NCBI GenBank assembly: GCA_022826805.1
Contig: JAJDUH010000047.1
Coordinates: 1-64,000, forward strand
DNA length: 64,000 nt
Direction: 5' to 3'
Origin: Candidatus Poribacteria bacterium
GTDB taxonomy: Bacteria > Poribacteria > WGA-4E > WGA-3G
Part shown: piece after piece, positions 1 to 64,000 of the stretch
Numbering within the stretch: the stretch's first letter is position 1
Layout: each line of letters begins with the position of its first letter
The notes under the pieces: model-generated
What the model saw: the letters and a program-made list of their open reading frames with translations, nothing else
Told to the model about the DNA's origin: nothing
Databases searched by the model: none
Translations under genes and position numbers: made by a program

Positions 1-229
1 GCCGGCAGGCTTGGGTCTTTTTACCCCCAGCTGCAATGAACGCTAAAACGCGTTTACGTAAATCTGATGAATAAGCCATAATACGAAAAGGCTAATATAA
101 ATCTAATAATATGTCTATTTATTTTTCTGGTTTACCATAAAACGGAGAGGTCCCTCCCATCCCATACGCTGTTCACTATGGGATCCCTTGGGAAGAGGAC
201 GCAGTAATCCATACTGACAACGAATAAAA
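1..229. other. Window edge and leader of the permease gene
   Basis: No complete gene is visible. The plus-strand frame that stays open longest from base 3 ends in TAA at 72-74 and could be the last residues of an upstream gene, but it is too short to identify. The stretch around 90-120 is AT-rich. An inverted repeat (159-166 with 177-184, 8 bp stem, 10-base loop) lies in front of the permease start and would form a hairpin in its leader. Confidence 0.35.
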
Positions 230-1642
230 ATGATTTGGCATATCGCAAAACGAGAACTCTACGATAACCTGAATAGCCTTCGACTCGCGCTTGCAATCGT
301 CCTGCTGCTTGGCTTGATGCTAACCAACGCCATTGTACATACCCGTGAGCATCCAGAGCGAATACAAGACTATCGCGAGGGAGTTGCTGCGTATCACAAC
401 CGTTTACAACCTTATGCCGAGGAGAGTTTATATAGACTCGCACAAAAGGGACCTGGAGATCTTTACAAAAAGCCGTCACCGCTGCGTTTCTGTGCGGAAG
501 GTGGAGAAACCTTCTTACCAGATTATGCGCACTGTGGTTACCACCGTTGGAGTAACGACACCTTAGAAAGTTTCTGGATATTAACATACCCATCTGTCAC
601 CTCCAATCAAAATAACGTTCGCCCAGATGTTACTAAAGTGGATTGGGCTTTCATCATTGGTTATGTCTTAAGCCTCATTGCCCTCCTTTTTACTTTTGAT
701 TCTGTCTCCAGCGAACGCGAACGCGGCACACTTCGATTGGTGTTATCCAATTCAATTCCAAGGCACACCGTGCTGATTGGTAAATTTTTAGGGGCATTGA
801 TAAGTGTTAGTATCCCGTTCACACTCGCGATATTGATGAATCTGTTGGTGATCTCCACGTCAAGTGATATTCACCTTAGTACTGAGGCGTTGGGACGTTT
901 AGGTATTATTTTCATTATTGCGATCTTGTACATGTGCCTTTTTCTGGTATTGGGTTTGTTAGTATCGGCACGTGTACAACGGAGTGCTGTAAGTCTTGTT
1001 ATACTCCTGTTGGTTTGGGTTACCCTTGTTGTCTTTACGCCGAACACGCTTGCCTCCATTGCGGGTGGTCCCTCACTGCCTAGGTCTACTCACAGATTGC
1101 ATGAGCGATCTTGGCAGCTCTATGAAGAACTTTCTAAAGAATATCGTTCTCGCCAGCGTGATCACAGAGGAAATCCAACTCAAAAAATACAACTGTCGAG
1201 TGAGTACGTTACCAAAGACGCAGAACAACAGGAACAGCTGCATGCAGAACGATTAAAACAACAGATTTCCCAAGTGAACCGAGCGCGCACTATAATTCGA
1301 ATGTTTCCTGGCACAATTGTTCAGCACCTGCTTGAAGTCTTTGCTGGAGCTGGTTTCAAGCGGCATCTCCAATTCTTAGAAAATGTAAAATCTTACGCTC
1401 AGCAATTTCGGCAATTTATCGTTGATACCGATAGAGCAGACTCGGAAAGTCTACATATCTTTGGTGTTCGTGAGGGTATGTCGCAGAAGTCTGTCCTTAT
1501 AGAGGCAGTCCCAAAATTTGAAGATACGCTGAGTCTCAGCAAGGATTTCAATTCAGCGGCAGTCGATCTATTGTTGCTAATGCTGTTCTTCATAGTTGTT
1601 CTATCCGGGGCATGTCTTGCATTTGTGAGCGTTGAGATCTAA
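230..1642 (+). CDS. ABC-2 type transporter permease
   Basis: Integral membrane subunit of an ABC exporter, 470 aa. The first 35 residues hold an amphipathic start and a transmembrane helix, followed by a long extracytoplasmic segment (about residues 40-130). A cluster of hydrophobic helices follows at roughly 140-270, with the conserved SSERERGTLR motif typical of ABC-2 permeases near residue 160. A second soluble, charged, coiled-coil-like stretch (about 280-440) comes before a final helix at the C terminus. This layout fits the NosY/DUF3526-like branch. No ATP-binding partner is visible; it may lie before the window. The start has no clear Shine-Dalgarno site. Substrate unknown. Confidence 0.8.
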   Translation: MIWHIAKRELYDNLNSLRLALAIVLLLGLMLTNAIVHTREHPERIQDYREGVAAYHNRLQPYAEESLYRLAQKGPGDLYKKPSPLRFCAEGGETFLPDYAHCGYHRWSNDTLESFWILTYPSVTSNQNNVRPDVTKVDWAFIIGYVLSLIALLFTFDSVSSERERGTLRLVLSNSIPRHTVLIGKFLGALISVSIPFTLAILMNLLVISTSSDIHLSTEALGRLGIIFIIAILYMCLFLVLGLLVSARVQRSAVSLVILLLVWVTLVVFTPNTLASIAGGPSLPRSTHRLHERSWQLYEELSKEYRSRQRDHRGNPTQKIQLSSEYVTKDAEQQEQLHAERLKQQISQVNRARTIIRMFPGTIVQHLLEVFAGAGFKRHLQFLENVKSYAQQFRQFIVDTDRADSESLHIFGVREGMSQKSVLIEAVPKFEDTLSLSKDFNSAAVDLLLLMLFFIVVLSGACLAFVSVEI

Positions 1643-1731
1643 TTCATAATGCTTAAAGTTACAAAGGCAAAATCTACTCTCTAACACGAATTGAATATAA
1701 AATCAACAAAATGCTTACGAAAACATTTATG

Positions 1732-2040
1732 ATAACGTGAGTTTGATAAATAAGTGAGAATTTGTGGGTATAAAGAGAACTCCTTTTGGTATGGTATCCG
1801 ATGAGGTCTGGTTGCGAAAGCGCGTGATTATTGAGTCGGTGATCAAGGAGCTGAAAACGCAAATCCAGTTAGCACACAAGCGGCATAGAAGTTTCATCAA
1901 CTTCCAAGTGAATATCATCTCCACCTTGCTGGCTTATATATTTTTGGAGAATAAACCCTCGGTGAACCTCCCTGAACTTCGGGAGATCAACGACTTACCT
2001 ACACTTTCTAACCTCTAAACTTTTTTCAAACTCACGTTAT
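1732..2040. mobile_element. Internally deleted IS982-type element with both terminal repeats
   Basis: A 309-base unit bounded by perfect 15-base inverted repeats, ATAACGTGAGTTTGA at 1732-1746 and its reverse complement at 2026-2040. Inside is only the C-terminal part of a transposase related to the IS982 family. It therefore looks like an insertion sequence that lost most of its interior but kept its ends, so it could still be moved by a full-length relative elsewhere. No convincing target duplication is seen directly outside the repeats. Confidence 0.7.
1764..2018 (+). pseudogene. IS982-type transposase C-terminal fragment
   Basis: An 84-codon remnant beginning at a GTG that is probably not a real start. 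It contains the run LRKRVIIESVIKELK, then the RHRSFINFQVN segment and a hydrophobic C-terminal helix followed by KPSV. This is the pattern at the C-terminal end of IS982 transposases (DDE catalytic core, last acidic residue onward). The N-terminal two thirds, including the first catalytic aspartates, are missing; a stop lies just upstream in frame at 1755-1757. Not expected to be catalytically active. Confidence 0.75.
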
Positions 2041-2063
2041 ATAACTAAAGAAAACTGATAATT

Positions 2064-2103
2064 GAGACGGAAAAACTTAAAAGGTCTTCCCGTCTCTTTT
2101 TTA
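2064..2103 (+). terminator. Rho-independent terminator candidate
   Basis: GAGACGG at 2064-2070 pairs with CCGTCTC at 2090-2096 and is followed at once by a run of T at 2097-2102. It stands between the insertion remnant and the nucleotidyltransferase genes and would insulate the latter from upstream transcription. Confidence 0.65.
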
Positions 2104-2153
2104 TTGCGCTCTAAACGATTTCATGCTATCCTATTCTCCAAGGAGACAGTAAT

Positions 2154-3110
2154 ATGCATCGACCCACGGACACCTATCGCACAGCAAAAGATTTATCGCC
2201 TCAAGAGTTGGCACAATACCACCAGCGACTGGATCAACACTTTCAAAATCGGAAGGTAGATGAGGCGTTGCAGCAACGCGCATGGCACACCGCATATCGG
2301 GTCGCGGCGATGCTTTATGAGAAGTTTGGTGCGACACAGGTCGCCGTCTTCGGGTCACTTGCCGAACGGGATTGGTTCTCAAAAAGGTCGGATATCGACA
2401 TCGTTGTCTGGGGACTTTCCGGGGACCCATATCTGGAGGCGTTATGGGAAACCAGAAACTTTAGCCGCGAGTTTAAAATCGATCTCGTTAACTTTGACAG
2501 CGCGAAAGGACGTTTTCGCGAGCGGATTCAGGGCCAAGCGGTTCCGATCCAAAAAGGAGAGACAGACTTCAACAGAGTGAATACCATAAGTCAAGCAACC
2601 CCAGCGAGAAGAGAGGAAATTCACAACGAAACGAATAAGCGAAAACTCACTGAGCGAATCGTCGATGAGCGCCACAAAATAGAACGAACTGTTGAGGGAA
2701 TCAAGGAATATTTAGAAAAAATGAAATCTGCCTCTGCTGAAGATATGGAGGATCTCAAGGTATTAGTTGCCATGCGTCTTTCACTCTTCTACACAGGATT
2801 AGAAAACATTTTCCAACGTATTGCCAAAGAAATCGACACAGACGAACCTCAAGGAAGAGAGTGGCATAAAGACCTATTGGAGCAAATGGGAGAATCTCGT
2901 TTGTCTCGCCCACCCGTGATCTCTGAAGAAACGGTTGCAGCTTTAAAGCATGTTTTAAGGTTTCGCCACCGCACTAGGCATATCTATGTATTTGAATTAG
3001 AATCCGAGAGAACCGCCGAGAATGGAAAGAGAGTCTGCGATCTGTTTGATACCCTGTCTTCGGAATTAGATACCTTTGTTGCTTATCTAAAAAAAGAGAA
3101 CAATGATTGA
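2154..3110 (+). CDS. Single-chain MNT nucleotidyltransferase-HEPN protein, copy 1
   Basis: 318 aa. An N-terminal helical segment is followed by a minimal nucleotidyltransferase fold (about residues 45-130) with the GS...SDIDI signature (VFGSL, then SDIDIVVWG) and a third acidic strand, FKIDLVNFD. A charged helical linker (about 155-200) leads to a C-terminal all-helical HEPN-like domain. Its motif near residue 284, R-HRTR-H-I-Y, is a complete RX4HXY. In type VII toxin-antitoxin pairs MNT proteins AMPylate the tyrosine of exactly this motif in a separate HEPN RNase; here both halves sit in one polypeptide. A good Shine-Dalgarno site (AAGGAGA) fixes the start. A paralog follows 23 bases later. 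The toxin-antitoxin role is inferred from domains only. Confidence 0.75.
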   Translation: MHRPTDTYRTAKDLSPQELAQYHQRLDQHFQNRKVDEALQQRAWHTAYRVAAMLYEKFGATQVAVFGSLAERDWFSKRSDIDIVVWGLSGDPYLEALWETRNFSREFKIDLVNFDSAKGRFRERIQGQAVPIQKGETDFNRVNTISQATPARREEIHNETNKRKLTERIVDERHKIERTVEGIKEYLEKMKSASAEDMEDLKVLVAMRLSLFYTGLENIFQRIAKEIDTDEPQGREWHKDLLEQMGESRLSRPPVISEETVAALKHVLRFRHRTRHIYVFELESERTAENGKRVCDLFDTLSSELDTFVAYLKKENND

Positions 3111-3133
3111 AACGACCTTAAGGCAATTAGAAT

Positions 3134-4003
3134 ATGCACCAACCCATAGAACCTCAAAAGTTAGCACAATACCACCAACGACTGGATCAGCATCTCCAAA
3201 ACCGGAAAGTGGATGAGGTGTTGCTGCAACGGGCATGGCACACCGCACATCGGGTCGCGGCGATGCTTTATGAGGAGTTTGGCGCAACGCAGGTCGCCGT
3301 ATTCGGATCGCTTGTTGAACCAAAGTCATTCTCAAAATGGTCGGATATCGATATTGCTATCTGGGGTATTCCGAACGATAAATATTTTCGGGCAGTGTCA
3401 GAGGCACTGAACATCAGTGGATTGTTTAAGGTTGATTTAGTTGACTTTGAAAGTTGCAAAGAGTTGTTTCGCGAGAAAATTCAGAGCCAATTGATCTTCA
3501 TTGAAAAAGGAGCAACCTATAAGGTGGACAGAAACGCGCTCATCCAACGTATTTCTGACGAAGAAAACAAAATAGAGGAGACCATAGGAAAAATCTCGGA
3601 AAGGTTAGAAAAAATTAAAACGGCACCTGCTGAATACAGAGAAGAGATAGAAACGACGATTGCCAAAAACCTTGTTGACTGCTATAGAGGGATAGAGAAC
3701 ATTTTTAGGCGAATTGCTCTTGACGTTGACTTACGTATGCCAGATGGAAGTAGATGGCATAAGGAACTACTAACACAAATGGCAGAACCGCAAGTGGAGC
3801 GGCAGCCTGTGATTTCCAAAGAAACTTTTGAGATTTTGGAGGAACTCTTAGAGTTTCGCCATGTCTTCAATAACATCTATGGAGAAGAATTAGTCTATAA
3901 ACAGACGGAAAGAAATGCTAAGCAGATTGATAAGTTATTCAACAGCGTCTCCAAAGAACTGAAGGCCTTCATTGCTCATCTAAAGAAAGAAGAAAATGAC
4001 TGA
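3134..4003 (+). CDS. Single-chain MNT nucleotidyltransferase-HEPN protein, copy 2
   Basis: 289 aa paralog of the preceding gene with the same order of domains: N-terminal helix, nucleotidyltransferase core (VFGSL, SDIDIAIWG, then FKVDLVDFE), helical linker and C-terminal HEPN-like domain. The N-terminal 70 codons are nearly the same as copy 1 at DNA level, while the C-terminal half has diverged strongly. The HEPN motif reads R-HVFN-N-I-Y, so the catalytic-type histidine is replaced by asparagine and RNase activity is doubtful. Its 3' end overlaps the start of the VWA gene by 8 bases, implying coupled translation. Confidence 0.75.
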   Translation: MHQPIEPQKLAQYHQRLDQHLQNRKVDEVLLQRAWHTAHRVAAMLYEEFGATQVAVFGSLVEPKSFSKWSDIDIAIWGIPNDKYFRAVSEALNISGLFKVDLVDFESCKELFREKIQSQLIFIEKGATYKVDRNALIQRISDEENKIEETIGKISERLEKIKTAPAEYREEIETTIAKNLVDCYRGIENIFRRIALDVDLRMPDGSRWHKELLTQMAEPQVERQPVISKETFEILEELLEFRHVFNNIYGEELVYKQTERNAKQIDKLFNSVSKELKAFIAHLKKEEND

Positions 4004-5153
4004 ACAAACCCTACTCCAACAAATCACGGACTTCTGCGCCTTGCTCCGACAGATGGGTGTTAACGTAACGACAACCAATCAGCTCAGCTGGTGCAGAAGC
4101 GTTCAACTGATAGATATCGGTGAACGAGAAGCGTTCTACCACACAGCACGGACAAACCTTATCTCTAAAGACACCGACATAGAAACATTCGACCTCGCTT
4201 TTAATCTGTTTTGGCGATACCCGCGCACCGAATTTGAAGCCGTTGACGCAGAAAGCGAAACATCCGAAGCCTCCAGCCTCCAAGATCTCTCCGATACAAG
4301 CGATGAACAGGACATGCTGGAACAGTGGTTAGACTCAGAAACAGAAGACGATGCAGAAGGCGAGGAAGACGATTCAACCGCTTATAGCGTAGAAGAGGTC
4401 CTGACTCGAAAAGATTTTAGCGAATTCACGACAGAGGATATGGAGAGAGCACGGGAGATTGTAGCGAAATTAGCTGCACTCTTGGCTACAAGATTGAGCC
4501 GTAGGAAAGTTGTAGGAAAAAAAGGCAAAATCATCGACTTCCGACGGAGTTGGCGAAAGAGTCTTGTACACGGCGGCGAACCGCTCGAATTAATTCGGAA
4601 ACAGCAGAAAATTAAAAAGACGAAGATCCTGCTTCTCTGTGATGTTAGCGGATCGATGGACTGTTACGCCAAATTCCTCATCCAATTTATATACGGCATG
4701 CAGAAAGAGTTAAAGGAAGTGGAAGTCGCAGTCTTCAGCACCCATCTGACCGACATTACTGGACTCCTGAGACGGAAAGGTTTGGCAGAGGGCTTGAATG
4801 AAGTGGCGGATGTTGTACCGGATTGGTCGGGTGGGACAAAAATTGGTGAAAGTCTGCTGGAATTCTACCGGCAGTTCGCCCCCTCTTTTTCGGCGTATCG
4901 CACGGTGGTTATTCTCATCAGCGACGGTTGGGACCGAGGCGATGTAGAGGTACTGCGGCACTCAATGGAGATGCTGCATCGGCACGCTTATCGGTTAATT
5001 TGGCTCAATCCGTTGCTTGGTAGTGACGGCTATCAACCGATTTGTCGGGGTATCCGCACCGCATTGCCTTATGTCGACTATTTCCTTCCAGCACACAATT
5101 TGGAAAGTTTGGCGGAATTGACAAAGATATTGATCCCGCTCTGGGCGAAATAA
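3996..5153 (+). CDS. VWA domain protein, CoxE type
   Basis: 385 aa, cytoplasmic (no signal peptide). An N-terminal helical part is followed by a strongly acidic linker (about residues 80-130) and a C-terminal von Willebrand A domain whose metal site begins DVSGSM (DxSxS, near residue 214), with SDGWDRGD later. This is the organisation of CoxE-like VWA proteins, which usually work with a MoxR-type AAA ATPase as chaperone or metal-insertion pairs. No such ATPase is present here. Instead the gene overlaps the second MNT-HEPN gene by 8 bases, so it is probably co-expressed with that pair. Function in this setting is unknown. Confidence 0.8.
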   Translation: MTEQTLLQQITDFCALLRQMGVNVTTTNQLSWCRSVQLIDIGEREAFYHTARTNLISKDTDIETFDLAFNLFWRYPRTEFEAVDAESETSEASSLQDLSDTSDEQDMLEQWLDSETEDDAEGEEDDSTAYSVEEVLTRKDFSEFTTEDMERAREIVAKLAALLATRLSRRKVVGKKGKIIDFRRSWRKSLVHGGEPLELIRKQQKIKKTKILLLCDVSGSMDCYAKFLIQFIYGMQKELKEVEVAVFSTHLTDITGLLRRKGLAEGLNEVADVVPDWSGGTKIGESLLEFYRQFAPSFSAYRTVVILISDGWDRGDVEVLRHSMEMLHRHAYRLIWLNPLLGSDGYQPICRGIRTALPYVDYFLPAHNLESLAELTKILIPLWAK

Positions 5154-5205
5154 AATAAAAAACGGTAAGATAATTTTTCTATTGAGAAAACGAGGAAAGT
5201 TAACT

Positions 5206-6330
5206 ATGCAAGTTCAAGCGGCAGTGATGCTCCAACCGGGGCAGATAGAAATCCGAGAATTCGACAAACCTACACCCGCAAACGATGCGCTCCTGTTACA
5301 AGTCGACCGAGTCGGTATATGTGGGAGTGATAAGCACATGTACCTTGGACACACTGCCCTGAAATTCCCAGTCATTCCAGGACACGAAGTGGTCGGCACA
5401 GTTGCTGAGATCGGCAAAGATGCGAATAAGGTCATGAATGTGATAGGCGGTCCAATCAAAGCAGGCGATCGCGTAACCGTGGTCCCGGGATCAAAAAACT
5501 GTGGTAGATGTTACTATTGTCTGCATGTACCGGGTCGTCCCACCCTGTGTTCTGGACGGACTATCTATGGGTTCAGCAACAGCGAAACACCTCCCTATCT
5601 GAATGGCGAATTTTCTGAGTATACCTACATTCACGGGAATTCTTGGGTCTATAAGATGCCAGAAAGTATCCCGGAAGAGATTCAGGTGTTAACAGAACCT
5701 GTAGCTGTAGCGACGCGTGCCGTTGAACGCGCTTGCGCGCCAGGAGTGCCGCAAGTCGGTGATGGATATAGCATCGGCAATCGGGTTGCAGTGCTGGGGT
5801 GTGGACCGATTGGGCTGCTTGTCGTCGCAGTATTACGGGATAGTGGTGCTGGCACTATCATTGCCACCGACCTCGTCGATAGTCGATTAGACATGGCGAA
5901 GCAGATGGGAGCAGATGTGGTCATCAATGTCGGAGAAACAACACGTGAAGAACGAATTGAACAGATCCAAGATCTCACAAGTGGGGTCGGCGCCGACATC
6001 GCGATTGAGTGTGCGGGATTGCCGACGGTTTTCTCCGAAGCATTGGACGTCGTGCGCCGCGGTGGGAAGGTTATTGAAGTCGGACACTATACAGATTCCG
6101 GGGATATCCAAGTGCGTCCGCACCAAATCTGTAATAAGGATCTGGACGTCTGCGGTGTGTGGGCATATCCACAGATTCAATTTCAAACGGCGTTGGATTT
6201 CCTCCAGATAACGCGCGCACCCTTGAGCGAATTGATAACGCATCATCTGCCGCTGTATCAATTGGAAAAAGGCCTTGATATGCTTGGGCAAGAAGGCGTT
6301 TACAAGGTTGTAATTGAGCCGCAATTGTAG
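5206..6330 (+). CDS. Zinc-dependent alcohol/polyol dehydrogenase (MDR family)
   Basis: 374 aa medium-chain dehydrogenase. The catalytic zinc ligands are seen in GICGSDKH and PGHEVVG; the structural zinc site is the four-cysteine cluster NCGRCYYC...TLC (about residues 100-120). The NAD(P)-binding Rossmann motif is LGCGPIGLL followed by the acidic ATDLVDSR, suggesting NAD preference. Closest in pattern to threonine, sorbitol or xylitol dehydrogenase-like enzymes; the substrate cannot be fixed. ATG at 5206 is chosen because AGGAAAG stands 7 bases ahead; a TTG at 5182 is open in frame but lacks this. The stop codon lies inside the first of four hairpins. Confidence 0.85.
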   Translation: MQVQAAVMLQPGQIEIREFDKPTPANDALLLQVDRVGICGSDKHMYLGHTALKFPVIPGHEVVGTVAEIGKDANKVMNVIGGPIKAGDRVTVVPGSKNCGRCYYCLHVPGRPTLCSGRTIYGFSNSETPPYLNGEFSEYTYIHGNSWVYKMPESIPEEIQVLTEPVAVATRAVERACAPGVPQVGDGYSIGNRVAVLGCGPIGLLVVAVLRDSGAGTIIATDLVDSRLDMAKQMGADVVINVGETTREERIEQIQDLTSGVGADIAIECAGLPTVFSEALDVVRRGGKVIEVGHYTDSGDIQVRPHQICNKDLDVCGVWAYPQIQFQTALDFLQITRAPLSELITHHLPLYQLEKGLDMLGQEGVYKVVIEPQL

Positions 6331-6445
6331 CGAATAGGGCTTCGCTACAAATCAGAATCAACGGTATAAAGCCTATAAAGGCTTTACCGGGGTATGAAGC
6401 CCGCGTGGGCTTCCCCAGACTGCTGAAAGGGTTGCATAGCAACCC
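6325..6445. repeat. Cluster of four consecutive hairpin repeats
   Basis: Four palindromic units lie end to end: TTGTAGCGA at 6325-6333 with TCGCTACAA at 6342-6350; a stem at 6362-6374 with 6380-6390 (AAAGCCT/AGGCTTT core plus a flanking CGGT/ACCG); GAAGCCC at 6396-6402 with GGGCTTC at 6407-6413; GGGTTGC at 6429-6435 with GCAACCC at 6439-6445. None has a clear T-run. They resemble REP-like intergenic repeats and may protect or end the dehydrogenase mRNA. Confidence 0.7.
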
Positions 6446-6490
6446 GACCTAACAACTGACAACTAACCAAAATCATAGGTAGAACTAAAA

Positions 6491-7501
6491 ATGAAGCACT
6501 ATAGACGCATGCGCATCCTGATATTTTGCTACATGCTGCTGATTTTTTTTATACGGATTAAAGGGGACGCTTTTGCCCAGAACGAAGCACTTCCTGCCAC
6601 AGATATTCCTTCCTATAAGGCATCGGTGGAACCACCGCTTTATAAAACCATAGAAAGCGCGAAAACTTACATTGTGCAGCACCAAAACCGAGATGGTGGC
6701 TGGCCACTGACCTCTGGTGGCGATAGTAATGTCGAAAACACGGCGTTCGCGATTTGGGCGTTAATAGACGCAGGATGGGGTACTGGATCTCAAGTAATCC
6801 GAAGCGGTGTTTTGTATCTCCGAAATACACAATGGGACAATGGCAGTTGGAACAACAACACCGCCCATACTACCTTTGCCCTTATAGCTTTAGCAACAGC
6901 AGAAACAGATCCCGAAGTCCGTTTTAAAGGACTCCAATGGTTGAAAAAAGCGCAAAATCCGAGTGGGGCTTGGGGAAAAAAAGAACGAGCTCCCGATAAT
7001 GTACTCTACACCGGTGCTGTCTTAGCAGGCTTCAGACGGCTCGGTTTCAAACAGAGTTTTGAGCCAGTTTCTAAAGGTGCCGATTGGCTCGCGGAAGGTA
7101 TCAATTTCGACAGCGGTTGGGCAATGCAACGTGGAACGCAATCCGACATTTTTGTTACATCTTGGGTGATACAAGGCTTAGAGCCTGTCTACGACATCGA
7201 CGCACAAATTGCCTGGTTAAAGCAGCTACAGAATGACGATGGTGGGTTCGGCAAATATAGAAACAGTCCCAGCGATCCAGAAATCACTGCTGTCGCGATT
7301 ATGGCGCTTGCTGCGGGCAACGATCCACTCAATACTCGCCGCGTTGCTATCAATTATTTGACCACCGTCCGGCAGGAAGATGGAAGCTTCGTCAGCAATA
7401 CACCAGTGGAATTGACAAAACCAGTCGCCAATTTGCAGTCAACCTGCTTTGTCCTCATCGCTATCCACGCCAAAACAGCGGATGAGCTTGCGTTGGAGTG
7501 A
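6491..7501 (+). CDS. Secreted prenyltransferase/squalene-oxidase repeat protein
   Basis: 336 aa. A signal peptide (hydrophobic residues about 8-24, ending near DAFAQN) precedes an alpha/alpha toroid built of repeats with the pattern QxxDGGW/GxW: QNRDGGWPL, TQWDNGSWNN, QNPSGAWGK, QNDDGGFGKY, QEDGSFVS. Such repeats occur in terpene cyclases, protein prenyltransferases and many exported proteins without known enzymatic role. The acidic DxDD motif of squalene-hopene cyclases is not seen, and the protein is half their length, so it is probably a periplasmic or extracellular binding or scaffold protein rather than a cyclase. Confidence 0.75.
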   Translation: MKHYRRMRILIFCYMLLIFFIRIKGDAFAQNEALPATDIPSYKASVEPPLYKTIESAKTYIVQHQNRDGGWPLTSGGDSNVENTAFAIWALIDAGWGTGSQVIRSGVLYLRNTQWDNGSWNNNTAHTTFALIALATAETDPEVRFKGLQWLKKAQNPSGAWGKKERAPDNVLYTGAVLAGFRRLGFKQSFEPVSKGADWLAEGINFDSGWAMQRGTQSDIFVTSWVIQGLEPVYDIDAQIAWLKQLQNDDGGFGKYRNSPSDPEITAVAIMALAAGNDPLNTRRVAINYLTTVRQEDGSFVSNTPVELTKPVANLQSTCFVLIAIHAKTADELALE

Positions 7502-7505
7502 TAGG

Positions 7506-8882
7506 TTACCGGCTCTCGTCAGCAATAATAGATCCTGGCATGATGTAATGTTCGCCCTTGGTTAACTGCGCAACCTGACGCTGGAAGTTATCCGAAATGG
7601 AGCTGCTTCGCATAGAGGTGACACCGCCGATAACATACACTTTCGCGTATGCCCCTCGACAAACCGAAATCGCCTGCCCCACGCTATACCCTTTTTCGGT
7701 TCGTTTGCTCGTCGATTCATCTGTAACAATGATAAGAACAAGTTCACGCTCTGAATCTATCCGAAGTTTTGGCACACCCTCAATAACAGCATCTAACAGA
7801 TGTTCATCTCCCAATTTTGGGAGGCGAAATAGAGATTTTACTTGCTCCTGTTCTAAGGGTGGGTTGGTTACAACAATAGTGCTTTCACCTCCGCCAACCG
7901 ACGCCCAAAACCGGATCATCCCAAACCGATAATCCAATCCTGCCGACTTAAACACAGAAACCATCATATCCAATCCCTCACAGGCAGCATCTGTTTTGGT
8001 TTCCATGCTCTTGCTGTAATCAAAGATAAACACGATATCCACTTTCCCCGGAAGACTCGCAACAAGATTTTCTGCGATCCGTTTGAACAACCCGTCCACT
8101 CGAAGCAGTGCCTTATCCGCAATTGTTTCGCCACTCTGAATCCGCTGCCCATCCATCCGCCGCTGCTTTGAATCAATCGGATACCATTTTCCATTTGTTT
8201 CATCTGTAAGTTCCGCTTGGACCCTTTCACTAAGACCGATGAAATTGAGCTGAACATCATTTCGACGAGATACATCAATAATCTGTTCACTAATCCTATT
8301 TTTGGCTTTTGCGTCTGTCCATGAGGTACGCATGCGGGCGTTGGTAACCACAACAAATTGGGTCGTAACCTCCGCGCGGAATTCCAACTCACTTAGCCCT
8401 TTCATGACCGCATCAAGTCCATATCCAGATGCAATGTTATTTCCAGATTCAATCCGCATATCTTGAAGGGCGTTGGTAATGCCGAGATAGTCAAATGTCC
8501 ATTGATGGAGCGTAGCCCGCGGTTCACCTTGCATTGAATGGAAACCCACCAGAGCAAATCTGTAGTCAAGCGTTTTTGCCTCTATCACGGAGAGCATATC
8601 AACGATTTTGTTTTCAAGATCGATGAGATGTGGCACCATCCGTTTGCTGCCGTCAACGACAAACACAATGTCTACTTTCGGGTTTTGGACGTGTTGTGTT
8701 GTCCGCTGCGCAATGTCCTTGAGGCTTTCACCTATATCCGCTTTTACTACATCCTTTTCCTTTTTCGCGCTCGGATCTACCATTATTCTATGCCTTCGCC
8801 GAGGCGGACGAATCTGTGCTGTTGCTTGCAGTATTCCTACTAATATACCAACTACACACAAGCAATATATCCATTTTCGCAT
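7506..8882 (-). CDS. Secreted protein with two VWA domains
   Basis: 458 aa. A signal peptide (residues 1-22, ending TAQ) precedes a basic proline/arginine stretch and two von Willebrand A domains. The first begins DIVFVVDGSKRM (about residue 72), the second DIVFIFDYSKSM (about 282). The second has the complete DxSxS metal-site start; in the first the last serine is arginine, so metal binding there is doubtful. Probably an exported adhesion or scaffold protein. GGAGA lies close before the ATG. It converges with the preceding plus-strand gene with only 4 bases between the stops. Confidence 0.8.
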   Translation of the reverse strand: MRKWIYCLCVVGILVGILQATAQIRPPRRRHRIMVDPSAKKEKDVVKADIGESLKDIAQRTTQHVQNPKVDIVFVVDGSKRMVPHLIDLENKIVDMLSVIEAKTLDYRFALVGFHSMQGEPRATLHQWTFDYLGITNALQDMRIESGNNIASGYGLDAVMKGLSELEFRAEVTTQFVVVTNARMRTSWTDAKAKNRISEQIIDVSRRNDVQLNFIGLSERVQAELTDETNGKWYPIDSKQRRMDGQRIQSGETIADKALLRVDGLFKRIAENLVASLPGKVDIVFIFDYSKSMETKTDAACEGLDMMVSVFKSAGLDYRFGMIRFWASVGGGESTIVVTNPPLEQEQVKSLFRLPKLGDEHLLDAVIEGVPKLRIDSERELVLIIVTDESTSKRTEKGYSVGQAISVCRGAYAKVYVIGGVTSMRSSSISDNFQRQVAQLTKGEHYIMPGSIIADESR

Positions 8883-8951
8883 GCTGTCTCCAATCTAAAC
8901 TTATGAAATTAAATGTCCTATATTTTTTCGTATCTGAGTTCCATATATTAT

Positions 8952-8982
8952 ATTTTAACCGAACACTCACCGCCTCTGTCAA
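8952..8982 (-). promoter_or_regulatory. Possible sigma70 promoter of the double-VWA gene
   Basis: On the minus strand TTGACA (8977-8982) is followed after 19 bases by TAAAAT (8952-8957). The spacer is longer than ideal; a TATAAT-like run lies slightly further downstream. Confidence 0.4.
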
Positions 8983-9041
8983 GGGAATTCGGGCGTGCAA
9001 GTAATAGTTTTCCTTGTTTGCTGTTTGCTATTTTAATGTAT

Positions 9042-10034
9042 CTAATACGTGTCCAGATCAATCTCCTCCTCGCTAAACCGGAGGTGTGACTGATTGATTA
9101 AGGTAACAATACTGTCCCACTGCTCGCGTGTTTCGTCAGAAATACCTTCTTTTTCAAGTGCTGCAGCGAATTTAAGAAGAGCTTCACTAAACTTGCTTTG
9201 CAAGTAGACATACTCCTCAGTCTGATCTGCGTTCTTTGGAGGCTCGAAGTTTGAGATGCTCTTTGTATATCTGGCAAGCCGTTTTGACGCTTCAACAGCA
9301 TTCGTCTTGCTCTCTTTATCATCAAAGTAATCAACGACAACGAAATAGTCATCTATCATCAACATCATCAGTGCTTTAAGGTCTTCGACATCAGGCATCT
9401 CTTCCTCTGGAATATCAGACTCTGGCGTATCAGATGCTGGTGTTTTTTCTTCATCCAATTTCGGCTTCTTTTTCAGAAACAGGGCATAACTCATCACCAA
9501 CGTCTTTTTTGGAATCAGAGCGACAGCGTTTGAAGCAGCTTCCTCCCCGCCAATAGTTTCAACGTCTATACCAACTTTGAAAGTGTTGTCTACACCCATA
9601 CCGATGAATTGCTTGAGAAAATCTGCTTGTGTAATCACGTCCGATTCCCTGTGTGCATAGACATCCAACTTCACGACTTTTCCCCTCATATCCAGTCCAA
9701 CGGCACCTTCAATAACACCGCCCGGTCCCGCAGCATTCGTGAACAACACCAATCCCATAGGCTTTTTACTGTCACTAATAGGAATATAGAATACCGGTTT
9801 CTGATCCTCTGCCCGAAGTTCAGCACTAAGTTCTCTTTCGATTGCCGCAATTTGGTTCGGCGTAAGTATAGGATTTCTCAGAACAAATTTCTTCGCTTCC
9901 GGGAAGATAGTCATCAGTTTTTGATCAGGCAACTCCGTTTCATCGGTGTTACTAATCAGTGGTGCACCTAATAAGAAAAAGATGAGTGCTAACAAGATAT
10001 TTACACGAAACTGGCGGTAGATTTGAAAACTCAT
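9042..10034 (-). CDS. Exported protein with degenerate FMN-binding-like domain
   Basis: 330 aa. An N-terminal membrane segment or signal peptide (residues about 12-28) is followed by a region resembling FMN-binding domains of NqrC/RnfG proteins: FPEAKKFVLR, then GVIEGAVGLDMRGKVVKLDV, and VETIGGEEAASNAV where the usual flavin site reads S-G-A-T-x-S/T. The threonine that would carry FMN is not present, so flavinylation is unlikely. The C-terminal third is acidic, then helical. AAGGAG before the ATG fixes the start. Role unknown; it sits downstream of a small barrel gene and the metal pump. Confidence 0.55.
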   Translation of the reverse strand: MSFQIYRQFRVNILLALIFFLLGAPLISNTDETELPDQKLMTIFPEAKKFVLRNPILTPNQIAAIERELSAELRAEDQKPVFYIPISDSKKPMGLVLFTNAAGPGGVIEGAVGLDMRGKVVKLDVYAHRESDVITQADFLKQFIGMGVDNTFKVGIDVETIGGEEAASNAVALIPKKTLVMSYALFLKKKPKLDEEKTPASDTPESDIPEEEMPDVEDLKALMMLMIDDYFVVVDYFDDKESKTNAVEASKRLARYTKSISNFEPPKNADQTEEYVYLQSKFSEALLKFAAALEKEGISDETREQWDSIVTLINQSHLRFSEEEIDLDTY

Positions 10035-10182
10035 TTGTAATCTCCTTATCGCCTATTTTACTGAGATTTTGACCGTCGTCTGTTGTCAGCTAACTGGATA
10101 CGAGACTTTTTTAGCTATTTCTGTAAGTCTATCAGAAATGCCTATTTTTACAAGATTTTTGTTAGGTTTCGCACCTATCCAC

Positions 10183-10797
10183 CTACAACCCCAAGACCTC
10201 TAACCGGAAACTGATGCTATGGCGACCTAACGATAACAGTTCAACGTCAGGTCTGGTAGGGACGCTAATCCGCGGTCTTAAATAACTGAATTGATAGCCA
10301 AACGATCCGTACAGCTGAGCGACGCCGAAGATGCTGTCAATCAGTATTCTGTTAATCCCAGTAGATACCTCCGCGCCAAAAGTGTTCTCAATATTCGCCG
10401 GTGAAGCGAATTGTTCCCTAAAGGCATAGAAATTTGTTCCGAGTCCAATAAATGGTGCCCATTTCCCACGTCCACTTAGTGTCAGCATCACGCCAACAGT
10501 CTCAACATTCAGCATTCCGAACGGTAAAACATCTGCATTACCTCCACGGGTATCCACGACGTAACTACCGAATGGGACTGAGAACCGGAGTGCAGATGTT
10601 AATTGAAACCCCACTGAAAATTCTTCAGTGAGCGCGGTTTCCAGTTCATCATTGGTAATCACTAATCCGCGCCCCGTGCTCACTACGCCACCTTTTGCAA
10701 CATGTAAATATTTTTCCAGTTCAAAAGCAGCCCCGACAGCCGGGAACCCTACAAGACCAATAAGTATACAGGTGCTGAATGTAGTTAGAAGTTTCAT
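10183..10797 (-). CDS. Small outer-membrane beta-barrel protein
   Basis: 204 aa with a signal peptide (MKLLTTFSTCILIGLVGF, cleavage near VGAAF) followed by alternating hydrophobic/polar strands rich in Gly, Phe and Tyr, for example FQLTSALRFSVPFGSY and LSGRGKWAPFIGLGTNFY. This is the pattern of an OmpA/OmpW-size eight-stranded barrel. GGAGG five bases before ATG at 10797 is the reason for choosing this start over one eight codons upstream. It lies just downstream of the RND pump gene and is probably in the same transcript, but no metal-binding motif is obvious. Confidence 0.65.
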   Translation of the reverse strand: MKLLTTFSTCILIGLVGFPAVGAAFELEKYLHVAKGGVVSTGRGLVITNDELETALTEEFSVGFQLTSALRFSVPFGSYVVDTRGGNADVLPFGMLNVETVGVMLTLSGRGKWAPFIGLGTNFYAFREQFASPANIENTFGAEVSTGINRILIDSIFGVAQLYGSFGYQFSYLRPRISVPTRPDVELLSLGRHSISFRLEVLGL

Positions 10798-10824
10798 GAT
10801 ACCTCCAAGTTGATTTCTCATTCC

Positions 10825-13800
10825 CTACCGTTCACGAATCCAGCGTTCAACAGGATAGAAAAGGGAAAATAGCACGGGTGCCAAGATAAGGTTAGCCACT
10901 GTTGCCGAGACCATACCGCCGAAGGTAGGGACCGCGATGGGCTTCATCAATTCTGCGCCGGTGGTAGTGCTGATCTCTGCTAACATGATTGGTAATAATG
11001 CCAAAACCGTGGTCGCTGTCGTCATGATAATTGGGCGGACGCGTAACAAACCGGCATTGATCACCGCTTCGTCAATTGGTTCACCGCCTCGGACTCGTTC
11101 CAGCAAGTATTCAATCAAGACTATCCCATCCTCGACAGCTATACCAAATAAGGCTATGTACCCCACCCATACCGCCGTACTGTATTTAATGGCGTACCCA
11201 CCACCAAGTGTATCAGGCACGTATGCCATCAACCATTGCATCCACATACCACCGATAAACGCGAAGGGAATTGCAAGGAAGATCGAAAACATCGCAGAAG
11301 GTGATTTGAATTGGAGATATAGCAACATGAAAATAACAACAATACACACCGGAACGACAATCCTCAATCGACTGCGGGCTTCCAGTTCTGCTTCATACTG
11401 TCCACTAAAAGCGTAGAAGTAACCTTGGGGCAAAGTTGGCTTAATTTTTTCATCAAGCGTCTTTTGGGCTAACGCGACGAAGTCAACCAGTCCAATAGTG
11501 TCAACATCCACATCACAAAAAACACGAGAAAAGAGGAGTGTATTTTCGCTCGCGATTTTCGCAGGTCCCGGTCGTCTTTCAATTTTTACGAGTTGCTCAA
11601 GTGGAATATGTAGCCCTTTTGGTGCTGGCACGAGGACGCGCTTAAGCGCTTCAATATTATCCCGCAATTCTCTCATGTAGCGAATACGAATCGGAAATCG
11701 CTCCCGTCCTTCAACGGTATAGGTTAAGTTCATACCACCGATTGCTGTCATGATAACCTGTTGCACCGTTCGGATTTGGATGCCATAGCGCGCCGCTTCT
11801 TCTCGGTCAATGTGAAATTCAAGATACGGCTTATTTCCAATGCGCTCGGCATACGGACCCTGTGCTCCCTCAAGTTTGAGGAGTTCCTGCTCAATCCGAA
11901 CCGCAATTTCCTCAATCTTCGCGAGGTCTTTACCAAAGACTTTAATTCCGATTGGGGTTTGTATACCAGTTGCCAGCATATCAACGCGATTGCGTATCGG
12001 TTGAGTCATAATAGGCGAAACCCCTGGCATTCGAGTAGCCTCCGTCAGTTCGGCGATGAGTTCGTTGCGGTTCTTCGTCTGGAAATAAGTTTTATGCTCA
12101 AGGGTAGGTTCAATCTCCTCGGCGATCCGATGAAGTTTCGACTCAGTCTCAGCCTCCCCTATTCTAACGTGTTCCAATCCCATTCCTTCCATCCGCTTCT
12201 CAGCGAGGAGTTCTTCCAAAAGGATCCGTAAAAGCCAGATGCGATAAAGCTTCTCGCGCTCGTCAACCGACAGATAAGAATTGTGATATGTTGTCGCTAA
12301 GGTATCGAACCGTTTCGCGGTTTCTGTAACAATATCATCCAGAAAGTCGGCATTAATATGACTGGCATGTTCCTCACTCATAAGTCCGTCGCGTACTAAA
12401 CGCTGGACTAAGTGAGACACAAATTCCCTTGTTGCGCCGTGTTTAATCGCTCGTCGAGGCCACTCTGCCGGATCAACTATATTGACGATAGTTTCAAACA
12501 TGCCAATTGGGGCAGGATCGGTTGCTGTCATTGCTCGTCCTAATTTTCCAACCACAAGTGAAACCTCTGGGAATCGGTTCATAATCAAATCCTGCTTCGC
12601 CATAACATCTTTTGCTTGCGTAATTGAGGCACCAGGGAGCAGCACGGGCATAAATAGCAGGGCCCCCTCGTTAAGTGGCGGCATGAATTCTTGACCGATA
12701 TTTTTGTAGAACGGGGTCAGCGGCATGCTTGCAAGAAAAAGCAGCACCGCTATGGCGACAACAGCGAGTTTAGTCCAAATATTCTTCACAGCCAACCGAA
12801 TAATCGGACGATAGGCAGTTCTGAGTATCCACGTAATCCCATCCGCTAACTTTCTCAGGGGCCAGCCCAGTAGTGAAAGCAGTCGTGCCGTCCACTTGGA
12901 AACCGTCCCTGTCGGGGTACGGGTCGGGTCAGTGAGTAGAAATGATGCCAAAACCGGCACGAGACTAATCGCTAAAAGAGCCGCACCAAGCATAGCGAAA
13001 GTTTTTGTATAGGCAAGCGGTTTGAAAAGTTTACCAGCCTGTCCGGTAAGCGAAAAAACAGGTATGAACGCAACAATAATAATGAGCATGGCAAAGAAGA
13101 TAGGCGGTCCCACCTCTTTAGCGGCACGGGTTGCGACCTGAAGTTTGCTTTCGCCTGTGTGTGGCTCCCGTAAATGACGCGTGATATTTTCCGTCATTAC
13201 AATACCGGCGTCTACCATGACGCCTACCGCGATGGCGATCCCGCCCATCGACATGATATTCGACGGTAAACCAATAATCCGCATACCAACAAACGAAAGC
13301 AGAACACCCATCGGTAAGACAAGTGCTATTATCAAACTACTTGAAACTTGTCCTAAGAAAAGCAGGATAACAACTGCTGCAACGATGATTTCCTCTGTTA
13401 GCGTCTCCTTCAGTGTGTCCGTCGCGCGGTGAATAAGATCGCTCCGGTCATAGAATGGGACAATTCGAACACCTGCGGGGAGCCCCGGGGTGAGTTCCGC
13501 TATTTTCGCCTTGACGTTCTCAATCACTCGCAGTGGATTATCACCGTAGCGCATCAGTACGACCCCACCAGTTGCGGGGATGCCAGCCTTGTCTAAGGCA
13601 CCGCGCCGGAAATCGGGACCTTCGCTGACCGTTCCAAGATTCTTAACGTAGATAGGAACCCCGTTATGCTCTTTGACCACGATGTTTTCTATGTCCGTGA
13701 TGCTTTTAATAAAGCCCAAACCACGAATCAGAAATTCCATTCCACCTTCTTCAATAACCTTTGCACCGACATCAAGGTTGCTCCCACGAATAGCATTGTA

Positions 13801-14493
13801 AACCGTTGACAATGGCACGTTATACGCCAATAAAGTGTTCGGATCGATGTCAATCTGATACTGTTTGACGTATCCACCGACTGAGGCGACTTCTGAAACG
13901 CCATCAGCGGAGGCGAGATAATAACGAACCGTCCAGTCTTGGAGCGTCCGAAGTTCATGAAGCTCTAAATTGGAAGCAACGAGGGGTTCTCCACTTTGTG
14001 GACATCTACCAGGTTCCGCATAACGTTCTGTCGGATGTTTAGGGCAATAGTATCCATTTTCAACGGTATACCAAAATACCTGTCCAACCCCGGTCGCATC
14101 GGGTCCGAGGATTGGTACAACACCCTCTGGCATCTCTTTTTGCGCAAGATTCATTCGCTCCAGTACCCGTGTGCGTGCCCAATAGAAATCAACATCATCT
14201 TTGAAGATGATGTTAATGTACCCAAAGCTAAACATTGAAGTCGAGCGAACATCTTTGACATCAGGAATCCCAAGCATGGTAATACTCAACGGATAGATAA
14301 CCTGATCCTCAATATCTCGTGGACTCCGCCCGGGCCAATCAGCAAAGACAATAACTTGATTTTCACCGATGTCAGGCATCGCATCAATTGGTGTTCGGTT
14401 CAATGCCCACCAACCCGCTATTGTTACGAACACAAAGATAACCAATACCAACAGACGGTTTTTCATACAGATTTCAATAATTCGGTTAATCAT
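10825..14493 (-). CDS. cusA: RND heavy-metal efflux pump, CusA/CzcA family
   Basis: About 1222 aa inner-membrane proton/metal antiporter of the heavy-metal RND family. The N terminus (INRIIEICMKNRLLVLV...RTPIDAMPDIGENQV) and the transmembrane helix with GGIAIAVGVMVDAGIVMTEN are diagnostic. Unlike E. coli CusA, a small cysteine/histidine ribbon is inserted after FWYTVENG (about residues 145-185, YYCPKHP...PGRCPQSGEP). It resembles the heavy-metal-binding domain of the neighbouring adaptor but has lost the CGM half. A helical segment after residue 640 is also longer than usual. ATG 14493 is preferred to an upstream GTG at 14505. Last pump component of the operon; copper or silver is the likely substrate given the Met/His-rich partners. 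Confidence 0.92.
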   Translation of the reverse strand: MINRIIEICMKNRLLVLVIFVFVTIAGWWALNRTPIDAMPDIGENQVIVFADWPGRSPRDIEDQVIYPLSITMLGIPDVKDVRSTSMFSFGYINIIFKDDVDFYWARTRVLERMNLAQKEMPEGVVPILGPDATGVGQVFWYTVENGYYCPKHPTERYAEPGRCPQSGEPLVASNLELHELRTLQDWTVRYYLASADGVSEVASVGGYVKQYQIDIDPNTLLAYNVPLSTVYNAIRGSNLDVGAKVIEEGGMEFLIRGLGFIKSITDIENIVVKEHNGVPIYVKNLGTVSEGPDFRRGALDKAGIPATGGVVLMRYGDNPLRVIENVKAKIAELTPGLPAGVRIVPFYDRSDLIHRATDTLKETLTEEIIVAAVVILLFLGQVSSSLIIALVLPMGVLLSFVGMRIIGLPSNIMSMGGIAIAVGVMVDAGIVMTENITRHLREPHTGESKLQVATRAAKEVGPPIFFAMLIIIVAFIPVFSLTGQAGKLFKPLAYTKTFAMLGAALLAISLVPVLASFLLTDPTRTPTGTVSKWTARLLSLLGWPLRKLADGITWILRTAYRPIIRLAVKNIWTKLAVVAIAVLLFLASMPLTPFYKNIGQEFMPPLNEGALLFMPVLLPGASITQAKDVMAKQDLIMNRFPEVSLVVGKLGRAMTATDPAPIGMFETIVNIVDPAEWPRRAIKHGATREFVSHLVQRLVRDGLMSEEHASHINADFLDDIVTETAKRFDTLATTYHNSYLSVDEREKLYRIWLLRILLEELLAEKRMEGMGLEHVRIGEAETESKLHRIAEEIEPTLEHKTYFQTKNRNELIAELTEATRMPGVSPIMTQPIRNRVDMLATGIQTPIGIKVFGKDLAKIEEIAVRIEQELLKLEGAQGPYAERIGNKPYLEFHIDREEAARYGIQIRTVQQVIMTAIGGMNLTYTVEGRERFPIRIRYMRELRDNIEALKRVLVPAPKGLHIPLEQLVKIERRPGPAKIASENTLLFSRVFCDVDVDTIGLVDFVALAQKTLDEKIKPTLPQGYFYAFSGQYEAELEARSRLRIVVPVCIVVIFMLLYLQFKSPSAMFSIFLAIPFAFIGGMWMQWLMAYVPDTLGGGYAIKYSTAVWVGYIALFGIAVEDGIVLIEYLLERVRGGEPIDEAVINAGLLRVRPIIMTTATTVLALLPIMLAEISTTTGAELMKPIAVPTFGGMVSATVANLILAPVLFSLFYPVERWIRER

Positions 14494-14593
14494 GTTTTCT
14501 CTCACTTCTTGTAAGTGAGCTTTGCCAACTCAATCTGCACTTACGAGTGATTCTATGCTCACAACTCCAGATCAAGACTCAGGAACCCTTAGG

Positions 14594-16438
14594 TTAATGT
14601 TGATGGGCAGGTGCTTTTGATTCTTCACCACCGAGTGCCCCACCATACGCACCTGACGCGGCGCCTGTTAACTGCGTCTGCGAATCTATCAAGAAGTTAC
14701 CATGGGTGACAACAATATCATCAGGAGCAAGCCCACTAACAATGGGATAGTATCGGCGCTTGGTTTTTGAGTCGTCCGATATTCCCCAAGCTTCGGGACC
14801 CACTTCGATTTCAATCTGTTCATAACCCGACTCGCCGCGATCCACGAAGACGATCTTCCGTAAACCTGTGTCAATCACCGCACTTTTAGGGACTGTTAAG
14901 ACCTCACCCGTCATGAGGAGCGGCTTGCCATCATGTGGACACAGACCCGGCACAGTCGAGTACTCATCCGGATTGTCAGGACACACGTATTTGAAAATTA
15001 GGGCCGGTAGATCTGAACGGACTATAGGCTGATGTGCGTGGAAATGGGCATCAGTTCCTACTGTTGTTAGCTGTTTTTCAACGAGATCCATACCACAGAT
15101 AGAACATTCACCGAACTCATCAGATTGCTCTTCTGGATGCATCGGACAGACCCACACAGACGCTGTCGTCTCTGCCGGTGTAGATACCTCTGCTTTTTCA
15201 ACGAGATCCATACCACAGATAGAGCATTCACCGAACTCATCAGACTGAACTTCTGGATGCATCGGGCATAACCACTTCCCCTCCGTTTCAGACGCCGATT
15301 CAGTCCCAATGACATCGTTATAAATTTCTGCAAGCGACGGTTTTATTTGAAGCGTCACGTACATCCCTGGACGGAGTCTGCCAGTCAGATTGGGAACTTC
15401 TATCTGGACCTTTTGAGTTCGCGTTTGTGCGTCAAAGAATGGATAAATGTAAGTAACCTTGCCAGAAAACGTCAGTCCCGGCATCGATTGCGCAGTAATT
15501 TCAACCGCTTGCCCCATATAAATCCACGGTAATTCATATTCATAAACGTCTGCCATAATCCATAAATTATCGAGATCAGCAATGCGGTAAAGATGCATAC
15601 CTTTGTTCACATATTGACCCTGCATAACGTTCATGTGAACCACAGTGCCAGCTATCGGTGCGAAAAGCGGTAAAGCTGTACTGACTTCTCCGCGGTTGCG
15701 GATATCTTCAATTTGACTTAAGGTTAGTCCATACAATTCAAGTTTGGATTTTGCAGCGGTAACGGTCTGTTCAACTGATCTGCGAAGTTCGACGTATTCT
15801 GTATTTTTAAGTTCCTCAATGCTTTTAAGTGCTGTTAAATACTCCTCTTGTGCCGTGACCAGCTCCGGGCTGTAGATAGACAAAAGTTCATCACCTTTAC
15901 GCACTTTGATACCCGTGAAATCAATGTGCAAGTCCTCAATCCATCCAGAAATTCGCGTTGAAGCATAAGCCATACGGGTTTCGTTATAATCCAGCACACC
16001 AACAGCTCGAATCTCACGAGAGACCCCGCGGAAAGCAACAGGTTCAGTCCGCACTGGAATCAGTTCCTTCTGCTGCTCAGTTAGTTCCAGCCCTGAACCT
16101 TCGTAAATAGGAATCAGATCCATATTACAAACCGGACAATTGTCAGATTCCGGCATCTTGACCGTGGGGTGCATAACACAAGTCCAATACCGAATTGCTT
16201 TTGTTTTATCCGAGGATGTCTCCATCGGAGCATGATCAGCATGTTCATCCATTGCCATCTCAAGATTTTCATTTGAAGCATGGTCGGCGTGTTCGTCCAT
16301 GCCTGACATATCCTTTGATTCTGTTTCAAGTTCTTCACTTACATGCTGTTTCATTTCAACACGCTCTTGTTGACTACAACTGAATATGAAAAGAATGGTA
16401 ATGAGCAGTGTAGTTGCGAGGCAGAAATTTTTAGGCAT
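14594..16438 (-). CDS. cusB: RND periplasmic adaptor, CusB-like, with four metal-binding ribbons
   Basis: 614 aa membrane-fusion lipoprotein (signal MPKNFCLATTLLITILFIFSC, lipobox FSC). The mature N terminus carries two MDEHADHA-type Met/His clusters. Then come one ribbon (WTCVMHP...CPVCNMDLIPI), the adaptor body with barrel-sandwich and beta-barrel segments, two nearly identical ribbons (WLCPMHP and WVCPMHP, both ending CSICGMDLVEK) and a degenerate fourth (YVCPDNP...CPHDGKPLL). Ordinary CusB has none or one such domain. It links the inner-membrane pump to a TolC protein and can hand over Cu(I). A clear AAGGAG precedes the chosen ATG; about 90 bases separate it from the pump gene. Confidence 0.9.
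   Translation of the reverse strand: MPKNFCLATTLLITILFIFSCSQQERVEMKQHVSEELETESKDMSGMDEHADHASNENLEMAMDEHADHAPMETSSDKTKAIRYWTCVMHPTVKMPESDNCPVCNMDLIPIYEGSGLELTEQQKELIPVRTEPVAFRGVSREIRAVGVLDYNETRMAYASTRISGWIEDLHIDFTGIKVRKGDELLSIYSPELVTAQEEYLTALKSIEELKNTEYVELRRSVEQTVTAAKSKLELYGLTLSQIEDIRNRGEVSTALPLFAPIAGTVVHMNVMQGQYVNKGMHLYRIADLDNLWIMADVYEYELPWIYMGQAVEITAQSMPGLTFSGKVTYIYPFFDAQTRTQKVQIEVPNLTGRLRPGMYVTLQIKPSLAEIYNDVIGTESASETEGKWLCPMHPEVQSDEFGECSICGMDLVEKAEVSTPAETTASVWVCPMHPEEQSDEFGECSICGMDLVEKQLTTVGTDAHFHAHQPIVRSDLPALIFKYVCPDNPDEYSTVPGLCPHDGKPLLMTGEVLTVPKSAVIDTGLRKIVFVDRGESGYEQIEIEVGPEAWGISDDSKTKRRYYPIVSGLAPDDIVVTHGNFLIDSQTQLTGAASGAYGGALGGEESKAPAHQH
15073..15267. repeat. Tandem duplication inside the adaptor gene (period 120 bases)
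   Basis: Bases 15073-15147 and 15193-15267 are almost the same sequence, exactly 120 bases apart, and encode the two near-identical heavy-metal ribbons of the CusB-like adaptor. The few differences suggest a fairly recent in-frame duplication. Confidence 0.85.
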
Positions 16439-16539
16439 TTTGTGAACTCCTTGTATTGTGTGTTGTAATCTTGTCGGTGAATACGAGACTTTCAAAGGAA
16501 TTAGCAATCGATGAACACCAAAATTTTATGGAAAAAAGG

Positions 16540-18240
16540 CTACTCCTGTGCTAACGCCTGTTTGGGCAATATCATGCCAACCGCCTGTTCTAACTGTGCA
16601 AGATGTTGACGATAATCGTGCAAGGCGCGCTGTTCTACAATCCTCAAATTTAATAAAGTGCGTTGTGCGTCAAGAAAACTCAAGAAATCAATTTGCGCTG
16701 CCTGATAGGCTGTATTCGCCGCATCCAATGCTTGCCGCGCTTGCGGAAGCAGCGTCTGACGATAGAGGCGAATAGTCCGATTCGCTGTCTCCATCCCAAA
16801 ATGATGTTTTTTCACAACAAAGCGGATACTACTTTCAAGTTCCTCAATGCGGTGCTCCATCGCTTCAATTTTCACATCCATTTCATGGATGTACGAATTT
16901 CGATGTCCGAACCATGCTGTATTTGCTGGATTCAAAGTGCGTTGCGTCATAAAAGTCATCGGCATTTTTTGTGTGTGTTTCAAGTCCGCTATGGCTCGGT
17001 TTTCAAAGTAACTTGCCCCAAGAGTCGGATCAGGATACGTCATCTGCTTTGCCATTTCTACAGCCAAGGTCATCTTACTGATTGTTAACTTCTGTTTTTG
17101 GATTTCCTGACGTTTCTGAACTGCCAACTCATACAACTCAGCCAAAGTATGGATAACGCGATCTTCTTCAATTGGCATAGGGACTCCTAACGACAAATCT
17201 GTAGAAGTGTTCAATAACGTATTAAGGCGCGCAATAATAGTTTCCCGTTGTTGTTCAAGTGTAATAATAGCATCTGCTAATTTCGATAACTCCACTTGTG
17301 CGATAATAACGTTTGAATATTTCCCCTGTCCAACACGAAACTTCGCCTGTGCAATAGCAATCATCTGTTGCAGTAATTCCTGATTTTCCTCGTTAATACG
17401 GGTTGCCTCAATCACAAAAAGGTAATCGTAGTAAGCCAATCGAATTTCAGTCGCCAGATCCCGCAGAGCGATTTCAAATTCTTTTTGGGCGATCAGTACG
17501 TCTTCAGTGACAATTTGCCCCTTCAGTGTCAAGGTGCCGGGGAACGGAAATTTCATTGCCATCATTTCTTTATGGCTCAGCGGTCCAGTTTTCGTATCAA
17601 GTTGTTTCGTGAAAACATTATACTGACGCAACACATTTTCTAAGTAGGCAGCTTGTGGATATTGTTCCAGGACCGCCCGAATTTTTTCACGAGCAGATTT
17701 CAAACCCGGATTCCATTCATATCCGAGTGCTATAAGGAGTTCCAACTGAATAGACTGAGCAAGCAGTGTTTTCGCTTCTTCAGGGGACGCCGCCAATTGC
17801 CGATAGGCTTTCACGGTGTCCGTTGAAAGATCATAAAATAGATCTGGCACTGGTATTTCACTCTCTAATTGAGTTTGCCACTGCTGCCGGTATTTCAATA
17901 CCTTCGTTTCAATCTCGCTGAGAAACTCGTCTGGTTCCAGAAGCGGTTCGCTCTCAGTATTAGCAACCTGTTCTTCTACTTCCGTATGGTAATACGCTGG
18001 TTGTTGTAGGTCCGTGTCACGCAATTCTTGGTACGTCTCCAATTGGTAATTCGCACAACCGCCTACCAAAACAGTGAGCACTATGAGGCAGATGAATAAG
18101 GTAAAACGACTCTGCCAATGACGCAAACTGCGGCGATATAGTATGTTTGCAATAGAATTGAGTCCGACGCGCTTAAAAAGCACAACTATAAGGGCAAACA
18201 GATATTGCAATCTGCCTCTACTGCACAGTCGGTGAATCAT
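16540..18240 (-). CDS. TolC-family outer-membrane efflux lipoprotein (second copy)
   Basis: About 566 aa. After a long N-terminal stretch comes a hydrophobic segment ending in a lipobox (TVLVGGC, about residue 67), then a TolC-type repeat of long helices and strands: FPFPGTLTLKGQ, AQAKFRVGQGKYSN and a C-terminal DFLSFLDAQRTLLNLR block. It forms the outer-membrane channel of a tripartite pump. The ATG at 18240 overlaps the end of the upstream paralog by 23 bases; the signal sequence lies unusually far from it, so the true start may be further inside. The second of two tandem TolC genes in this operon. Confidence 0.82.
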   Translation of the reverse strand: MIHRLCSRGRLQYLFALIVVLFKRVGLNSIANILYRRSLRHWQSRFTLFICLIVLTVLVGGCANYQLETYQELRDTDLQQPAYYHTEVEEQVANTESEPLLEPDEFLSEIETKVLKYRQQWQTQLESEIPVPDLFYDLSTDTVKAYRQLAASPEEAKTLLAQSIQLELLIALGYEWNPGLKSAREKIRAVLEQYPQAAYLENVLRQYNVFTKQLDTKTGPLSHKEMMAMKFPFPGTLTLKGQIVTEDVLIAQKEFEIALRDLATEIRLAYYDYLFVIEATRINEENQELLQQMIAIAQAKFRVGQGKYSNVIIAQVELSKLADAIITLEQQRETIIARLNTLLNTSTDLSLGVPMPIEEDRVIHTLAELYELAVQKRQEIQKQKLTISKMTLAVEMAKQMTYPDPTLGASYFENRAIADLKHTQKMPMTFMTQRTLNPANTAWFGHRNSYIHEMDVKIEAMEHRIEELESSIRFVVKKHHFGMETANRTIRLYRQTLLPQARQALDAANTAYQAAQIDFLSFLDAQRTLLNLRIVEQRALHDYRQHLAQLEQAVGMILPKQALAQE

Positions 18241-19573
18241 CGATCTTTCCCCCAACAAGCTGCTCCAACCGCGCCACATTCTGCTGATAGTCTGCAATCG
18301 CACGCAGGCGAGCGAGATTAAAATTCAACCAAACGCTCTGCGTCTCAAGAAACCCTGCAATGCTTTTGGGACCTTCTTGATGCCACGTCTCAGCCAGTTC
18401 AATCGCAGCACCCGCTTGTGGAATAAGCGTATTTTCATAGAGTTCAACGAGTCTCCGTGCGTTTTCAAGACGAAAATAAACCTTCCGGAGGGCAACCCGC
18501 GTTGCATCTTCAAGGGAATGTTTATTCGCTGTGACAACTTCTTGATTCTTCTGAGCCTCTCGAACTTTGCTACTGTTCTTCAAACTCGACCACGGAATTG
18601 TTACACCGATACCGATTGTAAATGGATCTTTACCACTATCAGGGGCATCCATCATCAATGCTTTCCCCGTCTCTATTGCCATTAAATCAAATTTAAGCAT
18701 TGGTTTGGTCTGGAGTTCTGCAAGTGCGATACCTTCGGTGGCTTTCTTGATGCTCAATTCGGCAATTCTCAACTCCTGCCGTTTTGATAGTGCCTGTTTT
18801 TCCACATCGACTAAGGGTATACCAAGCGGCTCATAAAGCACAGGGACGGTTGCACCAAGCGGTGTTTCTGAAGGAACAGATAGGATACCATTGATGTTAG
18901 CATGTTCAACGAGTTGTAATTCCTTCAGGAGGATAAGATCATATTCCAATTGTGCGAGTTGGCTTTGAGCCTTCAGCACATCATTGAGTATCGCTTCCCC
19001 TTCGGCATAGCGCGCCGTGGCAATCGTGAGAATAGAAGCCACCAGATCGTGATTTTGTCGCGTCAACTCGACCGCTCGCTGGAGATACGCCAATTCGTGG
19101 TAGCTCAATTTCAGTTCAACAATGAGATCACGTATCACCTGCTCATGCTTCACACGCGCAATCTTAATTGCCTTTTTGACAACCTCTCCGGCTGCATCAA
19201 GGGTGCCGGGATATGGAAATGTTTGTGAGAAACTAAGCCGATGGCGTTGAGGTCCGACCCGTGTCTCCACGCTTCGCATGTAGTAGCCGTACATGAACAT
19301 CGGATCGGGCAACGCTGTCACTTGGGGATACTGTTCAATTGTTGCCTGCCACCGCGCTTTCGCGGCTCTGACTTTTGGGCTCCGCTCAACGGCAACTCGA
19401 ATTAAGTTCGGCAATTCAAGCGTTTCAATGAACTGGGTTGTCACATCAGTTTGCTCCACAGTTGACGTTGTCTGAGTCATTCCGTATGTTTCTGTTTGTA
19501 CCAGAGCATCCAACATTAGCATGCTTCCGATAACAACTCCTACTACTTGGTAGAGTAAACTAATTCCTCGCAT
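18218..19573 (-). CDS. TolC-family outer-membrane efflux protein (first copy)
   Basis: 451 aa CusC/TolC-like channel with a signal peptide (residues about 5-25). Two outer-membrane-efflux halves are visible: LPNLIRVAVERSPKVRAAKA with FSQTFPYPGTLDAAGE, and a second half ending with AGFLETQSVWLNFNLARLRA. AAGGAGAC precedes the ATG closely. It overlaps the second TolC gene by 23 bases, so the two are translated from one mRNA. The copies have different lengths and only one is a lipoprotein, so they may serve as a mixed channel or for different pumps. Confidence 0.88.
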   Translation of the reverse strand: MRGISLLYQVVGVVIGSMLMLDALVQTETYGMTQTTSTVEQTDVTTQFIETLELPNLIRVAVERSPKVRAAKARWQATIEQYPQVTALPDPMFMYGYYMRSVETRVGPQRHRLSFSQTFPYPGTLDAAGEVVKKAIKIARVKHEQVIRDLIVELKLSYHELAYLQRAVELTRQNHDLVASILTIATARYAEGEAILNDVLKAQSQLAQLEYDLILLKELQLVEHANINGILSVPSETPLGATVPVLYEPLGIPLVDVEKQALSKRQELRIAELSIKKATEGIALAELQTKPMLKFDLMAIETGKALMMDAPDSGKDPFTIGIGVTIPWSSLKNSSKVREAQKNQEVVTANKHSLEDATRVALRKVYFRLENARRLVELYENTLIPQAGAAIELAETWHQEGPKSIAGFLETQSVWLNFNLARLRAIADYQQNVARLEQLVGGKIDDSPTVQ

Positions 19574-19786
19574 TATTGTCTCCTTGGCACGGAGGGCAAT
19601 TCAGTTCCCAACTTCTTGTGAGGTACTACTCCCTGTCCATTCTCATTGCGGAACGGCGATTGGAAAATTGCAGCTACAACATACGAACAACTGAGAACTG
19701 AATACCCTATTTAAGGAGCCGCGCTCGGAACTGCCTTTTACAGGAGGCATTGTGTTCAGAACTTACCCCTACTGGACTTAATGAGA

Positions 19787-20419
19787 CTAAAGTGAAATCT
19801 TGACAGATGGACTTGTCACGCGAATGCGAACCTTACGTTCTTCACCTTTTGGCATAACGATGAACCCTTCGTAGGTGCGGAACATCTTGCTATATTTTAG
19901 CAATGCCATTTTCGTCTCGCCTTTGGCATTAGTAACCTGAAGAGCGAGTTTAACATCGCCTAACTCGATCTCCCCGTGATCTTGTATCGGGTACACACTG
20001 AAATAGTGCGTTTTTCCCTTAATCGCATCGGCTTTTATCATGCCTCCCATTCCCATGTGAGACATCATCATTTTGTAGGCATCTGTAGTTAGTACATTGA
20101 GATCAAACGTCAAACTTCCCACGGAGATTGTTTGGAGGAACTTATCTGGATTTGCTTTGAACATCTCCGCCTGCATGTCGTTGCAGACATAGTAGGCTTT
20201 TCCATCCTGTTCAACCTTGACCATTGCCGAAGGCTTCATCATCATGCCATAAACTGCGCAGCGCACTTTTTCATCATCCCCTGTCATGTGATCGCCGTGA
20301 TGATGGGCACTATGCTCTTTGTGAGCGTCTTCTGCATTAAGCGAAAAAACTGAGAACAGCACCGCGACAGCAATTGCTAAGAAAGATGCGACGATGTGTC
20401 GCGTTAATTTCGTGTTCAT
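19787..20419 (-). CDS. Exported YHS-domain, His/Met-rich metal-binding protein
   Basis: 210 aa. A signal peptide (residues about 8-28, ending SLNAED) is followed by a His-rich stretch (HKEHSAHHHGDH) and a YHS-type domain, VRCAVYGMM...AYYVCND...FKANPDKFL (about residues 52-95). Such domains bind copper or other soft metals through paired cysteines. The C-terminal half is Met/His-rich at first (MMMSHMGMGGMI) and then looks like a beta-sandwich. Its place between TolC and barrel genes suggests a periplasmic copper carrier for the Cus-like pump. AAGGAG lies near the ATG. Confidence 0.8.
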   Translation of the reverse strand: MNTKLTRHIVASFLAIAVAVLFSVFSLNAEDAHKEHSAHHHGDHMTGDDEKVRCAVYGMMMKPSAMVKVEQDGKAYYVCNDMQAEMFKANPDKFLQTISVGSLTFDLNVLTTDAYKMMMSHMGMGGMIKADAIKGKTHYFSVYPIQDHGEIELGDVKLALQVTNAKGETKMALLKYSKMFRTYEGFIVMPKGEERKVRIRVTSPSVKISL

Positions 20420-20550
20420 ACTATACTCCTTTTTTATTTTGCCTTACTGGTTGTAGGGTTCCTTTACGCAATACGGATAGGTAAACCTCCCCATAGAACG
20501 TAAATAGAAAAAACGTGAAATGCCCAGATTGTGTTTGCCTTTCTGGCAAA

Positions 20551-21609
20551 TTAAAATGAATAGGTTGTGGTGAAAGAAACCAAATTCCCAAATTCAATCG
20601 CATCGCCTCCATCATAAAGCGTTTCTTGCGTCAACGGAAACATGACGTTCGCGGACACGACAATACCATCTAACGTTGCCAAGGACATACCCAATGCCGC
20701 CATGGTGTAACGCATCCCGGTATTGATATCGCGCTCGCTATCCCAAGCGGCAGCGGATTGATAAAATCCGAGATAGTTCCCGTTAAACGAAAGCCAATCG
20801 AAAAGCCGATACATAAAGCCCCCTGTATAGCTTAACTCCACTGGCCCCCGATAAGTCTCGCTGTTTTCATAGAATGGAAACATTCCACGTGCGGAAGCAG
20901 TAATAGTCACACCTGGGTAGAGTGGTAGACTGTACCGCAGATTAGCAATGGGATTAAAGGTGCCAGTCCCGAACTGGATATGGAGGTGTTCAATACCTGC
21001 ATCTCCAAGTTTCCACGGATTTTTCTCAGTTCTGCCGACTGGAATCGTCGTGCCGAACCGAGTTAACAATACGTCTCCGGTCTTAAAGAGTCCATGAAAT
21101 TTGTAGCCTAAAAACAAATCTGAATCGGCAAGTCCGGTATAGGTTTCATTCCGATGATGAATATCTCTACTCCGCAAAATGGCCTGCTCATCCTCAGCAG
21201 TTACTGGATCAAGCCATTCAATATTCGCCTTTTGGTCTTTGACTGCGTATGGAACATTTGCCTGCAACGTCCATCGATCATTAAGCAGATATTGTAATCC
21301 AACATCAAACCGGTAAGTACTCAACCTTACACGATGCCTATGCAAAGGAGCATCTATTACCTTTCCTGTCGGTGAAAGTCCTGTTGACGCAAGGTGTCCA
21401 CCTCGGGCATCAGGTGACATCAACATATTGACATTTACTCGAAATCGTTCCATCTCTTTTGAAGCCAAACTGACTTCACTCATCATACCGCTGGGCGGTA
21501 AGACAGGATTACTTCAAGCAGGACAACTCTCTTGAGCAAATCCGAAAGAGATAAAAACCCAATTCAATAACAGCGTGCCTAAAAGTAGGCGCATATTTCT
21601 ATTCTGCAT
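20551..21609 (-). CDS. Exported beta-barrel protein with in-frame UGA (possible selenoprotein or nonsense mutant)
   Basis: The reading frame from ATG 21609 (or ATG 21594) encodes a clean signal peptide (MRLLLGTLLLNWVFISFGFA-QES), then Cys-Pro-Ala, then UGA at 21514-21516. After that the same frame runs on without a stop for 320 codons. The body (RFRVNVNMLMS, RLSTYRFDVGLQYLL, FLGYKFHGLF and a final TTTYSF) is a typical outer-membrane barrel with a C-terminal aromatic residue. Starting only at ATG 21486 would leave a barrel with no export signal. Reading UGA as selenocysteine gives a CxxU redox-type motif next to the mature N terminus; otherwise it is a one-base nonsense mutation, perhaps of an original CPAC. 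UGA is a normal stop in other genes here. Confidence 0.6.
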
Positions 21610-21799
21610 TTATATTACCCGAAAAGTATTGTAGTGCAGCAAGGCACAAGACCTCGCGCTATAAGTCTATTGGCGGTTCCCGACGCAAACTCTCATTCAA
21701 AGAAGCGCGGGAAAACGACATACAAAAATATATAAAGGTGTTAGGACTAAAAGATAGGTAAGTACTTGAAGAGCTCCTGTGTGTGGAACCCACCCAGCA

Positions 21800-22237
21800 C
21801 TAAATAAATGGAGGACCTCTACGGGATAGGGGGTGGTCGGGGAAAAACGTAGAGGTTATTAAAGGTACAGGGAGAGTCTGGAACGACTCCTGCGATACAG
21901 CAGGTAAAGTTGCCGAGACAGGAAGAATTGAGACGAGAGACTGTCCGATTAATTCACGGAACTCGGACGAGCTGTATCTGTCGTCTGGAATCACAAGTTC
22001 TAAATCAGTTGAACAACACGGCTTACCGCTTTCTGATGGAACCTCGGAGTCACCTGCCGCGCCTGCTTTGGGACTTTGGCAGCAGATTGAGTGAGTTTGA
22101 GTATTTTCACTCAAGATTTCTTGAGACACATCGTGGCAGAACTTTTGTTCTAAAGTTGCACAGAGGAACGGACATATCGAATAAACGTATAAGAGTCCCA
22201 GAAGTACAATGAGAACTTGTTGATATTTCTGTAACAT
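21800..22237 (-). CDS. Small cysteine-rich membrane/exported protein, first gene of the metal operon
   Basis: 145 aa. An N-terminal hydrophobic segment (residues about 7-25) is followed by a Cys/His-containing part: CPFLC, KFCHD, HSICC and KPCCS. The C-terminal half is hydrophobic-rich and ends in RRGPPFI. No family is recognised. Position directly behind the strong operon promoter and the paired cysteines suggest metal binding or sensing at the membrane. The Shine-Dalgarno site (GGAG) is 11 bases from the ATG. Confidence 0.6.
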   Translation of the reverse strand: MLQKYQQVLIVLLGLLYVYSICPFLCATLEQKFCHDVSQEILSENTQTHSICCQSPKAGAAGDSEVPSESGKPCCSTDLELVIPDDRYSSSEFRELIGQSLVSILPVSATLPAVSQESFQTLPVPLITSTFFPDHPLSRRGPPFI

Positions 22238-22282
22238 TGTTCAATAAACTCCGCTGTTTCGTCAGAAAGTAGGAACCAAATA

Positions 22283-22351
22283 AACACTTTAGGGTATTAT
22301 ACACTAAAATCAAAAAAAGTTGCAAAAAAAAACTAAACAGCCTAAAGTGTT
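22283..22351. promoter_or_regulatory. Inverted 11-base repeats around the metal-operon promoter
   Basis: AACACTTTAGG at 22283-22293 and its exact complement CCTAAAGTGTT at 22341-22351 lie on either side of the minus-strand promoter: one at the transcription start, one upstream of the -35 box, with centres 58 bases apart. A related half-site (ACACTAAAA) lies in between. This looks like paired operators for a repressor. No regulator gene is adjacent. Confidence 0.5.
22296..22325 (-). promoter_or_regulatory. Sigma70-type promoter of the metal-export operon
   Basis: On the minus strand TTGCAA (22320-22325), an 18-base spacer and a perfect TATAAT (22296-22301). Transcription would start near 22289, about 50 bases ahead of the Cys-rich gene, and could cover the operon down to about 10 kb. 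Confidence 0.65.
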
Positions 22352-22640
22352 ATTTTTTTTTGCCTTTTTAAACTATAGCAGATTATATTGGTTAACTCCA
22401 TAAGAATGCATATCGTTTTCTTATAGGAATACTACATTATAGAGATTCCATAGGACTGTGGTGGCTAAACGCCTACTAAAAATCAGAATTCCAGTTGCAT
22501 TGCAGATAGAAATGAGATATACTATACCACAAGTGCCTGAATTTGTGATATTCTGAAATGCCACGCTCTATTTTTCTGAAAAACAAAAGAGATAGCCGAA
22601 TCAAGTCGCTTGCAGTTTAAATGAAAAGGAGAAAGGTCTC
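22352..22640 (+). promoter_or_regulatory. msrP promoter region
   Basis: Plus-strand TTGCAT (22495-22500), a 17-base spacer and TATACT (22518-22523) form a good promoter about 120 bases ahead of msrP. An inverted repeat, ATAAGAA at 22400-22406 with TTCTTAT at 22418-22424, lies between this and the divergent metal operon and may be a regulator site. The rest is AT-rich and without a gene. Confidence 0.55.
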
Positions 22641-23600
22641 ATGCCATATATTAAGATTCCAAAGGGATGGGAAATCCCGGAAAATCAGGCAACATCTGAG
22701 TCAGACTATATCAATCGTCGGAAATTTATCAAAGATTTGGGCTTGGCGAGTGCCGGAGCGTTACTATTTTCGGGTTCAAATGCTTGCGCCCAAGAGAGAG
22801 GCGTTGAAAAGCAATTAGTACCCTACCGTGCGCAAAAACTTGCTGCTACAAATAACACCGCCTTCACCGTAAAGAGACAGATGACTGACGAAGTCGTTGC
22901 TGCTACTTATAACAACTACTACGAATTTACGACTTCCAAGAGTCGCGTTTGGCAAAAAGTGGAAAAATTCAGAGCACGTCCGTGGGAGGTCGAAATATCG
23001 GGACTCGTTGAAAAGCCGATGACTTTGGACGTGGATGACTTAATCAAACAGATGCCGCTTGAAGAGCGAATCTATCGATTCCGTTGCGTTGAAGCATGGG
23101 CAATGGTGGTACCATGGATCGGTTTCCCAATGAAAGCACTACTTGAAAAAGTTCAACCCAAAGCTGATGCTAAATACGTTCGTATGCTCACATTTTTGGA
23201 CCCGGATATGGCACCCGAACAGAACAACGCTCGTCTACCGTGGCCCTATTTTGAGGGACTCACACTCGCTGAAGCCATGAATGACTTGACCCTGCTCTCT
23301 GTCGGCATTTACGGGCATATTTTACCACCACAGCACGGTGCCCCTATTCGACTCATCGTACCTTGGAAGTATGGATTCAAAAGCATTAAATCCATTGTCA
23401 GTATCGAGTTAACCGATCAGAAACCACGGACTTTTTGGAACACACTTATACCAAGAGAGTATGACTTTGAAGCAAACGTCAATCCTAATGTCCCACATCC
23501 GCGCTGGTCACAAGCCAGTGAAAGAATGATCGGAACCGGGAAGAGACTACCGACCATGATTTACAACGGCTACGGTAGCTCAGTCGCACATCTCTATTAG
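22641..23600 (+). CDS. msrP: Periplasmic methionine-sulfoxide reductase catalytic subunit MsrP
   Basis: 319 aa molybdopterin enzyme that reduces oxidised methionine in periplasmic proteins. A twin-arginine signal (NRRKFIKDLGLASAGALLF) is followed by the sulfite-oxidase fold. The cysteine that binds molybdenum is in YRFRCVEAWAMVVPW (about residue 152), and MsrP-specific blocks LPPQHGAPIRLIVPWKYGFK and WNTLIPREYDFEANVNP are present. AAGGAGAAAG ahead of the ATG fixes the start. The usual heme-membrane partner MsrQ is not adjacent. It is divergent from the metal-export operon, which fits a role against copper- or chlorine-driven oxidation. Confidence 0.95.
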   Translation: MPYIKIPKGWEIPENQATSESDYINRRKFIKDLGLASAGALLFSGSNACAQERGVEKQLVPYRAQKLAATNNTAFTVKRQMTDEVVAATYNNYYEFTTSKSRVWQKVEKFRARPWEVEISGLVEKPMTLDVDDLIKQMPLEERIYRFRCVEAWAMVVPWIGFPMKALLEKVQPKADAKYVRMLTFLDPDMAPEQNNARLPWPYFEGLTLAEAMNDLTLLSVGIYGHILPPQHGAPIRLIVPWKYGFKSIKSIVSIELTDQKPRTFWNTLIPREYDFEANVNPNVPHPRWSQASERMIGTGKRLPTMIYNGYGSSVAHLY

Positions 23601-23608
23601 TAAGCTTC

Positions 23609-24616
23609 ATGGTGAACTTTACGCGCGTTGGATACCAAATGGACAGAACATATCCTGTTGACTTAAACAGCGTTGCGTCGTATTTGAAACAACTTTTCTC
23701 ACTACGGATTACAAGCATCGTTTTCATCACCTTGCTACTGCCGATAGTTTCAGCATCAACAACCTGGGAGTCAGCAGAAAGCCCACATTTTCGGGTCTAT
23801 TATCGAGAAGGCACAGTGGATCCAGTGTCGATTCTCCAGATGGCAGAGGATTTCTACGCCGAAATGCCGGAGTTGACAAGCCGTATCCCAGCAGGGATAA
23901 CCGAGATCTGGGTTTGTGATACGCAGAAAGCGTTTCAGGCTTCCGTCCACGCCCCCATTCAGGATTGGGCGGTCGGATGCGCGTTTCCACTGAGCCGACG
24001 GATTGTTATCCAAAACCCGACGCATATCGCGTATGCGAAACTGCAGTTAGTGCAAGTCCTCCGCCACGAGATTGCACACGTCCTCTTTGGGCAGTGCACA
24101 CGCAAAGCCGTCAAAGAGATTCCACTGTGGTTCGTGGAGGGTGTTGCCATCTATTTTGCTGATGAATGGGTGCCGAGCCGACACGGAACACTACTAAAAC
24201 ACATCTTCTCGAAATCTATATTACCGCTTCAAGAATTAACGCGAAGCTTCCCGAGTTCACAAACAGGTGCGGATTTGGCGTACGCCCAAAGCCAAGACGC
24301 GCTCCGTTGGTTGGTTGAGGTTAAAGGTAGAGATGTGTTATTTGACATCATTGCGAAACTTCACGCTGGTAGTAATTTTAACACTGCTTTTGAAAACGCA
24401 GTTGGATGGGACCTCGCTACCTATGATACCCGTTGGCGTGAATCACTGACGGAACGTTACCAGTGGGCATCCCTCTTTTCTAACTCTTATGTCATGTGGG
24501 GTGGACTCGGTGGGCTTGCCCTTCTCGGTTATCTTTTCTGTTGGAACCGCAGACGGCGTCACCTTAATAAATTAGCACAACAGGAAGACACTGTGGATGC
24601 ATTTTTCAAAACTTAA
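23609..24616 (+). CDS. Membrane-anchored zincin peptidase (peptidase MA-like)
   Basis: 335 aa. A signal or membrane segment (residues about 32-50) precedes a peptidase domain with the zinc site RHEIAHVLFG (HExxH, about residue 153) and, 20-25 residues later, PLWFVEGVAIYFAD with the third ligand glutamate. A transmembrane helix lies near the C terminus (about 290-310), followed by a basic tail. This is the gluzincin pattern of peptidase MA-like proteins, likely acting outside the cytoplasmic membrane. Two starts (23609 or 23639) are possible. The gap to msrP is only 8 bases, so co-transcription is likely. Confidence 0.8.
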   Translation: MVNFTRVGYQMDRTYPVDLNSVASYLKQLFSLRITSIVFITLLLPIVSASTTWESAESPHFRVYYREGTVDPVSILQMAEDFYAEMPELTSRIPAGITEIWVCDTQKAFQASVHAPIQDWAVGCAFPLSRRIVIQNPTHIAYAKLQLVQVLRHEIAHVLFGQCTRKAVKEIPLWFVEGVAIYFADEWVPSRHGTLLKHIFSKSILPLQELTRSFPSSQTGADLAYAQSQDALRWLVEVKGRDVLFDIIAKLHAGSNFNTAFENAVGWDLATYDTRWRESLTERYQWASLFSNSYVMWGGLGGLALLGYLFCWNRRRRHLNKLAQQEDTVDAFFKT

Positions 24617-24622
24617 AAACTC

Positions 24623-25621
24623 ATGAACGCCTTTCTGGTTTACACGATCCTCTGCTTCAGTGCCCTTGCTTCAATAGCGATGGCACAGCCCAAAATACTT
24701 GCTCAATATCCCAATCAACTGACACGCGACGGGCACATCGTTGTCTTACCCGACCACGGCATTGTCTATATCGTCTCTGACCTCCACGCGCACTGGGACG
24801 ATTTTAACCAATGGTTGCAACGCACAAACCTCATTGAACGGATCCAAGCGGGCGAAGACGTTTACGGACTGATACTCGGTGATGCGGTCGACTACAAGCC
24901 CGGCGAACCCAGACATCCACCTTACGGGGATATACGCATTATTGACCGGGTTATGGAACTTCACAGACAACTTGGCGATAAGGGCAAAAAACTCATCTAT
25001 ATCCGAGGAAACCACGAATTCGCTACAGCGGACGCTTATGCAATGCTGAAAAAAATGGGCATGACGCCAGAAAATCAACCCGATGCGATTCGAGCATTAT
25101 ACGCAAGTCCCTCCGGTGCTTATTATGAACAGTTTAATTTTATTGAAAGAATGACCGACGTGCACTACGAATTCTTGATGAGTCTGCCGACAGTCGTTGT
25201 TGGGAAGAAAGGTTTTGTTGGCGTTCATGCTGGACCGGCGCGTTTTATCATGAGACTCGCCGATCTCGTTGATCCGAACCCTAAAACATTAGAGGAACTC
25301 CTCTGGAATCGTCCGGAGATCGCATACACCGGAGGGTACACCTTAACGCATATAGAAAAATTTCTTGAAGCCATCCACGGAAACATCCTTATCGTCGGTC
25401 ACACACCAATTGGGTATTTCCCAAAGAAAAATGTTAGAGACGGTATAGCGACATTCGGCGAAAATCAGCTCATCTTTTCGACTGGCTATAGCGGTCCACC
25501 GGGAGTTCCAGCATACATTGAAATTGATTTAGCAGAGGTATATCCCTCTGTACACGCGTTGAAACTCGGCGTGAATATCCACCATCTTTACGACAACACT
25601 GGAAAGTCAAAGAGGGATTAG
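24623..25621 (+). CDS. Exported calcineurin-like metallophosphoesterase
   Basis: 332 aa. A signal peptide (MNAFLVYTILCFSALASIAMA) precedes a phosphoesterase domain with the full set of motifs: VSDLHAHWDD, LGDAVDY, YIRGNHEF, GVHAGP and VGHTPIGYF. The spacing and the RGNHE block are closest to PPP-type Ser/Thr phosphatases or diadenosine tetraphosphatases, but export suggests a periplasmic phosphoester substrate. It begins 6 bases after the zincin gene and so belongs to the same transcript. Confidence 0.85.
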   Translation: MNAFLVYTILCFSALASIAMAQPKILAQYPNQLTRDGHIVVLPDHGIVYIVSDLHAHWDDFNQWLQRTNLIERIQAGEDVYGLILGDAVDYKPGEPRHPPYGDIRIIDRVMELHRQLGDKGKKLIYIRGNHEFATADAYAMLKKMGMTPENQPDAIRALYASPSGAYYEQFNFIERMTDVHYEFLMSLPTVVVGKKGFVGVHAGPARFIMRLADLVDPNPKTLEELLWNRPEIAYTGGYTLTHIEKFLEAIHGNILIVGHTPIGYFPKKNVRDGIATFGENQLIFSTGYSGPPGVPAYIEIDLAEVYPSVHALKLGVNIHHLYDNTGKSKRD

Positions 25622-25651
25622 CGGGACCCTCCCCTAAGAAAGACGCACCTC

Positions 25652-42800: not shown

Positions 42801-44313
42801 GCGAACGCGGATGTCGAGAAATCACAGCAGGTGGTGTATCATCGCCCATTGAACCGATTGCTTCCTTCGCTTCCGTTATCATCGGCTTGATAAATCGCTC
42901 TATATCCTCGGTCATATATCCGAAAGCTTTCTGATATATAGAAAGTTCGTCAGGGATGGTCTCGGTCGCAGCGGATATACCGGTATTTCCAGCGTGGAGC
43001 GTTACAGTTCCTTTCCGTACCCATTCAGCATAAGGTTTCTGAGTGGCAATGCTGTGTTTAATCTCCAAATCTTTTAGCAATGCGCCTTTCGATGTGTCCA
43101 CGGCAATCATTTGTCCCGGTCCCAAACGCCCTTTTTCAACGACCCGGCTCTCATCAAGTTCAAGGATACCTACCTCGGATCCCATGACAACCGTCCCGTC
43201 CTCTGTGACTTTATAGCGCGCCGGCCTCAATCCATTTCTATCAAGGCTTGCACCGACAATAACGCCATCTGTAAAAGCAACAGCAGCCGGTCCGTCCCAC
43301 GGTTCACTGACACATGAGAGATATTCATAACAAGCTTTCAACACGTCTGGCATATCAGGAATTTGTTCATAAGCCTCTGGCACCAAGCACATCATGGCGT
43401 GCAAGATGTTACGGTCAGAGTGCGTTAGCAACTCCAACACGTTATCCAAGCTCATTGAATCACTCCCTTTTGTGTTGATAATCGGAACGAGTTTTTGGAT
43501 ATGTTCATTCCAAAGAGGGGACTGTAAGTCGGCTTCGCGTGCTCGCATCCAATTTCGATTACCCATCAATGTGTTGATTTCACCATTGTGGGCAAGCATA
43601 TGGAAAGGTTGGGCGAGCATCCACGTGGAAGAGGTGTTTGTACTGTAGCGTTGATGGAAAACAGCAAGTGCCGCTTCAAAATCTGAATCTTTTAAGTCAA
43701 TATAAAATTGCACAAGCTGCGGTGCCACCAGTAAGCCTTTGTAGACAACTGTCCGATGTGAAAAAGAGGCAATATGGAATTCGTCATCAAGTGAAGCCGC
43801 CGCAACACGGTGTTCAAGTTCCTTACATATCAAATACAAGCGTTGCTCAAAATCGTCGTCGGGGACCTGCTCTGGCCGTCCCATCAACACCTGCTGAATG
43901 TTCGGTAGTGTTTCTAACGCCGTGGCACCGAGAGCAGCCGTGTTAACCGGCACCGAGCGCCACCCAAGGAGAGGGACCCCATATTGTTGCAAGATCTTTT
44001 CAACGAGCACCCGGCTCTGATGCTGTGCGTCGTCATCACGACCGGGTAGGAAAATCATCCCGACACCCAGATCTGTTATTGTGTCCAGGTGTACGCCGAG
44101 TTTCGCCAGATATTTTTCAAATAACTTCCCCGGGATTTGTGTTAAGATACCCGCGCCATCACCTGTTTTCGCATCAGCCGCCACTGCGCCCCGGTGTGTC
44201 AAATTTGTGACCGCTTGTGTCGCCATTTCAATAATCTCATGGCTTCGAATTCCAAAACGGTTCGCGACAAAACCAACGCCACAGGCATCCTTTTCATTTA
44301 GATCGTTATACAT
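39817..44313 (-). CDS. gltB: Glutamate synthase large subunit
   Basis: 1498 aa. It makes glutamate from glutamine and 2-oxoglutarate. The order is class II glutamine amidotransferase (catalytic Cys 11 in EKDACGVGF, exposed after removal of a short propeptide), central domain, FMN/iron-sulfur synthase domain (SLRHSVPGVPLISPPPHHD, then ARQCHLNTCPVGVATQ with the 3Fe-4S cysteines) and C-terminal GXGXG domain. The length fits the NADPH-type large subunit, but no gltD is adjacent, so electrons may come from ferredoxin or a distant subunit. The C terminus carries an unusual poly-proline plus Arg/Lys tail, encoded by a GGTGGC-type microsatellite at 39872-39892. Confidence 0.95.
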   Translation of the reverse strand: MYNDLNEKDACGVGFVANRFGIRSHEIIEMATQAVTNLTHRGAVAADAKTGDGAGILTQIPGKLFEKYLAKLGVHLDTITDLGVGMIFLPGRDDDAQHQSRVLVEKILQQYGVPLLGWRSVPVNTAALGATALETLPNIQQVLMGRPEQVPDDDFEQRLYLICKELEHRVAAASLDDEFHIASFSHRTVVYKGLLVAPQLVQFYIDLKDSDFEAALAVFHQRYSTNTSSTWMLAQPFHMLAHNGEINTLMGNRNWMRAREADLQSPLWNEHIQKLVPIINTKGSDSMSLDNVLELLTHSDRNILHAMMCLVPEAYEQIPDMPDVLKACYEYLSCVSEPWDGPAAVAFTDGVIVGASLDRNGLRPARYKVTEDGTVVMGSEVGILELDESRVVEKGRLGPGQMIAVDTSKGALLKDLEIKHSIATQKPYAEWVRKGTVTLHAGNTGISAATETIPDELSIYQKAFGYMTEDIERFIKPMITEAKEAIGSMGDDTPPAVISRHPRSLYSYFKQRFAQVTNPPIDSIRERLVMSLTTHLGRQHSLLTETPEHARLVRLPSPILTNTDLQALRELDIPDFQVATLSACFPVASGEQGLEDALETLCQRASKAVDAGKTLLVLSDKGVSADFAPIPMALAIGAVHHHLIREGKRMQTSLIAETGDAREEHHFAVLLGYGAAAINPYLAFSTIVQLAENGEFEELTAEKAIETYKETVEKGILKIMAKMGISAVSSYHGAQIFEALGINATVIDKCFTDTTSRLSGIGFAEIAAEALHFHTKAFSGDEGDVSLEEAGYFRFRRNGEFHAYNPTMFKALHKFVKGGKSEDYDKYATAVESGEPSSLRDLLAFKPSTPIPIEEVEPAEDIVRRFTTGSMSFGALSRETHETLAVAMNRLGAKSGSGEGGESSERYKRQPNGDLASSAIKQVASGRFGVTPTYLASARELEIKMAQGSKPGEGGQIPGHKVTAEIASLRHSVPGVPLISPPPHHDIYSIEDLAQLIYDLKQANPQAKVAVKLVSEFLVGTIASGVAKGYADVIQVSGHEGGTGASPLSSIKNAGTPWELGLAETQRALVQNELRDRVVLRADGGMRSGRDIVMAAMLGAEEYGFGTIAMVATGCVMARQCHLNTCPVGVATQDPALRAKYPGNPEMVVNFMLGVANEVRTILANLGHRALNDIIGRPELLQPIDLADYPKAATLNLSEILTPADPTGTQPRYHLQERNDREDIPLDDQILEDAAEAIAQKTSIRLSYPIRNTNRTVGARLSGEIAIRYGDAGLPDRTIQCNFEGSAGQSFGAFCISGIQFVLTGEANDYVGKGIAGGELIIKPAPTVSFQTYENTIIGNTVLYGATGGTLYAAGRAGERFCVRNSGATAVVEGVGDHGCEYMTAGMAVILGETGRNFGAGMTGGTVYVLDEKQEFEKKYNSDWVKLEKVTSETDIKNLMALIQNHAAYTGSQHAENILTNWEVFLPHFWKVVTPPPPPPPAPVQLKRRAATRRERKR

Positions 44314-44717
44314 TTGTAAGCTGACTCTCCATACATTCTTCTATGTTCTTTTACATTGGTATCCTAAAGCGAGTTTTCTTTTTACGCCTCGCTATCTTGT
44401 ATTTAATTGCAAGGAGGCGGTTCGCATGCCTCAACCCTGCTCTTTTTTATCAAGGGTACAAACAAAAAGCCGGAAAATGGACTTCGCTTTAAAGACTGGA
44501 TAGAACCTCTTGCGCGGCTTAGTTGGACGCTGGCTATTCGTATCCTACCGCAGATGGCGCGCACCAAGGTAAGAGAGCCATTGGCACCACCACACATGTG
44601 AGTCACACCGGCTTGGCGGGCTTATGTACTTCGGTCTTCAATTTTTGTCAAAATCATCTACTAACTTTAATATTATACTTTAATTCAAGCTGAAAGTCAA
44701 GAAAATTACCTTACCCC
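44314..44717. other. Intergenic region between gltB and the gamma-glutamyltransferase gene
   Basis: About 400 bases with no supportable gene. A 64-codon plus-strand frame here has no family features and looks accidental. The part next to gltB should hold its promoter (GAGAGTCAG lies ahead of the ATG), but no clear -35/-10 pair is seen. No terminator with a T-run is evident. Confidence 0.4.
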
Positions 44718-46328
44718 TTAATAACCAACCGCACAACCATCACGCCTTGGGTCTGAGCCTGCAACAAGCGTCTCAAAGGACGGATTGATAAAAATCGCCT
44801 GCCCACCACCAAAAAAAGTACTGCCAGGTATGACATGATGTCCTTTCAGTGCTAACGCAGCTTGGGCATTCATCGGAATACCCGTCTCCAGTATAATCCG
44901 AGAATCATCCATTATCCGAAACCGAGGGGCATCCAACGCATTTTGAACGTCCATATTAAAATCAACGAGATTACATACAAACTGCAAATGACCTTGCGTT
45001 TGCATCTGTCCTCCCATGACACCAAATGTAACCAAAGGCACCCCATTTTGAGCGATCATGCCGGGAATAATAGTGTGCAGCGTCCTTTTATGCGGGGCAA
45101 TACAGTTAGCATGATTTGGGTCAAGTGAGAAACCAGCACCTCGATTTTGCAACATGATACCTGTATCACCAGCAACCAAGTGTGAACCAAATCCAGCAAA
45201 GAGACTATTAATAAAGGAAATAACATTTCGCTCACTGTCAACCGCACAGAGATATACTGTATCACTTCCTACCGACGGAAGACCCGGACCCGGTTCCATA
45301 TTTGCCCGTTCCGATGAGATACGTGCCCGCTGGCTTTCTGTATAATCGTCAGAAAGCAGGCCAGTTACTGGTACATCTACAAATGTCGGATCTGTCACAT
45401 ATTTGTAGAGATCCGCGAATCCCAGCTTCATCGCCTCAATTGCGTAGTGCAGATGTTCAGAACTGTTATGCCCCATTCCGCTAAGGTCAAATCCCTCAAC
45501 AACGTTGAGTGCAAGCAGCGCAGCGATCCCCTGTCCATTCGGCGGAATCTCATAAACATCGTAGCCACGATAACTGGTAGAAATAGGCTCTACCCAATCC
45601 GAGCTGTGTTCAGCAAAGTCCTGCAGCGTAAACAAACCACCATTTTCATCAGAAAACTTTACAATTTTCTCGGCAATTTCGCCTTGATAAAACGCATCCC
45701 GTCCACCCTCCGCAATGCGTCGAAAACTCCTGGCAAGGTTTGGTTGTCGGAAGATTTCCCCTGGTGCCGGTGCCTTTCCATTCTTGAGATATGTTTTTGC
45801 CGTATCAGGATGTTGTGCCAACATCGCCGCGCTTTCTTGCCACGCGAGCGAAATTTGAGGACTCACTGGAAAACCTGTCTCTGCGTACGCAATAGCAGGC
45901 TGAAGCACCTCGGCTAACGACATCGTCCCGCATTCATCCAAGAGCGTCACCCACCCATCAATTGTCCCAGGCACAGTAACCGGATACATACTCCCGAAAG
46001 CAGGGAGGTCATCCAATCCCTGTTTGGTAAAGAATTCCAACTCCGCGGCATAAGGTGCCCTACCACTTGCATTTAAACCTCGGATCACGCCATCCTTAGG
46101 CTGATAAACCAACATAAATGCATCACCACCGATACCCGTTGACATCGGTTCAACGACGTTGAGTATTGCAGCAGTGGCAACCGCCGCATCAATAGCATTT
46201 CCACCATCACGTAGAATCTGTAATCCGCCTTGTGCTGCAAGCGGTTGACTTGTTGCAACAGCACCATGTTGGCAAATGACAGCTGAACGTCCAGGTCCAA
46301 ATTGGTTTGGACGATATCCATCAAACAT
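44718..46328 (-). CDS. ggt: Gamma-glutamyltransferase (GGT family)
   Basis: 536 aa N-terminal nucleophile hydrolase. The family signatures are present: ATSQPLAAQGGLQILRDGGN at the start, the AYETGFPVSPQ region, and the autoprocessing site with the nucleophile threonine in GSDTVYLCAVDSERN (about residue 345), followed by FGSHLVAGDTGIMLQNRG. It lacks an evident signal peptide, so it resembles the cytoplasmic YwrD-like branch rather than periplasmic Ggt. The ATG at 46328 is preferred because GGAGG stands 7 bases upstream; the frame is open further. It may act on glutathione or other gamma-glutamyl compounds. Confidence 0.88.
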   Translation of the reverse strand: MFDGYRPNQFGPGRSAVICQHGAVATSQPLAAQGGLQILRDGGNAIDAAVATAAILNVVEPMSTGIGGDAFMLVYQPKDGVIRGLNASGRAPYAAELEFFTKQGLDDLPAFGSMYPVTVPGTIDGWVTLLDECGTMSLAEVLQPAIAYAETGFPVSPQISLAWQESAAMLAQHPDTAKTYLKNGKAPAPGEIFRQPNLARSFRRIAEGGRDAFYQGEIAEKIVKFSDENGGLFTLQDFAEHSSDWVEPISTSYRGYDVYEIPPNGQGIAALLALNVVEGFDLSGMGHNSSEHLHYAIEAMKLGFADLYKYVTDPTFVDVPVTGLLSDDYTESQRARISSERANMEPGPGLPSVGSDTVYLCAVDSERNVISFINSLFAGFGSHLVAGDTGIMLQNRGAGFSLDPNHANCIAPHKRTLHTIIPGMIAQNGVPLVTFGVMGGQMQTQGHLQFVCNLVDFNMDVQNALDAPRFRIMDDSRIILETGIPMNAQAALALKGHHVIPGSTFFGGGQAIFINPSFETLVAGSDPRRDGCAVGY

Positions 46329-46356
46329 CCTATTCCTCCTACTTTCGACTATCACC

Positions 46357-46385
46357 ACTGTAGCATGCTTTGCCTTTTTTGTCAA
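46357..46385 (-). promoter_or_regulatory. Promoter of the gamma-glutamyltransferase gene
   Basis: On the minus strand TTGACA (46380-46385), a 17-base spacer and TACAGT (46357-46362), about 30 bases ahead of the start codon. Confidence 0.65.
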
Positions 46386-46514
46386 ATTGCCTGCCGTAGG
46401 CATACGGTGCTATGTAGGTGCGTTAATTCACTGTGTATCCAAAATGTTTATCCCTTTAAAAGGATACAGAAACTATGGGGCAATTGAGTAGCGGTGCTGT
46501 CAAATCACATCAAT

Positions 46515-46543
46515 TTGACAACCTCCAGATTTCGTGATAAAAT
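46515..46543 (+). promoter_or_regulatory. Promoter of lpdA
   Basis: TTGACA (46515-46520), a 17-base spacer and TAAAAT (46538-46543), 30 bases before the ATG at 46573: a near-consensus sigma70-like promoter. Confidence 0.75.
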
Positions 46544-46572
46544 TAATTCCATTTGATATAGTAGGAGGAGTT

Positions 46573-47961
46573 ATGTCTACGTATGATGTCGGAATCATTG
46601 GTGGAGGACCAGGAGGATACGTCGCAGCCATCAAAGCTGCACAACTTGGTGGTACCGTCTGCCTCATAGAAAAAGGAGAGTGGGGCGGTACCTGCCTGAA
46701 CCGAGGGTGTATCCCAACGAAAACCCTTTTTGCTGTCGCTAACCTCGCAACACAGATTCAGGAAGCGTCTGCCTTCGGCGTGCATATTGGTGGTGAGGCA
46801 ACAATTGATTATCCCCAAGTATTGACACACAAAAACTCAGTCATCCAGCAGCTGGAAGGCGGTATTGCACAACTATTGAAAGCCAACAAGGTTGACATCC
46901 ATAAAGGAACAGCAGAACTTATTAATAAAAACACGATTGAGGTCAATAAACCCGACGGTACAACTGAGCAGCTACACGCGAAAAATGTTATCATTGCTAC
47001 AGGTTCAGAACCTGCAGAACCACCTATCTTTGAAATTGATGAGGACCAAGTCTTAACAACAACAGGCATCCTTAACGTCACAGAACTCCCTGAAAGCCTA
47101 TTAATCGTTGGCGGTGGGGTTTCTGGATGCGAGTTCGCGTCCATCTTTAACGCCTTCGGTTGCCGTGTGACTATCCTGGAACTCCTCCCCACAATCTTAG
47201 CAACCGAAGATGTTCAAGTTATCCGACACACGCAACTATTCATGAAGCGAAAAGGTATCACCATCCATACCGGTGCGAAACTCACCCACGTAAAAAAATC
47301 AGACACACATGTCACAGCAGTGCTCGAATCCGGTGAAGAGATCACAGCACAAAAGATGCTTGTTTCAATCGGGAGACGCTACAACACAGATGGCATAGGT
47401 TTAGAAAAGGTTGGCGTTCGCACGGAAGGCGGAAAAATCGTTGTGGATGCCCAGATGCAAACAAACATCCCCGGTATTTACTCGGTCGGTGATGTCGCCA
47501 GTCGATACCTGTTAGCACACGTCGCCTCGGCAGAGGGAAAAGTAGCGGCACAAAACTGTCTCGGTGACAGCGTTGAAATGGATTACCAAGTCATTCCGTG
47601 GTGTGTTTTCACCTTACCTGAAATTGGACATGCTGGTATGACAGAAGAAGAAGCAACAACCGAGGGTTACGAGGTGAAGGTAGGTCGATTTCCTTATGCA
47701 GCGAATGGAAAGGCGTTAGGACTGCGCGAGACAGATGGATTTGTTAAAATTGTCTCCGATACCGATAGCGGAGATATCCTTGGTGTCCATATCGTTGGCG
47801 CGCATGCCTCAACCCTTATCCATGAAGCCGCTGTTGCAGTCCGCATGGGTGCCACTGCAAGCGACATCGCACACACCGTTCACGCACATCCAACCCTTTC
47901 AGAAATGATAATGGAATCTGCTGAGTCAGTGGATGGAAAAGCAATTCATAGCTTGCATTAA
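46573..47961 (+). CDS. lpdA: Dihydrolipoyl dehydrogenase
   Basis: 462 aa FAD flavoenzyme (E3) that reoxidises lipoamide in 2-oxoacid dehydrogenase or glycine cleavage complexes. The FAD-binding motif is GIIGGGPGGYVAA, the redox disulfide GGTCLNRGCIPTK (Cys 40-45 region), the NAD-binding motif LLIVGGGVSGCEFASIF, and the C-terminal active-site histidine lies in AHPTLSEMIMESA. GTAGGAGGAG directly before ATG 46573 fixes the start. No E1 or E2 genes are nearby. Its stop overlaps the end of the convergent kinase gene by 4 bases. Confidence 0.95.
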   Translation: MSTYDVGIIGGGPGGYVAAIKAAQLGGTVCLIEKGEWGGTCLNRGCIPTKTLFAVANLATQIQEASAFGVHIGGEATIDYPQVLTHKNSVIQQLEGGIAQLLKANKVDIHKGTAELINKNTIEVNKPDGTTEQLHAKNVIIATGSEPAEPPIFEIDEDQVLTTTGILNVTELPESLLIVGGGVSGCEFASIFNAFGCRVTILELLPTILATEDVQVIRHTQLFMKRKGITIHTGAKLTHVKKSDTHVTAVLESGEEITAQKMLVSIGRRYNTDGIGLEKVGVRTEGGKIVVDAQMQTNIPGIYSVGDVASRYLLAHVASAEGKVAAQNCLGDSVEMDYQVIPWCVFTLPEIGHAGMTEEEATTEGYEVKVGRFPYAANGKALGLRETDGFVKIVSDTDSGDILGVHIVGAHASTLIHEAAVAVRMGATASDIAHTVHAHPTLSEMIMESAESVDGKAIHSLH

Positions 47962-48863
47962 AAATGGACAGCTTCTTTTAATTCATCATACCGCGACGAA
48001 ATCTCAGAAAACTGAACACACTTTTGCCGGTTAACACTGAAATCCTCAATGTTAAAGGAGGCAATAACCGTCCCATAAATCATAGCGCTGCGTATCGTCG
48101 CCTCGGAAGTATCTCCAACAGCTGCGATATAGCCCATCATGCCACCAGCAAAACTATCCCCCGCCCCTGTGGGATCTGTTACCCGTGTGAGCGGATACGC
48201 CGGAGCACTGAAGAACGATGATTTAGTAACACTGATTGCGCCGTGTTCCCCCTTTTTGACGATAACACGTTTTGGACCATAGCGCAGAATCGCTTGTGCT
48301 GCCCGCATCAAATTGGAATCACCGATGAACAATTGTGCCTCACTATCGTTCAAGACGAGCACATCCACGCGTGCTAAAAGTGCTTCTAATGCCTCCCGCT
48401 CCTCATTAATCCAAAAATCCATGGTATCACAAACAATAAGTTTTGGATCCGTCGCTTGTTCTATGATACTCAACTGCAACACTGGCGAATTATTTGCCAA
48501 AAAAAGATAGGGAGCCTTTTTGTAAGCATCAGGCAAAACAGGATGGAAATCACTAACAACATTTAATTCCGTGAAAAGTGTATCTCGCACGTTAAAATTT
48601 TCGGCATAACGACCACCCCATCGAAACGATTTGCCGTTAGCAATCCGCTCCAGACCTTGGAGATCAATACCTTGGGTTTCAAGGAAGTTGGTATACGAGC
48701 GCGGAAAATCAGCACCAATAACGCCAACAAGTTGGACAGAACTCTTAAAAAAATTCGCCGCGACAGCAGCATAGACACCAGAACCACCAAGCACGTCTTC
48801 AACCCGGTTGCTTGGCGTTTCTACTGTATCTAAAGTAACCGTCCCGACGATCAAAACGCCCAT
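47958..48863 (-). CDS. PfkB-family (ribokinase/adenosine-kinase-like) sugar kinase
   Basis: 301 aa. The PfkB signatures are a GGSGVYAAVAANFF motif near residue 30 and the phosphate-binding and catalytic DPTGAGDSFAGG at about 230 (Asp 237 region). The substrate cannot be read from sequence. The position at the end of the metK-ahcY run suggests it may phosphorylate adenosine or a related nucleoside made from S-adenosylhomocysteine. The last bases overlap the convergent lpdA stop. Confidence 0.85.
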   Translation of the reverse strand: MGVLIVGTVTLDTVETPSNRVEDVLGGSGVYAAVAANFFKSSVQLVGVIGADFPRSYTNFLETQGIDLQGLERIANGKSFRWGGRYAENFNVRDTLFTELNVVSDFHPVLPDAYKKAPYLFLANNSPVLQLSIIEQATDPKLIVCDTMDFWINEEREALEALLARVDVLVLNDSEAQLFIGDSNLMRAAQAILRYGPKRVIVKKGEHGAISVTKSSFFSAPAYPLTRVTDPTGAGDSFAGGMMGYIAAVGDTSEATIRSAMIYGTVIASFNIEDFSVNRQKCVQFSEISSRYDELKEAVHF

Positions 48864-48914
48864 ATTTTAAACCTTTGTCTCCCAAATGTGCGTAGACCGA
48901 GTCCTTTTCTAAAA

Positions 48915-49145
48915 TCAGAAAGGCCCCGGTCTATTTTTATTTTCGCGTAATGCGCGAATGACTCGCCGCAGACGACGCACGAAAATCACACCGAGCACGA
49001 TAACTACTGGATACTGCAAAAAACCCAAGAATCTTATGAGTGCCGGAGGAAGCTGGACCTGCTGAGAATGCGCCATCCAGATTGGTAATAACAGTACTGC
49101 CGACAGGAGTAGTATGCCCCCCTCCAAAATCTCTGATTTCTTCAT
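48915..49145 (-). CDS. Small membrane protein of unknown function
   Basis: 76 aa. MKKSEILEGGILLLSAVLLL begins a first membrane helix (about residues 8-26); a second lies at about 45-62 (YPVVIVLGVIFV), followed by a basic Arg-rich tail. The frame continues upstream into the end of ahcY, so the start is uncertain; ATG 49145 or 49157 with GGGGTG nearby is most plausible. It lies between ahcY and the kinase in the same direction. No family recognised. Confidence 0.5.
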   Translation of the reverse strand: MKKSEILEGGILLLSAVLLLPIWMAHSQQVQLPPALIRFLGFLQYPVVIVLGVIFVRRLRRVIRALRENKNRPGPF

Positions 49146-49209
49146 AAAGCACCCCATAAACGGACAACGCCCTAAAACGGTATCTGCGACAGTTAAAAGA
49201 AAAACGGTA

Positions 49210-50472
49210 TTAAGTCCCCATTTCCCACGAGTTAAGGTATTTCTCTTGTTCCGCTGTGAGCGTATCAATTTCAATGCCAAACGCTTGCAGTTTCAACTGT
49301 GCTACAGTTTCGTCAATAGATTTAGGGACATCATACACCTGAATTTCAAGATTATCACGGTTCTTAGCAATGTACTCAACAGACAACGCCTGATTTGCAA
49401 AGCTCATGTCCATGACACTCGCTGGATGCCCTTCCGCCGCAGCGAGATTCACCAACCGACCTTCACCGACGAGATAGAGTTTCCTTCCATCGGCGAGTGT
49501 ATACACATCTACATAGGGACGTGCACTTCCTTTATCAACACTCAATTTTCCCAGCATCGGGATATCAATTTCAACATCAAAATGACCAGAATTCGCGATA
49601 ATCGCGCCATCCTTCATCGACTCAAAATGTTCCTTGCGTAAGACATGAATATCCCCTGTAAGCGTCACAATCAAATCCGCTTCTTGAACTGCCTCCAACA
49701 TCGGCATGACCCGGAATCCATCCATCACCGCTTCTAATGCTCTCAATGGATCGACCTCAGTTACGACAACGTTCGCACCTAAACCGCGCGCCCGACTGGC
49801 GACGCCTCTACCGCACCATCCATAGCCCGCCACAACAACCGTCGTCCCAGCAATCAGGAGGTTAGTCGCCCTGATAATACCATCAAGGGTACTCTGTCCT
49901 GTACCGTATCGGTTATCAAAGAAATGTTTTGTGTCAGCATCATTGACAGCAATAATAGGGTATCTCAGAACCCCTTCGGCTGCCATACTTCTGAGTCGGA
50001 TGACCCCGGTGGTTGTTTCTTCTGTTCCAGCGACGACTTGTTCAATTAACGACGGATTGGTTTCTTCAGAGTGGAGCCTTGAGACAAGATCTGCCCCATC
50101 GTCCATAGTGATTGCGGGTTGCATATCAAGAGCAGCCTCAATGTGTTTATAATACGTCTCTGTATCCACGCCGTCAATTGCAAAAACGCCGATCTTCTCA
50201 TCAACAACGAGAGAGGCAGCAACATCATCTTGCGTGCTAAGCGGGTTTGATGCACAGACAACCGCCTCTGCACCACCTGCTTTCAGTGTCTTCATCAAAT
50301 TCGCTGTTTCAGTGGTAACGTGTAGACACGCAGCTATCCTTAACCCTTCCAAGGGACGTTCATTTTCAAATCTCGCACGAATGGAATCCAGCACTGGCAT
50401 GAATCGGTTCGCCCAATCAATTCGTTGTTTTCCTGTTGACGCGAGTTCTGTTGTTTTTATGTCGTAGTTCAT
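49210..50472 (-). CDS. ahcY: Adenosylhomocysteinase
   Basis: 420 aa NAD-dependent hydrolase splitting S-adenosylhomocysteine into adenosine and homocysteine, which keeps methyltransferases running. Signatures: [20 protein letters not shown]-like region with [37 protein letters not shown], the NAD motif [13 protein letters not shown] and [11 protein letters not shown]. It has the short bacterial/archaeal form without the extra 40-residue loop. ATG 50472 follows AAGGAAAG. It starts 43 bases after metK, so both are probably co-transcribed. Confidence 0.95.
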
Positions 50473-50514
50473 CACTTTCCTTTTTCTTCACAAGTGTTTT
50501 TAATTTTGTTTTAA

Positions 50515-51639
50515 CTACCGGAGTTTTTCGACGTAATCGGTTTCTTCCCAAGTAAAGCCAGGTTCTTCGCGTCCAAAATGCCCGTACGCAGCAGTATTTT
50601 GATAGATAGGCTGACGTAAGTTCAACCGTTCAATAATGCCGAGCGGGGTCAAATCGAAATGTGCGTTGACCAGCTCCATGAGGGCTTCATCATTACCTGT
50701 ACCAAAGGTATCCACCATAACGGAGATAGGATCTTTTCTCCCGATTGCATAAGAAATTTGAATTTCACAGCGTTCCGCGTGTCCGGCAGCAACAAGGTTT
50801 TTGGCAACGTGTCGCGCTGCATAAGTGGCACTTCGATCTACTTTAGTTGGATCTTTCCCAGAGAGAGCACCCCCACCATGCCTCCCCATACCACCATACG
50901 TATCGACAATAATTTTTCGCCCGGTCAATCCAGCATCACCTTGCGGCCCTCCCGTCACAAAACGTCCAGTTGGATTGATATGATATTTAATGTCTGGGCT
51001 TCGGAGATGCTCAGGTATAATTTTTTTGATAACTTCTTCAATAATTCCTTCTTGGAGTTGGATATCCACAACATCAGGACTGTGTTGTGACGAGATAACA
51101 ACCGTGGTGACAGCCTTAGGTTTGCTGTCAGCATATTCAACGGTTACCTGAGATTTCCCATCGGGACGGATAAAAGGAAGGGTGCCATTTTTACGAACTT
51201 TTGCCAAACGTCGTGTCAATTGATGTGCGAGTGTAATCGGCAATGGCATTAATTCCGGCGTTTCGGTGCATGCATATCCAAACATTAAGCCTTGATCGCC
51301 TGCACCACCTGGGTTTACACCCATCGCAATATCGGGGGACTGCTTATCAATAATACTCAACACAGCACTGCGTTCAGCATCAAAACCGTATTCAATATCG
51401 GTGTACCCGATATCGGCAAGTACGCGCCTGGCAATTTGTTTATCGTCATAGTTTGCAGTCGTCGTGATCTCGCCAGTAATAACAGCAAGTCCAGTCGTGA
51501 CCAAAGTCTCACAGGCGACTCTACCCATAGGATCGGCTGCAAGTATAGCATCAAGCACCGCATCAGAGATTTGGTCCGCTATTTTGTCCGGATGTCCTTC
51601 AGTGACAGATTCGGACGTAAACAGAAAATTTTTGCTCAA
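50515..51639 (-). CDS. metK: S-adenosylmethionine synthetase
   Basis: 374 aa. It makes S-adenosylmethionine from methionine and ATP. The hallmarks are [20 protein letters not shown] at the N terminus, [12 protein letters not shown] (methionine loop) and [17 protein letters not shown] in the phosphate-binding region. The conserved N terminus shows that translation begins at TTG (51637-51639), with GGGAGA upstream; no ATG fits. The 240 bases before it contain a strongly folded segment, which could control this gene. ahcY follows in the same direction. Confidence 0.96.
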
Positions 51640-51725
51640 TTCCGGGTCTCCCAGTCTACGTATGTATTTTTACACCGCCTCACAGTCTCCAAGCTTTTCG
51701 CATAAGAGATAGAAGGGTAGGTCCA

Positions 51726-51855
51726 TGGATCCACCCCTACACACAAAATAACGAAAACGGGCGTGCACAAGAACCTCTTCTACATCCAAATGTAGACATC
51801 TCTGTAGCGAGGTTTCGTTTTGCACTCCCGTTTCCGCACCAAAAGCGTGGATCCA
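51726..51855 (-). ncRNA. Candidate structured leader RNA of metK
   Basis: Nested inverted repeats fill this segment: TGGATCCAC (51726-51734) with GTGGATCCA (51847-51855); 51753-51767 with 51821-51835 (13 of 15 pairs); AACCTC (51772-51777) with GAGGTT (51809-51814); TCTACAT (51779-51785) with ATGTAGA (51790-51796). A second CTGTAG near 51803 competes with the innermost stem. It lies between rpsA and metK on the minus strand. It does not show the conserved core of the SAM-I riboswitch. A dispersed palindromic repeat is the alternative. Confidence 0.5.
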
Positions 51856-51879
51856 ATTAGGGTGAAGATACAAAGGACG

Positions 51880-54120
51880 TTAATTCTCGGAGTTCTCAGT
51901 ATTCTCGGAACTCTCAGCGTTCTCGGCACTCTCAACACTTTCAGCGTTTGACTTACCCATTTCCTCTTTGAGTAGTGTCCCTAATGTAGTGACAGTCTCC
52001 TCGTGCACGGGTGCTTGGCGCCGGGACGCCCGCTCCCGCCGTGGACGAGATGGCTGCTCAGATCGTCTCTCGTTTTCGGTTGGCTGCTCTTCTTCAGGTA
52101 CCGCCGCACGCTCTTGCTCGGCAATGAGTGCTTTCAGGCTCAGCCCGATGCGCCTGTCTTTGGGAAACAAGTTAATTACCTTTAAGTCTAATTCGTCCCC
52201 TACCGAAACAACCTCTTCCGGCTTTTCAATCCGCCGATCCGCGAGTTCGGAGATGTGAATTAAGCCTTCGATCCCTTCCTCAAGTTTCGTGAATGCCCCA
52301 AAACTGGTGAGATTGACAATCGTGCCTCGGACGACAGAACCGACCTTGTACTTCTCTGGAACTTCTGCCCAAGGATCAGGTTGCGTCTGTTTGAGCCCCA
52401 ATGAGACTCGACGTTCAGCAGCATCAATCTGTAGCACCACTACCTCAATTTCACTACCCTCTTTAAGGGCTTCGTTGGCTGCAGCACCACGTTTCGTCCA
52501 CGAGAGATCCGAAGTATGAATCAAGCCATCAATCCCAGGCTCAATTTCAACAAATACACCAAAGTTTGTTAAGTTTCGGACACGTCCCGTAATTTTGCTG
52601 CCAACCGGTGCGCGCTCCTCCAAGAGCTCCCAAGGATTTTGCTGTAACTGTTTGAGCCCCAGTGAAATCCGCTTGTCCTCTCTCGAAATCTCAAGTACAA
52701 CGGCTTCAATCTCATCGCCCTTGTTGACGATCCGTGATGGTGCCACATTGCGGCGAGTCCACGCCATCTCGGAGACATGAATCAGACCTTCAACGCCTTC
52801 TTCAAGTTGTAAGAATGCCCCATAGTTGACAATGTTCACAACTACACCGTGAACTGTCGAGCCAATTGGGTATTTCCCCTCAATGTTTTCCCACGGATCC
52901 GGTGTTTTCTGTTTCAAACCCAACGAGATCTTCTCGTTCTCTGGGTTGATACCGATGACTTGGACTTCAATCTCTTCGCCAACTGAGACAACATCAGACG
53001 GATGATGGATACGCTTCCATGCCATATCCGTCTTATGGAGTAACCCGTCAACACCACCTAAGTCTACAAACGCCCCAAACGCGGTAATATTTTTTACCAC
53101 ACCCTTGACGAGCTGATCCACTTCAAGCGTGCTGAGTACCTCTGAGCGCTTATGCGCCAGTTCAGCCTCTAAGCATGCCCGACGAGATAAGACGATGTTA
53201 TGCCGTCGCTTGCTTAGGCTAATAACCATCATGTCAAGCGTCTGTCCGACATACTGTTCAAGGTTCTGGATGGGCCGCAATTCAACTTGTGAAGCCGGTA
53301 AAAAACCTCGCAAAGAGCCAATAGTCACCCGTAATCCACCCTTAATCCGTTCGGTGATACGACCTTTGACAGGTGTGCTGGTCTCATGCGCAGTCGCAAT
53401 CTCATCCCAAATAAGTGTCTGGTCAGCGATCTTCTTTGAAAGGACTATTTGCCCTTCTGCATCTTCACGCCGCACAATATAGACATCAATTTCATCGCCA
53501 ACCTGCACAGCAGGTAAATCGTTTTCCCCAGTATCAAATTCTGATGCTGGAATGTAGCCTTCCGACTTAAAGCCTATATCGATCATAACCTCATCGCGGC
53601 TAACATCTACCACAACCCCCTTAACAATCTCACCATCGGTAAATGCCTTGATCGAATTGTCATACGCCTCTTCAAGAGACTCAGCACTCATTGGCTCCGG
53701 TGGCTCTTCCGGTGCCGTTTCGGACGCGCCTTCATCGGTAACCTCTGTTGCCTGTTCAGTATCAGCCTCGCTAACAACTACTTCCACCTTCTCCTCAGGT
53801 GTGGTTTCATCGGTAAGCTCTGCCACTTCCTCACTATCAGCCTCGCTAACAGCCGCTGCTACTACCTCTTCAGGGGCAGTCTCATCGGTAGATGCCGCCT
53901 GTTCAGAATCGGTATCCCCTGCAGTCGTTTCCACTTCACCGCTTGGGGTTTCCTCATATTCCTCGGTCTCTGTGTCGGTTGTTGAAGCTGCCTGCACAGC
54001 TTCTGGAGCTTCTGTCTCGCTTGCTACATCCTGACTTACCTCAACCGAACTTTCAGTTGAGTGTTTTTCTTCTTCCACATCAACAGTGGATGTGTTTGTA
54101 TTTGCCTGTTCGTTGTTCAT
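51880..54120 (-). CDS. rpsA: Ribosomal protein S1 with long acidic N-terminal extension
   Basis: 746 aa. Six S1 RNA-binding domains are visible from about residue 160 to 660, e.g. IVKGVVVDVSRDEVMIDIGF, VKGVVKNITAFGAFVDLGGV, VRGTIVNLTSFGAFTKLEEG. Preceding them are about 150 residues of acidic, Ala/Thr/Glu-rich low-complexity sequence with an imperfect repeat around TDETxPEE...VSEADxEE. E. coli S1 has six domains but no such extension. The C terminus is again acidic with repeated SEN motifs. S1 guides mRNA onto the 30S subunit. ATG 54120 chosen over the TTG just before it. Confidence 0.93.
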   Translation of the reverse strand: MNNEQANTNTSTVDVEEEKHSTESSVEVSQDVASETEAPEAVQAASTTDTETEEYEETPSGEVETTAGDTDSEQAASTDETAPEEVVAAAVSEADSEEVAELTDETTPEEKVEVVVSEADTEQATEVTDEGASETAPEEPPEPMSAESLEEAYDNSIKAFTDGEIVKGVVVDVSRDEVMIDIGFKSEGYIPASEFDTGENDLPAVQVGDEIDVYIVRREDAEGQIVLSKKIADQTLIWDEIATAHETSTPVKGRITERIKGGLRVTIGSLRGFLPASQVELRPIQNLEQYVGQTLDMMVISLSKRRHNIVLSRRACLEAELAHKRSEVLSTLEVDQLVKGVVKNITAFGAFVDLGGVDGLLHKTDMAWKRIHHPSDVVSVGEEIEVQVIGINPENEKISLGLKQKTPDPWENIEGKYPIGSTVHGVVVNIVNYGAFLQLEEGVEGLIHVSEMAWTRRNVAPSRIVNKGDEIEAVVLEISREDKRISLGLKQLQQNPWELLEERAPVGSKITGRVRNLTNFGVFVEIEPGIDGLIHTSDLSWTKRGAAANEALKEGSEIEVVVLQIDAAERRVSLGLKQTQPDPWAEVPEKYKVGSVVRGTIVNLTSFGAFTKLEEGIEGLIHISELADRRIEKPEEVVSVGDELDLKVINLFPKDRRIGLSLKALIAEQERAAVPEEEQPTENERRSEQPSRPRRERASRRQAPVHEETVTTLGTLLKEEMGKSNAESVESAENAESSENTENSEN

Positions 54121-54137
54121 CAAGATACCTGGTCCAT

Positions 54138-54158
54138 TTAAAAACGCGCAACCGCGTT
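54138..54158 (-). promoter_or_regulatory. Attenuator-like hairpin in the rpsA leader
   Basis: On the minus strand AACGCG and CGCGTT (54143-54158) form a 6-bp stem followed by a short U-run (54138-54142), about 20 bases before the rpsA start. A good AAGGAGGA sequence lies a little further upstream without a clear gene start behind it. Confidence 0.4.
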
Positions 54159-54219
54159 AATCCGCCAGTTCCTCCTTATATTCAAAGTGCTTTTCGCACT
54201 CTCAAATCGGTTACGCAAT

Positions 54220-54249
54220 AGTATACCACAAATGCATAAAGAAAAGCAA
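54220..54249 (-). promoter_or_regulatory. rpsA promoter
   Basis: On the minus strand TTGCTT (54244-54249), an 18-base spacer and TATACT (54220-54225), giving a leader of about 95 bases. Confidence 0.55.
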
Positions 54250-54322
54250 CAATTTTTTTAATCGGTACGATTTCACGCTGCAAAAAACATATCCAACCCA
54301 ACATTCAGGAAAAGAATTTTAT

Positions 54323-54351
54323 TTGACTTTTTTGCTGAATTAAGATAAAAT
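54323..54351 (+). promoter_or_regulatory. Promoter of the STAS/anti-sigma pair
   Basis: TTGACT (54323-54328), a 17-base spacer and TAAAAT (54346-54351), about 50 bases ahead of the STAS gene start. Confidence 0.7.
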
Positions 54352-54408
54352 TTGGGAAAAATAGTTCTAGTAATTATGTCTAGTTCTAATTTACAAGAGG
54401 TAATTTCT

Positions 54409-54753
54409 ATGGACTCGACCAAATTAATGAAACTCCGTGAGACATCCGGCATCAAAATTATTGAGATAACAACAGACTTGAGTAGTTACGCAGCTTCTGA
54501 TTTACGGAAGGTACTTGAAGGTCTCTTAGTGGAGAAAGTTGACAGGGTCGTCGTTAATCTTAGTCAGGTGAGTCATATCAATAGTACGGCTGTAGGTGCC
54601 CTCGTAGGTGTTGCCAAACGCCTACGCCAGAACGGTGGCGATCTTAAAATTTGTGCCCTCGCTGATAATTTGACGCGCACCTTCAACCTCATTGGCGCTT
54701 CCAGCGTCCTTGAAATCTACGAATCAGAAAATAGTGCCCTCGCTGCATTTTAA
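54409..54753 (+). CDS. STAS-domain anti-sigma-factor antagonist (RsbV/SpoIIAA-like)
   Basis: 114 aa single STAS domain. The phosphorylatable serine lies in SQVSHINSTAVGALVG (DSSG-type motif, here NSTA). When unphosphorylated such proteins bind the kinase/anti-sigma partner and release the sigma factor. An RsbW-like kinase gene follows after 19 bases. ATG 54409 is chosen since AGAGG lies 8 bases before it; an upstream ATG at 54376 is in frame. Confidence 0.85.
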   Translation: MDSTKLMKLRETSGIKIIEITTDLSSYAASDLRKVLEGLLVEKVDRVVVNLSQVSHINSTAVGALVGVAKRLRQNGGDLKICALADNLTRTFNLIGASSVLEIYESENSALAAF

Positions 54754-54772
54754 ACGCACCAGACTTTAGCAT

Positions 54773-55228
54773 ATGGCGAAAGCAGATATTGAACTTAAGA
54801 TTCCGAGTGCCGTCTTTTATATTGAACCTGTCCGAGCATTCATTGGGAACCTCGCACAAAGCCTCGGATTTCCCAGAAAACGCGTAGCTGACATCCAACT
54901 TGTGCTTGATGAAGTCTGCAGCAACGCAGTACACCACGGTTCGGCTAACGCTACGGTTGGCGTCAAATTGCGAATAGCAGTTGATGCTCATGCCCTTGAA
55001 ATTTTGGTAAGGGATACCGGATCAGGAAATGCAAGGCAAAAGAACTGGCTAACACATGAAAGGCTCTTGGAAATTGAAGCAAATCGCTCTCCAACCAGCG
55101 AGAGGGGACACGGTATTTTCATCGCAAAGTCGCTTTCAGATACACATGAAATGCGATCCAACGAAGCCGGCGGCACAGATGTCCGAGTCGTTTTCTATCT
55201 TCTAAAATCCAACAAGGTCGAGGTTTAA
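54773..55228 (+). CDS. Anti-sigma regulatory serine kinase (RsbW/SpoIIAB-like)
   Basis: 151 aa GHKL ATPase. The N box reads LVLDEVCSNAVHHGS, the G1 box LVRDTGSGN and the G2 region SERGHGIFIAKSL. Such proteins phosphorylate STAS antagonists and hold a sigma factor or other target. The sigma factor itself is not in the window. It converges with the RsbU-like phosphatase gene, with only 2 bases between the stop codons. Confidence 0.87.
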   Translation: MAKADIELKIPSAVFYIEPVRAFIGNLAQSLGFPRKRVADIQLVLDEVCSNAVHHGSANATVGVKLRIAVDAHALEILVRDTGSGNARQKNWLTHERLLEIEANRSPTSERGHGIFIAKSLSDTHEMRSNEAGGTDVRVVFYLLKSNKVEV

Positions 55229-55230
55229 TT

Positions 55231-56415
55231 TCAGCCTGCAGCTTCAATAGCGATGAGCGTCAGATCATCGTCTTTCGGGCAATTGGCTGTGAATGTATCA
55301 ACTGACTCGGAGACGTTAGCAATAAGCTGTGCTGCAGGTTGGCTCGCACACTCACTTACTAACTCTTCAAGACGCTCTACTGTAAATTCTTCCCCTTGAG
55401 AATTCTTGGCTTCGTAAACCCCGTCGGTATATAGAAAGATCTTGCTCAACCGATCAAACGGATAATGAACAGTTTCATAAACCGACTCTCGCCAAATGCC
55501 CAATCCGTTTCCAGTGTTTTTATCGCCGATAGGGTAATACGCCTGTTGATCACTATTGCACAAAAACGGAAAAGAATGTCCAGCATTTGCACAGACAAGT
55601 TCACCCTTACCAAGGTCAATGATACCGCAAAACGCCGTCGCAAACATGAATAGCCGCGAACTGATCAGATCGTTAAACCGAGTGTTTAGTATCTCAAGAA
55701 GGTAACCTGGGTTATTCTCAACCAGTTCTTGAAATTCCGCTAAAATTGTTTTAATAAAGACAGTTACAAAAGCCGCTGAAACACCATGTCCCATAACATC
55801 AGAGATAAAAACGCCAAGTCGATTCCGCTCAATTTCCCAGACATCATAGAAATCCCCACCGACAGCCATCTCAGGGGTGCATCGGGAAGCTATCCGAAAT
55901 CCAGATAACTCCTGGACACCATTCTGGGGAATCAGAATCTCCTGGATACTCCTTGCCATTTGGAGTTCTTCTTCCAAACGGGCATTATGTTTCGCAAGCG
56001 TATCCTGATACCCCTTAATTCGCAAAAGGGAACGGACGCGTGCGAGTACTTCTAAACTATCAAAAGGTTTTTCGATAAAATCATCAGCCCCCGCCTCAAT
56101 AGACTTAATCCGATTTTCGCGCGTGTCCCGTAGGGCAGTTATCATTACAATTGGAATAAATTCTGTAGCCTTATTTGAGCGGACTCGCTTGACAACTTCA
56201 AAACCATCCATCCTGGGCATGTTGATATCTAACAAAATGAGATCCGGGTTCTCTTTTTCAATGGTATCAAGTGCCTCAAGTCCATCTTCAGCTGTACAGA
56301 CTGCATATCCCTTCGCATTGAGATGGATTTGTAGAATTCTGACATTTCTCGGTTCGTCATCAACAATAAGGATCTTCGAAGCTTCTTGCTCTGAAGGGCT
56401 CGTTTCAGGATTCAT
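55231..56415 (-). CDS. Response regulator with SpoIIE-type PP2C phosphatase domain (RsbU-like)
   Basis: 394 aa. A receiver domain (residues about 14-130: KILIVDDEPRN, phospho-acceptor Asp in DLILLDINMP, Lys in FIEKPFD) is joined by a helical linker (LEEELQMARSIQEILIP) to a PP2C phosphatase domain with metal-binding aspartates (GGDFYDVW, GVFISDVMGHG, TDGVYEAKN, DDLTLIAIE). Phosphorylation of the receiver should control dephosphorylation of an STAS protein. ATG preceded by AAAGGAC; it overlaps the CheY-like gene by 4 bases. Confidence 0.93.
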   Translation of the reverse strand: MNPETSPSEQEASKILIVDDEPRNVRILQIHLNAKGYAVCTAEDGLEALDTIEKENPDLILLDINMPRMDGFEVVKRVRSNKATEFIPIVMITALRDTRENRIKSIEAGADDFIEKPFDSLEVLARVRSLLRIKGYQDTLAKHNARLEEELQMARSIQEILIPQNGVQELSGFRIASRCTPEMAVGGDFYDVWEIERNRLGVFISDVMGHGVSAAFVTVFIKTILAEFQELVENNPGYLLEILNTRFNDLISSRLFMFATAFCGIIDLGKGELVCANAGHSFPFLCNSDQQAYYPIGDKNTGNGLGIWRESVYETVHYPFDRLSKIFLYTDGVYEAKNSQGEEFTVERLEELVSECASQPAAQLIANVSESVDTFTANCPKDDDLTLIAIEAAG

Positions 56416-56858
56416 GTCTCTGTCCTTTTAAGGTGGGTTTCTACGCGTTCTACCAGTACCTTGATATCAATCGGTTTACTGAGGTAATCGTCACATCCGG
56501 ATTTGAGAATTCGTTCCCTATCACCAGACATCGCCGCAGCCGTTAGCGCAATAATGGGTATATCTACCCATGCAAGGTTCGCTTTAATTCTCCTTGCTAA
56601 CTCTTCGCCACTTTGCCCTGGTAATGCGATATCCATGAGAATGAGTTGTGGCATCGCGTCTTCTAAACTCGCGATCGCTTCCACAGCATCAGTTGCTTCA
56701 ACGACTGTATAGCCTTTTGACTGCAGCACAATTCGTACAACTTTGCGGTTCAATTCTTGGTCCTCAATTACCAAGATTCGCTTTGGTGTGTCTGTCTGAC
56801 CTTCTGCCGAAGATAGTTTTGCGGTTTTCACAGGTTGTCCTCTGTTCAAGCCAGACAT
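56412..56858 (-). CDS. CheY-like response regulator
   Basis: 148 aa single receiver domain with a short N-terminal tail. The acidic pocket is ILVIEDQELN, the phospho-acceptor Asp is in PQLILMDIALPG, the Thr is in IIALTAAAM and the Lys is in YLSKPIDI. No output domain, so it works by protein contact, probably as part of a relay between the upstream histidine kinase and the RsbU-like phosphatase with which it overlaps by 4 bases. Confidence 0.92.
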   Translation of the reverse strand: MSGLNRGQPVKTAKLSSAEGQTDTPKRILVIEDQELNRKVVRIVLQSKGYTVVEATDAVEAIASLEDAMPQLILMDIALPGQSGEELARRIKANLAWVDIPIIALTAAAMSGDRERILKSGCDDYLSKPIDIKVLVERVETHLKRTET

Positions 56859-56902
56859 CTGAAATTAACCGGAATCGTAGAGTTAAGTTCCACTTTTTAA
56901 CT

Positions 56903-59242
<2,340 letters not shown>

Positions 59243-59306
59243 GTTTCCGCTCCAGAAGGTGCGAGTCAGAGGCACCTCGCGCTGCACCATTGCCATTGCA
59301 CGAAAG

Positions 59307-60068
59307 TTACTTAGTCACCAAAACCGCTCGATCTGCCAGTTTGACAACAGTTTGCGTCGTACTTTGGAAAACGAGTTCATACAATCTACCGTGATGACTC
59401 GCACTTAGGGCAATTAAATCGCAATCATTTGCCTCTGCATTCTCCAAAATATTCGAGACTGTAAAGCCACGTGCAGTCAGGAAATTAGTTTCAACATCAT
59501 AGTAGTTCAAGTACGCTTCCATCTGCTGTCTAATTTGCGTAGCCTCGGATTGCGTACTTGACAGGGCGAGTCCAAGGATCCCAGCTTTCGTCAACTCACC
59601 AACTTCTGCGACGAGCCCCAAGACGTGATCGGAGTAAACATCTCCATGATGCACAGCAAGAATTTTTCTCAAAAGTGTACACTGCTCATGCACCACGATA
59701 ATAGGCCTCGTGATATGCAGTAGAATATCGTCAATTTGGTTCTGAATAAGCTTCAACCCACGTTCCCTTACATCTTCAGGGAGCCCTACAACGACAAGGT
59801 CAGCGGAGTGTGCTTTTTCGCAAATCATTTGTCGCGGGTTCCCAGCAACCGCTTCAATATGATAATCTAAAAAGTCGTAAAGCGAACATTCCGCTTCTGT
59901 TCGACGGAGAACAGTCTCGGCTACCTCAGGACTCCCACCATGACTGCTATCTTGAAAGAAAACACACGAGAGATGTGTCCCTAAAAGCACCGCCAATTGT
60001 CCAGCGTAATCAAAGGCATTTTTCTCATAATCCGTATCGCCAATAGCGACGAGGATATTTTTAATCAT
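59307..60068 (-). CDS. Double universal stress protein
   Basis: 253 aa with two tandem Usp domains. The first begins MIKNILVAIGDTDYEKNAFD; the second (about residue 135 onward) ends with LIALSASHHGRLYELVFQST, resembling the ATP-binding G-2x-G-9x-G(S/T) pattern in weakened form. Such tandem proteins respond to starvation or redox stress. AAAGGA precedes the ATG. It is in the same run as the histidine kinase and STAS genes. Confidence 0.85.
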   Translation of the reverse strand: MIKNILVAIGDTDYEKNAFDYAGQLAVLLGTHLSCVFFQDSSHGGSPEVAETVLRRTEAECSLYDFLDYHIEAVAGNPRQMICEKAHSADLVVVGLPEDVRERGLKLIQNQIDDILLHITRPIIVVHEQCTLLRKILAVHHGDVYSDHVLGLVAEVGELTKAGILGLALSSTQSEATQIRQQMEAYLNYYDVETNFLTARGFTVSNILENAEANDCDLIALSASHHGRLYELVFQSTTQTVVKLADRAVLVTK

Positions 60069-60159
60069 CAGATATCCTTTATAGGTGTAAGACTTAATAT
60101 GTTCCTCGTAGGTCCCAAGGCACCACGCCTACAATAAAACCCAAGTTAGATGGAATTTG

Positions 60160-60510
60160 TTATACACGCTGTAACAAGGAAGCAACAGCATCATCTTCAC
60201 TTTCAAAGTTCTTAAAAACTGTGATTAACCGTGCCATGACAATGAGATTTTTGACATGCTTGTCCACGTTAATCACTGCAATTTCCCCTCCACGTGGGTG
60301 AATATCGGCATACACTTTCATTAGGGCACCAAGACCGGAACTATCCATTCCAGTTACCCCTTTAAAATCAAACACGAGTCTTGGCGGAGAGGTGAGGTTT
60401 GCGAGCTTCTCCGATATAGTTTCGGAGACATCTTTTACACCCGGGGCAATCATTCTACCGGCCAATCTAAAAATCACTACCCCTTCTTTCTCCGACATGG
60501 TGATTGGCAT
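60160..60510 (-). CDS. STAS-domain anti-sigma-factor antagonist (second)
   Basis: 116 aa single STAS domain with the canonical phosphorylation motif VTGMDSSGLGALMKVY (Ser near residue 58). Likely a target of an RsbW-type kinase and RsbU-type phosphatase such as those encoded in this cluster. AAAGGA lies before the ATG. Confidence 0.88.
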   Translation of the reverse strand: MPITMSEKEGVVIFRLAGRMIAPGVKDVSETISEKLANLTSPPRLVFDFKGVTGMDSSGLGALMKVYADIHPRGGEIAVINVDKHVKNLIVMARLITVFKNFESEDDAVASLLQRV

Positions 60511-60719
60511 AATATACTGTTCCTTTAAGTATAGAAATATCTGTATAACACACGATAAATCTAATCTTGAAATCCCTGTTGCATCGACGCTTGCCTCCCT
60601 GCCATGCTAACCGAAGTCACTGACGTGTGCTGGCATTATAAGGTCTCCACAGGTGCTTCCCACCTCCTTCAAACTGAGGGAGGCGTCTTATTTTCTGTGC
60701 AATCTATGAACAACACTAA
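60511..60719. other. Intergenic region between STAS genes
   Basis: About 200 bases without a gene. A minus-strand TATAAT lies at about 60634-60639 with only a weak -35 box, and a CCTCC/GGAGG inverted repeat is seen around 60662-60682. These could serve expression of the second STAS gene, but support is thin. Confidence 0.3.
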
Positions 60720-61067
60720 TTAACTTCCACTTGATAGTTCCGCAATCGCATCGTTTTCGCTATCAAAATGTTCAAAAATACTAACAAGCCGGCTGCGAAC
60801 AATCAAGTTTTTGATGTTTCTTCCGACATTGATGACCCCGATACGTCCTTTCTTACGCGTCGCAGTAACATGCGCACCCATGAGGGTTCCGAGACCGGAA
60901 CTGTCCATCATATTAACGCGTTCAAAATTAATGAGGATGCGCGGTTCATCAGAGCCATCTATTTGCGAAACGATCGCCTCTCGCAATTCTGAGACTGCTG
61001 CTCCCATTATTTTTCCACTCGGTTCCAGGATCGCAACGCCATTTTGCTGACGAATCGTAGTTGCCAT
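60720..61067 (-). CDS. STAS-domain anti-sigma-factor antagonist (third)
   Basis: 115 aa paralog of the preceding STAS protein with the same motif MMDSSGLGTLMGAH (Ser near residue 56) and the same IxVINVxxxIKNLIVxxRLxxxF segment. AAGGAG precedes the ATG. Expressed from the strong promoter directly upstream. Confidence 0.9.
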   Translation of the reverse strand: MATTIRQQNGVAILEPSGKIMGAAVSELREAIVSQIDGSDEPRILINFERVNMMDSSGLGTLMGAHVTATRKKGRIGVINVGRNIKNLIVRSRLVSIFEHFDSENDAIAELSSGS

Positions 61068-61126
61068 GATTCTCTCCTTCGCATTCGTTTGAAAACTGAA
61101 AATATTAACCCATTCTTTGTCATTTA

Positions 61127-61155
61127 ATTCTACATTATTTGAAATTATTTGTCAA
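61127..61155 (-). promoter_or_regulatory. Promoter of the third STAS gene
   Basis: On the minus strand TTGACA (61150-61155), a 17-base spacer and TAGAAT (61127-61132), close to consensus; start near 61120. Confidence 0.75.
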
Positions 61156-61452
61156 CCTGCAATTTAGCCATCTTACCGTTTTAAACAGATCGCCCTAAAA
61201 ACAGTTACCCCACTCTAACTTTAGAAACCCCGACAAGGAACACGGTTAGACTTTCTTAGTATCTCTTTTTATTTAATTTGACTTCCAAATGGAAATAACG
61301 TATAGTTTAAGCCATCTTGACGCATAATATGAGGTTTTGTAGCGTAAACTTTTAGTTTGCGTCCTCACGAGCACAATCTAACAGATTCTGCTACAAAGGT
61401 GGCAACTTGCGGTATAATAACAGAGAATCTTCTGTTGGCAGAAAGGAAAGTA
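61156..61452. other. Intergenic region before radC
   Basis: About 300 bases with no gene. It contains an imperfect hairpin-like repeat beginning TTTGTAGCG near 61336 (similar in its first bases to the unit at 6325) and a plus-strand TATAAT (61413-61418) about 35 bases before radC, without a clear -35 box. Confidence 0.4.
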
Positions 61453-62199
61453 ATGTACAAACTGGATTCTATGCGAATCAAGGACCTACCTAAAGATGAA
61501 CGTCCACGTGAGAGGCTTCGCGAATACGGACCTGAAAGCCTAAGAGACTCTGACCTTCTGGCTATTATCCTTAAGGACGGCTTTAGAGGGACAACAGCTG
61601 TTCAACTCGGTGAGCAGGTCCTTATGGCTTTTGAAGGCGATTTGAAACGGATGGCAGACAACAGTTCCAAGCAATTTGAAAAAATTAAAGGAATTGGCGA
61701 GGCAAAGGCGGCACAGATCGTTGCCGCTTTTGAACTCGGTAAGCGATTAGCACGATTTCACGCAGACCGCGATAAAATCACATCTCCAAGCGATGTCGCA
61801 GACCTGATGATGTCTAAGATGCGGTATCTACAGAAGGAAATCGTCTGCGTCCTCTGCCTCGATACCAAAGGTGGTGTAACAACCAAAGGTGTCGCTGGGA
61901 ACCTCAGTGATGATTTCACTTGGGGAAAAAAGTTGTCAGAAACAACAGTCTTTGAAGGAACGCTCAACGCCAGTGTTTTCCACCCACGCGAAATTTTTCG
62001 ATTCGCAATCGAAGAGTCGGCGAACTCAATCGTTCTTGTCCACAACCACCCATCCGGGGATCCACAGCCGAGTCAAGAAGACATTCGTGCAACAAAACAG
62101 TTGATCGAGGCTGGAAACCACATCGGAATTAGAGTGCTGGATCATATTGTTATCGGCGACGGTATCTTTGTCAGCCTAAAGGAGGAGGGTTTCATTTGA
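61453..62199 (+). CDS. radC: RadC family JAB/MPN protein
   Basis: 248 aa. An N-terminal helix-hairpin-helix part (KDERPRERLREYGPESLRDS, FEKIKGIGEAKAAQIVA) is followed by the JAMM metalloprotease-like fold with the zinc motif VLVHNHPSGDPQPSQED. The family was once linked to DNA repair, but the biochemical role is open. ATG 61453 is chosen because AAAGGAAAG lies right before it; the frame is open further upstream. Confidence 0.93.
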   Translation: MYKLDSMRIKDLPKDERPRERLREYGPESLRDSDLLAIILKDGFRGTTAVQLGEQVLMAFEGDLKRMADNSSKQFEKIKGIGEAKAAQIVAAFELGKRLARFHADRDKITSPSDVADLMMSKMRYLQKEIVCVLCLDTKGGVTTKGVAGNLSDDFTWGKKLSETTVFEGTLNASVFHPREIFRFAIEESANSIVLVHNHPSGDPQPSQEDIRATKQLIEAGNHIGIRVLDHIVIGDGIFVSLKEEGFI

Positions 62200-62212
62200 G
62201 GAGAATACTAAC

Positions 62213-62953
62213 TCATTGCAAAGAACGCTGCCGGAGTACCTCGTACAAAAGAACACCCGCTGCAACTGAGACATTAAGAGATTCAATCCGTCCCAACATC
62301 GGTAAGTGCACGAGATAGTCACACTTCTGTTTCACAAGTCTCCGAATGCCCGCACCTTCACCCCCCAAAACGAGGCATAATGGAACGCCAAAATCCGCAT
62401 CGGTATACGAATAGGACGCATCTCCAGCGGAACCCACAACCCATATACCTGATTTTTTAAGGAGTTCTACGGTTTGCGCGACATTCGTCACTCTGACGAT
62501 AGGTACATGTTCAGACGCACCAGCCGAGGCTTTGTGCACAGCCGGTGTGATACCGACAGCACGGTTCTTCGGAATAAGAACGGCATCAGCGTTAGCAGCA
62601 TCAGCAGTTCGAAGAACCGCACCAAGGTTTCTTGGATCTTGAACACCATCTAACATCACTAACAACGCCTCACTCTCGTTGCCTTGTATCTTCGCCAGTA
62701 TTGATGGTAGATCACTATAGTGGGTTAAATTGACGAGTGCGATAACGCCTTGATGCGGCACAGATGGTTCGAGTCTATCCAATTCACGTCGCGTGCAGCG
62801 TTTTACCGGGATGCCCGCATGTTGCGCCTTCGCGATGATATGGCGGATGCGAGAGTGGGTATTCCCTTCAGCAATCCAAATTTTTTCGACATAACGGACA
62901 CGATGCTGTAGATATTCAATGACTGGATTTCTGCCAACAATGTATTCGGACAT
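62213..62953 (-). CDS. rlmB: 23S rRNA (guanosine-2'-O-)-methyltransferase RlmB
   Basis: 246 aa SpoU/TrmH-type methyltransferase. An N-terminal substrate-binding domain (YIVGRNPVIEYLQ...) precedes the knotted catalytic domain with motif 1 LDGVQDPRNLGAVLRTADA, motif 2 LCLVLGGEGAGIRRLV and motif 3 PMLGRIESLNVSVAAGVLLYE. It modifies a guanosine of 23S rRNA with S-adenosylmethionine. It converges with radC with a gap of 13 bases. Confidence 0.93.
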   Translation of the reverse strand: MSEYIVGRNPVIEYLQHRVRYVEKIWIAEGNTHSRIRHIIAKAQHAGIPVKRCTRRELDRLEPSVPHQGVIALVNLTHYSDLPSILAKIQGNESEALLVMLDGVQDPRNLGAVLRTADAANADAVLIPKNRAVGITPAVHKASAGASEHVPIVRVTNVAQTVELLKKSGIWVVGSAGDASYSYTDADFGVPLCLVLGGEGAGIRRLVKQKCDYLVHLPMLGRIESLNVSVAAGVLLYEVLRQRSLQ

Positions 62954-62991
62954 CCTGAAATATAGATGGATAGAATTTTATCCGTAATAGG

Positions 62992-63231
62992 TTAATCACC
63001 ACGGACAAACTTGACATCCGGTCCGCGTGGTGTAATCTTGATATCCGGGTCCGCCTCTTGGCACTCGACACAGGTAATAGCACCAACATTCGCATTTCCC
63101 ATGCGCGGCGCGAGTTTTCCTAACTTAAACACGAATTTTAAAAGCTCGTCCGCCGGAATTTTCCCATTACACACATCGCACGAGATAGCCTTCCCTGACT
63201 TGACCGTCTCTAAAAGCTCCGATGCTTTCAT
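62992..63231 (-). CDS. Small zinc-ribbon protein
   Basis: 79 aa with two CxxC pairs, ISCDVCNGKI and ITCVECQEAD, expected to hold one zinc ion. The rest is charged, with no membrane segment. GGGG lies near the ATG. No specific family recognised; it sits between rlmB and iolD on the same strand. Confidence 0.65.
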   Translation of the reverse strand: MKASELLETVKSGKAISCDVCNGKIPADELLKFVFKLGKLAPRMGNANVGAITCVECQEADPDIKITPRGPDVKFVRGD

Positions 63232-63263
63232 AGTTTCCCCTTCATAGAGAGTTATCCAATCAC

Positions 63264-64000
63264 CTATAGGAAATAACGCTCTTTCTGTTTATCGGACTCG
63301 TATTCCTCATACGCCTCTTGCGCCGTGTCGACTTCGGAGACTTGTGCGATAGGTACATCCCACCAAGATTCATATCGCGGGACACCCTCATAGTAGTCTA
63401 CATCAATCTTCACAACGGTTGTGTGTTCTGCTTCGCGTGCTTCATGCAGCGCCGCTTTTAAACTCTGCAGGGTCGTCGCTTCGATTACCTTTGCACCGAG
63501 GCTCGCAGCATTCGCTGCAAGATCTACCGGTAAAAAGTCCCCAGCAAGTTGACTTGTTTCCTCATCGCGGTACCGGAAACGGGTCGCAAAGCCCTGCACA
63601 CCTGTTGCGCGAGACAATCCACCGATACTACTATGCCCTTCATTGTTCACAAGAACAATAATGAGTTTATATCCCTCTTGAATTGACGTAATAATTTCTT
63701 GTGCTAACATTAGGTACGAGCCATCACCCACCATGACATAGACATCGCGACTGGGGGCTGCCATTTTGATGCCCAACCCACCAGCGATTTCATATCCCAT
63801 ACACGAGTAACCGTATTCCAAGTGGTACTGTTTAGGATTACGGGTCCGCCACAATTTATGTAGATCGCCTGGTAGGCTGCCCGCTGCACAAACCATAACA
63901 TCCTCAGGACGCGAAAATTCGTTGACGACTCCAATTACCTCACTCTGACTCGGTAAAGGACTATGTTCGAGATGATAAAGTCGATCGACCTCCGCCTCCC
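63264..64000 (-). CDS. iolD: 3D-(3,5/4)-trihydroxycyclohexane-1,2-dione hydrolase, 3' part
   Basis: The last about 245 codons of a thiamine-diphosphate enzyme; the gene runs past the window end. IolD opens the ring in myo-inositol breakdown. Specific blocks are VMVCAAGSLPGDLHKLWR, YHLEYGYSCMGYEIAGGLG, the ThDP/metal motif VMVGDGSYLML...NNEGHSSIGG, and YESWWDVPIAQVSE near the C terminus. No other inositol genes are in view. Confidence 0.92.
   Translation of the reverse strand, partial: EAEVDRLYHLEHSPLPSQSEVIGVVNEFSRPEDVMVCAAGSLPGDLHKLWRTRNPKQYHLEYGYSCMGYEIAGGLGIKMAAPSRDVYVMVGDGSYLMLAQEIITSIQEGYKLIIVLVNNEGHSSIGGLSRATGVQGFATRFRYRDEETSQLAGDFLPVDLAANAASLGAKVIEATTLQSLKAALHEAREAEHTTVVKIDVDYYEGVPRYESWWDVPIAQVSEVDTAQEAYEEYESDKQKERYFL

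Follow-up and report, generated by a model that had tools for sequence, protein, structure and literature searches.

A family of outer-membrane barrel proteins in Candidatus Poribacteria with an in-frame UGA that very likely encodes selenocysteine

A review of May 2026 lists 119 families of prokaryotic selenoproteins, among them two outer-membrane barrels (a TonB-dependent receptor of the FCYXU type and the GSU2204 family) and one protein of copper and zinc efflux (SO_0444) (PMC13188914). The TonB-dependent receptor (NF049945) resembles the protein described here in being an outer-membrane barrel selenoprotein with a CxxU motif (PMC13188914), but it belongs to another barrel family, no UxxU form is listed for it, and its model is matched neither by our protein nor by its 54 relatives. 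The GSU2204 family of MtrB/PioB-type barrels (NF041027) is likewise an outer-membrane barrel with selenocysteine (Sec), but it is listed with CXXCH and without a Sec motif, and the present family does not match its model; the MtrB_PioB model (PF11854) was matched by one of the 55 family members, with an E-value of only 0.034. The Sec form of the SO_0444 family Cu/Zn efflux transporter (NF033936) shares the link to copper and zinc efflux, but is listed with UxC and gave no match with the family. Two Sec residues in metal-linked proteins, as in the UxxU members described below, occur in the UxxU metal-binding protein (NF041115) and MbdU (NF045648); neither of these models was matched by the present family, which differs from them in being an outer-membrane barrel.

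The same 12-strand barrel and a similar mature length of 270–320 residues are found in the COG4313 channels (Pput2725, TcpY) and FapF (PF13557), but these are 11–14% identical to our protein. The COG4313 channels described so far have a link to hydrophobic compounds, FapF has one to amyloid export, and the relevant sections of PMC4493636 do not mention Sec in the COG4313 channels. The crystal structure of a COG4313 channel shows the segment preceding strand 1 tucked into the barrel, which it nearly closes, and there are relatives with longer segments of this kind (PMC4493636); the equivalent stretch of the present family carries [CU]xxU.

The family fits none of the 119 catalogued selenoprotein families (PMC13188914), NCBIfam of June 2026 gave no convincing model match for any of the 55 members, and a literature search on Poribacteria and selenocysteine returned general mentions only. 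The [C/U]xxU barrels form a selenoprotein family that is strongly supported by comparative sequence data and was found in no catalogue searched.

The window, i.e. the whole stretch of 64,000 nucleotides analyzed, derives from a Candidatus Poribacteria MAG that comprises 80 contigs and totals 5.09 Mb. The gene and its parts are the following:

20551–21609, minus strand: very likely selenoprotein gene, encoding an exported 12-strand outer-membrane barrel with a CPAU motif (stop TAA 20551–20553)
21535–21609, minus strand: signal peptide, codons 1–25 (from the translation; helix 2–17 in the structure model)
21514–21525, minus strand: C-P-A-U motif, Cys29 to Sec32 (in relatives UGAU 70, CPAU 36, CSAU 1)
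21514–21516, minus strand: in-frame TGA, codon 32, very likely decoded as selenocysteine (all 107 homologs have TGA)
20554–21444, minus strand: beta-barrel domain of about 12 strands, with invariant His72, His90, His92, His151, His152, His208 and His210

The minus strand of 20551–21609 translates as MQNRNMRLLLGTLLLNWVFISFGFAQESCPA-TGA-SNPVLPPSGMM...TTYSF, followed by a stop. The sole internal stop in this frame is the TGA at 21514–21516, after which 320 codons run up to the TAA, the barrel protein having 352 residues in total. Both ATG 21609 and ATG 21594 are possible starts, and the orthologs open with MKMRLF.... The CPAU motif directly follows the signal peptide and makes up residues 4–7 of the mature chain. 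Decoding of the codon-32 UGA as Sec is very likely, and so is the explanation as a whole, a Sec-containing exported channel with a CPAU motif. Comparative sequence could not make this decoding any more certain, and direct protein or selenium evidence is lacking.

The barrel family was searched for in all 85 genomes of the phylum and was found in 67 of them. The 107 members readable at codon 32 include orthologs with 76–100% identity and relatives with 37–60% identity, representing several families of the order. All of them have TGA at this position, and the neighbouring codons vary almost only synonymously. Ala precedes the UGA in every member, encoded by GCT in 28, GCG in 50, GCC in 23 and GCA in 6. 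At codon positions 1, 2 and 3 the minor base had a mean frequency of 0.007, 0.000 and 0.236 in codons −8 to −1 of the 36 CPAU orthologs and of 0.042, 0.000 and 0.192 in the ten codons after the UGA, as compared to 0.52, 0.50 and 0.49 upstream of the gene. One reading frame is under purifying selection on both sides of the UGA. The conservation of the UGA and the codon-position variation are incompatible with a nonsense mutation, a sequencing error or a separately translated barrel.

A stop interrupting the frame would be expected if a CPAC site had recently suffered a nonsense mutation, if the gene were a pseudogene or if a base had been miscalled, and some family members are truly decayed (G055 has a TGA at a Trp codon, and the copies in G019, G028 and G047 are broken). 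This alternative is all but excluded by the presence of TGA in all 107 members, by the independence of the assemblies sharing it, several of which are made of one to three contigs, by the purifying selection on both sides, and by the absence of a functional CPAC relative from the phylum in a profile search. In that search (an alignment of 55 members against 83 genomes of the phylum) every full-length match had one or two internal TGA codons, except the G055 member, in which a Trp codon has become a third TGA. Not one full-length match lacked an internal TGA, no all-Cys (CPAC/CxxC) member was found in the phylum, and the second motif position was never Cys. A Cys homolog at the second position is the usual confirmation of a Sec codon; none was found in the phylum, the only one covered by the profile search. 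A search with the single protein against genome contigs found only the near relative L014, and plasmids and viral contigs searched for the family gave no matches.

Family copies that have decayed or are frameshifted lie at G055:C5 (L048), G047:C1:1198170-1198804, G028:C2:632522-633145 and G019:C20:9090-10115. In L048 the further TGA replacing a Trp codon is a true nonsense change, in contrast to the conserved UGA.

The first motif position was Cys (TGT or TGC) in 37 of the 107 members and a second TGA in 70, the family motif thus being [C/U]xxU. Most members read S-U-G-A-U-S-N-P, a UxxU form with two Sec codons nine bases apart, and both stops of the UxxU members were verified as TGA. Every sampled family of the order that carries the barrel family has the UxxU form. 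In the source genus each genome typically has one CPAU copy and one UGAU copy; the second family gene of the source genome (G000:C45:1145-2227; L045; L093 1145-2227) has two in-frame TGA codons in QDS-U-GA-U-SNP. Two copies in genome G026 (L062 on C18, L065 on C357) are 87% identical and have UGAU and CSAU, respectively, representing a recent exchange of Sec and Cys at the first position with the second UGA kept. The barrel tree, a quick one with uncertain root, requires two or more changes at the first motif position.

The UGA could also be a true stop ending a 31-residue leader peptide, e.g. a regulatory leader, with the barrel translated separately from ATG 21486. This ATG does lie shortly after the UGA, and hairpins close to start codons can regulate. 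However, a barrel started there would have no signal peptide, roughly one in three CxxU orthologs has TTG, CTG or GGG instead of the ATG, and no ATG stands at that position in the UxxU members. The codons between the UGA and ATG 21486 are also conserved at the protein level, almost every member having SNPxxP, and the in-frame spacing is constant over 37–100% identity. Such an internal start is very unlikely.

The machinery for Sec was detected in the source genome: selA (589 bits), selB (333 bits), selD (361 bits, with an in-frame TGA of its own) and tRNA-Sec (78 bits, with the cut-off at 47), which begins 150 bases after selB. In the phylum, selA exceeded the cut-off in 72 of the 85 genomes. 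The barrel family is carried by 67 genomes, 58 of which had selA above the cut-off and two more of which had selA fragments; the absence of selA from the remaining ones is about what the stated incompleteness of the MAGs predicts. As a separate observation, selD (L011, G000:C45:41287-42210) itself contains Sec, with one internal TGA (KCAG-TGA-ASK) followed by a hairpin with the loop AGG.

Reassignment or suppression of UGA to Trp or Cys would equally result in an open frame. Against this, TGA is a normal terminator here, ending 9 of the 46 long frames of the window and 18 of the 104 family genes, and the genetic code is therefore standard; dedicated Sec machinery with tRNA-Sec is present, and no member has Trp at the aligned position. 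This alternative is all but ruled out.

A preliminary description, made from the sequence alone, had placed the frame, its TGA and the 320 codons that follow at the coordinates given above, with the UGA at codon 32 as the only interruption, and all of this was confirmed on re-reading. Its Sec reading is now strongly supported by the machinery and by the conservation in homologs. Of the checks that it proposed, the search for sel genes found selA, selB, selD and tRNA-Sec, and the comparison of homologs at codon 32 found UGA in 107 of 107, with Cys or UGA three codons earlier. It had named missing Sec machinery, reads with a Cys codon at this place, and homologs without any conserved residue there as refuting the reading; none of these was met. 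The alternatives it allowed, a fresh nonsense mutation of CPAC and a base-call error, are excluded by the conservation across independent assemblies.

In the proposed mechanism SelB and tRNA-Sec would decode the UGA, helped by mRNA structure just downstream. Almost every member has two hairpins after the UGA:

21486–21500, minus strand: hairpin A, UACCGC-CCA-GCGGUA, the SECIS candidate of the preliminary description (stem of variable sequence in relatives)
21460–21478, minus strand: hairpin B, UGAAGUC-AGUUU-GGCUUCA, the better SECIS candidate, with loop N-G-U-N-N (107/107 members)

When the protein was kept fixed and the codons were redrawn synonymously, only 0.9% of the recodings folded as well as the native sequence in CxxU genes and 7% in UxxU genes. 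The mean z of fold stability against the recodings was −2.94 (CxxU) and −1.94 (UxxU), while control windows of the same genes gave −0.55 and 0.12. All 107 members had a hairpin of type B with the loop N-G-[G/U]-N-N, which occurred in 122 of the 1067 control windows. The stem pairs of hairpin B co-vary (GAAGUC/GACUUC, GAAGUU/AACUUC, GAGGUC/GGCCUC), the compensatory changes using synonymous codons (GUC..GAC to GUU..AAC; GAA..UUC to GAG..CUC), and the pair closing the loop changes from A-U to G-C. The most distant member, L064, has a stem of wholly different sequence in the place of hairpin B. The hairpins are conserved beyond what the protein requires.

For bacterial SECIS elements the rule is a G in the first two loop places and a stem of 4–16 bp, with 16–37 nt from the UGA to the apical loop for most elements, and a subset of known elements fails the model (PMC13188914). 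Hairpin B meets the loop and stem rule in 107/107 members and fails the spacing, which is 42 nt here and 39–45 nt in 105/107 members, i.e. 2–8 nt too far. Hairpin A begins at the 14th base past the UGA (21500–21486), as had been described; its spacing of 19 nt is within the range, and its loop CCA breaks the loop-G rule. The earlier SECIS proposal held in part: the CCA hairpin is real and has the usual spacing, but its loop violates the rule, and the better conserved hairpin B, which had gone unmentioned, is the better candidate. Possibly hairpin A, lying in between, shortens the effective distance to hairpin B, but this is an untested inference.

The neighbours of the gene point to metal handling in the CxxU branch:

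21800–22237, minus strand: upstream, exported Cys-rich protein of 145 aa, no known family (beside 35/37 CxxU genes)
19787–20419, minus strand: downstream, exported YHS-like protein with a Pfam match below threshold (beside at least 21/37 CxxU genes)
10825–19573, minus strand: rest of the metal efflux operon, with two OEP (CusC-like) proteins, a CusB-like adaptor with HMBD repeats and a CusA/CzcA pump

The operon continues after the barrel gene in the order YHS-like, two CusC-like, CusB-like and CusA-like, the CusB-like adaptor having three heavy-metal-binding repeats. Nine of the CxxU genes without a YHS-like neighbour have a YtkA-like gene beside them. One UxxU gene (G028) is in a row with Cys-rich and YtkA-like genes; the remaining ones have mixed neighbours and lie mostly outside metal operons, and copper may therefore not be the general substrate. 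That of the source genome (G000:C45:1145-2227) is between an aldo/keto reductase gene and a peptide-binding SBP_bac_5 gene.

Elsewhere in the window, a divergent gene for MsrP, a periplasmic methionine-sulfoxide reductase (22641–23600, plus strand), adjoins the copper operon, and 26684–28514 holds bacterial microcompartment genes (a BMC shell protein, a PduL-type phosphate propanoyltransferase and a PDU-like protein).

In the AlphaFold2 model (pLDDT 82.5), built with 55 sequences, a signal helix is followed by a stretch without structure up to residue 55 and then by about 12 strands; confidence is low in the N-terminal stretch (pLDDT <50 at residues 19–31 and 44–52). The nearest solved structures in Foldseek were FapF and the Pseudomonas putida COG4313 channel (4rl8, 5o65-68; E 1e-12 to 1e-9, TM 0.5–0.7), and a sequence search of the PDB gave no match. 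The protein scored 16 bits with PF13557, below the curated cut-off of 22, and weak matches to this model were obtained for 19 of the 55 members. Domain scans of the family found no thioredoxin-like or cofactor domain. Outside the motif the mature protein is almost devoid of Cys, and seven His are invariant. According to our own reading of the predicted strand map, made without inspecting coordinates, His72, His90 and His92 would be in the outer halves of strands 1–2 and His151/152 and His208/210 in outer loops. By analogy with the COG4313 channels the N-terminus may be in the barrel lumen, but this concerns a low-confidence region of the model.

The product would be an exported outer-membrane channel with Cys-Pro-Ala-Sec near its mature N-terminus. 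The selenol/thiol pair would form a plug binding a soft metal, such as Cu(I), or forming a selenenylsulfide or diselenide, and metal or redox state would thereby control the channel; alternatively, the motif may hand metal between the periplasmic carriers encoded by the neighbours and the outside. The metal- or redox-responsive plug is inferred, without binding or conductance data, by analogy from the lumen-closing N-terminus of COG4313 channels and from the seven invariant His in strands and outer loops, and we propose it tentatively, as somewhat less likely than not.

An equal rival is that the protein is a selenoprotein whose CxxU/UxxU faces the periplasm and serves as a redox centre, acting in electron hand-over or in the chemistry of peroxide, selenite or disulfides, with no part in metal binding or gating. 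It is favoured by the view that most CxxU/UxxU selenoproteins are redox proteins (PMC13188914), by the CxxU-bearing TonB-dependent receptor already catalogued, and by the location of UxxU members mostly outside metal operons. Against it are the lack of a thioredoxin-like or cofactor domain in the family scans, the position of the motif in a segment buried in the lumen of related channels (PMC4493636), the tie of the CxxU branch to metal genes, and the invariant His, which suggest a metal site. This reading, too, is somewhat less likely than not.

Returning to the plug, a bolder reading is possible: an unlisted family of outer-membrane channel selenoproteins, in which a lumenal N-terminal plug with Cys-x-x-Sec or Sec-x-x-Sec would sense or carry soft metal, the second Sec would be obligatory with no Cys form, and recoding would depend on a two-hairpin element, hairpin A shortening the distance to a conventional hairpin with a G-U loop.

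According to a recent survey, Cys homologs seem to exist for every known selenoprotein, and its method may miss selenoproteins that lack them (PMC12013277); the present family may have been overlooked for this reason, i.e. because methods based on Cys homologs miss families lacking them. The family would escape both homology filters that demand a Cys relative and SECIS scanners with a limit of 37 nt, and annotated genomes therefore probably carry it in the form of a truncated barrel. Outer-membrane selenoproteins are few and without known function, and the tie to a Cus-type operon suggests a role for selenium chemistry in copper handling that is directly testable.

Two further barrels, L096 (2749-3810) and L097 (1372-2400), with 27–32% identity, were rejected as members, as they represent another barrel family that starts with APIGVMGDHGH and has no Cys motif. 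Bacteroidota barrels with Cys-rich starts beside copper genes may be distant Cys analogues. L096 and L097 are related barrels of the same phylum in which the start APIGVMG(D/E)HGHK replaces the Cys/Sec motif, and they are possibly a His-based metal counterpart of the present family.
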